A stretch of 41,349 nucleotides of DNA from Comamonadaceae bacterium. Lineage in GTDB: Bacteria; Pseudomonadota; Gammaproteobacteria; Burkholderiales; Burkholderiaceae_C. Positions within the stretch are counted from its first letter, which is position 1. Each line of letters begins with the position of its first letter. Of this stretch, positions 1 through 41,349 are shown in pieces. The stretch is from the NCBI GenBank assembly GCA_013823485.1, contig PNMF01000013.1, forward strand, positions 1-41,349, in the 5' to 3' direction. Under the pieces are notes generated by a model. That model was not told the origin of the DNA, searched no databases, and worked only from the letters and a program-made list of their open reading frames with translations. The position numbers and the translations under genes were made by a program.

Positions 1-82
1 CCACCCGGTCCAGGCCACCGGCACCCACGGCCGCAACATCCCCGTGCCGAACACCACCGTGGCCACGTTGAGGCCGCGTTGA
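1..82 (+). CDS. C-terminal fragment of an unidentified protein
   Basis: An open frame enters from the left edge and stops at TGA 80-82, giving about 26 codons that end in NIPVPNTTVATLRPR. The 5' part lies outside the window. The pattern of a glycine/arginine stretch, then a P-x-P and a T-V-x-A-L near the C-terminus is reminiscent of the last helix of ketopantoate-reductase-like proteins, but the fragment is far too short to be sure. It sits 35 bases upstream of gloA on the same strand. Confidence 0.35.
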   Translation, partial: HPVQATGTHGRNIPVPNTTVATLRPR

Positions 83-117
83 CTTGTCCGTCTCTTTTTG
101 CCGATTCCACCCACCGC

Positions 118-651
118 ATGAGCTTCCATACCGAAAACCAGCCGGGCGTCCACGACCGGCCCGACGCCGCCACGCGCGGGTTCGTCTTCAACCACACCAT
201 GATGCGGGTCAAGGACCCGAAGGTGTCGCTGGACTTCTACACCCGGGTCATGGGCATGCGCCTGCTGCGCAAGCTCGACTTCCCGGAAATGTCGTTCTCG
301 CTGTTCTTCCTGGCCCGTCCGGAAGACGGTGAAGCGCCCGAGGACGTCGGCCAGCGCACCGCCTGGACCTTCAGCCAGCGCGGCGTGCTGGAGCTCACCC
401 ACAACTGGGGCACCGAAACCCAGGCCGACTTCAAGTACCACGACGGCAACGCCCAGCCGCAGGGCTTCGGCCACATCTGCTTCTCGGTGCCCGACCTCGA
501 TGCCGCCGTGGCCTGGTTCGACCAGAACCAGGTGACCTACGTGAAGCGCCCCGACCAGGGCAAGATGAAGGACGTCGCCTTCATCAAGGACCCGGACGGC
601 TACTGGATCGAGATCGTCCAGCCGGACAAGCTCACCGCGCTGGGCCGCTGA
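118..651 (+). CDS. gloA: Lactoylglutathione lyase (glyoxalase I), zinc-type
   Basis: Glyoxalase I isomerises the hemithioacetal of methylglyoxal and glutathione to S-lactoylglutathione in the cytosol. The 177-residue protein has one VOC fold pair with the expected metal ligands: H26 (FNHTMMRVKD), E92 (LELTHNWGTE), H119 (GFGHICFSV) and E165 (YWIEIVQP). The N-terminal extension and the loop around KYHDGNAQPQGFGH match the long zinc-dependent class (human, Pseudomonas GloA3) rather than the short nickel-dependent E. coli type. The ATG at 118 was chosen; an in-frame TTG at 79 would add 13 residues that overlap the previous gene's stop. The 3' end overlaps the convergent membrane hydrolase gene by 20 bases. 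Confidence 0.93.
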   Translation: MSFHTENQPGVHDRPDAATRGFVFNHTMMRVKDPKVSLDFYTRVMGMRLLRKLDFPEMSFSLFFLARPEDGEAPEDVGQRTAWTFSQRGVLELTHNWGTETQADFKYHDGNAQPQGFGHICFSVPDLDAAVAWFDQNQVTYVKRPDQGKMKDVAFIKDPDGYWIEIVQPDKLTALGR

Positions 652-1675
652 GTTCGGCCGATCCCAGCAGCTTCACCCCGGGCAGCTGGGCCCCGGGCGA
701 GGGCACTTCGATGCCGCGCACCCGGGCCGAGAGCCATCGCAGGCCGCTGGCCACATCGTTGCGCTGGCCGGTGCGGGCCGTGGGCGCCGCGCCGCTGCCG
801 TCGCCCAGGTCGAACCGGAAGATGTAGGCCGGCTCCTGGCCCATGCGCAGGTCGGTGACGGCGTAACCGCTGCCCTCGCGGGACAGGCTGTAGAAGCCGT
901 GGCTGAAGGCGCGGATGCGCTGTGCCCCGGCGTGCCCCGCGATCGCGGGCTCGAGATCAGCGCCCCGGTCGTGCACCGTCCAGGTGATCTGGCGGTCGCC
1001 GTCCAGCAGGCCGTAATGGCCTTCCAGGTAGTGGGTCGGCGTCATGGCCACCAGCCGCCACAGCACCGTGTTGAACGGCGCCGGCGTGACCAGCAGCTGC
1101 TGCACCTCCACGCCGCGCGACTGCAGGTCGGCCCGCGCCACGTCGGTGGCCTGCTGCTGGGCCAGCACGCTCCAGCCGATGTAGAGCGTGCTCAGCGCCA
1201 GGCCCGCGTGGTTCCAGCTCAGCCGCGCACCGCACTGGACGGCGATCACCCCCACCAGCAAGGGCAGGGTGTAGGCCGGGTCGATGATGAACAGGCTGCC
1301 GACACCGAACGGGTGGTCCGAGAATGGCTGCAGCAGCTGGGTGCCGTACACCGTCATGGTGTCGAGCAGCGGGTGGGTCACCAGGGCCAGCCACAGGGCC
1401 AGCCACCAGCGCCGCCACAGCCTGCCCTCGGCGTGCAGCCGTGTCACCACCCAGGCCAGCAGCGGCGAGAACAGCGTGAGGAACAGAAGCGCGTGCGACT
1501 CGGCCCGGTGCAGCACCATGTTGAGCACCGCGTCGCCGTGGTCGATGAAGGCGTCCAGGTCGGGCAGGGTGCCGGCCACGGCGCCCCACAGGGCCGATTT
1601 CCAGACGGCGGTGCGCCGCCCCATGACGGCCACGGTCACGGCCGAGCCCAACGCGATCTGCGTCAACGAATCCAT
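632..1675 (-). CDS. YdjM/YbcI-like metal-dependent membrane hydrolase
   Basis: The 347-residue protein starts MDSLTQIALGSAVTVAVMG, the typical opening of the YdjM/LexA-regulated membrane-bound hydrolase family (PF04307). It has several hydrophobic segments in the first 200 residues. Candidate metal-site motifs are GTLPDLDAFID, HRAESHALLF and THPLLDTMTVYGTQLLQPFS, all with the conserved Asp/His pattern of the family. The C-terminal 150 residues form a soluble domain. The ATG at 1675 lies 7 bases after the stop of the dioxygenase-like gene, so the two are probably cotranscribed. The substrate is unknown. The tail overlaps gloA on the other strand by 20 bases. Confidence 0.82.
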   Translation of the reverse strand: MDSLTQIALGSAVTVAVMGRRTAVWKSALWGAVAGTLPDLDAFIDHGDAVLNMVLHRAESHALLFLTLFSPLLAWVVTRLHAEGRLWRRWWLALWLALVTHPLLDTMTVYGTQLLQPFSDHPFGVGSLFIIDPAYTLPLLVGVIAVQCGARLSWNHAGLALSTLYIGWSVLAQQQATDVARADLQSRGVEVQQLLVTPAPFNTVLWRLVAMTPTHYLEGHYGLLDGDRQITWTVHDRGADLEPAIAGHAGAQRIRAFSHGFYSLSREGSGYAVTDLRMGQEPAYIFRFDLGDGSGAAPTARTGQRNDVASGLRWLSARVRGIEVPSPGAQLPGVKLLGSAELSGPAR

Positions 1676-1682
1676 GCAAGCC

Positions 1683-2324
1683 TCAGAGCTGTACGGTGAT
1701 GGGGAACTGCGCCCGCAGCCCGTCCACGCCGGGCGTGAAGTGCACGGTGAGCGCGGCGCGGCCAGCGGCGTCGAGCCGGCGCCACAGAAAGTCGCGCTCG
1801 TTGCCGGGGTCGCCGGCCACATACAGCTGGGTGGTCAGCAGGTCCATGCGGTCCAGCCGGACCTTCACATGGATGTGCGGTGTGCGGCCGCTGTACGGAG
1901 CCGGTCGCAGGGTGCGGAAGCGGTAACGGCCGTCGCGGCCCACGCTGACCCGGCCGAAGCCCTGGAAGGCCGGGTCGGCCCGGTTGCCGTCGCCGGGGTG
2001 GTGGTAGTGACCGGCGTGGTCGCACTGCCAGATTTCGACCACGGCGTCCTGCACCGGTCGGCCGTCGAGGTCGGTCACCACGCCATCGAGCCAGACCGCC
2101 TGGCCCCGGTCGTAGCGCCGGTTGCCGTGGCGCAGCAGGTCGCCGTCGTGGTCATCGGGCAGGCGCACCGGGTAGAACGGGCCCTCGGTCTGGCCCGGGG
2201 TGGGGCGCCGGGGCGTCGATGGCTGAGCGGTCTGGGCCAGTGCCGGGGTGAGCCAGGCCGGCGTGGCCACCGAGGCCACCGCCGCCGCGGCACCCAGCAG
2301 CCAGGGGCGTCGGGAGAGGGTCAT
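1683..2324 (-). CDS. Exported intradiol ring-cleavage dioxygenase-like protein
   Basis: The 213-residue protein begins with a twin-arginine-like signal (LSRRPWLLGAAAAVASVA then an Ala-rich stretch ending PALA), so it is probably exported folded. The mature part has the intradiol dioxygenase fold signature: TEGPFYP near the N-terminus, VEIWQCDHAGHYHHP with the first iron tyrosine, and PYSGRTPHIHVKV with the second tyrosine and two histidines. All four non-haem Fe(III) ligands are therefore present. Cytosolic catechol and protocatechuate dioxygenases lack a Tat signal; exported members of this family have poorly known substrates. It lies 41 bases after the DUF502 gene and 7 bases before the YdjM-like gene. 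Confidence 0.85.
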   Translation of the reverse strand: MTLSRRPWLLGAAAAVASVATPAWLTPALAQTAQPSTPRRPTPGQTEGPFYPVRLPDDHDGDLLRHGNRRYDRGQAVWLDGVVTDLDGRPVQDAVVEIWQCDHAGHYHHPGDGNRADPAFQGFGRVSVGRDGRYRFRTLRPAPYSGRTPHIHVKVRLDRMDLLTTQLYVAGDPGNERDFLWRRLDAAGRAALTVHFTPGVDGLRAQFPITVQL

Positions 2325-2365
2325 GGGCCTTGGAAGCGGTGGTCGTCAGGGAGTTCCTGCCCGGT

Positions 2366-2956
2366 CTATTCCGGCTTGCGGTTCGACGCCATCCAGGCGA
2401 TCAGCGAGGAGCGCATGGCTTCCTCCACCGACATCTCGATCGGCGTGACCCAGGTGCGCGGCACGAACACGGTGTAGCCACCGATCATGTAGCCCATGGG
2501 CAGGTACACGGCCACTTGGTCGAGCTGACCAAGCGCCCCGGGCAGCCCGTCGAAGTTCTGCCGCGTCACCAGTCCGACGATGGACATGTCGTCGCCCGGC
2601 TTGCGCAGCAGCACCACCTGCTGGCTGTCTTTCTCGTGCGGGGCGAAGTAATCGGCGAAGTTCTTGAGCGAGGAATACACGCTCTTGATCACCGGCAGGT
2701 TGGTGAAGGGCAGCTCCAGCCACGACAGGGCCTTGGCCACGTAGCGCTGCGACACCAGCACGCCCAGCGCCAGGATCAGCGCGGCACCCAGCACGATGCC
2801 CAGGCCGGGCAGGTAGAAGTCGCCGGTGATGGGCCGCACCATCCGCATGGCCAGCGACTCGACCCACACCACGAACACGTAGAGCAGATAGACCGTCAGG
2901 GCCAGCGGCAGGAAGGTGATGAGGCCGCGGAAAAAGTAGGAATACAGGCGTTTCAT
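2366..2956 (-). CDS. DUF502 family integral membrane protein
   Basis: The 196-residue protein starts MKRLYSYFFRGLITFLPLAL and has two N-terminal membrane helices (about residues 10-35 and 50-72). The conserved DUF502 core follows: PVIKSVYSSLKNFADYF and, near the C-terminus, YLPMGYMIGGYTVFVPR. The family is widespread in proteobacteria and plants without an established bacterial function. In many betaproteobacteria it precedes aspS, but aspS is not adjacent here. The ATG at 2956 was preferred to an upstream in-frame start because it opens directly with the family N-terminus. Confidence 0.88.
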   Translation of the reverse strand: MKRLYSYFFRGLITFLPLALTVYLLYVFVVWVESLAMRMVRPITGDFYLPGLGIVLGAALILALGVLVSQRYVAKALSWLELPFTNLPVIKSVYSSLKNFADYFAPHEKDSQQVVLLRKPGDDMSIVGLVTRQNFDGLPGALGQLDQVAVYLPMGYMIGGYTVFVPRTWVTPIEMSVEEAMRSSLIAWMASNRKPE

Positions 2957-3069
2957 GGCGTTACAGGAGCAATCGGCCAGCATAGCAGCGCCACTTGCAG
3001 TTCGGCACAATGGCCGCATCTGTCGTCATTGGGCCGGAACTCCGCCGCCCGCCGTCACTCAGACTTCAC

Positions 3070-3405
3070 ATGAACACTGTTGCCGACCTGGTTTCCCGCC
3101 TGCTGCGCCTGGCCCTGCGGCTGGTCTTTGCCCTGGCCGCCACCGTCTTTCTGGTCAGCCTCATGCTGGCCTCGCTGGTGGTGGTGCTGGCTGTTTCGCT
3201 GTGGTCGCTGCTGACCGGTCGCAAGCCGGCACCGGTGGTGCTGTTCCAGCAATTTCGCCAGGCCCGCGAGCGCTATGCCCAGGGCATGTTCCGCGCTGGC
3301 GCCGCGCCAGCCGACGTGGTGGACGTGCAGGCCACCGAGGTGCGCGAGCACGGCGCGCCCGCCCCGGCACCGGCCGACGGCCCGGTGGGGCGCCTCAGTC
3401 GCTGA
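3070..3405 (+). CDS. Small membrane protein, function unknown
   Basis: A 111-residue protein with one long or two short hydrophobic helices (about residues 8-48), followed by a positively charged stretch (LLTGRKPAPVVLFQQF) and an Ala/Pro-rich soluble tail. I recognise no catalytic motif. It is divergent from the DUF502 gene with 113 bases between starts. A CACAAT hexamer at 3006-3011 is a candidate -10 element. It overlaps the convergent rsmI gene end by 11 bases. High-GC codon use matches the neighbours, which supports coding. Confidence 0.7.
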   Translation: MNTVADLVSRLLRLALRLVFALAATVFLVSLMLASLVVVLAVSLWSLLTGRKPAPVVLFQQFRQARERYAQGMFRAGAAPADVVDVQATEVREHGAPAPAPADGPVGRLSR

Positions 3406-4321
3406 GGTCTTCTTCCTCGCCGCCGGCGCGCCGCTCCAGGGCGGCCTGGTACACCGCATTGCGCGGCTGTCCGGTGATGTCGGCGCACAGCTTCACGGCG
3501 GTTTTCAGGGGCAGGGCGGCCAGCAGCAGCTCCAGCGTGCGCAGGGTGGCCGCATCGAGCCCTTCGGCGCCGGCCGAGGCAGCCGGGTGGACCATGAGCA
3601 CGAATTCGCCGCGCGCCCGGTGGGGCCCGCCGGCCAGCCAGCCCGGCAGCCCGGCCGCCGGCAGGCGCACCAGCTCTTCGAACTGTTTGGTCAGCTCGCG
3701 CCCCAGGCTGACCGGTCGGTCGCCGAGTGCGGCGAGGTCCTGCGCCAGGGCCTCGATGCGGTGGGGCGCCTCCAGCAGCACCTGTGCGCGGGCGTCGGCG
3801 GCCATGTCCTGGATCTGCCGCTGCCGCTCGGTCCGGCGCGACGACAGAAAACCCTGAAACACGAAACGCCCGTCCCAGCCGACCTCGCCGGCCACGCTCA
3901 GCAGCGCGGTCACGGCGCTCGGGCCCGGCAACGGCATGCAGCGCAGGCCGGCCGCCTGCACGGCGGCCACCAGCCGGGCGCCCGGGTCGCTCACGCCGGG
4001 CGTGCCGGCATCGCTCACATAGGCCACCCGTTGACCCTGCTGCAGCCGCTGAACCACGGTGCCGGCCGCTTCGGTCTCGTTGTGCTCGTGCACCGCGAGC
4101 AGCGGTTTGTGCAGCCCGTAGCCGGCGAGCAGGGTGCTGGTGTGCCGGGTGTCCTCGCAGGCCACCGTATCGACCAGCGACAGCACGTATAAGGCCCGCA
4201 GGCCGATGTCGGCCAGGTTGCCGATGGGCGTGGCCACCATGTACAGGGTGCCGGGCGGGTGGTACTGGTGGCGGGCTGCATCGGCGGCAGCGGTCAGCAA
4301 GGACGGGGAGGGAGCAGACAC
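3395..4321 (-). CDS. rsmI: 16S rRNA (cytidine-1402-2'-O)-methyltransferase
   Basis: RsmI methylates the 2'-OH of C1402 in the ribosomal P site using SAM. The 308-residue protein carries the tetrapyrrole-methylase-fold motifs in order: GTLYMVATPIGNLADI, ACEDTRHTSTLL, YVSDAGTPGVSDPG, PLPGPSAVTALLSVAG and LLEAPHRIEAL. The GTG start at 4319-4321 was chosen because GAGG precedes it by 5 bases on its strand and the product has the usual length. That start codon abuts the ATG of yraN on the other strand with no base between. TTG codons a few residues downstream are alternatives. Confidence 0.93.
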   Translation of the reverse strand: MSAPSPSLLTAAADAARHQYHPPGTLYMVATPIGNLADIGLRALYVLSLVDTVACEDTRHTSTLLAGYGLHKPLLAVHEHNETEAAGTVVQRLQQGQRVAYVSDAGTPGVSDPGARLVAAVQAAGLRCMPLPGPSAVTALLSVAGEVGWDGRFVFQGFLSSRRTERQRQIQDMAADARAQVLLEAPHRIEALAQDLAALGDRPVSLGRELTKQFEELVRLPAAGLPGWLAGGPHRARGEFVLMVHPAASAGAEGLDAATLRTLELLLAALPLKTAVKLCADITGQPRNAVYQAALERRAGGEEEDLSD

Positions 4322-4720
4322 ATGGACCTCGAAGGAAAAGTGCGCCGGGTCACCACGCGGGAGCGGGGCCTTGCTGCCGAAGACCGGGCACTGCAACACC
4401 TGCAGGCGCGGGGGCTGCGCATGGTGGCCCGGAACTTCAAGACCCCGGGCCGGGGCGGCGGCGAGATCGATCTGATTATGCGGGAGCGTGACGGCACGCT
4501 GGTCTTCGTCGAGGTGCGTCTGCGCAGCCGCAGCGACCGGGGCGGCGCGGGCGCCAGCATCACCGCCACCAAGCGCCGGCGCATCGTGCTGGCGGCCCGG
4601 CACTTTCTGCTGCGCTGCCGGTCCATGCCCCCATGCCGCTTCGACGCGGTGCTGATCGATGGGCCGGAAGGTGAGCTGCAGTGGTTGCGGGCCGCCTTCG
4701 ACGCGGGCGACGCTGGGTGA
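4322..4720 (+). CDS. yraN: YraN/UPF0102 family nuclease-like protein
   Basis: A 132-residue member of UPF0102, a family with an archaeal-Holliday-junction-resolvase-like fold. The signature is visible: an E-x-RAL...LQARG helix, then ARNFKTPGRGGGEIDLI and LVFVEVRLR, the E-I-D and E-V-(K/R) elements of the family. The lysine of EVK is replaced by arginine, which is common here. A purine-rich GGGAGGGAG sequence about 7 bases upstream is a good ribosome-binding site for the ATG at 4322. Its biological role is not firmly established. In E. coli yraN is followed by diaA and dolP; here they lie 8 kb away. Confidence 0.88.
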   Translation: MDLEGKVRRVTTRERGLAAEDRALQHLQARGLRMVARNFKTPGRGGGEIDLIMRERDGTLVFVEVRLRSRSDRGGAGASITATKRRRIVLAARHFLLRCRSMPPCRFDAVLIDGPEGELQWLRAAFDAGDAG

Positions 4721-4741
4721 CGCACCGCCCTGGGGACGGAT

Positions 4742-5197
4742 TCAGCGCAGCGGTCCCTGGCCGCACAGCACCGGCAGGTAGTCCATCAGCCACTTGATCT
4801 GGCTGGCGTCCGACCAGTTCGCACCGGCAATGACGGTCGTCTCGGGTGCCGACGCACTGTCTTCCTGCCGCACGCTGACGGTGTGCATTCCGGTTTCGGT
4901 GTCTGCTTCGACCTTCATCGTTGCCGACCACCCCGGGCCTGGCTTCGACAACTCGACAGACCGGTTGTCCAGCCCTCTCGACTCGACCCGCAGCCGACAG
5001 GTCTCATCGAGCCGGTACTGCCAGCGGTGCTCCAGATAGCGGTGCTCGCCGATCTGGTTCAGGGCCAGGTGCACTTGCGTGCGGTCCATCCCGAAGGCCA
5101 GTGCCAGCGGTTCGTCCTGGCTCGGATAACCGTCTGCACAACCCGTCAGGACCATCACCAGGGCGCAGGCTGCCGCTGCGGAAAAAGCCCGGCTCAT
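4742..5197 (-). CDS. Putative lipoprotein, function unknown
   Basis: A 151-residue protein with a lipoprotein signal: a short basic start, a hydrophobic stretch and the lipobox LTGC (Cys about residue 20). The mature part includes FGMDRTQVHLALNQIGEHRY and cysteines at TCRLRV and VLCGQ that could pair in the periplasm. I do not recognise a domain. Its ATG overlaps the stop of the upstream CNNM/CBS transporter gene by 4 bases (ATGA), so translation is probably coupled. It is convergent with yraN, 21 bases away. Confidence 0.75.
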   Translation of the reverse strand: MSRAFSAAAACALVMVLTGCADGYPSQDEPLALAFGMDRTQVHLALNQIGEHRYLEHRWQYRLDETCRLRVESRGLDNRSVELSKPGPGWSATMKVEADTETGMHTVSVRQEDSASAPETTVIAGANWSDASQIKWLMDYLPVLCGQGPLR

Positions 5198-6519
5198 GTC
5201 GGGTGCTGCACCTCGTCGGTGCCTTCAATCGCGTCCTGCGGCAGGCGCGTGGCCAGCACCTTGTCGATGGAGCGGCCGTCCATGTCGACGATCTCCAGTT
5301 TCCAGCCTTCCCAGATCACGGTGTCGGTGACTTTGGGCAGGCGCCCGGTCAGCAGCATCATCATGCCGCTGAGGGTGTGGTAGCGCCCGCGCTCTTCATC
5401 GGGCACGGCGTCCAGGGCGAGCCTGTCCTTCAGCTCGGGTACCGGGATGTGGCCATCGAGCAGCCAGCTGCCGTCGTCCCGCTGCATGGCCCAGGAGGTT
5501 TCCGGATCGCGCGGGCTGAACTCGCCGGTGATGGCCTCGATCAGGTCCTGCAGCGTCACGATGCCCTGCACCTCGCCGTACTCGTCGATCACGAACGCCA
5601 TGTGCACGTCGGACTGGCGGAAGTTGTCCAGCAACTCCATGCCGGTGATGGTCTCGGGCACGTACAGCGGTTCCTGCAGCGGCTGCCGGGTCAGCTCCCG
5701 CGACTCGCCCCTCAGCGCCTGGGTCATCCACTTGCGGGCGTTCACCACACCCACCACATCGCTCATGCTGCCGCGCACCACCGGGAAACGGGCGTGGTCG
5801 GAAGCCTCGACACGGGCCATGTTCACCTCGAAGTCCTGCTCCAGGTCGAGCACCACCACGGCGCTGCGCGGCACCATCAGGGAGCCGATCTGGCGGTCGT
5901 CCAGGCGGAACACATTGCGCACCATGGTGTGCTCGTGCGACTCGATCACGCCGGCCGTGGTGCCTTCCGCGAGCATGGCGTGGATCTCTTCCTCGGTCAC
6001 TGCATTGGCGCCCGAGTCCTTCACGCCCAGCAGCTTGAGCAGCGCCTGGGTGGAGACCGACAGCAGCAGCACGAACGGCTTGGTGGCAATGGCCAGCATG
6101 TCGATCGGTCGGGCCACCAGCCTTGCCAGGGTTTCCGGGTGCGACTGGCCGATGCGCTTGGGCACCAGCTCGCCCACCACGATCGAGAAGTAGGTGATCA
6201 GCACCACCACGAGGCCAGTGGCCAAGTACTGGTGATAGGGGTCGGGGACGCCCATGCTGGTCAGCCAGAGGGCCAGCGGTGCGGCCAGGGCCGCCTCGCC
6301 CACGATGCCGTTGAGCACGCCGATGGAGGTGATGCCGATCTGGATGGTGGAGAGAAACCGCGTCGGGTCCTCCCCGAGCTTGATGGCGGCGGCCGCCGAC
6401 CGGTCTCCTTCATCAACCCGTTTCTGGAGCCGGGCCTTGCGGGCCGAGACCAGGGCCAGTTCCGACATGGCGAACAGGCCGTTGAGGAGGATGAGTGCAA
6501 AAAGTATGGCTATTTCCAT
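5194..6519 (-). CDS. Hemolysin C/CorC-like CNNM-CBS membrane transporter
   Basis: A 441-residue protein with the order CNNM/DUF21 membrane domain (residues 1-180, four hydrophobic segments, opening MEIAILFALILLNGLFAMSE), a CBS-domain pair (about 200-330; VPRSAVVVLDLEQDFE, FVIDEYGEVQGIVTLQDLIE) and a C-terminal CorC_HlyC domain (about 345-430; SWLLDGHIPVPELKDRL). The family is linked to Mg2+/Co2+ efflux or Na+/Mg2+ exchange; the 'hemolysin' label is historical. The ATG at 6519 gives the standard family N-terminus. It ends in a 4-base overlap with the lipoprotein gene and lies 38 bases downstream of uppP, suggesting one transcript. Confidence 0.92.
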   Translation of the reverse strand: MEIAILFALILLNGLFAMSELALVSARKARLQKRVDEGDRSAAAAIKLGEDPTRFLSTIQIGITSIGVLNGIVGEAALAAPLALWLTSMGVPDPYHQYLATGLVVVLITYFSIVVGELVPKRIGQSHPETLARLVARPIDMLAIATKPFVLLLSVSTQALLKLLGVKDSGANAVTEEEIHAMLAEGTTAGVIESHEHTMVRNVFRLDDRQIGSLMVPRSAVVVLDLEQDFEVNMARVEASDHARFPVVRGSMSDVVGVVNARKWMTQALRGESRELTRQPLQEPLYVPETITGMELLDNFRQSDVHMAFVIDEYGEVQGIVTLQDLIEAITGEFSPRDPETSWAMQRDDGSWLLDGHIPVPELKDRLALDAVPDEERGRYHTLSGMMMLLTGRLPKVTDTVIWEGWKLEIVDMDGRSIDKVLATRLPQDAIEGTDEVQHPT

Positions 6520-6557
6520 AGGGGGTAAGTGCAGTGATGATGCAGAAGACGGCTGTG

Positions 6558-7397
6558 TCAGAGAGGGCTCAGATACCCGGTCGACAGCAGTCCGAAGACG
6601 ACGAGGCCGAGCGCCACTCGGTACCAGACGAAGGGCATGTAGCCGCGCGTGGAGACCAGCCGCATGAACCAGACGATGACGGCATAGCCCACCACGAAGG
6701 CCACCAGCGTGGCCAGTGCGGTGGGGCCGGCGCCCAGCGGAATGCCCTGGTCGCGGCTGCTCCAGAGCTGGTAGAAGCCGGATGCGGTCACGGCGGGTAT
6801 GGCGAGCAGGAATGAGAAGCGTGCCGCTGCCTCGCGCGTGTAGCCCAGCAGCAGTCCCGCCGTGATGGTGCCGCCCGAGCGGGACACTCCCGGAATGAGC
6901 GCCAGGGCCTGGGCTGCCCCGAACAGCAACCCGTGTGTCCAGGTCAGCTGGTCCAGCTGCCGCGCCCGCCGCCCGAAGCGATCGGCCAGTCCCAGGAACA
7001 GCCCGAACACGATCAGCATGAACGCCGTGATGTACAGGTGCCGCAAGTGGCCTTCGATGGCGTCCTGGAACAGCAGGCCCAGCACCGCGATCGGCAGGGT
7101 GCCCAGCAGGATCAGCCAGCCCATGCGCGCATCGGGATCGGAGCGTGCCGATGGTTGCAGGATGCTTCGCCACCAGGCCATAAGGATCTGCCGGATCTCT
7201 CGGCGGAAGTAGATCAGCACGGCCGCTTCGGTGCCCAGCTGGGTGATGGCCGTGAACGCCGCGCCCGGGTCGCCCCCCGAAGGCAGCAGCGGGCCGATGA
7301 CCCGCAGGTGCGCACTGGACGACACCGGCAGGAACTCGGTAAGACCCTGGATCAGACCCAGGAAGGCAGCTTCGGCCCAGAGCACTGGGTCAGACAT
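6558..7397 (-). CDS. uppP: Undecaprenyl-diphosphatase
   Basis: UppP (BacA) dephosphorylates undecaprenyl diphosphate so that the lipid carrier for peptidoglycan and other wall polymers is recycled. The 279-residue polytopic protein has both signature regions: [14 protein letters not shown] (residues about 19-32) with the catalytic-site glutamate and serines, and [20 protein letters not shown] (about 165-185) with the conserved arginine. Length is normal for the family. It starts [18 protein letters not shown] at 7397 and precedes the CNNM/CBS gene on the same strand. A 192-base gap separates it from the small secreted protein gene upstream. Confidence 0.95.
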
Positions 7398-7589
7398 GGC
7401 GGACAGTCCTGATGGTTGCGGTCGGATCGAGTTGTTCGGGGGCGCAGTTCATGGCGATGGTCGTGCAGATCGGTCGTGCGCAAAGCCGGTTGGCCGCTGG
7501 CGTTGACCGGCGCAATGCTTGGCAAGGGAGTGGTGGCGACGCTGCGAGGCAGGCGTCAGGGCCGGGGCTGATGCCGCCCGGCCGAGGTG
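7398..7589. other. Intergenic gap of 192 bases, nothing recognised
   Basis: This is the longest non-coding stretch in the window. It separates uppP from the upstream minus-strand metal-locus genes. It is GC-rich, with no clear hairpin plus T-run terminator and no convincing -35/-10 pair. A plus-strand open frame crosses it and continues antisense to the next gene, but it has no family signature and I regard it as non-coding. Confidence 0.4.
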
Positions 7590-7937
7590 TCAGGCCTGTG
7601 GCGGGCGCTGAAGTCCCTCGAGCGAAGGCGAGGGCGAATGGGGGTTCAGGTGCGGCGGAGTGCGGCCCCAGGCGCTTCGGGCTGCGAGGCCCAGGGGCCA
7701 GGGGTCGAGCCCGTCCGGCAGGTCGGGAATCTCGTCCAGCAGGTCATGTTCGCGATCGAGCACCGACGCGTCCGCCACGGATTCGGCCCATCCATAGGCT
7801 GAAGTTGCGCGTGCGTCGTCGGGCATCGGCTCCGACACCACCGCCGTCTGCCCATGGTTCAACGGCTGCTGGAGCGCACCGATCCCCAGACTGCAGAAAA
7901 ACTGCAGGGCGAGAACGGCAATGATCCAGTGGCGCAT
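7590..7937 (-). CDS. Small secreted protein, possibly CzcI-like
   Basis: A 115-residue product starting MRHWIIAVLALQFFCSLGIG, a good signal peptide or N-terminal anchor. The rest is acidic in the middle (LDREHDLLDEIPDLPDGLD) and Pro/Ser-rich at the end, finishing SLEGLQRPPQA. That tail resembles the tail of the His-rich protein at 10779-11171 (ALARLERPPQT) and loosely recalls the RP-containing ends of CzcI-type small metal-resistance proteins. There is no His-rich stretch. It is the last gene of the minus-strand series that begins with the CsoR/RcnR-like regulator. The ATG at 7937 was preferred over an adjacent GTG at 7940. Confidence 0.6.
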   Translation of the reverse strand: MRHWIIAVLALQFFCSLGIGALQQPLNHGQTAVVSEPMPDDARATSAYGWAESVADASVLDREHDLLDEIPDLPDGLDPWPLGLAARSAWGRTPPHLNPHSPSPSLEGLQRPPQA

Positions 7938-8008
7938 CACAGGGCAGGATTATCGGGGTTGCCGTCCGGCACACCGGCTGACCGGGCATTCCACCCTTGG
8001 CCAGGACA

Positions 8009-8929
8009 CTATTCGCGCTCGATTTCCAGATACACCCGGCTGGCGTTACCGGGGTGGAGTTCGGCCGCGTTGTGAAGGGTCTCGAAGGGCTTCATGTCGA
8101 ACGAGCGGACCGCCACCCCGATGTCCTGCATCTGTCCCACGGCATCCTTCATGTGGGCGCGAAGCGATTGCAGATAGTCGCGGGTCTGGCGCTGTGCGGT
8201 GGGCAGATCGGTCACCCGCCCGTGCCCCGGGACCAGCCACTTCGGCTTCAGTGTTTCCAGGACGCCGAAGGTTTCCAGCCACTGCCGTGTGTTGCTGACC
8301 GGCAGCACCGAGAGCAGGCGGTCGACATAGACGACGTCTCCGGTGAAGACCACATCGCGGTCGGGTATCCAGACCAGCCAGTCGCCCGGCGTGTGTGCCC
8401 CGCCTCGGTGGCGCAATTCGAAGCCGAGGCCGCCCAGCTCGAGCCGCGAGTCCGGGGTGGACACCAGCCGGGCTGGATACACCGGCCGAGTTTCTGCAAA
8501 CCGGGGCCCCAGCAGGCTACCGAGCGCCTGCATCTGGTCACCGGACCGGGCCTGCATGTCCGGCACCGCGCTGGCGTGAGCGATCAGTTCGGCCCCGCCG
8601 GCCCGGAAGAAGCCGTTGCCCAGCCACCGGTGGTCCTGTCCGCCGGTGTTGATCACCCAGCGGACGGGTTGATCGGTGACCCGTCGCGCGGCTGCGGCGA
8701 TGTCCCGAGCACTCAGGAAGGTGGCGCCGCTGTCGATCAGCACCGCCCCGCCCGGGGTGACGACCAGGCCGATGTTGGCGTTGAGGCCTTCATTCGCCTG
8801 GGTGCGTCCACCCAGTTCGCCGGTGTGGACATAAACGCCGTCGGTCACCTTCTCGAACTGGACCTCTGCAGCACTCACGGCAGAGGCCAGCAGGCCAATG
8901 AGGAAGAGGGCCAGAAACCTTGAAGTCAT
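8009..8929 (-). CDS. Exported MBL-fold metallo-hydrolase-like protein
   Basis: A 306-residue protein with a signal peptide (MTSRFLALFLIGLLASAVSA) and a metallo-beta-lactamase fold. Conserved elements are GGAVLIDSGAT, HTPGDWLVWIPDRDVVFTGD and WLVPGHGRVTDL. The first metal motif, normally NTHxHxDH, reads INTGGQDHRWLGN: two histidines are missing and it is one residue shorter, leaving only the DH pair. It therefore may bind a single metal or have another role. It resembles the exported MBL proteins associated with quinoprotein or sulfur-oxidation genes, but no such genes are nearby. It lies 16 bases after the YqaA-like gene. Confidence 0.82.
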   Translation of the reverse strand: MTSRFLALFLIGLLASAVSAAEVQFEKVTDGVYVHTGELGGRTQANEGLNANIGLVVTPGGAVLIDSGATFLSARDIAAAARRVTDQPVRWVINTGGQDHRWLGNGFFRAGGAELIAHASAVPDMQARSGDQMQALGSLLGPRFAETRPVYPARLVSTPDSRLELGGLGFELRHRGGAHTPGDWLVWIPDRDVVFTGDVVYVDRLLSVLPVSNTRQWLETFGVLETLKPKWLVPGHGRVTDLPTAQRQTRDYLQSLRAHMKDAVGQMQDIGVAVRSFDMKPFETLHNAAELHPGNASRVYLEIERE

Positions 8930-8945
8930 GCGTATCCCTTGTTGA

Positions 8946-9383
8946 TCAGCCCAAGCCGAGCGTGATGGCGGCGAGTATCAGGTAGCGCCCGACCTTGGCC
9001 AGGGTCACCAGCACCAGAAATACCGGAAAGGGCTCGCGCATCACGCCAGCCACGACCGTCAGGGGATCGCCGATGACGGGCGCCCAGCTCAGCAGCAGAC
9101 TCCACTTCCCGTACCGGCTGTACCAAGCCTGCGCATGCGCCAGCGAAGCAGCCTTGACCGGGAACCAAGGCTTCTCCTTGAAATGTTCGATCCACCGTCC
9201 CAGCACCCAGTTGACGACGGATCCCAGCACGTTGCCGACACTGGCGACCAGAATCAGCATCTCCGCCGGCTGATTTCCGGTCAGCAAGAGCGCGACCAGA
9301 ACCGCCTCGGAGGCGGTGGGCAGCAGCGTTGCCGCCACGAAGGCACTCAGGAACAGACCGCTGTACGCGCCCAGATCTGTCAT
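8946..9383 (-). CDS. YqaA/DedA-like SNARE-associated membrane protein
   Basis: A 145-residue membrane protein of the YqaA branch of the DedA (VTT/SNARE-associated) superfamily. It opens with hydrophobic sequence AFVAATLLPTASEAVLVALL, contains the family pattern GNVLGSVVNWVLGRW, and has LLLSWAPVIGDPLTVVAGVMR in the second half. Relatives are implicated in lipid or ion transport across the inner membrane; the substrate here is unknown. The ATG at 9383 is 11 bases beyond the EamA stop; an in-frame TTG at 9398 would overlap that stop by 4 bases (TTGA) and is a plausible alternative. Confidence 0.85.
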   Translation of the reverse strand: MTDLGAYSGLFLSAFVAATLLPTASEAVLVALLLTGNQPAEMLILVASVGNVLGSVVNWVLGRWIEHFKEKPWFPVKAASLAHAQAWYSRYGKWSLLLSWAPVIGDPLTVVAGVMREPFPVFLVLVTLAKVGRYLILAAITLGLG

Positions 9384-9394
9384 GTCCACAAGGC

Positions 9395-10438
9395 TCAATG
9401 GACATGCCTGTGGTGGACATCAGGGAAATGGGGGTGCCTGTGTGTGATCGGCTGGTGCTTGTGCACATGCGCATGAGGCTCCTGGCCATCCCATTCGCCG
9501 TCATGCTCGTGTTGATGGTGCTCATCATGGACGTGGGCGTGGCTGTGTTCCAGAGGTTCATGGGTGTGTTCATGCTCATGGCGCTCGGTCAGATGCAGCC
9601 AGACGCCCCAAGCCATCAGACCGCATGCCAGCCAGAAGCCAGACCCGACAGGCTCCTCCAGCCAGATCACTGAAACAAACGCACCCATGAAAGGAGCGAC
9701 GGAGAAATATGCTCCGGTCCTTGCGGTCCCCAGCCCGCGCAGAGCGAGTACAAAAAGCACCAGGCTGATGCCATAGCCCAGAAAGCCCACGGCCATGGCC
9801 CCCAGCGTGACCGACATTGAGAAGTGATGTTGGCCCATCGCCAGGCCCAACGCCACATTCACATATCCAGCCACCAGGCCTTTGGTTCCCGCAATGAACA
9901 ATGCATCCGACGCGGAGACTTTGCGCGTCAGGTTGTTGTCCAGTGCCCAGCAGAGGCAGGCCAGCACGATCAGCAGTGAAGCCCAGTTGAGGCCACCCTG
10001 GGCGGACCCTGCGCTCTGCCAGGACAGGATGACGCCGCCTGCCACGATCGCCAGCATGCCGAGCACGATGCGGCGATCGGCGTTTTCCTTGAAAGCCACC
10101 CAGGCCAGTACCGCCGTCAGCACCCCCTCCAGATTGAGAAGCAGCGATGCAGTTGATGCGGTCGTCTGTTGCAGACCCAGCAGCAAGGCGACCGGGCCCA
10201 GGATGCCCCCGAAGGCGATCGCGCCAGCCAGCCAGGGCCACTCGCTGCGGGTCAAGCCCGAGGGCTCCCAGCCGCGATCCCGCACGATCCTGAGGGTCAA
10301 GAGGCCGATGCCGCTGCCGAGGTAGAGCAGGCCCCCGAGCATGACCGGCGACACCGATCCCAGCAGCATCTTGGCCAGGGGCGTGCTCAGCCCGAAGAGA
10401 GCCGCAGCACCGAGAGCGAATCCGACACTGGCGTTCAT
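9395..10438 (-). CDS. EamA/DMT-family permease with His-rich tail, possible metal exporter
   Basis: A 347-residue drug/metabolite-transporter-type permease with about ten membrane segments in two EamA repeats (first repeat with GPVALLLGLQQTTASTASLL; second with VAPFMGAFVSVIWLEEPVG). After the last helix comes a cytosolic tail of about 63 residues containing 23 histidines (for example THEPLEHSHAHVHDEHHQHE). Such tails bind Ni, Co or Zn, and CnrT-type nickel exporters belong to the same superfamily. The start codon overlaps the stop of the upstream CsoR/RcnR-family regulator by 4 bases (ATGA), so the sensor and permease are cotranslated. The direction of transport and the metal are inferred. 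Confidence 0.87.
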   Translation of the reverse strand: MNASVGFALGAAALFGLSTPLAKMLLGSVSPVMLGGLLYLGSGIGLLTLRIVRDRGWEPSGLTRSEWPWLAGAIAFGGILGPVALLLGLQQTTASTASLLLNLEGVLTAVLAWVAFKENADRRIVLGMLAIVAGGVILSWQSAGSAQGGLNWASLLIVLACLCWALDNNLTRKVSASDALFIAGTKGLVAGYVNVALGLAMGQHHFSMSVTLGAMAVGFLGYGISLVLFVLALRGLGTARTGAYFSVAPFMGAFVSVIWLEEPVGSGFWLACGLMAWGVWLHLTERHEHEHTHEPLEHSHAHVHDEHHQHEHDGEWDGQEPHAHVHKHQPITHRHPHFPDVHHRHVH

Positions 10439-10704
10439 AGGTACTTGGTGATTTCGCGGAACTCTTCCAGCGAACCTGGCTGCGGTTGGCCCTTGGTGGC
10501 CACCATGTGACTCAGGCAATGGTCGAGATGGTCCTGAATCAGCGTTCGTTTTGCCTGGGTGATGGCCTTCTCCACCGCTTGCAGCTGCTGCACCACGTCC
10601 ATGCAGGGCTTGCCTTGTTCGAGCATCGCCAGCACGCTGCTCAGGTGGCCCCCGGCTCGACGCAGCCGTTTGATCACGGCGGGATGTGTTTCGTGAACGT
10701 GCAT
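10435..10704 (-). CDS. CsoR/RcnR-family metal-sensing repressor, nickel-sensor-like ligand set
   Basis: An 89-residue all-helical repressor of the CsoR/RcnR/FrmR family (HPAVIKRLRRAGGHLSSVLA then QLQAVEKAITQAKRTLIQDH). The fingerprint positions are H2, C34, H59 and C63. Their spacing (32, 25 and 4 residues) equals that of RcnR (H3, C35, H60, H64) and of cyanobacterial InrS (H21, C53, H78, C82). The His-Cys-His-Cys set matches the nickel sensor InrS; RcnR has His last, CsoR lacks the first His, FrmR has Glu. Such proteins leave DNA when metal binds. The ATG at 10704 lies next to a TTGATCAA palindrome and 75 bases from the divergent His-rich gene. Confidence 0.9.
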   Translation of the reverse strand: MHVHETHPAVIKRLRRAGGHLSSVLAMLEQGKPCMDVVQQLQAVEKAITQAKRTLIQDHLDHCLSHMVATKGQPQPGSLEEFREITKYL

Positions 10705-10716
10705 GTTGATCAATCT

Positions 10717-10752
10717 GGTTACCGGAATGGATCCTCCCCCGGAGGTTACAAT
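10717..10752. promoter_or_regulatory. Candidate operator between the divergent metal genes
   Basis: The 74-base region between the repressor gene (minus) and the His-rich protein gene (plus) contains CCTCCCCCGGAGG at 10733-10745: two 5-base inverted arms around a C-tract. It is bracketed by GGTTAC direct repeats at 10717-10722 and 10744-10749. TACAAT at 10747-10752 is a good -10 element for the plus-strand genes. CsoR/RcnR-family operators characteristically contain G/C tracts flanked by inverted sequence, so this is the likely binding site. This is inference from pattern and position. Confidence 0.5.
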
Positions 10753-10778
10753 GAAAGCGCTCTTGCAACCCACTGAAG

Positions 10779-11171
10779 ATGACAGCCATCGATCGCCATC
10801 ACCCGTTTCTTGCTCCTGCTGCCACGGCCGGGAAATGGATGGCCATCGTGGTCGCATTGATCTTGTTGGCGGGAGCCATGATCACGCCATGGGGGCTGGC
10901 CAAGTCGCACGGATCGGCTGCGATGTCGGCCTTGCACCACGGCGAGTCCTTGGACTCGATTGAGGGGCACGGGCACAGCCACGAGGATGACCTGCCGGCA
11001 TCGGTCGGCATCCATGTCCATCATGTGGGCGATCATTCGCACGACCACGCCCACGCGCTGCCCCTGGGCTTGCCAGGGTTGACCGAAGCCGCAGCCGAGT
11101 GGCCCTCGGGCCCCGATCACGCCGGTCCCTTGCCAGCGCTTGCGCGCCTGGAACGTCCGCCGCAAACCTGA
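10779..11171 (+). CDS. His-rich membrane-anchored protein of the metal locus
   Basis: A 130-residue protein with one membrane helix (about residues 19-41, KWMAIVVALILLAGAM) and a hydrophilic region with 14 histidines, in clusters such as EGHGHSHED, GIHVHHVG and DHSHDHAHAL. It probably displays a metal-binding domain in the periplasm. The C-terminus ends ALARLERPPQT, similar to the end of the small secreted protein at 7590-7937. Upstream lie the candidate operator and a TACAAT -10. The ribosome-binding site before the ATG at 10779 is weak; a short frame from ATG 10751, which has a better GGAGG, lacks any domain and was rejected. Confidence 0.72.
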   Translation: MTAIDRHHPFLAPAATAGKWMAIVVALILLAGAMITPWGLAKSHGSAAMSALHHGESLDSIEGHGHSHEDDLPASVGIHVHHVGDHSHDHAHALPLGLPGLTEAAAEWPSGPDHAGPLPALARLERPPQT

Positions 11172-11242
11172 CCGCTGGTCATCACCATCGGTTCGGGCTG
11201 CCACGGCGGCCCTGGGCTTTCACTTTCCTGTACGGAGTTTTC

Positions 11243-11980
11243 ATGCTCAGCTTTTCTCACGAGCGGCTTCAGGCTGCGCCCTGGGCGCGACCTGGTCCCG
11301 CTGCCACCACCTTGCTGGTCCTGGCGTTCCTTCTGTTCTTCTCCGCCGAGGCCTTTGCCCACGCCGTCACGCAGGGTGACAAGGGGTACATCCAGGAGAT
11401 ATCCGGTGTGCATCTGCTGCCCTTCACCTACCTGGGCGCCAAGCACATGGCCACGGGCTACGACCACATCCTGTTCCTCTTCGGGGTGATCTTCTTCCTC
11501 TACAAGCTGAAGGACATTGCGGTCTACGTCAGCCTGTTCGCGATCGGTCACTCCACCACCATGGTGCTGGGGGTCTACTACAACATCGGGATCAACAGTT
11601 ACCTGATCGACGCCGTCATCGGCTTCTCGGTGGTCTACAAGGCCCTGGACAACATCGGTGCTTTCCAGCGCTGGTTCGGCGTTCAGCCGAACACCAAAGT
11701 CGCGACCCTGATCTTTGGCCTGATCCACGGCTTCGGTCTGGCCACCAAGATTCAGGAGTACGAGATCTCGCGTGATGGCCTGGTGGCCAACCTGCTGGCG
11801 TTCAACGTCGGCGTGGAAATCGGGCAGCTGCTGGCTCTGTCCGTGATCCTGATTGGCATCAGCTTCTGGCGCCGCACCGCAGGCTTTGCGCGTTACGCCT
11901 ACAGCGCCAACGTGGTCATGATGTCCGCAGGATTCATCCTCGTGGGCATGCAACTGACCGGCTATATCGTCTCCCAATGA
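11243..11980 (+). CDS. HupE/UreJ-like permease
   Basis: A 245-residue membrane protein with an N-terminal signal-like helix and about six further helices. The HupE/UreJ motif H-x5-D-H is present as KHMATGYDHILFLFG, followed by FAIGHSTTMVLG and FGLIHGFGLATKI, which supply the second set of conserved histidines. HupE/UreJ proteins are nickel/cobalt permeases associated with hydrogenase or urease; neither enzyme is encoded here, so the substrate is inferred from the neighbouring metal sensor. The ATG at 11243 is preceded by CGGAG at a good distance. It follows the His-rich gene by 71 bases. Confidence 0.86.
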   Translation: MLSFSHERLQAAPWARPGPAATTLLVLAFLLFFSAEAFAHAVTQGDKGYIQEISGVHLLPFTYLGAKHMATGYDHILFLFGVIFFLYKLKDIAVYVSLFAIGHSTTMVLGVYYNIGINSYLIDAVIGFSVVYKALDNIGAFQRWFGVQPNTKVATLIFGLIHGFGLATKIQEYEISRDGLVANLLAFNVGVEIGQLLALSVILIGISFWRRTAGFARYAYSANVVMMSAGFILVGMQLTGYIVSQ

Positions 11981-11997
11981 ATTCGAGAGTGAACACC

Positions 11998-12666
11998 ATG
12001 TACAACAGCGACATTCCCTCCCGCGCCGAACTGCCTTCGACCCGGCAGCTCATCCGTTCCACCATCATCGCTGCGGTCTCTGCCGTGGTCCTGCTCTACA
12101 CCGTAGTTCTCCCGTCCGAGTACGGTGTGGACCCCACCGGTATCGGCCGGGCGCTGGGCCTGACCGACATGGGCGAGATCAAGACCCGCCTGGCGGCCGA
12201 AGCGGCGGCGGACGCGGCAGCGTCCTCAGCCGGTCCTGCGCCAACGTCAACGCCAGCCACGCAAGCGACTCCGCAGACCGGTGGCAGCAGTGTTGCAGCC
12301 GCTCCTGCCGCGCCGTCGCCAACCGATTCATCGCCGAACAACCAGGGTGCCTCGTGGCGTGACGAGGTCTCGTTCACGCTGACCCCCGGGCAGGGCGTCG
12401 AGATCAAGCTGGTGATGAAGGAAGGCGAGAAGGCCGAATACGCCTGGACCGTCCAGGGCGGGGTCGTGAACTTCGACACCCACGCAGACGCCCCTGGACG
12501 TTCCATCAGCTACGAGAAAGGTCGGGCGGTGCCGGAGGATGAGGGCGAGCTGGTGGCGGCGTTCACCGGCAACCACGGCTGGTTCTGGCGCAACCGTGGC
12601 CAGTCCGACGTCACGGTGGTCCTGAAAACCCGCGGTCAGTACAGCAGCCTCAAACGGGTCATCTGA
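11998..12666 (+). CDS. Transmembrane anchor protein of the HupE/UreJ locus
   Basis: A 222-residue protein with one membrane helix (about residues 20-42, STIIAAVSAVVLLYTVVLP), then DPTGIGRALGLTDMGEIK, an Ala/Pro/Thr-rich linker of about 50 residues and a C-terminal soluble domain (VSFTLTPGQGVEIKLVMKEG... GNHGWFWRNRG) that resembles a periplasmic beta-sandwich. I recall similar proteins beside HupE/UreJ permeases under the name transmembrane anchor protein; no molecular role is established. The ATG at 11998 with GAGAG upstream was chosen. An ATG at 11977 overlapping the permease stop (ATGA) would add 7 residues. Confidence 0.78.
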   Translation: MYNSDIPSRAELPSTRQLIRSTIIAAVSAVVLLYTVVLPSEYGVDPTGIGRALGLTDMGEIKTRLAAEAAADAAASSAGPAPTSTPATQATPQTGGSSVAAAPAAPSPTDSSPNNQGASWRDEVSFTLTPGQGVEIKLVMKEGEKAEYAWTVQGGVVNFDTHADAPGRSISYEKGRAVPEDEGELVAAFTGNHGWFWRNRGQSDVTVVLKTRGQYSSLKRVI

Positions 12667-12677
12667 TCGACCGCCGC

Positions 12678-12683
12678 TATCAT
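12678..12683 (+). promoter_or_regulatory. Candidate -10 element for the diaA-like gene
   Basis: TATCAT lies 7 bases before the ATG at 12691 in the 24-base gap after the metal locus. No purine-rich ribosome-binding site separates it from the ATG. If it is used, transcription would start at or next to the start codon, giving a leaderless mRNA. No good -35 is visible. Confidence 0.35.
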
Positions 12684-12690
12684 CGCCCCC

Positions 12691-13311
12691 ATGCTTTCGC
12701 AGCGCATCCAGCAACAGTTCATCGACAGTGCCGACCTCAAGTACCAGTGCGCGCCCGCGCTGGCGCCCATGGTGGAGTCCGCCATCCACGCGGTGCTGGC
12801 CTGTGTCACCGGCGGCGGCAAGGTGATGGCTTGCGGCAACGGCCCTTCGGCCGCGGCCGCGCAGCTCTTTGCCGCCAGTTTCATGGGCCGCTTCGAGCGC
12901 GAGCGTCCCGAGCTGGCCGCCATGGCGCTGTCGGCCGACTCGGCCGTCATCACGGCCGTGGCCCAGGACTTCGATCCCGGCTGGGTGTACGCCCGCCAGG
13001 TGCGGGCCCTGGGCCAGACCGGCGACGTGCTGCTGGTGGTGGGTGGCGTCGGCCAGGCGGCCAACCTGCTGTCCGCCGTGGAGTCCGCGCATGAGCGCGA
13101 CATGACGGTGGTGGCGCTGACCGGCGCCCGTGGCGGCCGGTTGACCGCCGTCCTGCGCGACACCGATGTGCACATCTGCGTGCCGCACGATCACCCGGCC
13201 CGCATCCTGGAAGTCCACCAGCTGGTGCTGCACTGCGTGTGCGACGGCGTGGACGCCCAGCTGCTGGGCCTGCCCGAAGAATCCCTTCCCGACCCGGAGA
13301 ACCTGACATGA
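12691..13311 (+). CDS. DiaA-like SIS-domain protein with altered sugar-phosphate site
   Basis: A 206-residue single SIS-domain protein. The stretch FMGRFERERPELAAMALS and the end LEVHQLVLHCVCDGVDAQL are close to E. coli DiaA, a tetrameric DnaA-binding initiation factor, and to GmhA phosphoheptose isomerase. Sugar-phosphate-site residues are changed: CGNGGSA is CGNGPSA, the AQHF helix has AQLF, and the Ser/Thr-rich STSGNS loop is GGVGQA. An isomerase role is therefore unlikely. The stop overlaps the dolP-like start by 4 bases (ATGA), the same gene order as diaA-dolP in E. coli. Confidence 0.85.
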   Translation: MLSQRIQQQFIDSADLKYQCAPALAPMVESAIHAVLACVTGGGKVMACGNGPSAAAAQLFAASFMGRFERERPELAAMALSADSAVITAVAQDFDPGWVYARQVRALGQTGDVLLVVGGVGQAANLLSAVESAHERDMTVVALTGARGGRLTAVLRDTDVHICVPHDHPARILEVHQLVLHCVCDGVDAQLLGLPEESLPDPENLT

Positions 13312-13979
13312 GCTTTCCCCTTGCCCCCTCCCGCCGTCGCGCCGGCCTGCTGCTGGCCGGCGTGGCCCTGTCCGGTCTGATGAGCGCCTGTGCACCGCTG
13401 GTGGTCGGCGGTGCCGCCGTGGGCTCGGCGCTGGTGGCGGTCGACCGCCGCACCTCCGGCGCCCAGCTGGACGATCAGGGCATCGAGCTGCGGGCCAGCA
13501 ACCGCATCAAGGAGCAGTTCGGTGAACGGGCCAACGTCTCGGTCACCAGCTACAACCGTCAGGTGCTGCTGACCGGCGAGGCCGCCAGCGAGGCGGTCAA
13601 GGCCGAGGTGGAGCGTGTGGTCGCGGGCGTGGACAACGTGCGCAGCATCGTCAATGAGCTGGGCGTGGTCAATTCCCCCAGCTTCAGCCAGCGCTCGTCG
13701 GACACGCTGATCACCGGCAAGGTCAAGGCCGGCATGGTGGACGCCAAGGACCTGTCGGCCGTGGCCTTCAAGGTGGTGACCACCCGCGGTACCGTCTACC
13801 TGATGGGCCGGGTGACCCAGCGGGAGGCCACCCGTGCCACCGACATTGCACGCAACACGTCCGGCGTGATGCGTGTGGTGCGCGTGTTCGAGATCCTGAC
13901 CGAGGAAGAGCTGGCCCGCATCGGCACCCAGGGGCCGACCGAGACGCCGGCCAGCAAGCCGGCGCCGCAGGCCAACTGA
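13308..13979 (+). CDS. DolP-like BON-domain outer-membrane lipoprotein
   Basis: A 223-residue lipoprotein with signal and lipobox (LMSAC, Cys about residue 25) followed by glycine-rich sequence and two BON domains: the first about residues 52-120 (QFGERANVSVTSYNRQVLLT), the second about 128-195 (VAFKVVTTRGTVYLMGRVTQ). DolP (YraP) binds anionic phospholipids in the outer membrane and supports envelope integrity. The C-terminal 20 residues are Pro/Ala-rich. The start is coupled to the SIS gene by ATGA. The stop codon directly abuts the stop codon of the convergent dehydrogenase gene (13979/13980). Confidence 0.88.
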   Translation: MSFPLAPSRRRAGLLLAGVALSGLMSACAPLVVGGAAVGSALVAVDRRTSGAQLDDQGIELRASNRIKEQFGERANVSVTSYNRQVLLTGEAASEAVKAEVERVVAGVDNVRSIVNELGVVNSPSFSQRSSDTLITGKVKAGMVDAKDLSAVAFKVVTTRGTVYLMGRVTQREATRATDIARNTSGVMRVVRVFEILTEEELARIGTQGPTETPASKPAPQAN

Positions 13980-14879
13980 TCAGCGCAGGCGCTTGATCAG
14001 GCTGGAGGTGTCCATGCGCTGGCCACCCATGGCCTGCACATCGGCATAGAACTGGTCGACCAGAGCGGTCACCGGCAGGCGGGCGCCGTTGCGCTTGGCC
14101 TCGTCCAGCACCAGACCCAGGTCCTTGCGCATCCAGTCCACGGCAAAACCGAAGTTGAACTGGTCGGCCACCATGGTCTTGCCGCGGTTGTCCATCTGCC
14201 AGCTCTGGGCGGCGCCCTTGCCGATGACGTCGAGCACCAGGTTCACGTCCAGGCCGGCCTTCTGGCCGAACGCGATGGCTTCCGACAGGCCCTGCACCAG
14301 ACCGGCGATCGCGATCTGGTTGACCATCTTGGTGAGCTGACCGGCGCCGCTTTCGCCCATGCGGGTGAATGCCTTGGAGAAGGCCATGCCGACCGGTCGC
14401 GCCGTGTCGAACGCGGCCTGATCGCCACCGCACATGACGGTGAGCGCGCCGTTCTCGGCGCCAGCCTGACCGCCGGACACCGGCGCATCGATGAACTGCA
14501 GGCCCAGGGTGCGTGCAGCGGCCGACAGCTCGCGGGCCACATCGGCCGAGGCGGTGGTGTGGTCGACGAAGATGGCGCCGGCCTTCATGCCGGCAAAGGC
14601 GCCATCGGCACCCAGCACCACGGCGCGCAGGTCGTCGTCGTTGCCGACGCAGGCGAACACGATGTCGGCGCCCTGGGCCGCTTCGCGCGGCGTGGTCTTG
14701 AAGCTGCCGCCGTAGGTCTTGGCCCAGGCTTCGGCCTTGGCCGAGGTGCGGTTGTAGACGGTGACGCGGTGGCCGGCGCGGGCCAGGTGGCCGGCCATGG
14801 GAGAGCCCATGACACCCAGGCCGATGAAGGCGACCTGGCGGGGTTCGATGGCGTCGTAGGTGCGGGGAGCGGCGGTCAT
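13980..14879 (-). CDS. 3-hydroxyisobutyrate dehydrogenase-family NAD(P)-dependent oxidoreductase
   Basis: A 299-residue beta-hydroxyacid dehydrogenase. The N-terminal Rossmann motif is VAFIGLGVMGSPMAGHLARA (about residues 15-34). The substrate loop FIDAPVSGGQAGAENGALTV and catalytic-lysine region GQLTKMVNQIAIAGLVQGLSE follow. Likely reactions are oxidation of 3-hydroxyisobutyrate or reduction of tartronate/glyoxylate semialdehyde; sequence alone does not decide. A 7-base inverted repeat lies just before the ATG at 14879. It is downstream of pilT-pilU on the same strand with a 55-base gap. Confidence 0.9.
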   Translation of the reverse strand: MTAAPRTYDAIEPRQVAFIGLGVMGSPMAGHLARAGHRVTVYNRTSAKAEAWAKTYGGSFKTTPREAAQGADIVFACVGNDDDLRAVVLGADGAFAGMKAGAIFVDHTTASADVARELSAAARTLGLQFIDAPVSGGQAGAENGALTVMCGGDQAAFDTARPVGMAFSKAFTRMGESGAGQLTKMVNQIAIAGLVQGLSEAIAFGQKAGLDVNLVLDVIGKGAAQSWQMDNRGKTMVADQFNFGFAVDWMRKDLGLVLDEAKRNGARLPVTALVDQFYADVQAMGGQRMDTSSLIKRLR

Positions 14880-14882
14880 GCG

Positions 14883-14913
14883 GGGGCCTTGTCTCGGGTT
14901 GTTGTGAGGCCCC
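14883..14913 (-). promoter_or_regulatory. Inverted repeat in the leader of the dehydrogenase gene
   Basis: GGGGCCT at 14883-14889 and AGGCCCC at 14907-14913 can form a 7-base-pair stem with a 17-base loop. On the transcript the 3' arm ends 3 bases before the ATG at 14879, where a ribosome-binding site would be. There is no T-run after it, so it is not a standard terminator for pilU. It may mask translation initiation or be incidental. Confidence 0.3.
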
Positions 14914-14934
14914 GGACTGTAAATCAATCGCGCA

Positions 14935-16071
14935 TCAGATGATGGTCAGGTGCTCGGTACCGGCCGCCAGGTCCTGGGTTTTGGCGCGCTGGCTGTTGAG
15001 CTTGATCTGCAGGCGCAGGTCATTGAGCGAATCGGCGTTGCGCAGGGCGTCTTCCAGCGTGATGAGGTTGGCCTCGAAGGCGTTGAACAGCGCCTGGTCG
15101 AAGGTCTGCATGCCGATGTTGGTGCTCTTCTTCATGATCTCCTTGATCTCGGCCACATCGCCCTTGAAGATCAGGTCGGAGATGAGCGGGGAGTTCAGCA
15201 TGATCTCCACCACCGCGTGGCGGCCCTTGTTGTCCTGGCGCGGGATCAGCCGCTGCGAGATGAGGGCCCGCAGGTTGAGCGACAGGTCCATGAGCAGCTG
15301 GGCGCGGCGCTCTTCGGGGAAGAAGTTGATGATGCGGTCCAGCGCCTGGTTGGCGCTGTTGGCGTGCAGGGTGGCCAGGCAGAGGTGGCCGGTTTCCGCA
15401 AACTGGATGGCGTGCTCCATGGTCTCGCGGTCGCGGATCTCGCCCATGAGGATGACGTCGGGCGCCTGGCGCAGCGTGTTCTTCAGTGCGGCTTCCCAGC
15501 TGTCGGTGTCGAGCCCGACCTCGCGCTGGGTCACCACACAGTTCTTGTGCGGGTGCACGAACTCGATCGGGTCCTCGATGGTGATGATGTGGCCCTGCGT
15601 GTTCTCGTTGCGCCAGTCCACCATGGCGGCCAGCGAGGTCGACTTGCCCGAGCCGGTGGCGCCCACCAGGATGCACAGCCCACGCTTGCTCAGCACCACG
15701 TCCTTGAGCACCTGCGGCAGACCCATCTTGTCGATGCTGGGCAGCGTCATGGGGATGGTCCGCATGACCATGCCGACCTTGCCCTGCTGCACGAAGGCAC
15801 TCACCCGGAAGCGACCGATGGAGGGGGGCGAGATCGCGAAATTGCACTCCTTGGTGCGCTCGAACTCGGCCGCCTGCTTGTCGTTCATGATGGCCCGCGC
15901 CAGCGCCAGCGTGTGGTTGCCGGTCAGGGGCTGCGGCGACACCTTGACCACCGAGCCATCGACCTTGATGGCGGGGGGGAAGTCGGCCGTGATGAACAGG
16001 TCGCTGCCGCCCCGGCTCAGCATGAGCTTGAGCAGGTCGTTGATGAACTTGGATGCCTGGTCGCGTTCCAT
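14935..16071 (-). CDS. pilU: Type IV pilus retraction ATPase PilU
   Basis: A 378-residue PilT-like AAA+ ATPase. It has Walker A VGATGSGKST, the Asp box ITIEDPIEFVH, Walker B VILMGEIRDRETM, and the His box LATLHANSANQALDRIINFF. PilU is an accessory retraction ATPase that works with PilT at the inner-membrane base of the type IV pilus. It lacks the C-terminal AIRNLIRE motif typical of PilT, and its position directly after pilT (6 bases) fits PilU. No other pilus genes are in the window. Confidence 0.94.
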   Translation of the reverse strand: MERDQASKFINDLLKLMLSRGGSDLFITADFPPAIKVDGSVVKVSPQPLTGNHTLALARAIMNDKQAAEFERTKECNFAISPPSIGRFRVSAFVQQGKVGMVMRTIPMTLPSIDKMGLPQVLKDVVLSKRGLCILVGATGSGKSTSLAAMVDWRNENTQGHIITIEDPIEFVHPHKNCVVTQREVGLDTDSWEAALKNTLRQAPDVILMGEIRDRETMEHAIQFAETGHLCLATLHANSANQALDRIINFFPEERRAQLLMDLSLNLRALISQRLIPRQDNKGRHAVVEIMLNSPLISDLIFKGDVAEIKEIMKKSTNIGMQTFDQALFNAFEANLITLEDALRNADSLNDLRLQIKLNSQRAKTQDLAAGTEHLTII

Positions 16072-16077
16072 GGTGCT

Positions 16078-17121
16078 TTATCCGGGGAAGTTCTCGGGGA
16101 TCTTCGCCTTGCTGCGGGCCTCTGCGGCGCTGATCACGTTGCGTTTGACCAGCTCGGCCAGGTTCTGGTCGAGCGTCTGCATGCCGACGTTGTTGCCGGT
16201 CTGGATGGCCGAGTACATCTGGGCCACTTTTGCTTCGCGGATCAGGTTGCGGATGGCGCTGGTGCCCAGCATGATCTCGTGCGCCGCGACCCGGCCGCTG
16301 CCGTCCTTGAGCTTGCACAGCGTCTGCGAAATGACCGCCACCAGCGATTCGGACAGCATCGCCCGGACCATGTCCTTCTCTTCGGCCGGGAACACGTCGA
16401 TCACGCGGTCGATGGTCTTGGCGGCGCTGCTGGTGTGCAGGGTGCCGAACACCAGGTGGCCGGTTTCGGCGGCGGTCATGGCCAGGCGGATGGTTTCCAG
16501 GTCGCGCAGTTCGCCCACCAGGATGGCGTCCGGGTCCTCGCGCAGGGCCGAACGCAGTGCGTTGGCGAAGCTCAGGGTGTGCGGGCCGACCTCGCGCTGA
16601 TTGACCAGACACTTCTTGGATTCGTGCACGAATTCAACCGGGTCCTCGATGGTCAGGATGTGACCGTACTCGGATTCGTTGAGGTGGTTGACCATACCGG
16701 CCAGCGTGGTGGACTTGCCCGAACCGGTCGGGCCGGTCACCAGCACCAGGCCCCGCGGCTTGAGGGCCAGGTCGCCGAAGATCTTGGGCGCGTTGAGCTG
16801 CTCCAGGGTCAGGATCTTGCTCGGAATGGTCCGGAACACCGCACCGGCACCCCGGTTCTGGTTGAAGGCATTGACCCGGAAACGCGACAGTCCCTCGATC
16901 TCGAACGAGAAGTCGACCTCCAGGAATTCCTCGAAGTGCTTGCGCTGGCTGTCGTTCATGATGTCGTACACCATGGCGTGGACAGCCTTGTGGTCCAGCG
17001 GCTCGACGTTGATGCGGCGGACGTCTCCGTGCACCCGTATCATGGGTGGCAGCCCGGCCGAGAGATGAAGATCGGATGCTTTGTTCTTGACGCTGAAGGC
17101 GAGCAACTGGGTGATATCCAT
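16078..17121 (-). CDS. pilT: Type IV pilus twitching motility retraction ATPase PilT
   Basis: A 347-residue hexameric ATPase that depolymerises type IV pili for twitching, DNA uptake and surface sensing. It opens MDITQLLAFSVKNKASDLHL, contains Walker A TGPTGSGKSTTLAGMV, ITIEDPVEFVHESKKC, Walker B AILVGELRDLETI, and the diagnostic C-terminal AIRNLIREAKVAQMYS. The ATG at 17121 gives the standard PilT start. It is divergent from yggS with 37 bases between starts; the gap includes the palindrome GTTCGAAC at 17146-17153. Confidence 0.96.
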   Translation of the reverse strand: MDITQLLAFSVKNKASDLHLSAGLPPMIRVHGDVRRINVEPLDHKAVHAMVYDIMNDSQRKHFEEFLEVDFSFEIEGLSRFRVNAFNQNRGAGAVFRTIPSKILTLEQLNAPKIFGDLALKPRGLVLVTGPTGSGKSTTLAGMVNHLNESEYGHILTIEDPVEFVHESKKCLVNQREVGPHTLSFANALRSALREDPDAILVGELRDLETIRLAMTAAETGHLVFGTLHTSSAAKTIDRVIDVFPAEEKDMVRAMLSESLVAVISQTLCKLKDGSGRVAAHEIMLGTSAIRNLIREAKVAQMYSAIQTGNNVGMQTLDQNLAELVKRNVISAAEARSKAKIPENFPG

Positions 17122-17158
17122 CCGGGATCCGTGCAGTAAATGATTGTTCGAACCGATT

Positions 17159-17905
17159 ATGACGACGATTGGCGACAACCTGTATAGCGTTTCCACACGC
17201 CTGCAACAGGCGTGCGCGCAGGCAGGTCGCCCGCGGGCCGAGGTCCGTCTGCTGGCGGTTTCCAAGACCTTCGATGCCGACGCCGTTCGCCAGGCCTGGC
17301 GGGCCGGCCAGCGTGCCTTTGGCGAAAACTATGTGCAGGAAGGGGTGGCCAAGATCGAGGCGCTGGCCACCGCCGGCGACTGCCCCGGCCTGGAATGGCA
17401 CTGCATCGGTCCGCTGCAGAGCAACAAGACCCGGCCGGTGGCCGAGCACTTCGACTGGGTGCACAGCGTGGACCGGCTCAAGGTGGCCGAGCGGCTGTCG
17501 GCCCAGCGCCCGGCCGGGCGGGCACCGCTGCAGGTGTGCCTGCAGGTCGATGTGGATGGTGGCGCCAACAAATCGGGCGTGGCGCCGGCCGATCTGCCGG
17601 CGCTGGCCGAAGCGGTGGCCCGGCTGCCCGGGCTGCGGCTGCGCGGGCTGATGTGCATCCCCGAGCCGGCGCCGGACTTCGAGAGCCAGCGGGCCCTGTT
17701 TCTTCAGGCCCGCGCCCTGTTCGACGATCTGCGGGCCCGGGGTTTCGATCTCGACACCTTGTCCATGGGCATGAGCGACGATCTGGAGGCGGCGGTGGCG
17801 GCCGGCTCCACCCTGGTCCGGGTGGGCCGGGCCATCTTTGGCCACCGGGAGCGCAAACCCGGCCCGCCCGGCCCGTTCGATGCGGCTACAGCGGCAGCCG
17901 CGTGA
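17159..17905 (+). CDS. yggS: YggS-family pyridoxal phosphate homeostasis protein
   Basis: A 248-residue TIM-barrel PLP-binding protein (PLPHP/PROSC family) that helps control free PLP. The lysine that binds PLP is in LLAVSKTF; other hallmarks are FGENYVQEG, WHCIGPLQSNKT and LSMGMSDDLEAAVAAGSTLVR. The ATG at 17159 gives the usual length. The pairing with divergent pilT is common in proteobacteria. Its last 20 bases overlap the end of the convergent Lrp-type regulator gene. Confidence 0.94.
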   Translation: MTTIGDNLYSVSTRLQQACAQAGRPRAEVRLLAVSKTFDADAVRQAWRAGQRAFGENYVQEGVAKIEALATAGDCPGLEWHCIGPLQSNKTRPVAEHFDWVHSVDRLKVAERLSAQRPAGRAPLQVCLQVDVDGGANKSGVAPADLPALAEAVARLPGLRLRGLMCIPEPAPDFESQRALFLQARALFDDLRARGFDLDTLSMGMSDDLEAAVAAGSTLVRVGRAIFGHRERKPGPPGPFDAATAAAA

Positions 17906-18353
17906 GGTTCTTGACCTCTTCCATCACGGCATAGGTGCGGGTCTCGCGCACGCCCGGCAGTTGCCAGAGCACCTGGCCGGCGAACTGCCGGTAGGCCCCC
18001 ATGTCGGCCATGCGGGTCTTGAGCAGATAGTCAAAGCCGCCGGCCACCATGTGGCATTCCATGATCTCGTCGTGCACCTGCACCGCGGCCTTGAAGGCGT
18101 CGAACACATGGGGTGTGGTGCGGTCGAGCAGCACCTCCACGAAAACCATCATGCCGCGCCCGAGCTTGAACGGATCCAGCCGGGCTTCGTAGCCCAGGAT
18201 GTAGCCATCGCGCTGCAGGCGCTGGGTGCGGGCCAGCACGGCGGTGGGCGAGAGGCCGATGGCCTCGGCCAGCTTCAGGTTGCTGATGCGCCCGTCGGTC
18301 TGCAGCAGGTTGAGGATCCGCAGATCGATCCGGTCCAGTTCAGTCGGATTCAT
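17886..18353 (-). CDS. Lrp/AsnC-family regulator, probable proline-responsive activator of putA
   Basis: A 155-residue Lrp-type protein: N-terminal winged helix (about residues 5-60; LDRIDLRILNLLQTDGRISN, LAEAIGLSPTAVLARTQRLQ) and a C-terminal RAM ligand/oligomerisation domain (VFVEVLLD... HMVAGGFDYLLKTRM). It is divergent from putA. Because this PutA lacks its own DNA-binding domain, the neighbouring Lrp protein is the likely proline sensor, as with PutR/BkdR-like regulators in other proteobacteria. The ligand is inferred. Confidence 0.9.
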   Translation of the reverse strand: MNPTELDRIDLRILNLLQTDGRISNLKLAEAIGLSPTAVLARTQRLQRDGYILGYEARLDPFKLGRGMMVFVEVLLDRTTPHVFDAFKAAVQVHDEIMECHMVAGGFDYLLKTRMADMGAYRQFAGQVLWQLPGVRETRTYAVMEEVKNLTRLPL

Positions 18354-18354
18354 G

Positions 18355-18426
18355 AATCACCAAAAGCGTTTTGAAATTTGGTGAATTATTCATTTAAATC
18401 CAATGCAAAGTGCCGTCATTCACCAG
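18355..18426. promoter_or_regulatory. Candidate Lrp-type operator between the regulator and putA
   Basis: This AT-rich 87-base gap contains three copies of an ATTCACCA-like half-site: AATCACCAAA at 18355-18364, its inverse TTTGGTGAAT starting 18377, and ATTCACCAG at 18417-18425. The first two form an inverted repeat with a 12-base spacer. Lrp-family proteins bind multiple degenerate AT-rich sites across divergent promoters, so these are good candidates. The gap is clearly lower in GC than the surrounding genes. Confidence 0.5.
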
Positions 18427-18440
18427 TTTCGGAGTTTGAC

Positions 18441-21431
18441 ATGACATCCATCTGCACCGCCCCCGACGACCGCCTGCCCCCGCCTTGCCGACCCGAGCCG
18501 GACGTGCTGCGCCGCCATCTGGCCGATCTGCAACAGGCGCTCGACTGGGCCGCCGTGGCCCGCATGGCGTCCCCCTGGGTGCAGGCGGTGCGCGACAACC
18601 CGCCGCCCTTCTGGGCCATGGAGAGCCTGCTCAAGGAGTACCCGATCAGCAGTGCCGAGGGGCTGGCGCTCATGCGCCTGGCCGAGGCGCTGCTGCGCGT
18701 GCCGGATGCCGAGACCGCCATTGCCCTGACGGCCGACCAGCTGGGGCGGGCCGATTTTGAGGGGGCTGCCGACGCCACCCTGGCCCGCCTCTCGTCCACC
18801 GCGATCGCCATGAGCAAAAAATTCCTGCCGCAGGAAGGGCAGGAGGCCGGCCTGATGGCCCGGCTGGGTGCCCGGACCGTCGTGGGCGCCACGGTGCGGG
18901 CGGTGCAGCTGCTGGGCCGCCAGTTCGTGCTGGGCCAGACCATTGCCGAAGCGCTGGCCACCTCCGCCAGCCAGCGCCGCCGGCAGGCCGGTCTTCGCTT
19001 CAGTTACGACATGCTGGGCGAGGGCGCCCGGACCGACGCCGACGCGCGCCGTTACCTGGAAAGCTACCGGGAGGCGCTGGTCGCCATCGCCGCCCACGAG
19101 TCCCGCCAGGCCGATGCCGGCAGTGGTCCGGCCGACCGGGACGGCATCTCCATCAAGCTCAGTGCGCTGCATCCGCGCTACGAACACGCGCAGCACGAAC
19201 GGGTGATGTCCGAGCTGGTGCCCCGGGTCTGGGGCCTGTGCGAGCTGGCCGCCGCCGCCGGCCTGAACCTGACCATCGATGCCGAAGAGGTCGACCGGCT
19301 CGAACTGTCGCTGTCGGTGTTCGAGGCTCTGGCCGAGCGGGTGGCGCAGCACTGCCCCGGCTGGACCGGCCTCGGGCTGGCGCTGCAGGCCTACCAGACC
19401 CGTTCGGTGGAACTGATCGCCGAAGTGGCTGCCATCGCGCGCCGGCACCGGCTGCGTTTCATGTGCCGGCTGGTCAAGGGCGCCTACTGGGACGCAGAGA
19501 TCAAGCGGGCCCAGGAGCTGGGGCTGCCGGGCTACCCGGTCTTCACCCGCAAGCACCACACCGATGTGAGCTACCTGGCCTGCGCCAAGGCATTGCTGGA
19601 CGCGGCCGATGCGATCCACCCGCAGTTCGCCACCCACAACGCCGCCACCATCGCCGCCATCCTGCAGATGGCACGGGCCCGGGGCGCGCCCTTCGAGCTG
19701 CAGCGCCTGCACGGCATGGGCGAGGGCGTGTACCGCGAGGTGCTGCGCGACCCCGCGGTCACCTGCCGGGTATACGCCCCGGTGGGCGCCCACCGCGACC
19801 TGCTGGCTTACCTGGTCCGGCGTCTGCTGGAGAACGGCGCCAACTCCTCTTTTGTGCACCAGCTGGCCGATGTGCAGGTGCCGGTGGCCGAGCTGCTGCA
19901 GTCGCCGCTGGAGGCCGCCGATGCCAGCGTGTCGACCCCCTCGCCGTTGCCGGCCCCGATCGATCTGTATGGCACGGCGCGCATGAACAGCGCGGGTGTC
20001 GATCTGGCCGTGGCCGCCGAGCGCCGCACGCTCGCGGCGGCATCGGAGCGCTGCCGCGTGCCGCAGGTGCCCGAGTCCCCGGCCGAGGCGGCGCCGGCGG
20101 CGGTTGCCCGCGCCGTGGCGGCCTTTGCGGCCTGGAGTCACCGGCCGGTGGGCGAGCGGGCCAGCACCCTGCGCTACGCTGCCGACGCCATGCAGCGGCA
20201 GCTGCCCGACCTGTGCGCGCTGCTGGTCCATGAAGCCGGCAAGACCTGGGGCGACGCGGTGGCCGAGGTGCGGGAGGCGATCGATTTCCTGCGCTACTAC
20301 GCCGCCGAGGCCGAAACCCTGATGGCCCCCCGTTCCCTACCGGGCCCCACCGGCGAGAGCAATGTGCTGCGGCTGCACGGGCGGGGCGCCTGGGTCTGCA
20401 TCAGCCCCTGGAATTTCCCGTTGGCCATCTTTGTGGGCCAGGTGGCGGCCGCGCTGGTCACCGGCAACACGGTGCTGGCCAAGCCGGCCGAACAGACGCC
20501 CGGCGTGGCCCGGGTGGCGGTCGATCTGCTGCACGCCGCCGGTGTGCCCGCCGATGCGTTGCAGCTGCTGCACGGTCCGGGCGAGACCATCGGCGCCGCC
20601 TTGGTCGCCCAGCCGCAGGTGGCCGGCGTGGTGTTCACCGGTTCCACCCCGGTGGCCAAGCTGATCCAGCGGGCACTGGCCGCCAAGGATGGCCCCATCG
20701 TGCCCCTGATCGCCGAAACCGGCGGCATCAATGCCATGCTGGTCGACAGTACCGCCCTGCCCGAACAGGTGGCCGACGCGGTGGTGCAGAGCGCGTTCCG
20801 CAGCGCGGGCCAGCGCTGCTCGGCCTTGCGGGTGCTGTGCGTGCACGAGGCCGTGGCCGATGCGGTGGTCGCCATGGTCGAAGGCGCCGCGCGCGAACTG
20901 GTGTCGGGTGATCCGTCGCAGCTCGCGACCGATGTCGGCCCGGTGATCGACGATGAAGCGGCCCGCACCATCCGCGGCCACCTGCAACGCCTCCGATTGA
21001 TCGGGCGGGTGCGGCGCGGCGATGCGGGCGAGGGTCGCTGGATCCCGCCCCAGCTGGTCGAGGTGGACGACCTGGCCGGCATCGCCCACGAGATCTTCGG
21101 TCCGGTGCTGCAGGTGGTGCGCTGGTCCGGTGATCCGGCCGAGGTGATCGGGTCGATCAACGCACTGGGCTTCGGCCTCACCCTGGGCATCCAGACCCGT
21201 ATCGACAGCCGGGCACAGGCGCTCGCCGCGCAGGCCCGGGTGGGCAATGTGTATGTCAACCGCAACATGATCGGGGCGGTGGTCGGTGTGCAGCCCTTCG
21301 GTGGCGAGGGCCTCAGCGGCACCGGTCCCAAAGCCGGGGGGCCCCATTACCTGCCCCGTTTCTGCGCCGAGCAGACCCTGACCATCAACACCACGGCGGC
21401 GGGCGGCAACGTGCAGCTGTTCGCAGGTTGA
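18441..21431 (+). CDS. putA: Bifunctional proline dehydrogenase/L-glutamate gamma-semialdehyde dehydrogenase
   Basis: PutA oxidises proline to glutamate in two steps, passing electrons from FAD to quinone and then reducing NAD+. The 996-residue protein has an FAD-linked PRODH barrel (about residues 130-470; ISIKLSALHPRYEHAQHERV, RLVKGAYWDAEIKRAQ) and an ALDH domain (about 520-980; CISPWNFPLAIFVGQVAAAL, VVFTGSTPVAKLI, IAETGGINAM). The catalytic cysteine is C793 in SAGQRCSALRV. It lacks the N-terminal ribbon-helix-helix found in E. coli PutA, hence the separate regulator. The ATG at 18441 has GGAG 6 bases upstream. Confidence 0.96.
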   Translation: MTSICTAPDDRLPPPCRPEPDVLRRHLADLQQALDWAAVARMASPWVQAVRDNPPPFWAMESLLKEYPISSAEGLALMRLAEALLRVPDAETAIALTADQLGRADFEGAADATLARLSSTAIAMSKKFLPQEGQEAGLMARLGARTVVGATVRAVQLLGRQFVLGQTIAEALATSASQRRRQAGLRFSYDMLGEGARTDADARRYLESYREALVAIAAHESRQADAGSGPADRDGISIKLSALHPRYEHAQHERVMSELVPRVWGLCELAAAAGLNLTIDAEEVDRLELSLSVFEALAERVAQHCPGWTGLGLALQAYQTRSVELIAEVAAIARRHRLRFMCRLVKGAYWDAEIKRAQELGLPGYPVFTRKHHTDVSYLACAKALLDAADAIHPQFATHNAATIAAILQMARARGAPFELQRLHGMGEGVYREVLRDPAVTCRVYAPVGAHRDLLAYLVRRLLENGANSSFVHQLADVQVPVAELLQSPLEAADASVSTPSPLPAPIDLYGTARMNSAGVDLAVAAERRTLAAASERCRVPQVPESPAEAAPAAVARAVAAFAAWSHRPVGERASTLRYAADAMQRQLPDLCALLVHEAGKTWGDAVAEVREAIDFLRYYAAEAETLMAPRSLPGPTGESNVLRLHGRGAWVCISPWNFPLAIFVGQVAAALVTGNTVLAKPAEQTPGVARVAVDLLHAAGVPADALQLLHGPGETIGAALVAQPQVAGVVFTGSTPVAKLIQRALAAKDGPIVPLIAETGGINAMLVDSTALPEQVADAVVQSAFRSAGQRCSALRVLCVHEAVADAVVAMVEGAARELVSGDPSQLATDVGPVIDDEAARTIRGHLQRLRLIGRVRRGDAGEGRWIPPQLVEVDDLAGIAHEIFGPVLQVVRWSGDPAEVIGSINALGFGLTLGIQTRIDSRAQALAAQARVGNVYVNRNMIGAVVGVQPFGGEGLSGTGPKAGGPHYLPRFCAEQTLTINTTAAGGNVQLFAG

Positions 21432-21459
21432 GTGCGTCCCGGAGGCCCAGATGTAACAA

Positions 21460-21476
21460 AACAATTGCAAATTGTT
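21460..21476. repeat. Short perfect inverted repeat downstream of putA
   Basis: AACAATT and AATTGTT flank GCA, giving 7-base arms in an AT-rich patch between putA and the next small gene. ATTAACAT shortly downstream (21485-21492) could hold a -10 element, so the repeat may be an operator for the 103-residue protein gene. It has no T-run directly after it, so I do not call it a terminator. Confidence 0.35.
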
Positions 21477-21551
21477 GCTTTTGGATTAACATCCGCCCAC
21501 GACATCCGCGTGTGCGGCATGCACCGACCGCCCGCCTTCGGGGGACCCTCC

Positions 21552-21863
21552 ATGAGCACTCTGGCCAGACTCCAACAGCACGCCGATGTGGCCAGCCTGA
21601 AATCGGCCCTGCACCAGCTGTGCAGCGAGTTCGGACGGATCACCCGGCTCGACGTGCTGGCCGCTACCCAACAAGGCGTGCGTCAGGCGGTCTGTTTCCT
21701 GCGGATGGACCGGCCCGAGCAGGAGCAGCAACTCATGAAGACCCTGGGTGTGGGCCGTTACGGCGGCGAGGTGGTGTTCGTGATCCGGCTCGGCGAGCCG
21801 GAGCCGGATCCGGCCGACAACGACACCCCGGCCTGGGCCGACTCCAACATCTACGGCAGCTGA
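21552..21863 (+). CDS. Small conserved-type protein, function unknown
   Basis: A 103-residue protein beginning MSTLARLQQHADVASLKSAL. The middle part (LCSEFGRITRLDVLAATQQG, then RQAVCFLRMD) has the alternating pattern of an RRM-like alpha/beta fold, and similar short proteins in Burkholderiales are often annotated as RNA-binding; I cannot confirm this. The C-terminus is acidic. It lies 120 bases after putA and is convergent with the response regulator gene. The ATG at 21552 was chosen over earlier in-frame alternatives because the upstream extension lies in the AT-rich gap. Confidence 0.62.
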   Translation: MSTLARLQQHADVASLKSALHQLCSEFGRITRLDVLAATQQGVRQAVCFLRMDRPEQEQQLMKTLGVGRYGGEVVFVIRLGEPEPDPADNDTPAWADSNIYGS

Positions 21864-21920
21864 TTCAAGGCAGCTGACCTACAGCGGCCGCCCCGGCTGC
21901 AGCGCAGGGCAGGCCGGTGC

Positions 21921-21940
21921 AGATCAGTGGAGATCAGTGC
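21921..21940. repeat. Tandem 10-base repeat at a gene end
   Basis: AGATCAGTGG is followed immediately by AGATCAGTGC. The second copy contains the stop codon of the minus-strand response regulator gene. This is a small local duplication in the convergent gap. Confidence 0.5.
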
Positions 21941-22419
21941 AGGTCGCCGAAGCCGGTGTTCCGGGTGCCGGCGCCCGGGCGGTTGGGCGCGGTCTGGTTG
22001 ATGTTCACCCAGAACTCGCACACATGTTTCATGGCGCTCAGGAACTGGGAGAACTCGGTCGGCTTGGCGATGTAGGCGTTGGTGCCTGCATCGTAGGCGC
22101 GCAGCAGGTCGCTCGGCTCGGTGGAGGAGGTCAGGATCACCACCGGAATGTTGTGCAGCGCATCCGACCCCTTGATTTCCTGCAGCACACCGATGCCGTC
22201 CAGCAGCGGCATCTTCAGGTCGAGCAGCACCAGCGCCGGGTTGACGCCGTTGCGCTGGTTGAACTCGTTGCGGCAGTACAGGTAGTCCAGCGCCTGCATG
22301 CCGTCCGAGACATGGGTCACGCGGCCGTCCAGACCGTGGCGCGAGAGCGCCAGCTTGGTCAGTTCGGCATCGTCCGGGTTGTCCTCCACCAGGAGGATGC
22401 ATTCATTGATGTGGTTCAT
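21934..22419 (-). CDS. Single-domain response regulator (Rcp1-like)
   Basis: A 161-residue receiver-only protein. It has the acidic pocket LVEDNPDDAE, the phosphoacceptor aspartate in LVLLDLKMPLLDG, the switch region VVILTSSTEPSDLL and the lysine in AYIAKPTEFSQF. The receiver is of the Rcp1 type that typically partners phytochrome-like or PAS-type kinases. There is no output domain, so it probably relays phosphate or acts by protein contact. Its ATG overlaps the stop of the kinase gene by 4 bases, indicating a cognate pair. Confidence 0.92.
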   Translation of the reverse strand: MNHINECILLVEDNPDDAELTKLALSRHGLDGRVTHVSDGMQALDYLYCRNEFNQRNGVNPALVLLDLKMPLLDGIGVLQEIKGSDALHNIPVVILTSSTEPSDLLRAYDAGTNAYIAKPTEFSQFLSAMKHVCEFWVNINQTAPNRPGAGTRNTGFGDLH

Positions 22420-25400
22420 GGCTCCAGGGGTACCGGCATGGAAAGCGGGTTCGCTTCGTTGGGGTGCAGTCCTTCGATGGGCAGCGAGAAATGGAACACG
22501 CTGCCCTCACCCAGGCGACTCTCAGCCCAGATGGTGCCGCCATGCCGTTCCACGATGCGCCGGGTCAGCGCCAGACCGATGCCGGTTCCTTCGAACTCGG
22601 TCGCCCGGTGCAGCCGCTGAAAAACCCCGAAGAGCTTCTGGGAATATTTTGAATCAAACCCCACGCCGTTGTCACGCACCGCGAAGGTGTAGCCCAGCAA
22701 AGGATCGATCTGCCACGACACATCGATGATGGCGCGCTCGCGCGGGCGGGTGTACTTGAAGGCGTTGCCCAGCAGGTTGGTCCAGACCTCGCGCAGCAGC
22801 AACGCGTCGCCCTGCACCACGGGCAGGTCGGGGGCCACCAGCCAGTCGACCACCCGACCCTCGGTGTCGTGGGCGATCTGGTTCACCACCGTCGCCACCA
22901 GGCCGTTCATGTCCACCGGCACCGGGTTCATGGCGGCCCGGCCCAGGCGCGAAAAAGCCAGCAGGCCGTCGATGAGCTGGCTCATGTGCCGGGCCGAGTT
23001 GCCAATCGTGTTGAGGTAGCGCACGCCCACCTCGTCGATGCGGTCGGCCATGTGTTCGTGCAGCAGGCTGACGAAGCTGGAGATGTGGCGCAGCGGTGCC
23101 CGCAGGTCGTGCGACACCGAGTAGGAGAAGGATTCCAGATCGCGGTTGGCCGCCACCAGCTGCTCGGTGCGTTCCACCACGCGCTGCTCCAGCTCGTCGT
23201 TGATGTTGCGCATCATGTCGTCCAGCCGCTTGCCATCGGTCATGTCGCGGTTGACGTTGGCGTAGCCCAGCAGCTCGCCCTGGTTGTCGCGCAGCGCGAT
23301 CAGCACCGAATGCGACCAGTAGCGGCTGCCGTCGCGCCGCTCCTGCCAGGTCTGCATGTCGTGCTGCCCGCGGGAGGCCGCCAGCCGCAGCATGCGGCGG
23401 GCTTCCTCGATGCCGGCGTCCGGATCGTTCGGGTTGAGCAGCAGGCCGTAGTGCCGGCCCATCATCTGCACCGGGTTGTAGCCGTTCATGCGCTGGGCGC
23501 TGTCGGTCCAGTCGGTGATGCGGCCGGCGGTGTCCATGAAGAAGATGGAATAGTCGCGCAGGTTGTCCACCATCAGGCGGAACCGCTGTTCGCTGGCCAT
23601 CAGTTCGGCCGAGCGGACCCGGATGCGGGTCTCCAGCTCCTCGTTCATGTCGTGGATGCGTTCCTCGATGCGCTTGCGCTCGGTGATGTCCACCATCTGC
23701 AGGAACACGCCACGGGTGATGCCGTCCACCGTGTCCGGTCGGTAGTGCACCTGAACAAAGACCGCCCGCCCGGCGGCATCCCGCCGCCAGGCCTCCAGCT
23801 GCCGGGCCTCGCCGTTCAGCGCAGCCGCCAGCAAAGGCTCGATTTCCTGCCAGACCGGGGTGGCAAACACCTCGTTCATGTGTTTGCCGATCAACTGATC
23901 CGGCTCGATGCCGTACATCTGCCGGTGTCCGGCGTTGGCGAAACGGTACCGGCCACTGCGGTCGACGTAAGCAATCAGGACCGGGACATGGTCGGTGATG
24001 TTGCGCAGGAAATGCTGGTGTTCGCGCAGCGCCTCTTCGGCGGCCTTGCGCTCGCTGATGTCCACCAGCGTGTTGTTGGTCCGCACGAAGCGACCCTGTT
24101 CGTCGTACACCGCCGTGGTGTTCAGCAGGCCATGGAAGCGCTGTCCGTTGCGGCGCAGGATGGTGAACTCGGCCGGCTCCAGCTTCTCGCCGGCGATGAT
24201 CCGTGACAGCCGCTGGCGGGCCAGCGGTATCTGTTCGGGAAGGATGATGTCGCGGAAGTGCAGCAGCCCGATCACATCGTCGCGCCGGTAACCCAGCCAC
24301 TGCAGTTCGGTGCGGTTCATGAGCACGAAGGTGCCGTCGGCGTCGACCGAGTGGTAGCCGCACGGGGCCTCGTTGTATAGCTCCTGCGCCTCCCGTAGCG
24401 CCTGGGTGATGCGGTCCTTGGCCTCGGCCAGTTCGTCGGTTCGCTGGCGGACCCGGTTCTCGAGCTCGGTGTTGAACTCCAGGATGGCGGTCTGCTGCCG
24501 TTGCAGTTCGCTGATGTCGCGCGAGACCACCAGCAGCATCATGGCCCGGCCCTCGCTGCTGCGGATCGGCGAGATCATGGTGTCCCACCACTTGGGCGTG
24601 CCCTTGAAGGTGGGGCATTCGGCCACGAAACGGGCGCTTCGGCCCTCTCGGGCCTGATGCAGCGCATCGGCCGCCAGCGGTTCGCCGTCGCGCAGCCACC
24701 AGTTCGTCCAGGTGGGCAGCGCGGCGGCATCGAAGCGCTCGATCTCCATCAGGCGGCAGCCCTGGGCGGTCATCTGGATCACGCGCCCGTCGAGGTCCAG
24801 CACCATGGTGCAGTCGGGGCTGGTGGCAATGATCTGGCGGTTCAGCTCGTCCTTGATGCGGGCTTCCGCTTCCAGTGTGCGCAGCGCGGTGATGTCCTGA
24901 ACGAAGCCGAGCTGGGAGGTGACCGTGCCCTGCGCATCCCGCAGCGGCGCGTTGCGCACCATGACATGGGTGATGTCGGCGTCCGGCCGGACGATGCGGA
25001 ATTCGACGCTGATGCCCTCGCCGCGGGAGATCGCCTGGATCCAGCCCTGGCGGACCCGCTCCAGGTCGTCCGGGTGCACCCGGTCGAGCCAGCCGAAGTT
25101 CGGGAAAGCGGATTTCGGCAGGCCGAAAATCTGTTCCAGTTGCGGGTCCACATGCGTCAGCACGCCGGTGTGGTCGGTGCGGAACACGCCCATCGGGAAG
25201 ACGCTGGCCAGGGCGGCGAACAGCTCCCGGTACTCCAGCTGGGCGGCCGGCATCGCGCCGGTCTGTCCGGGGATGAGCGCCGAGTCCAGTGCGAGCGGCA
25301 GGTCCGCATCGAGCTGCACATGCCCTTCGCCGAGCCGGCTGGCCTGCTCGCCGGCCAGCTGCCGGGCATAAATCTGCCGGAGGTGGTTGTTCTCTGCCTG

Positions 25401-25505
25401 CAGGGTCTCTATCTGCAGCAACAGGGCCCGTTCGCGTGCGCTTGCTGCTGGATCACCGTCCGGCGAAGCCGGTGACGTTCCTTGCACGGATGGAAGCGCA
25501 TTCAT
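22416..25505 (-). CDS. Multi-PAS cytosolic sensor histidine kinase
   Basis: A 1029-residue kinase without membrane helices. After an N-terminal coiled coil (ERALLLQIETLQAENNHLRQ) come about five PAS/PAC modules (VFPMGVFRTDHTGVLTHVDP; IIATSPDCTMVLDLDGRVIQ; YNEAPCGYHSVDADGTFVLM; YVDRSGRYRFANAGHRQMYG; FFMDTAGRITDWTDSAQRMN), several separated by coiled coils of the NxELExRVxxRTxEL type. HisKA has the phosphoacceptor H799 in SYSVSHDLRAPLRH, and the HATPase domain has NLLGNAFKYT, RDNGVGFD and GTGIGLALTRRIV. The PAS ligands are not obvious. The ATG at 25505 was chosen; an in-frame TTG lies 3 codons upstream. Confidence 0.93.
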   Translation of the reverse strand: MNALPSVQGTSPASPDGDPAASARERALLLQIETLQAENNHLRQIYARQLAGEQASRLGEGHVQLDADLPLALDSALIPGQTGAMPAAQLEYRELFAALASVFPMGVFRTDHTGVLTHVDPQLEQIFGLPKSAFPNFGWLDRVHPDDLERVRQGWIQAISRGEGISVEFRIVRPDADITHVMVRNAPLRDAQGTVTSQLGFVQDITALRTLEAEARIKDELNRQIIATSPDCTMVLDLDGRVIQMTAQGCRLMEIERFDAAALPTWTNWWLRDGEPLAADALHQAREGRSARFVAECPTFKGTPKWWDTMISPIRSSEGRAMMLLVVSRDISELQRQQTAILEFNTELENRVRQRTDELAEAKDRITQALREAQELYNEAPCGYHSVDADGTFVLMNRTELQWLGYRRDDVIGLLHFRDIILPEQIPLARQRLSRIIAGEKLEPAEFTILRRNGQRFHGLLNTTAVYDEQGRFVRTNNTLVDISERKAAEEALREHQHFLRNITDHVPVLIAYVDRSGRYRFANAGHRQMYGIEPDQLIGKHMNEVFATPVWQEIEPLLAAALNGEARQLEAWRRDAAGRAVFVQVHYRPDTVDGITRGVFLQMVDITERKRIEERIHDMNEELETRIRVRSAELMASEQRFRLMVDNLRDYSIFFMDTAGRITDWTDSAQRMNGYNPVQMMGRHYGLLLNPNDPDAGIEEARRMLRLAASRGQHDMQTWQERRDGSRYWSHSVLIALRDNQGELLGYANVNRDMTDGKRLDDMMRNINDELEQRVVERTEQLVAANRDLESFSYSVSHDLRAPLRHISSFVSLLHEHMADRIDEVGVRYLNTIGNSARHMSQLIDGLLAFSRLGRAAMNPVPVDMNGLVATVVNQIAHDTEGRVVDWLVAPDLPVVQGDALLLREVWTNLLGNAFKYTRPRERAIIDVSWQIDPLLGYTFAVRDNGVGFDSKYSQKLFGVFQRLHRATEFEGTGIGLALTRRIVERHGGTIWAESRLGEGSVFHFSLPIEGLHPNEANPLSMPVPLEP

Positions 25506-25552
25506 GCCCGCCAATGTACCCCAGGGGGGTTACCGCGCTGTTGTCAGACCTG

Positions 25553-27055
25553 TCAGAAGCGTGGGAGATCGGGGTGGGCCAGTTTGCCGCCGCGCACCAG
25601 CATGCGGCCGTACTCGGCACAACGCTGCAGGGTGGGAATGACCTTGCCCGGGTTGAGCAGGCCATGGGCGTCGAAGGCCCGCTTCACCGCGAACATCTGC
25701 TCGTTCTCTTCGGCCGAGAACTGCACGCACATGCTGTTGAGCTTCTCCACGCCCACGCCGTGTTCGCCGGTGACCGTGCCACCCATGGCCACGCTGGTTT
25801 CCAGTATGTCGGCACCGAACTGCTCGCAGCGGTGCAGCTGGTCGGCGTCGTTGGCATCGAACAGGATCAGCGGGTGCAGGTTGCCGTCGCCGGCATGGAA
25901 CACGTTGAGGCAGCGCAGGCCGTATTTCACTTCCATGTCCGCGATGGCTTCCAGGATGTCGGCCAGCCGTTTGCGCGGGATGGTGGAGTCCATGCACATG
26001 TAGTCCGGGCTGATGCGGCCGGAGGCCGGGAACGCATTCTTGCGGCCGCTCCAGAAGCGCAGGCGCTGGGCTTCGTCGCGGCTGACCGTGATGGCGATGG
26101 CGCCGGCGGCCCGCAGTACCTCGCTCATCCGACCGATTTCCTCTTCCACCTCTTCGGGGGTGCCGTCGCTCTCGCACAGCAGGATGGCGGCGGCGTCCAG
26201 GTCGTAGCCGGCGTGCACGAAGTCTTCCACGGCCGCGGTCATGGGCTTGTCCATCATTTCCAGACCGGCCGGGATGATGCCGGCCGCGATCACGGCCGCC
26301 ACCGCGTCGCCGGCTTTTCGCACATCGGCGAAGCTGGCCATGATGCAGCGGGCGAGCTGGGGCTTGGGCACCAGCTTGACGGTGACCTCGGTGGTCACGG
26401 CCAGCATGCCCTCGCTGCCGATGATCAGGGGCAGCAGATCGATGCCGGGGCTGTCGAGCGCGGTGCTGCCGAAGCTGACCGGCTCGCCTTCGACGGTGAA
26501 GCCGCGCACCTGCAGCACGTTGTGCACCGTCAGACCGTACTTGAGGCAGTGGACCCCGCCGGAGTTTTCGGCCACGTTGCCACCGATGGTGCAAGCGATC
26601 TGGCTGCTGGGGTCGGGTGCGTAATACAGGCCGTGCGGGGCGGCGGCCTCGCTGATGGCCAGGTTGCGCACACCCGCCTGCACCACCGCCGTGCGGGAGC
26701 GCGGGTCGATGCGGATGATGCGGTTGAACTTGGCCAGCGACAGCGTCACGCCCATCGCGTTGGGCATGGCGCCGCCGGACAGGCCGGTGCCGGCGCCCCG
26801 GGCCACCACCGGCACCTGCAGGGCATGGCAGGCCTTGAGCACGGCGGCCACCTGGTCTTCGGTTTCGGGCAGCACCACCACCAGCGGGCGCTCGCGGTAG
26901 GCGGTCAGGCCGTCGCATTCGTAGGGCACCGTGTCCTCCGCCTGCCAGAGCAGCGCATGGGCGGGCACGGTCTTCTGCAGCGCTGACACCACCTCGGCCT
27001 GGCGGGCGGCGCGTTGCATCTGGCTGACCTGGGCGGTGGAGGCGGGAGCGTTCAT
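25553..27055 (-). CDS. GlcD-like FAD-linked oxidase (glycolate/D-lactate type)
   Basis: A 500-residue member of the FAD-linked oxidase (PCMH-type) family. The FAD-binding part has VPVVARGAGTGLSGGAMPNA and SQIACTIGGNVAENSGGVHC; the C-terminal cap has NVFHAGDGNLHPLILFD and GTVTGEHGVGVEKL with the conserved His/Glu residues. The length and motifs match glycolate oxidase subunit GlcD, which converts glycolate to glyoxylate with GlcE and GlcF; those genes are not in the window, so a single-subunit D-lactate or D-2-hydroxyacid dehydrogenase is also possible. A TAAACT hexamer in the 114-base upstream gap could be a -10. Confidence 0.9.
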   Translation of the reverse strand: MNAPASTAQVSQMQRAARQAEVVSALQKTVPAHALLWQAEDTVPYECDGLTAYRERPLVVVLPETEDQVAAVLKACHALQVPVVARGAGTGLSGGAMPNAMGVTLSLAKFNRIIRIDPRSRTAVVQAGVRNLAISEAAAPHGLYYAPDPSSQIACTIGGNVAENSGGVHCLKYGLTVHNVLQVRGFTVEGEPVSFGSTALDSPGIDLLPLIIGSEGMLAVTTEVTVKLVPKPQLARCIMASFADVRKAGDAVAAVIAAGIIPAGLEMMDKPMTAAVEDFVHAGYDLDAAAILLCESDGTPEEVEEEIGRMSEVLRAAGAIAITVSRDEAQRLRFWSGRKNAFPASGRISPDYMCMDSTIPRKRLADILEAIADMEVKYGLRCLNVFHAGDGNLHPLILFDANDADQLHRCEQFGADILETSVAMGGTVTGEHGVGVEKLNSMCVQFSAEENEQMFAVKRAFDAHGLLNPGKVIPTLQRCAEYGRMLVRGGKLAHPDLPRF

Positions 27056-27169
27056 GGCGGGCGGCAAGGGGGGGTCAAGGATCGCGGGCCAGTTTAGGCC
27101 AAGGCCGGCGCCGCGGCGTGAATTTCCTTGCAAGCCCTTGTGAGGCGGACGCTCGCGGGTGGAATGCGG

Positions 27170-28039
27170 TCAGGCCACGGCGTTGCGGATCCATTCCGCA
27201 AAGGCGGCGCATTCCCAGCGCTCCATGGTGCCGGTGCGCCAGCACAGGTAGTGCGCGTGCGGGCTGGGCACCCGGCTTTCGTAGAGCGGCAGCAGCGTGC
27301 CTTGCTCCAGCCACGGGGCGGCCAGCTTGTAGCGCAGCAGGCCCACACCCATGCCCACCGCAGCGGCGTCACACAGCAGGCCGATGTCGTTGAACTGCGA
27401 GCCTTCCACCGGTTCCGGCCAGTCCAGGTGGTGGGCCGCAAACCAGGTGCGCCAGGGCTCCAGCGGGCTGCGCAGCAGCGGCACGCCAGCCAGGTCTTCG
27501 GGCGTGTCGAACGGCCCGTATTCCCGGATGAAGGCGGCCGAGGCCATGGGCGAAATTTCGTCCTTGGACAGGCACACATGTTCCACGTCGGCGTAACGGC
27601 CGGTGCCGAAACGCACGGTGAGGTCGGCGTCTTCGGCCACCACGTCCAGCAGCGGGATGCTGACCTGCAGCGTCAGGTCGACCTCGGGGTAGGCCTCGCT
27701 GAACTGCTTCAGGCGGGGCAGCAGGACCGAGCGGGCAAAGGTGGGCGTGACCGCCACCCGCAGCTTGCGCCGCCCGGGCGAGGCCACCTGGCTCGGGAAC
27801 TTCTGCAGCGTGGCCAGGCCGTCGCGCACATGGGCCAGGTATTCGCTGCCTTCGGTGGTGAGGGAAAAATCGGCCCGCCCGAACAGCTTGGTGCCCAGGA
27901 TCTGCTCCAGCTGGCGGATGCGGTGGCTCACCGCGCTGGGGGTGACGCACAGCTCCTCGCTGGCCTGCGTGACGCTGCGCAGGCGTGCCAGCGCCTCGAA
28001 CGTCAGCAGGCACTGGATGGGCGGGATGCGAAGGGTCAT
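27170..28039 (-). CDS. LysR-family transcriptional regulator, GcvA-like
   Basis: A 289-residue LysR protein. The winged helix-turn-helix covers residues 5-65 (FEALARLRSVTQASEELCVT, PSAVSHRIRQLEQILGTKLF) and the periplasmic-binding-like effector domain starts near residue 90 (KLRVAVTPTFARSVLLPRLK). The sequence looks like the GcvA subgroup. It begins 1 base after the stop of purU on the same strand, so it is likely cotranscribed with purU rather than divergent from a target. Its ligand and targets are unknown. Confidence 0.92.
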   Translation of the reverse strand: MTLRIPPIQCLLTFEALARLRSVTQASEELCVTPSAVSHRIRQLEQILGTKLFGRADFSLTTEGSEYLAHVRDGLATLQKFPSQVASPGRRKLRVAVTPTFARSVLLPRLKQFSEAYPEVDLTLQVSIPLLDVVAEDADLTVRFGTGRYADVEHVCLSKDEISPMASAAFIREYGPFDTPEDLAGVPLLRSPLEPWRTWFAAHHLDWPEPVEGSQFNDIGLLCDAAAVGMGVGLLRYKLAAPWLEQGTLLPLYESRVPSPHAHYLCWRTGTMERWECAAFAEWIRNAVA

Positions 28040-28040
28040 G

Positions 28041-28889
28041 TCATTTGAAGACCACGGTCTTGTGGCCGTTGAGCAGCACCCGGTGCTCGCTGTGCCACTT
28101 CACCGCGCGGGCCAGCACCTGGCTTTCGGTGTCGCGGCCGAGTGCCGTTAGGTCGTCCACCGTGTCGGTGTGGTCGACCCGGGCCACATCCTGCTCGATG
28201 ATGGGGCCCTCGTCGAGGTCGGCGGTGACGTAGTGGGCGGTGGCGCCGATCAGCTTCACGCCCCGGTCGTGGGCCTGGTAATAAGGCTTGGCGCCCTTGA
28301 AGCTGGGCAGGAAGCTGTGGTGGATGTTGATCGCCTTGCCCGAGAGCTCGCTGCACAGGTGGTCCGACAGGATCTGCATGTAGCGGGCCAGCACCACCAG
28401 TTCGGCGCCTTCGCTGCGGATGATCTCCAGCTGCTTCGCCTCGGCCTGCGCCTTGGTGGCCGCCGTGACCGGGATGTGGTGGAACGGCACGTTGTAGCTG
28501 GCGGCCAGCTGGTAGAAGTCGCGGTGGTTGCTGATGATGGCCCGGATGTCCAGCGGCAGCAGACCGCTTTTCCAGCGGAACAGCAGGTCGTTGAGGCAGT
28601 GGCCTTCGCGGCTGACGAACAGCACCGTCTTCACCGGCTGGGCCAGCGGATGCAGGCTGAAGGTCATCGACAGCGGGGCGGCCAGGCCGTCCAGGCGCTG
28701 GCGCAGCTCCGCCTCGCTCAGGCCGGCGCAGGCGAACTGCACCCGCATGAAGAAAAGGCCGGTGTCGTGGTCGTTGTACTGGGCGGCTTCCTCGATGTTG
28801 CCGCCGTTCTCGAACAGGAATCCGGAGACGGCGTGCACGATGCCCGGGCGGTCGGGGCAGGAGAGGTTCAGGACGTAGGTGTTTTCCAT
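28041..28889 (-). CDS. purU: Formyltetrahydrofolate deformylase
   Basis: PurU hydrolyses 10-formyl-THF to formate and THF, balancing one-carbon pools and supplying formate for purine synthesis. The 282-residue protein has an N-terminal ACT domain (LSCPDRPGIVHAVSGFLFEN, residues 7-85) that senses methionine/glycine in known members, and a formyltransferase-fold domain with VLARYMQILS, GKAINIHHSFLPSFKGAKPY and the catalytic Asp region TADLDEGPIIEQD. The ATG at 28889 gives the standard N-terminus MENTYVLNLS. It is divergent from the aminotransferase gene, with 95 bases between starts. Confidence 0.95.
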   Translation of the reverse strand: MENTYVLNLSCPDRPGIVHAVSGFLFENGGNIEEAAQYNDHDTGLFFMRVQFACAGLSEAELRQRLDGLAAPLSMTFSLHPLAQPVKTVLFVSREGHCLNDLLFRWKSGLLPLDIRAIISNHRDFYQLAASYNVPFHHIPVTAATKAQAEAKQLEIIRSEGAELVVLARYMQILSDHLCSELSGKAINIHHSFLPSFKGAKPYYQAHDRGVKLIGATAHYVTADLDEGPIIEQDVARVDHTDTVDDLTALGRDTESQVLARAVKWHSEHRVLLNGHKTVVFK

Positions 28890-28984
28890 GGCCTGCGGAT
28901 TGTCGCAGCCCCGTCGGAGTGGTGCCATCGGACTGGCCGGCGTGGTGCCAGAATCCGGTGATCGACGCCCTTCAGGAGATGGCC

Positions 28985-30328
28985 ATGGCCTACAACGATT
29001 TCCGCATGGACAACCAGTGGTTGCCCTTCACGCCCAACCGCAGCTTCCAGAAAGACCCGCGCGTGTTCGTAGCCGCCGACGGCATGCACTTCACCACGCA
29101 CGACGGCCGCCAGGTCATCGACGGCATCTCCAGCCTCTGGTGCGTGGGCGCGGGCCACAACCGCAAGCCGATCAACGAGGCCATCAAGAAGCAGCTCGAC
29201 ACGCTGGACTACAGCACCGCCTTCAGCGTGAGCAACGACAAGGCCTTCCTGGCCGCCGAAGCGATTGCGGCCATGGCGCCCGGCGACCTGAACAAGGTGC
29301 TGTTCTGCAATTCCGGCTCCGAGGCGGCCGACACCTCCATGAAGGTGGCGCTGGCCTACCACCGCGCCCGGGGCGAGGGCCACCGCAACATCTTCATCGG
29401 CCGCGAGCGGGGCTACCACGGCGTGGGCTTCGGCGGCATGTCGGTCGGCGGCATTCCGGCCAACCGCAAGGTCTACGGCACGGCGCTGCTGCCGCGCGTG
29501 GACCACCTGCGCTTCATCCACGACCCGGTCAACCATGCCTACATCCACCACCAGGAGCCGGCCTGGCAGGAAGACATCCTGCTGGAGCTGGAGAACCGCA
29601 TCCTGCCGCTGCACGACCCGAGCAACGTGGCGGCCGTCATCGTCGAGCCGGTGGCCGGCAGCGCGGGCTGGTACATCCCGCCGCAGGGCTACCTCAAGCG
29701 CCTGCGCGAGATCTGCGACAAGCACGGCATCCTGCTGATCTTCGACGAGGTCATCACCGGCTTCGGTCGTCTGGGCACCGGCTTCGGCGCCGATTTCTAC
29801 GGCGTGCAACCCGACATGCTGAACTTCGCCAAGTGCGTCACCAACGGCGTCATGCCCATGGGCGGCGTGATCTGCACCGACCGCATCTACGACGCCATGA
29901 TGGGCGCACACGGCAACGCGCCCGATCACGCCATCGAGTTCTTCCACGGCTACACCTACTCCGGCCACCCGGTGGCCTGTGCCGCCGCCCTGGCCACGCT
30001 GGACCTGTACAAGCAGGAGAACCTGTTCGAGCGCGCCGGGCAGATGGGGCAGGTGCTGGGCGACGCCATGCACTCGGCCATCAAGGGGCTGCCGCACGTC
30101 ATCGGCATCCGCAGCCTGGGGCTGGCCTGCGCCGTGGAACTGGCACCGATGCCGGGCATGCCCGGCAAGCGCGCCTTCGACGTCTTCATGGACTGCTTCC
30201 ACAAGGGCGTTCTGGTGCGCAATGCCGGCGAGAACCTGGTGTTTGCACCGCCCTACATCGTCGAGCGCGAACACATCGAGACCATGGTCTCGACCCTGGC
30301 CGACGCGATCCGCCGCCTGCCGGCTTGA
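28985..30328 (+). CDS. Omega-amino acid:pyruvate aminotransferase (class III)
   Basis: A 447-residue PLP-dependent class III aminotransferase, moving amino groups from beta-alanine or other omega-amino acids to pyruvate. Key parts are VLFCNSGSEAADTSMKVALA (phosphate-binding loop), ILLIFDEVITGFGRLG with the cofactor-nitrogen aspartate, and the PLP lysine K283 in MLNFAKCVTNGVMPMGG. HGYTYSGHPVACAAALATLD follows. The ATG at 28985 was preferred over 28979 because AGGAG at 28974-28978 directly touches the earlier ATG but lies 6 bases before this one. The gene's end falls in an 11-base tandem repeat. Confidence 0.93.
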   Translation: MAYNDFRMDNQWLPFTPNRSFQKDPRVFVAADGMHFTTHDGRQVIDGISSLWCVGAGHNRKPINEAIKKQLDTLDYSTAFSVSNDKAFLAAEAIAAMAPGDLNKVLFCNSGSEAADTSMKVALAYHRARGEGHRNIFIGRERGYHGVGFGGMSVGGIPANRKVYGTALLPRVDHLRFIHDPVNHAYIHHQEPAWQEDILLELENRILPLHDPSNVAAVIVEPVAGSAGWYIPPQGYLKRLREICDKHGILLIFDEVITGFGRLGTGFGADFYGVQPDMLNFAKCVTNGVMPMGGVICTDRIYDAMMGAHGNAPDHAIEFFHGYTYSGHPVACAAALATLDLYKQENLFERAGQMGQVLGDAMHSAIKGLPHVIGIRSLGLACAVELAPMPGMPGKRAFDVFMDCFHKGVLVRNAGENLVFAPPYIVEREHIETMVSTLADAIRRLPA

Positions 30329-30372
30329 TGCCCGCCTGATACCGGCTTGATGCCGGCCTGATCCTGGCCTGT
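30319..30372. repeat. Imperfect 11-base tandem repeat across a stop codon
   Basis: Four consecutive 11-base units of consensus RCC[GC]GC[CT]TGAT run from 30319 to 30362, then a decayed fifth (CCTGGCCTGTG). The first unit contains the aminotransferase TGA. Because 11 is not a multiple of 3, the repeated TGA falls in all three frames. CCGGC (30342-30346) and GCCGG (30352-30356) can pair as a hairpin around TTGAT. It fills the 45-base convergent gap before the ChaN-like gene end. Confidence 0.75.
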
Positions 30373-30373
30373 G

Positions 30374-31207
30374 TCAGCGCCCGAAGCGCTGGCGCAGTTC
30401 GGCGCAATGGTCGGTCGGGGGCAGGGCCGGCGTCGGCCACACCGCATCGGCCGGCAGCCCGGCGCCGGCGTCACCCGCCCGCGCCACCAGCACGCGGTGG
30501 TCGAAACCCGCCGGCAGGTGGCGTGGCACGCCGATGTCCTGCCGCACATGGCCGTTGCCGGCGATCAGCAGCACCGTCATGCCGGGCCGGGCCCGCTGCT
30601 GCAGCGTGGCGGCCAGGGCCCGGTCGCGGGCCAGCTGGATGCGGGTCATGGGGCCGATCTGGCCCTCCGGCAGCAGGCCGCAGTGACCTTCCCGGATGCC
30701 CTGCTTCTGCGCGTTCAGCCCGGTCGGGTCCAGCGTCGCATCGAGCGCAGCGTCCTGCATGGCGCCGCGCATGGCGTTGCGCGGCAGATTGCCGCCGGCC
30801 ACCGGCACACCGGCCCGCACGGCGGCCATGACCACCGGTCCGTAGGTGGGCCAGGGCCAGCCGGTGTCGTCGCTCCAGCCGAGCGTATCGCGGACCTGTG
30901 CTTCGCTGGCGCCGGGGGCCAGGCCATCGGTCTGCCGGCCTTGATCGGCCATCTCCAGCACCACGGCGGCGAGTCGGCCCCGCTGTGCCAGGTGCTCCAC
31001 CGCCAGCTTCTGCAGCGCCTGGTGTTCCGGGGCGTCGTGCTGCTCGCCCAGCAACAGGGCCTGGGTGGGCAGCAGCCGGTCCAGCACCGCGCTGGCGCCG
31101 GGCGGCTGGGGCGTTGCACAGGCGACCAGACCCGTGGCCAGGCAGACGGTCAGGCTGGCGGTCAGCAGCAGGCGTGCCAGGCGGGCGCAAGGGTGGGGTG
31201 AGGTCAT
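30374..31207 (-). CDS. ChaN-like haem/iron-associated lipoprotein
   Basis: A 277-residue lipoprotein with signal peptide and lipobox (LVAC, Cys about residue 30) and a DUF399/ChaN domain. The family motif ALLLGEQHDAPEHQ carries the conserved Glu/His residues; VAGGNLPRNAMRGAM and MTVLLIAGNGHVRQDIGVPR follow. Campylobacter ChaN binds haem at the outer membrane and is tied to iron acquisition. No TonB-dependent receptor is adjacent here, so the role is open. It is convergent with the aminotransferase gene. Confidence 0.86.
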   Translation of the reverse strand: MTSPHPCARLARLLLTASLTVCLATGLVACATPQPPGASAVLDRLLPTQALLLGEQHDAPEHQALQKLAVEHLAQRGRLAAVVLEMADQGRQTDGLAPGASEAQVRDTLGWSDDTGWPWPTYGPVVMAAVRAGVPVAGGNLPRNAMRGAMQDAALDATLDPTGLNAQKQGIREGHCGLLPEGQIGPMTRIQLARDRALAATLQQRARPGMTVLLIAGNGHVRQDIGVPRHLPAGFDHRVLVARAGDAGAGLPADAVWPTPALPPTDHCAELRQRFGR

Positions 31208-31251
31208 GGCCGCATGCTACGCAGCCGGCGCCGGTGGCGGGTCCGGGCATG

Positions 31252-31274
31252 AAAAAGCCCGGGCAGGCCGGGCT
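31252..31274 (-). terminator. Rho-independent terminator after the DUF3567 gene
   Basis: On the minus strand AGCCCGG and CCGGGCT (31256-31262 and 31268-31274) form a 7-base-pair stem with a 5-base loop, followed by TTTTT (AAAAA at 31252-31256 on the plus strand). It lies 22 bases past the stop of the DUF3567 gene and separates it from the ChaN-like gene. Confidence 0.85.
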
Positions 31275-31296
31275 GGTTCTGGGGAGGCTGTGCGCT

Positions 31297-31581
31297 TCAG
31301 TGCATCACGACCGGCATCTGGGCCAGGCCGGCGTAGCCCTCCAGCGTGGTTTCCACCTCTTCCTGCGAGGGCATGGTGCGCTGCCAGGCCGAGATCTGTT
31401 GCTGGAACATTTCGGCCCAGGAGCCGTCGAGGTAGACCTCCTTGCCGGAGCGTTTGTCCACGATCTCGAAACCGTGCCGGGCAATCTGCGGTCCGTCGGC
31501 CACCTGCAGCTCTCCTTCGGCCGGAGCGTCTGCCAGGATGTGCACCACCGCAAAGGCTTCCGAGTCGTACAGCATGTTCAT
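31297..31581 (-). CDS. DUF3567 family protein
   Basis: A 94-residue protein MNMLYDSEAFAVVHILADAP with the family core ARHGFEIVDKRSGKEVYLDG and GSWAEMFQQQISAW. DUF3567 is a small soluble family found mainly in betaproteobacteria; no function is established. The ATG at 31581 has AAGGA about 8 bases upstream. The gene is monocistronic by appearance: a strong terminator follows it and a 152-base AT-richer upstream region precedes it. Confidence 0.88.
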   Translation of the reverse strand: MNMLYDSEAFAVVHILADAPAEGELQVADGPQIARHGFEIVDKRSGKEVYLDGSWAEMFQQQISAWQRTMPSQEEVETTLEGYAGLAQMPVVMH

Positions 31582-31672
31582 GTGCAATGTCCTTGTGATC
31601 AACCAGAGGGCCTTCGGTCTTTATATCGGCAAACCGGGCCCGTACTTCAGCGATGGACCTTTATCTGGGTCG

Positions 31673-31708
31673 GAAGTCGGCTTTTTTCAAGGGAAGAGGT
31701 CTTTTTTC
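31673..31708. repeat. Paired T6/A6-tract direct repeats upstream of the DUF3567 gene
   Basis: GAAGTCGGCTTTTTTC (31673-31688) and GAAGAGGTCTTTTTTC (31693-31708) are spaced exactly 20 bases, about two helical turns. On the DUF3567 strand these are A6 tracts upstream of the gene's likely promoter (GATATAAAG lies downstream near 31620). They could act as UP-element-like or intrinsically curved DNA. The rest of the 31582-31733 gap shows no gene. Confidence 0.5.
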
Positions 31709-31733
31709 GCACCGCCAGCCCGGTTCCCGGCGC

Positions 31734-32852
31734 TCAGGGGCGCCGGCTCAGCTGCTGGTCGGCCGTGTCGCCGGAACCCTGGGTGATCTGCAGGCGCACC
31801 GGCAGGTGCCCCAGCTCTGGTGCCAGCCACAGCTCGACCCGGCTGTCGCGGGGGTCGACCGGTTCACGGACCAGCCGGCGTGCCTGCAGGGTGCCGGCCG
31901 GCAGATCCAGGGGTTCGAGCTCGCCGACGCGGAAGCGCCAGCGTTCCGACCCGCCCGCGCTGGCCACCGGCAGCTCGATCGTCTCGCCCGCGGCGTGGCT
32001 GCCCGCCTGCAGCAGGCCGGCCAGCTGCAGGAACACGCTGAGCCGGTCCTGGGCGCCGGGCAGCAGTTCGGCGTCGGGGGCGTTGTTGCTGAACCGGATC
32101 CGCTGCCCGGCGTGGTCGAAATGGGCGGCCCGTTCGGAGCGGGTGCGGTCGCTGAACCGGTCCGGCAGCAGCCCGGTGGCATCGATCCGCCCCACGCTGG
32201 TCTGGCTGCGGCTGCCGATCAGGAAGGCCGAGAGCTGCATCGACAGCTCGTAGGTGTCGCTCGTCTGCCGCCAGCGCAGCTCGCCGCTGGCCCGGTAGTT
32301 CAGGCCCCGGGCGCGCCCTTGCACCTGGTATTGCAGGTCCACATCCGGCGGCAGCATCACCGGTGGCCGGCTCGCCGGGGGCGTGGGCGCCGGATCGCCG
32401 CCAGCGGGCTCGGGCGCTTGCGCCACCGGTGCCTCGTCGGCCTGCGCAATCGGCACGATTGGCTGTTCCGTCGCGTCCGTCCCTTCCGTTGGTGACGGCG
32501 CCACCACTTCCGTAGCCACCACCTCCGGCACGGTGGCGGCGGGTGGCGGTGCCGATGGCCGTTCTTTCGGTGGTGGTCTGGGTCGGGCGGGGCGCTGCGC
32601 CGGCGTTGCGGTCACCGTTGCCGCTGCCGTCACCTTTTCAGTGGTCGCGGTGGGTCGGGGTGTCGGGGGTGGCGGCTCGACCAGCCGGACCCGGCTCGTC
32701 ACCGGTGGGCGCGGTTGCCCCGCTGCCGTGGACGCCGCGCGTGAATCCACCACCGAATCGGCGACCGATTCCACCAGCAGCCCATGGGCCAGCAGCACGG
32801 CGGCGGTCAGGACCAGCAGGCCCGCGCGTCCGGTGCCTGCCGGTCGTTTCAT
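31734..32852 (-). CDS. DUF3108 domain protein with Pro-rich anchor
   Basis: A 372-residue protein with an N-terminal membrane anchor (GLLVLTAAVLLAHGLLVESV), a low-complexity Pro/Ala/Thr-rich region (about residues 45-165; TPAQRPARPRPPPKERP) reminiscent of TonB linkers, and a C-terminal DUF3108 domain (about 175-365; DLQYQVQGRARGLNYRASGE, RVELWLAPELGHLPVRLQIT). It probably spans the periplasm with the domain near the outer membrane; the family has no fixed function. The start overlaps the IclR gene's stop by 4 bases (ATGA), an unusual coupling to a regulator. Confidence 0.85.
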   Translation of the reverse strand: MKRPAGTGRAGLLVLTAAVLLAHGLLVESVADSVVDSRAASTAAGQPRPPVTSRVRLVEPPPPTPRPTATTEKVTAAATVTATPAQRPARPRPPPKERPSAPPPAATVPEVVATEVVAPSPTEGTDATEQPIVPIAQADEAPVAQAPEPAGGDPAPTPPASRPPVMLPPDVDLQYQVQGRARGLNYRASGELRWRQTSDTYELSMQLSAFLIGSRSQTSVGRIDATGLLPDRFSDRTRSERAAHFDHAGQRIRFSNNAPDAELLPGAQDRLSVFLQLAGLLQAGSHAAGETIELPVASAGGSERWRFRVGELEPLDLPAGTLQARRLVREPVDPRDSRVELWLAPELGHLPVRLQITQGSGDTADQQLSRRP

Positions 32853-33754
32853 GCCGGGGCACCGGCCGCGCGGTGTCCCAGGTCGGCGCTGAGCTGGCGC
32901 GCGGTCTGCAGCAGCGCCTGTGCGGCCGGCGATGCCCAGCCGGTGTCGAGCGTGACCACCGAACCCAGCACCACCAGGCCGAGCACCAGCCGGCCCTGGG
33001 CATCGAACACCGGCGCGCAGAAGCCGCCCACGCCCGGCAGCAGGCTGTGCACCACCCGGGCCATGCCGTGGCGTCGGGTCTCGGCCAGCATGTCCTGCAC
33101 CTCGGTCCAGGTGCGGGGCACATCCGGCAGGGGCAATCCGTTGTCGGGCAGCTTCTTGAGCCGGGCCAGCTCGGCCCGCAGCATCGGCTCCAGTTGCCGG
33201 GCGTCCTGGGTCGACTCGCCCATGAAGGCCGCGAAGCAGCGGCCGGTGGCCGAGGTCAGCAGCGGCATGACGTCGCCCAGGCGCAAGGTCACCGGCACGG
33301 TTTGCGGCGCCTCGGTCCAGTGCACCATGGTGGGCCCCTGGTTGCCCCAGACGGCAATGGCCAGGGTGTGACCGGTGTCCGGCAGCAGGGCGTCGATGCG
33401 CTGGCGCGCCAGCTTCACGCCATCGAGCCGTGCCAGGCTGGCCAGGCCCAGCCGCAGGGCCGAGGGGCCGAGGTCGTAGCGCGTGTTCACCGGGTCCTGC
33501 ACCACCAGCCCCAGCCGCTGGAAGCTCACCAGGTAGCGGTGGGCTTTGGCGGCACTCATGCCGGCGGCGGCGGCGAGATCGCGCAGCATCAGGGCCCCGT
33601 CGGCCCGTGACAATGCATCCAGCAGCTCGAAGCCCACCTCGACCGACTGGATGCCGGCGCGCTGAGGCCCGTCCACGGAACCGTCGGGTTCGGCGTCCAG
33701 GGGTTCGGGGGTGTGCGGATCACCGCTTTGGTCTAGAATCTCGCGCTTACGCAT
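32849..33754 (-). CDS. IclR-family transcriptional regulator
   Basis: A 301-residue IclR protein: winged helix-turn-helix at about residues 35-95 (SVEVGFELLDALSRADGALM, LAAAAGMSAAKAHRYLVSFQ) and a C-terminal effector domain (TLAIAVWGNQGPTMVHWTEA, LLTSATGRCFAAFM, GVGGFCAPVFDAQGRLVLGL). It is divergent from the fumarylacetoacetate-hydrolase-family gene, which is a natural target since IclR proteins commonly control aromatic-degradation enzymes. About 30 N-terminal residues before the HTH are low-complexity. The ATG at 33754 was chosen because upstream sequence is intergenic. Confidence 0.92.
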   Translation of the reverse strand: MRKREILDQSGDPHTPEPLDAEPDGSVDGPQRAGIQSVEVGFELLDALSRADGALMLRDLAAAAGMSAAKAHRYLVSFQRLGLVVQDPVNTRYDLGPSALRLGLASLARLDGVKLARQRIDALLPDTGHTLAIAVWGNQGPTMVHWTEAPQTVPVTLRLGDVMPLLTSATGRCFAAFMGESTQDARQLEPMLRAELARLKKLPDNGLPLPDVPRTWTEVQDMLAETRRHGMARVVHSLLPGVGGFCAPVFDAQGRLVLGLVVLGSVVTLDTGWASPAAQALLQTARQLSADLGHRAAGAPA

Positions 33755-33783
33755 GGGTGAATGGATTTTACTATCCGTAATTT
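33734..33783. promoter_or_regulatory. Divergent promoter region of the IclR and FAH-family genes
   Basis: TAGAAT at 33734-33739 is a candidate -10 for the plus-strand gene, overlapping the first codons of the IclR gene. Downstream, ATTTTAC and GTAATTT (33765-33783) form an imperfect inverted sequence with core TTAC-n5-GTAA, in an AT-rich patch that would suit an IclR operator. No good -35 is visible. Confidence 0.35.
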
Positions 33784-33815
33784 CTGCCCCAGCACGCACC
33801 CCACTGGAGAACGGC

Positions 33816-34823
33816 ATGAAACTCGCCACGTACAAAGACGGAACGCGCGACGGGCAACTGGTCGTGGTGTCCCGCGACCTGTCCACAGCCCATTATGCGA
33901 CCGGCATCGCGCACCGCCTGCAGCAGGTCCTGGACGACTGGAACTTCATCAGCCCCCAGCTGCACGACCTGTACGTCACGCTCAACCAGGGCAAGGCGCG
34001 GCATGCGTTTCCGTTCGATCCGGCCATGTGCATGGCCCCGCTGCCCCGCGCCTACCAGTGGGCCGACGGCTCGGCCTACATCAACCATGTGGAGCTGGTG
34101 CGCGCGGCGCGCAACAGCGAGGTGCCGGCATCGTTCTACTCCGACCCGCTCATGTACCAGGGCGGTAGCGACGATTTCATCGGGCCGACCGACGATGTGG
34201 TGGTGCCCAGCGAGGATTTCGGCATCGACTTCGAGGCCGAGATCGCGGTCATCACCGGCGATGTGCCGATGCAGGCCACCCCCGATCAGGCCCTGGACGG
34301 CATCCGCCTCCTGATGCTGGCCAACGATGTGTCCCTGCGCAACCTGATTCCGGCCGAGCTGGCCAAGGGCTTCGGCTTCTTCCAGAGCAAGCCGGCCACC
34401 GCCTTCAGCCCGGTGGCCATCACCCCGGACGAGCTGGGCGACGCCTGGCAGGGCGGCCGGGTGCACCTGACGCTGCAGAGCACCTGGAACGGCCGCAAGG
34501 TCGGCATGTGCGAAGCCGGCCCCGAGATGACCTTCCACTTCGGCCAGCTCATTGCCCACATCTGCAAGACCCGCAACGTGCGGGCCGGCTCCATCGTCGG
34601 CAGCGGCACGGTCAGCAACAAGGCGATCGAGGTCGACGGCCGCAAGGAATGGCCCAAGGGCTACAGCTGCATCGCCGAGAAACGGGCCATCGAGACCATC
34701 CTCGACGGCCAGCCCTCGACCGCCTTCATGAAGTTCGGCGACACCATCCGCATCGAGATGAAGGGCCGCGACGGCCAGAGCCTCTTCGGTGCCATCGACC
34801 AGAAGATCGCCGAGCCGCAGTGA
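33816..34823 (+). CDS. Fumarylacetoacetate hydrolase-family protein
   Basis: A 335-residue FAH-fold enzyme. The metal-binding acidic cluster is visible as DFGIDFEAEIAVITGD (E-x-E) with a further Asp in LMLANDVSLRN; KPATAFSPVAITPDELGD and GSIVGSGTVSNKAIEVDGRK follow. FAH-family enzymes cleave C-C bonds of fumarylacetoacetate (tyrosine/homogentisate pathway) or hydrate/decarboxylate related oxo-acids. The opening MKLATYKDGTRDGQLVVVSR is that of bacterial fumarylacetoacetases. GGAG lies 8 bases before the ATG at 33816. No homogentisate dioxygenase is in the window. Confidence 0.9.
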   Translation: MKLATYKDGTRDGQLVVVSRDLSTAHYATGIAHRLQQVLDDWNFISPQLHDLYVTLNQGKARHAFPFDPAMCMAPLPRAYQWADGSAYINHVELVRAARNSEVPASFYSDPLMYQGGSDDFIGPTDDVVVPSEDFGIDFEAEIAVITGDVPMQATPDQALDGIRLLMLANDVSLRNLIPAELAKGFGFFQSKPATAFSPVAITPDELGDAWQGGRVHLTLQSTWNGRKVGMCEAGPEMTFHFGQLIAHICKTRNVRAGSIVGSGTVSNKAIEVDGRKEWPKGYSCIAEKRAIETILDGQPSTAFMKFGDTIRIEMKGRDGQSLFGAIDQKIAEPQ

Positions 34824-34829
34824 CCCGGC

Positions 34830-35270
34830 TCAGACCGCGTAGACCTGATCGAGCGAGGCGAAGCCCTTGACCTCGATCGGGTTGCCGAACGGGTCGCAGA
34901 AAAACATCGTCCATTGTTCGCCGGGCTGGCCTTCGAAGCGCACCTGCGGCGGCATCACGAACGCCACGCCGGCTTGCTCCAGCCGGTGGGCCAGCGCCCG
35001 CCAGTGCGGCAGCAGCATCACCAGACCGAAGTGGGGCATCGGCACCCTATGGTCGCCCACCCGGCCGGTGCGACCGGTGGCAAAGGGTTGCCCGAGGTGC
35101 AGCGAGATCTGGTGGCTGAAGAAGTCGAAGTCGACCCAGGTGTCGGTGCTGCGCCCCTCGCGGCAGCCGAGCACGCCACCGTAGAAGCGGCGCGCCTCGT
35201 CCAGATCGGTCACATGGAAGGCGAAGTGGAACAGGCTGCGGGTCTGCAGGGGCGTGGGGTCGTTGCTCAT
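34830..35270 (-). CDS. VOC-family (glyoxalase/dioxygenase superfamily) protein
   Basis: A 146-residue single-chain VOC protein with two beta-alpha-beta-beta-beta modules. It has FHFAFHVTDLDEARRFYGGV at the start, PHFGLVMLLPHWRAL in the middle and FFCDPFGNPIEVKGFAS near the end, giving plausible His, His, Glu metal ligands. Its substrate cannot be told from sequence. It is convergent with the FAH-family gene (6 bases apart). The ATG at 35270 was chosen; an upstream in-frame extension covers the intergenic gap. Confidence 0.88.
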   Translation of the reverse strand: MSNDPTPLQTRSLFHFAFHVTDLDEARRFYGGVLGCREGRSTDTWVDFDFFSHQISLHLGQPFATGRTGRVGDHRVPMPHFGLVMLLPHWRALAHRLEQAGVAFVMPPQVRFEGQPGEQWTMFFCDPFGNPIEVKGFASLDQVYAV

Positions 35271-35302
35271 GCCGGCAGCATAGCGGCCTGCCGGCTCCGC
35301 CT

Positions 35303-35668
35303 TCAGCCGGTGGGGTGTTCTTCCTGGGTCTGGCAGTTCACGCAGCGTTCGGCGGTGGGCCGTGCGTGCAGCCGCGCGGCGGGCAGCGAAGCGCCACACT
35401 GCAGGCACAGACCGTAGCTCCCGTCGGCGATGCGCTGCAGGGCCGCGTCGATCGCGACCAGCTCGGCGGAGTCACGCTCCTCCAGTCCGATCAGCAGATC
35501 ACGTTCCTCCGTGGCCTTGGCCCAGTCGTCGCTCTCCTGACCTCTGGCTTCGGCGGCGGCCTCGGCCCGGCTGATGGCCCCCCCGCGCTGCTGGCGCACG
35601 CGGGCGAGCAGGGCGCCGCGCTGTTCCTTGAGCTGACGAGCAAAGGTGTCGGAAATGGGTGTGTTCAT
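35303..35668 (-). CDS. TraR/DksA-family zinc-finger protein
   Basis: A 121-residue DksA-like protein: an N-terminal coiled-coil pair (about residues 8-80; QLKEQRGALLARVRQQRGGA... LIGLEERDSAELVAIDAALQ) and a C-terminal four-cysteine zinc finger (YGLCLQCGASL ... ERCVNCQTQ). DksA proteins enter the RNA polymerase secondary channel to tune transcription; this short version resembles the phage/plasmid TraR or stress DksA2-like group. A strong AGGAGG precedes the ATG at 35668. An FNR-like box lies upstream at a spacing suited to activation. Confidence 0.9.
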   Translation of the reverse strand: MNTPISDTFARQLKEQRGALLARVRQQRGGAISRAEAAAEARGQESDDWAKATEERDLLIGLEERDSAELVAIDAALQRIADGSYGLCLQCGASLPAARLHARPTAERCVNCQTQEEHPTG

Positions 35669-35714
35669 GGGACCTCCTGGAAACGCATGATGTCGCCCCG
35701 GTGTCGGTCGTCCC

Positions 35715-35728
35715 TTGATGCAGGTCAA
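35715..35728. promoter_or_regulatory. FNR/Anr-like box in a divergent promoter
   Basis: TTGATGCAGGTCAA matches the FNR consensus TTGAT-n4-ATCAA with one mismatch. Toward the zinc-finger gene, a CATCAT -10-like hexamer falls about 22 bases after the box, the class II (-41.5) spacing, with predicted initiation near 35681. Toward the crotonase gene, a CACAAT hexamer sits at 35730-35735, so a bound protein would overlap that promoter. This suggests oxygen-dependent switching between the two directions. Confidence 0.55.
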
Positions 35729-35768
35729 GCACAATCGCCCGACATCCGAAGCCCTCAGGAGACCGCAC

Positions 35769-36608
35769 ATGACCCCCGTCGACTACAGCCGTTACCAGAC
35801 CCTGGCCATCACCCGCCGCGGCCCCATGGTCAACGGCGTTCCCAGCGTGCTGGACATCCGCATGCGGGCCGATGGCCCGGGCGGCAACGGCAAGCTGCCC
35901 ACCGCCGGCCATGAAGGCCACTGGGAGCTGAGCGAGATCTGGCGCGATGTCGGCCGCGACGACTCGGTGCGGGCCGCCGTGCTGCGCGGCGACGGGCTGG
36001 GTTTTTCCGGTGGTGGCGATCTGGCCCTGGTGCAGGACATGGCCTGCGATTTCGAGGTCCGCACCCGGGTCTGGAAAGAGGCGCGCGATCTGGTCTACAA
36101 CGTCATCAACTGCGACAAGCCCATCGTGAGCGCCATGCACGGCCCGGCGGTGGGCGCCGGACTGGTGGCCGGCCTGCTGGCCGACATCTCGATTGCCGCC
36201 CGCAGCGCGAAGATCGTCGACGGCCATACCCGCCTTGGCGTGGCCGCCGGCGACCATGCCGCCATCGTGTGGCCGCTCCTGTGCGGCATGGCCAAGGCCA
36301 AGTACTACCTCATGTTGTGCGAGCCGGTCAGTGGCGAGGAGGCCGAGCGCATCGGTCTGGTGTCGCTGGCCGTGGACGACGCGCTGCTGCTGGACAAGGC
36401 CTACGAGGTGGCCGACCGGCTGGCCAGCGGCAGCACCAGCGCCATCCGCTGGACCAAGTACTCGCTCAACAACTGGCTGCGCCAGGCCGGGCCGAGTTTC
36501 GACACCTCGCTGGCGCTCGAATTCATGGGCTTTGCCGGGCCCGACGTGCGGGAAGGTGTGGCATCCTTGCGCGAGAAGCGGCCGCCGCGCTACGGCGCCG
36601 ACAGCTGA
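35769..36608 (+). CDS. Crotonase-family (enoyl-CoA hydratase/isomerase-like) protein
   Basis: A 279-residue crotonase-fold protein. The oxyanion-hole segments are [15 protein letters not shown] and [18 protein letters not shown]. Aligned by eye with rat mitochondrial enoyl-CoA hydratase, the two catalytic glutamates are absent: E144 corresponds to valine (VGAGLVAGL) and E164 to histidine (IVDGHTRLG). [15 protein letters not shown] defines a distinct subgroup. Ordinary hydratase activity is therefore doubtful and the substrate unknown. GGAG precedes the ATG at 35769. The phaM gene follows 34 bases later, hinting at a link with PHA or acyl-CoA metabolism. Confidence 0.88.
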
Positions 36609-36642
36609 CCAGCGAGCAGCCCGCCAAGGGCAGGAGACCGGC

Positions 36643-37413
36643 ATGAGCGAGAACACGGGTGGATTCGGCAAATTCGTGCCGGGGTTCGACTTCCTCCAGA
36701 GCCTGGCCGGCCAGGCCGCCGGCGGCATTGCCCAGGGCATCGGGCAGAACATCCCGCAACTGCCCAACCTGAGCCATTGGGTCGCCCCCACCTTCAACGT
36801 GGAGGAGCTGGAGAAGCGCATCGAGGAGCTCAAGGCGGTGCACTTCTGGCTCGACCAGAACGCCAAGGCGCTGGGTGCGACCATCCAGGCGCTCGAGGTC
36901 CAGAAGATGACGCTGTCGACCCTCAAGACCATGAACTTCAGCATGGGCGACGTGGCCAATGCGTTCAAGCTCAAGGCGGCCGATTCGCTGGCCGGCATGG
37001 CGGCGCCCGCGCCGGAGCCCGCCGCAGCGAAGCGCGTGTACGAAGGCCTGCAGGCCCGGCCCGTCACGAAGACGCCCGACACGCCGACGCGCAAGTCGCC
37101 CGCCCGCAAGACCGCCACCCGCCGCAAGGCCACCGCCACCGCACCGGCCGCCGGCGTGGTCGACCCGATGCAGTGGTGGGGCGCCCTGAGCCAGCAGTTC
37201 CAGCAGATCGCCACCAACGCCGTCAAGGACGCGGCGCGCCAGGGTGCCTTGCAGACCACCCGCGACGTGGCCGCCGGCCTGACCGATCAGGCCGTCAAGA
37301 CGGCGGTGGGTGCCGGCAAGGCGGCCGGTCGCGCGGCCTTGAAGGCGGTCAAACCGCCGGCCCCGGCCACCCGGACCGCCAGCCGTTCCGGCACCTCCAC
37401 GCGGCGCCGTTGA
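36643..37413 (+). CDS. phaM: PhaM-family polyhydroxyalkanoate granule regulator
   Basis: A 256-residue protein. The N-terminal part has GFDFLQSLAG and LPNLSHWVAPTFNVEELEKR, then EELKAVHFWLDQNAKALGAT and VQKMTLSTLKTMN, the helical core of the PhaM family. The C-terminal part is Ala/Lys/Arg/Pro-rich (RKSPARKTATRRKATATA and a basic end), able to bind DNA non-specifically. In Cupriavidus PhaM activates PHA synthase and tethers granules to the nucleoid. A QWWGALSQQFQQIA segment lies between. GGAG precedes the ATG at 36643. No phaC is in the window. Confidence 0.87.
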   Translation: MSENTGGFGKFVPGFDFLQSLAGQAAGGIAQGIGQNIPQLPNLSHWVAPTFNVEELEKRIEELKAVHFWLDQNAKALGATIQALEVQKMTLSTLKTMNFSMGDVANAFKLKAADSLAGMAAPAPEPAAAKRVYEGLQARPVTKTPDTPTRKSPARKTATRRKATATAPAAGVVDPMQWWGALSQQFQQIATNAVKDAARQGALQTTRDVAAGLTDQAVKTAVGAGKAAGRAALKAVKPPAPATRTASRSGTSTRRR

Positions 37414-37455
37414 CCCCGGCTTGCCCGCGCCCCCACACCGTCGACGCTCACCCGG

Positions 37456-38757
37456 ATGAAACTGTTTCCCTATGCCCATGCCACGCATCCCCAGTGGCGC
37501 ATGGCCGCTGCCCTGGTGCTGGCGCAGCTGCGCGCACGCATGGCGTTGCCCGATCACGCTACCAGCCCGTCGCTCGGGCTGATCTACATCACCGACCACT
37601 ATGCCGAGGAAGCCCAGGCCATCCTGGAGCACCTGTGCGCCGAGCTGCCGGAGGTCACCGACTGGGCGGGTACGGTGGGGGTGGGTGTCGCTTCCAACAA
37701 TGTGGAGTACTTCGACGAGCCGGCCATGGCGGTCATGCTGTGCGACCTGGATCCCGCCCGTTACCGCGTGTTCAGCGGCGTGGCGCCCCTGTCCGTGTCC
37801 GGCCGCAGCGGCGACGGTGAAGGTTTCCTGGCCCACACGGCGCTGGTCCATGCCGACGGCCAGACGCCCGATCTGACCGACCTGATCAGCGAAGTGGCCG
37901 AACGCACCGCCAGCGGCTACCTGTTCGGCGGTCTGGCCAGCAGCCGCGGCGCCACGGTGCAGTTTGCGCTCGGCAGCAGCGGCAACCTGCGGGGCCAGGG
38001 GGCCAGCGCAGGCGTGTTCCACGGCGGTCTCAGCGGCGTGGCGTTTGCTGCCGAGGTGGGCATGTTGTCGCGCGTCACGCAGGGCGCCCAGCCGGTGGGC
38101 GCGGAGCGGACCATCACCGCCGCCGAGGGCAACCTGGTGCTGACCCTCGACGGTCAGCCCGCGCTCGACATCCTGCTGCAGGAGCGCGGCATCTCGCTGG
38201 AGCAGCCGGCCGAGGCGATGCCCCGCCTGCGCGCCACCCTGGCCGGCCTGCGCCACGGGCTGCCTTCGGAGGCGTCCGCGGGTTCGGCGCCCCTGCGCCG
38301 GGGCCAGTTCGGCGCCGATGTGACGGTCCGGCACCTGATCGGGGTCGACCCGCAACGGCGCGGGGTGGCCATCGGCGATCACGCGCCGGTCGGATCGCGT
38401 CTGGCCTTCTGCGAACGCCACACCGCTGCGGCCCGCGCGGACCTGACCCGCATCTGCGCCGAGCTGCGCGAAGAGCTGGAACCCGAAGCGCGGGACCATG
38501 CGCTGGCCCATGCCTTGTCGGACAACGAGGCCGAATCGGCCCCGCACCCGGCGCGGCGCATCGCGGGTGCGGTGTATGTGAGCTGTGCAGGCCGCGGCGG
38601 GCCGCATTTCGGCAGCCCGAGTGCCGAGCTGCAGGTGATTCGCCGTGCGCTGGGCGATGTGCCGCTGGTGGGCTTCTTTGCCGGTGGCGAGATCGCCTAC
38701 CACCGGCTGTATGGCTACACCGGCGTGCTGACGGTGTTCACCACGCCGGCCGTCTGA
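37456..38757 (+). CDS. FIST-domain sensory protein
   Basis: A 433-residue protein with a FIST_N domain (about residues 25-230; LGLIYITDHYAEEAQAILEH, SGYLFGGLASSRGATVQFA) and a FIST_C domain (about 240-415; RTITAAEGNLVLTLDGQPAL, CAGRGGPHFGSPSAELQVIR, LVGFFAGGEIAYHRLYGYTG). FIST proteins are cytosolic small-ligand sensors, some recognising amino acids, and often pair with signalling genes. No kinase or cyclase domain is fused here. It is convergent with the ProQ-like gene, 2 bases apart. Confidence 0.9.
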   Translation: MKLFPYAHATHPQWRMAAALVLAQLRARMALPDHATSPSLGLIYITDHYAEEAQAILEHLCAELPEVTDWAGTVGVGVASNNVEYFDEPAMAVMLCDLDPARYRVFSGVAPLSVSGRSGDGEGFLAHTALVHADGQTPDLTDLISEVAERTASGYLFGGLASSRGATVQFALGSSGNLRGQGASAGVFHGGLSGVAFAAEVGMLSRVTQGAQPVGAERTITAAEGNLVLTLDGQPALDILLQERGISLEQPAEAMPRLRATLAGLRHGLPSEASAGSAPLRRGQFGADVTVRHLIGVDPQRRGVAIGDHAPVGSRLAFCERHTAAARADLTRICAELREELEPEARDHALAHALSDNEAESAPHPARRIAGAVYVSCAGRGGPHFGSPSAELQVIRRALGDVPLVGFFAGGEIAYHRLYGYTGVLTVFTTPAV

Positions 38758-38759
38758 CT

Positions 38760-39473
38760 TCAGCGGCGGGCGCGTGCCCGGTCCAGCATGCGGCGCGCAT
38801 CGGCCACCGCCAGGCCGTACCCCGAGGCGAAGGCTTCCAGATCCTGCGCGCCCTGCTCGAACGCCCGCAACAATGCCGACTCGCGGGCCTGTTGCTGCAC
38901 GGCGGTGGCCAGCGCCTCACGCGTCAATGCGTTGATGGCTTCGTCCCGGCCCTGCACCAGGGTGGCGTAGGCCTCCTGGCCCAGCCCTGAGGCCTCGAAG
39001 GCCTGGACGATGCGCTGGCGCAGCTGGGGCCGCATGTCCTGCGGCGAGCGGGCCTGACGCCGGCGGAACACCTCGATCACGGCATGGTGCCGTTGCTCCG
39101 GTGCCACCGGCTCGACCACGTTGCCCTCCAGGTCGTGCCGGGGCTGCCCGCCGGCCACGGCGTTGAGGTAGCGCGTGGACCGGGTGTGCAGCGCCAGCGC
39201 CGCCTTGATGCCGTCGACCGTCAGTTCCTCGCCGTGGCGGGCCAGCAGGTCTTCATAGACGCCCCGCTTCAGCGGCCTGGGCGATTCGCCGAACAGCCCC
39301 GGGTAGAGCGCGGTCAGGCGGTCCAGCGCCGGATGGCTGCGTGCTGCCGGCTGCGACGGCGCCGCCTTCTTGTGCTGGGCGGTGTGCGGACGGCGCGGGC
39401 CAGCAGGGCGGCGGGCCTCCTGAGTCGGCATCGGCGTCGGTGTTGGCTTCGGATCGGATTCGTTGCGGGACAT
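38760..39473 (-). CDS. ProQ/FinO-domain RNA chaperone
   Basis: A 237-residue protein with a disordered basic/Pro-rich N-terminus (about residues 1-48), a ProQ/FinO domain (about 50-130; ALDRLTALYPGLFGESPRPL, KRGVYEDLLARHGEELTVDG, ALALHTRSTRYLNAVAGGQP with the conserved Arg-Tyr patch), and a long Glu/Gln/Ala-rich helical C-terminus. FinO-domain proteins bind structured sRNAs and 3' ends of mRNAs. The C-terminal extension differs from the Tudor-like end of E. coli ProQ. The ATG at 39473 was chosen. Confidence 0.9.
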   Translation of the reverse strand: MSRNESDPKPTPTPMPTQEARRPAGPRRPHTAQHKKAAPSQPAARSHPALDRLTALYPGLFGESPRPLKRGVYEDLLARHGEELTVDGIKAALALHTRSTRYLNAVAGGQPRHDLEGNVVEPVAPEQRHHAVIEVFRRRQARSPQDMRPQLRQRIVQAFEASGLGQEAYATLVQGRDEAINALTREALATAVQQQARESALLRAFEQGAQDLEAFASGYGLAVADARRMLDRARARR

Positions 39474-39527
39474 GTAGGCGTGTATTGGACGACAGCCCGA
39501 CATCATGCCAGCGGCGCCGACCCGCCC

Positions 39528-39938
39528 TCAGTTCCTGGGCAGTTCACCGGCCAGCAGGTGGGGCGAGCGGAACCACAGCCCTCCGAAGTGGCTGTACTGC
39601 AGCAACCCGGTCTGGCGCAGCCGCCGTTCGATGCGGCGCTCGACCCAGGGCATCTGCACCACCAGCGCCCTGACCGGTGGCGTCCAGCGGAGCACCTTGA
39701 TGAAACCGGCGTAGACGTCCATGCCGGAAGGCGATGCGCCCACGGTGCGGACGCTCACGCGCAGCTCGTCGTGTTCGACGCCCTGCTGGGTCAGGCAGGC
39801 ATGGATGGTCAGGGCGTATTCGTCGGACAGGGGGCAGGGCAGGAACTCCGACTCGACATCCGCCCGGGGATCCAGGGCGGGAAGGCTGTCGGAACGGATG
39901 TCCGGCGTCTGGCGCTCGCGACGGGAAAGCAGCTTCAT
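39528..39938 (-). CDS. Hypothetical protein
   Basis: A 136-residue soluble protein starting MKLLSRRERQTPDIRSDSLP, with FLPCPLSDEYALTIHACLTQ, VRTVGASPSGMDVYAGFIKV and an Arg-rich end (WVERRIERRLRQTGLLQYSH). I recognise no domain. A near-perfect Shine-Dalgarno (AGGAGG, 6 bases before the ATG at 39938) supports expression. It lies between the ProQ/FinO gene and a LuxR-type response regulator, all on the minus strand. An AT-rich inverted repeat sits in its upstream gap. Confidence 0.7.
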   Translation of the reverse strand: MKLLSRRERQTPDIRSDSLPALDPRADVESEFLPCPLSDEYALTIHACLTQQGVEHDELRVSVRTVGASPSGMDVYAGFIKVLRWTPPVRALVVQMPWVERRIERRLRQTGLLQYSHFGGLWFRSPHLLAGELPRN

Positions 39939-40035
39939 GGGGACCTCCTGAGCAACGGGGTGCTGCCGGTGAGCCGCCCGGCCGATGGCCAGACGTGCAG
40001 GCATGAACGGCAGTATTCGGCGGTTTGGCGGCCCT

Positions 40036-40060
40036 AAAAATACAACTGCGTACTATTTTT
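40036..40060. promoter_or_regulatory. AT-rich inverted repeat upstream of the hypothetical gene
   Basis: AAAAATA (40036-40042) and TATTTTT (40054-40060) flank CAACTGCGTAC in the 149-base gap 39939-40087. It could be the promoter/operator of the hypothetical gene or an intrinsic terminator for the response regulator gene; the stem is only A-T pairs, so the first is likelier. On the minus strand the segment includes GCAGTTGTATT, similar to GCATTTGTAGT upstream of the response regulator. Confidence 0.4.
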
Positions 40061-40087
40061 TGACCGTCCGGGCCTGAATGCCCGATC

Positions 40088-40756
40088 TCAGCCGGTGGGC
40101 AGCTGCGGTGCCCGGGTCAGACCGGACTGCATCGCGTAGGCCGCGATCTCGGCGCCGTTGTGCAGGCCCAGCTTGAGCATGATGTTCTGTCGGTGCTTGC
40201 GGGCCGTCAGGACACTGATGTGCAGCTGATCGGCGATCGACTGGTTGCTGGAGCCGCCCGCGATCATGCGGACGATCTGCTGTTCCCGCTGGGTCAGGCT
40301 GGGCGACAGGCCGGTTGCGTGGGGCGCCCGACGCGGGTCCGGCATGTGCAGCGAGCGCACCGCGTGCGGGCTGACATAGGTCTTGCCGGACATCACCGTG
40401 CGGATCGCGTCCAGCAGTTCGCCGCCCTGGTCGTGCTTCAGCAGGAAGCCGTCGGCACCGGCCTGCAACGACTGATCGACCGAGCCCGGATACACATTGC
40501 CGGTCACCACCAGGATGCCCGCATGCGGGTGCGCCCGCCGTACCTTGCGCGCCACCTCGATGCCGGACGAATCGCTCAAGGCCAGGTCGAGCAGCAGGAG
40601 GTCCGGCGATCGGGCGGCGACCAGACCCAGCACCTCGGCCCCGGAGGCGGTTTCCCCGGTGAGCTCGAATCCGCCCGCCGCTTCCAGCAGAAGCTGTATG
40701 CCCTGGCGAACCAGCGCGTGGTCTTCGGCCACCAGGACACGGACAGGTTTGTGCAT
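40088..40756 (-). CDS. NarL/LuxR-type two-component response regulator
   Basis: A 222-residue response regulator. The receiver (residues 5-120) has VLVAEDHALVRQGIQLLL, the phosphoacceptor aspartate in LLLLDLALSDSSGIE, GILVVTGNVYPG and the lysine in GFLLKHDQGGE. The LuxR-type HTH (about 150-210) is LTQREQQIVRMIAGGSSNQS then IADQLHISVLTARKHRQNIM. No kinase is adjacent, so the partner is unknown. The ATG at 40756 was chosen. Its roughly 100-base upstream gap follows the ssb terminator. Confidence 0.93.
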   Translation of the reverse strand: MHKPVRVLVAEDHALVRQGIQLLLEAAGGFELTGETASGAEVLGLVAARSPDLLLLDLALSDSSGIEVARKVRRAHPHAGILVVTGNVYPGSVDQSLQAGADGFLLKHDQGGELLDAIRTVMSGKTYVSPHAVRSLHMPDPRRAPHATGLSPSLTQREQQIVRMIAGGSSNQSIADQLHISVLTARKHRQNIMLKLGLHNGAEIAAYAMQSGLTRAPQLPTG

Positions 40757-40863
40757 GACAGCGCGGGTTGGGGAGGGGTGTTCGGAGGGACGCAAGCCGC
40801 CTGTCGCCCGAACGGATTCCAACGAAACTACTACAAATGCAGGGAATGCATGGCTTCAGGGCG

Positions 40864-40889
40864 AAAAAAAACCGCCCGGACGGGCGGTT
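40864..40889 (-). terminator. Rho-independent terminator of ssb
   Basis: On the minus strand an ACCGCCC/GGGCGGT stem (71-77 and 82-88 of the 40800 block) with a 4-base loop is followed by eight T residues (A-run 40864-40871 on the plus strand). It lies 21 bases after the ssb stop codon, isolating ssb from the response regulator gene. Confidence 0.92.
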
Positions 40890-40910
40890 GCGGCGACGAG
40901 TGGCGCTGCT

Positions 40911-41349
40911 TCAGAACGGAATGTCGTCGTCCATGTCGTCGAACCCGCTCGACTGTCGGGTGGGTGCCGGCGCGGGTGCGGGGGCCGGGCGGGCGGCCGC
41001 CGGGCGGGGTGCTGCAGCTGGCGGGCGGCTGTAGCCACCACCGCCGGTGCTGCCTCCGTCGTCGCTGCCGCCCATGCCTTCGCGGCCACCCAGCAGCTGG
41101 AGTTCGGTGGCAATGATGTCGACCGTGTTCTTCTCCACGCCGCTCTGGTCTGTGTACTTGCCGTACTTGAGGCGGCCTTCGACGTAGATCGGGCGCCCCT
41201 TCTTGACGTATTCGCCGGCGATCTCGGCCAGGCGGTCGTAGAAGGTGACGCGGTGCCACTGGGTGTCCTCGACCATTTCACCGCTGTTGCGGTCCTTGCG
41301 CCGGCTGGAGGTGGCGATGCTCACATTGGCCACGGCCTGACCGGAGGGG
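40911..41349 (-). CDS. ssb: Single-stranded DNA-binding protein, 5' end cut by window
   Basis: SSB coats single-stranded DNA in replication and repair. The visible 146 codons begin inside the family N-terminal segment PSGQAVANVSIATSSRRKD, so the true start lies beyond the right edge; the GTG at 41333 is an internal valine. The OB fold includes TQWHRVTFYDRLAEIAGEYV and KKGRPIYVEGRLKYGKYTD. A Gly/Pro/Ala-rich linker (APAPAPAP) follows, ending in the conserved acidic tip DDDIPF that recruits partner proteins. A strong terminator follows. Confidence 0.96.
   Translation of the reverse strand, partial: PSGQAVANVSIATSSRRKDRNSGEMVEDTQWHRVTFYDRLAEIAGEYVKKGRPIYVEGRLKYGKYTDQSGVEKNTVDIIATELQLLGGREGMGGSDDGGSTGGGGYSRPPAAAPRPAAARPAPAPAPAPTRQSSGFDDMDDDIPF

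Follow-up and report, generated by a model that had tools for sequence, protein, structure and literature searches.

A probable nickel-resistance islet in a Comamonadaceae bacterium, with a CnrT-type exporter gene divergent from a HupE/UreJ-2 permease gene and its partners

A cluster of NreA, NreB, RND and HupE genes in Sphingobium is induced by nickel, and the HupE gene is the one induced most (PMC5557971). Its authors found it seemingly counterintuitive that nickel should induce a nickel permease. A plasmid of Acinetobacter lwoffii, likened here by its published description, carries rcnR, nreB and a nickel permease gene inside a czc cluster, and the strain is nickel-resistant. CnrT is counted among the Ni(II) exporters of Cupriavidus metallidurans.

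The window, that is the whole stretch of DNA analysed here, comprises 41,349 nucleotides of a Comamonadaceae genome. It holds a divergent locus of eight genes around one predicted operator:

7590..7937, minus strand: small secreted protein ending in LQRPPQA, doubtful member (two distant relatives; C-terminal RPP)
8009..8929, minus strand: MBL-fold secreted protein, optional member (PF00753, 2.6e-20)
8946..9398, minus strand: YqaA/VTT membrane protein of the DedA superfamily (PF09335 VTT, 2.5e-12)
9395..10438, minus strand: CnrT-type EamA/DMT protein with a His-rich C-terminal tail (PF00892, 4.9e-28)
10435..10704, minus strand: sensor of 89 aa, NreA/NcrB-type, CsoR/RcnR family (PF02583, 4e-21)
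10730..10748, no strand: GATCCTCCCCCGGAGGTTA, predicted binding site of the sensor between the divergent genes, matching the NreA-type consensus with 2 mismatches
10779..11171, plus strand: small protein rich in His, with a single hydrophobic segment at the N-terminus and ERPP at the C-terminus (similar ORFs elsewhere)
11243..11980, plus strand: HupE/UreJ-2 permease (PF13795 HupE_UreJ_2, 2.9e-54)
11977..12666, plus strand: 'transmembrane anchor protein' (motifs; adjoins HupE in relatives)

The coordinates of all eight ORFs bear out the gene order and overlaps given in the initial annotation. On the minus strand, the sensor and EamA genes overlap by 4 bp, as do the EamA and YqaA genes when the latter starts at TTG (an alternative ATG start lies at 9383); the MBL gene is 16 bp from YqaA and 71 bp from the small secreted gene. 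On the plus strand, the His-rich gene is separated from HupE by 71 bp, and HupE and the anchor gene overlap by 4 bp. The divergent gap between the sensor and His-rich genes is 74 bp. The locus is probably an islet for resistance to nickel, and perhaps to cobalt, that was acquired horizontally and in which an NreA-type repressor would govern both arms.

The sensor scores 75.6 bits with PF02583 (Pfam cut-off 22.8) and is 60% identical to an annotated NcrB (L007) and 56% to an annotated MreA (L008). RcnR proteins have a His-Cys-His-His fingerprint, which the sensor lacks in having Cys63 at the fourth position. With a constant offset of 4, its pocket residues C34, H59, H62 and C63 equal C38, H63, H66 and C67 of NreA from Mesorhizobium, and its contact residues R13, R16, Q40 and K87 equal NreA R17, R20, Q44 and K91. 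In an alignment of 22 rows the pocket residues were kept in 20-22, and R13, R16 and Q40 in 22; in place of K87 the relatives frequently have Arg. From these comparisons the sensor is classified as a repressor of the NreA/NcrB clade of the CsoR/RcnR family.

It is highly improbable that the sensor responds chiefly to copper and that the cluster serves copper homeostasis. Such a reading draws on the best PDB match, which is CsoR (2hh7), on the C34-H59-C63 set, which is also compatible with a CsoR pocket, and on copper genes adjoining the module in L003, L004, L210 and L212. Yet the residue before the first Cys is Pro33, where the copper sensor CsoR has Tyr; the nickel sensor InrS likewise has Pro there. 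That InrS can bind copper and zinc as well in vitro counts, like the copper genes, against the nickel reading. The companions of such sensors are moreover CnrT, NcrA, NcrC or RcnA, and both NreA and the Sphingobium cluster respond to nickel (PMC12724321, PMC5557971). The claim of a nickel or cobalt cluster is supported in part: the set is putatively metal-responsive, its HupE-type permease occurs together with a CnrT-like exporter and a sensor of the CsoR/RcnR type, and nickel is the most likely metal.

The type-1 operator of NreA has been given as TATCCYCtccrgGRGGATA, i.e. TATCCYC-N5-GRGGATA (PMC12724321). The predicted operator at 10730-10748 differs from it at 2 positions, lies 25 bp from the sensor start codon and is the sole match at up to 3 mismatches within the window; its right half-site continues into TACAAT. 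Of 49 related sensor genes, 43 have an operator of this type upstream; among 4900 random windows, 82 contain one. A consensus promoter scan over 7300-12800 detected no promoter.

From these features we infer the following mechanism. When nickel is lacking, the NreA-type repressor would occupy its operator between the two arms and silence both, and Ni(II) bound at C34, H59 and C63 would release it. The left arm would then supply more sensor and a CnrT-type exporter moving Ni(II) from cytoplasm to periplasm, with the YqaA membrane protein as its putative helper. The right arm would supply the His-rich envelope protein, the HupE/UreJ-2 permease and the anchored periplasmic domain, which may jointly handle nickel at the inner membrane. 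This trio would somewhat more likely lie on the efflux side, buffering nickel or passing it outward, than act as an importer.

The EamA protein shares 63.2% identity with CnrT of pMOL28 (Cupriavidus metallidurans) over query residues 18-347 and is, by this likeness, a CnrT-type exporter. Its tail, from residue 284, contains 23 His in 64 residues, and the His-rich protein has 16 His in all, 14 of them after the hydrophobic segment; both counts agree with those first reported. No MFS match was found near the HupE gene of the window, where CnrT takes the place of the NreB/NcrA-type exporter of nre/ncr operons. Among 80 CnrT-like loci, some of them clipped by contig ends, no YqaA, MBL or small gene was detected at E 1e-4, and therefore the combination of CnrT with YqaA has been seen solely in the window; a HupE match was missing from 76 of the 80 stretches.

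These counts fit a reading in which the genes have no joint function and are independent resistance cassettes accumulated on mobile DNA, with the MBL and small secreted genes as bystanders. So does the finding that eight of nine MBL loci of relatives (two on contigs of 6-7 kb) have no HupE in their stretch. We hold this reading to be quite unlikely, since HupE and the anchor gene are adjacent, the operator type is common to related loci and the divergent layout is kept with different exporters. It is also opposed by three plasmids in which a sensor-exporter-YqaA order lies opposite HupE and the anchor.

YqaA relatives come after an exporter gene in L187, L213, L286, L287 and L289. A tree sets a clade of YqaA from plasmids and metal clusters apart from housekeeping YqaA, two entries (L288 and L290) carrying the module label though their stretches are without HupE. 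A distinct YqaA clade recurs with such modules. The MBL protein is a relative of SoxH and quinoprotein-relay proteins and scores below the NCBIfam cut-offs. Zinc hydrolases of the metallo-beta-lactamase fold carry the motif HxHxDH; here it is replaced by GGQDH, as in all 12 homologous segments that are readable at this point. An MBL gene lies near the module in 4 of 28 loci (L163, L278, L285 and L260), a count that includes a fragment of 38 residues in L260 and one locus found through MBL itself. The MBL gene is a genus-level associate and an optional member.

Membership of the small secreted gene is doubtful. Its protein gave no credible match in Pfam or NCBIfam, and its two distant relatives (L270 and L279, 34-36% identity) lie about 6.5 kb from modules, although its C-terminal RPP resembles that of the His-rich family. 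CzcI was considered as a relative of both the small and the His-rich protein because of the C-terminal RP motif and was rejected, the alignment being too weak.

Similar His-rich ORFs stand directly upstream of HupE in many loci. RPP is present in 19 rows selected from a wider set of such ORFs and missing in those of L213, L186 and L200; the ORF of L179 reads RLP. The permease matches PF13795 and not PF04955, which we take to be the family of classical HupE, a protein with a role in uptake. Its H68, D74 and H75, which form the HX5DH motif of HupE/UreJ proteins, are invariant in 54 of 54 aligned rows together with H103 and with His40, which sits behind a likely signal peptide. The anchor protein consists of one N-terminal hydrophobic segment, an Ala/Pro-rich linker and a C-terminal domain with DTH and HGWFWRN motifs. 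Searches of solved structures with HupE and anchor gave no credible relative (best E 0.013), and neither anchor nor His-rich protein had a credible match in Pfam or NCBIfam; the best family-search value for the anchor set was 0.0062, reached by 2 of its 16 members. No match to the anchor turned up in a scan of viral contigs. Plasmid records with relatives number 477 for HupE and 399 for the anchor.

The initial annotation had paired an exporter with an importer. Its export half agrees with the likeness to CnrT; that HupE is a regulated importer, balancing CnrT export so that nickel enzymes stay supplied, with anchor and His-rich proteins collecting the metal, is possible though rather unlikely. 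Papers refer to HupE/UreJ proteins as nickel permeases, and PF13795 proteins with an extra N-terminal domain, called 'anglerases', have been modelled as metal uptake systems (PMC12537917). In these a His1 follows the signal peptide, as the invariant His40 here follows a likely one, and the three His of the HupE domain are spaced like the invariant H68, H75 and H103. The HupE of the window differs in lacking their N-terminal Ang domain, since its PF13795 match starts at 61 and leaves 20 residues after His40; the role of that domain may fall to the anchor and His-rich proteins, which are encoded separately. Uptake-type neighbours also occur: a Nramp-type metal transporter beside the anchor in L209, and a TonB receptor with a DUF4198 gene upstream of the trio in L212, DUF4198 being linked to nickel binding and transport.

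Against import stand the surprise of the Sphingobium authors, the place of HupE mostly among efflux genes, and the distribution of nickel enzymes. In 67 genomes of the genus, NiFe hydrogenase was found in 10 of 27 with trio-type HupE and in 23 of 40 without (p 0.14; some matches partial or weak, e.g. G801, G778 and G827), and urease in 26 of 27 and 36 of 40, respectively (the match in G826, a trio genome, being below the cut-off); neither association was significant. No urease or hydrogenase gene was annotated in 16 annotated plasmid stretches bearing HupE (L208 is without gene annotation).

In 26 of 27 same-genus loci, HupE has a gene of exporter type (MFS, CnrT, RND, NcrC or P-type ATPase) no more than 6 kb away, one further locus with only a weak CDF match (about 33 bits, His-rich seed) having been left out and the count lowered from 27 to 26. 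The same holds for 11 of 14 plasmid loci, the 11 including a CnrT remnant (L003) and MFS pieces (L214). The anchor gene lies at most 1.2 kb from HupE in 27 of 27 same-genus loci, a set that leaves out the partial HupE copies G817:C386 and G804:C42 and low-identity copies. The 14 plasmid loci were hand-picked from listings, seven found through HupE and seven through the anchor; hence only the former test for the presence of the anchor. Among 28 loci of the order and phylum at 50% identity or more, HupE was without a detected sensor in 22 and without an exporter match in 12; the phylum search had given 36 HupE matches, of which 12 at up to 50% identity were left out. HupE counts exclude L024, L025, L027, L076 and L163, found through other genes, the duplicates L261 (record of L004) and L269 (contig equal in length to that of L025), and L019, clipped by the end of its stretch.

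The co-occurrence sought in other genomes was thus found, and the His-rich, HupE/UreJ-2 and anchor genes form a recurrent trio, mostly near efflux genes. The proposal that all eight genes make one system is well supported for these three and the sensor; CnrT is one of several exchangeable exporters, and YqaA recurs in such modules behind others. The MBL gene is a genus-level associate, and the small gene has two distant relatives in its favour. In all 11 SIS loci retrieved from the genus, the module is absent from beside SIS, and so it looks acquired.

We tentatively suggest that the trio, found on plasmids across Pseudomonadota, is an unnamed nickel-handling complex. In it a permease family known from uptake would serve efflux or act as a return valve; the exporters at its side (CnrT, NreB-type MFS, RcnA, RND) would be interchangeable, a dedicated YqaA would often join them, and one NreA-type switch would control the whole. 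A family presumed to import nickel supplies the most nickel-induced gene of a published relative (PMC5557971), and in the loci examined many of its plasmid relatives stand beside exporters; the islet offers a compact case, in which a single predicted operator lies between two arms that comprise an exporter of known type and three partner proteins. If the trio belongs to efflux, the uptake labels of many HupE/UreJ-2 genes need revising; if it is an importer, resistance islets have their own means of retaining an essential metal.

The exact gene set is unnamed in the literature searched, where most subscription papers were missing, which fits the remark of the initial annotation that it knew no such described system; for a related cluster, with an RND pump and NreB, induction by nickel had been described. 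In that Sphingobium sp. ba1 cluster (IL54_0273-0283), likened by its published description, an NreA-like sensor is divergent from the exporter operon, as here, and the further members include a small ORF rich in His and a gene like HupE/UreJ. Export there is assigned to NreB and an RND pump resembling CnrCBA, whereas the islet has a CnrT-like protein and no RND gene (PMC5557971). The cnr determinant of C. metallidurans pMOL28 encodes a CnrT alignable with the present protein through the C-terminal tail, together with CnrYXH and CnrCBA, and has no annotated HupE in the 19 kb examined. The repressor of the nreAXY nickel-tolerance operon of Mesorhizobium belongs to the NreA clade and shares its pocket and DNA-contact residues with the sensor here; the efflux genes of that operon are nreX and nreY, unlike CnrT here, and the main text has 0 occurrences of HupE (PMC12724321). 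The ncr islets of enterobacterial plasmids likewise unite an NcrB-type sensor and a HupE-anchor pair on one plasmid stretch, with the MFS protein NcrA and NcrC/RcnA as exporters and with a different order and strands. We read the present locus as a CnrT version of the nre/ncr islets.

The eight genes at 7590..12666 are read as a predicted nickel-resistance islet of the nre/ncr kind, in which a CnrT exporter is combined with a widespread, little-studied trio (His-rich protein, HupE/UreJ-2 and anchor). The genes lie where the initial annotation placed them, in two arms on either side of a divergent gap of 74 bp:

7590-7937, minus strand, small secreted protein
8009-8929, minus strand, MBL-fold protein
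8946-9398, minus strand, YqaA-like protein
9395-10438, minus strand, EamA/CnrT-type permease
10435-10704, minus strand, sensor
10779-11171, plus strand, His-rich anchored protein
11243-11980, plus strand, HupE/UreJ-2 permease
11977-12666, plus strand, transmembrane anchor protein

Overlaps of 4 bases were confirmed at sensor/CnrT, at HupE/anchor and, given a TTG start, at CnrT/YqaA, as were the His-rich segments (23 His in the 64 residues of the EamA tail; 14 His in the anchored protein, counted from the end of its hydrophobic segment). Pfam/NCBIfam-type searches gave strong matches for the sensor, EamA, YqaA (as VTT), MBL and HupE families; no credible family match was found in Pfam or NCBIfam for the His-rich, anchor and small secreted proteins.

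The sensor is 60% identical to a protein annotated NcrB and 56% identical to one annotated MreA. At a constant offset of 4, its C34, H59, H62 and C63 coincide with the pocket of Mesorhizobium NreA, and R13, R16, Q40 and K87 with the DNA-contact set of that repressor. Changing C38, H63 or C67 of the Mesorhizobium protein to alanine was reported to leave repression in place and abolish nickel relief (PMC12724321). In an alignment of 22 rows, which takes in one unlike member (the same genome's second PF02583 protein), the pocket residues occur in 20-22 rows and R13, R16 and Q40 in all 22; K87 is often Arg among the relatives. The second PF02583 gene (L002, G000:C14:22070-22303) does not share the His/Cys pattern seen in the islet sensor. 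Immediately ahead of the first Cys stands a Pro, a feature shared with the nickel sensor InrS; CsoR has Tyr at this position. For InrS, nickel is reported to require Cys53, His78 and Cys82, with His21 being dispensable.

Scanning the window for the published NreA operator pattern with up to 3 mismatches allowed gave a single match, which has 2 mismatches and occupies 10730-10748 within the divergent gap. Since 1.4 matches at 3 mismatches would be expected by chance over the whole window, the match is weak by itself, and the argument rests on its location and recurrence. In 43 of 49 loci, many closely related and hence not 49 independent cases, the 150 bp upstream of the sensor start hold a match (up to 3 mismatches); random 150-bp windows from the same loci did so in 82 of 4900 cases (56 loci were entered and 7 without a sensor match dropped). 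The right half-site of the predicted operator continues into TACAAT, a hexamer resembling a -10 element for the arm with the trio; a formal scan of 7300-12800 found no promoter. In Mesorhizobium, the NreA operator was reported to sit in the -35/-10 spacer (PMC12724321).

A search of plasmid records aligned residues 18-347 of the EamA protein, tail included, with CnrT of pMOL28 at 63.2% identity, and the His-rich tail is therefore a family trait. In C. metallidurans, CnrT is counted as a Ni(II) exporter by a proteome paper. Among 80 CnrT-like loci, sensor and CnrT face the trio in only three: a Curvibacter MAG (L024), a Hydrogenophaga MAG (L025, with a DedA-type gene 4.6 kb away) and a MAG labelled Emticicia (L027), whose contig terminates inside HupE. 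A fourth with HupE, L076, has HupE, anchor and CnrT on a single strand; the linker of its anchor (5197-5922) contains the His-rich stretch HGHDHGHAADGGHSHD, as though the anchor had taken over the role of the His-rich protein. On plasmid pOS401 (L003), the facing arrangement persists as a remnant, in which a 124-codon CnrT piece (8821-9195, annotated hypothetical) lies beside sensor and trio. YqaA, MBL and the small gene were absent from all 80 loci at E 1e-4. Within the genus, the usual exporter partner is an MFS protein (19/27 loci).

The window's YqaA shares 55-72% identity with eight copies from plasmids or modules and 35-41% with 12 housekeeping YqaA proteins, 11 of which come from the genus. 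In a tree, it split from the housekeeping clade together with these eight and two copies from other families (support 100/99). The other same-genus genomes (67) gave no further YqaA of this type at E 1e-25 or better; broken YqaA pieces lie downstream of the MFS gene in G817 (L272). The order sensor-exporter-YqaA opposite HupE and anchor is explicit on plasmids of Ancylobacter, Agrobacterium and Pseudomonas. Nine of the best 25 of 254 YqaA plasmid records are also among the best 40 of 477 HupE records, the two genes being at most 4 kb apart in all nine; of the five YqaA loci with annotation, two (L288 and L290) have no HupE, which counts against a link between YqaA and the module. A YqaA protein is reportedly required for indium resistance in Rhodanobacter, and the function of its DedA subfamily is described as not settled. 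The Rhizobium etli plasmid stretch L288 carries a CDF exporter, an NreA-type sensor and YqaA codirectionally, with no HupE within it.

HxHxDH is the zinc motif of metallo-beta-lactamase-fold hydrolases. The MBL protein (8009-8929) has GGQDH instead, kept in the homologous segments read; its full-length match to quinoprotein-relay metallohydrolases scores below the cut-off. Among 28 genus loci (27 plus L163, itself found via MBL), a module has an MBL relative no more than 8 kb away in L163, L278 and L285, and a 38-residue fragment in L260. Of 9 MBL loci from relatives, 8 had no HupE within the fetched stretch. For the small secreted gene, two distant relatives were found, both some 6.5 kb away from a module.

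In the anchor, a single hydrophobic segment lies at the N-terminus, and the C-terminal domain bears DTH and HGWFWRN. The anchor gene lies within 1.2 kb of HupE in 27/27 same-genus loci and in 27/28 order/phylum loci (at least 50% identity), and both genes are present in 14/14 plasmid loci, 7 of which were found via the anchor. A His-rich ORF is present in 20/27 genus, 11/28 order/phylum and 12/14 plasmid loci, a sensor within 6 kb of HupE in 23/27, 6/28 and 10/14, and an exporter-type gene (MFS, CnrT, RND, NcrC or P-type ATPase) in 26/27, 16/28 and 11/14, respectively. In five loci below 50% identity, counted apart, the anchor occurs in one and an exporter in four. It follows that the HupE-anchor pair stands as the firm unit; it is commonly accompanied by sensor, His-rich protein and exporter, which outside the genus are often absent. 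ERPP or a near variant forms the C-terminus of the His-rich protein in 19 rows hand-picked for alignment; the His-rich ORFs of three loci (L213, L186, L200) are without such an ending.

In HupE/UreJ-2, His40 directly follows a likely signal peptide (AFA before H, read by eye), and H40, H68, D74, H75 and H103 are invariant in 54/54 aligned rows. The His spacing of 7 and 28 residues is that of His194, His201 and His229, a named HupE-domain site of an anglerase protein (PMC12537917). The anglerase paper favours uptake, and import also agrees with the surroundings in two loci, where genes of the uptake type lie nearby: L209 has an Nramp-type transporter, L212 a TonB receptor together with DUF4198. 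In the latter (2435-7624), TonB receptor, DUF4198, His-rich protein, HupE and anchor are codirectional and adjoin copper genes; DUF4198 is reported to bind nickel and to have TonB receptors in its neighbourhoods. Accumulation was proposed by the authors on the nickel-induced Sphingobium cluster (PMC5557971), and the Streptomyces NiCoT gene hoxN, carried on a nickel-resistance plasmid and reported to reduce nickel tolerance, is a precedent for such a plasmid bearing a gene of the uptake type. However, hoxN is repressed by nickel, whereas the Sphingobium HupE gene is induced (PMC5557971). Nor is there a significant association with nickel enzymes among 67 same-genus genomes: NiFe hydrogenase was found in 10 of the 27 with trio-type HupE versus 23 of the 40 without (p 0.14), and urease in 26/27 (25 above cut-off) versus 36/40 (p 0.64). 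Copies of a more distant HupE/UreJ-2 subfamily (43-46% identical; 16/67 genomes, e.g. G784, G790 and G816) lean the opposite way, with hydrogenase in 11/16 (p 0.09). A role in nickel-enzyme supply is thus given no support, though export is not thereby proven. For the trio HupE, an efflux-side role is tentatively considered somewhat more likely than import.

Eleven same-genus genomes keep the SIS-BON pair that flanks the module in the window, with no module gene in the fetched stretch; the nearest genome (SIS 96% identical) is among them, and some (e.g. G767 and G769) have HupE elsewhere. G+C is 61-64% over 9.0-12.5 kb versus 66-71% for most flanking DNA. The left neighbour, a UppP-like gene (6558-7397), is only 34-38% identical to UppP of four same-genus genomes, and the apparently acquired stretch may therefore extend left of the module over this gene.

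The interest of the islet comes from the role of the trio. The module is of the same kind as the nre/ncr islets, its own feature being that the exporter is CnrT.
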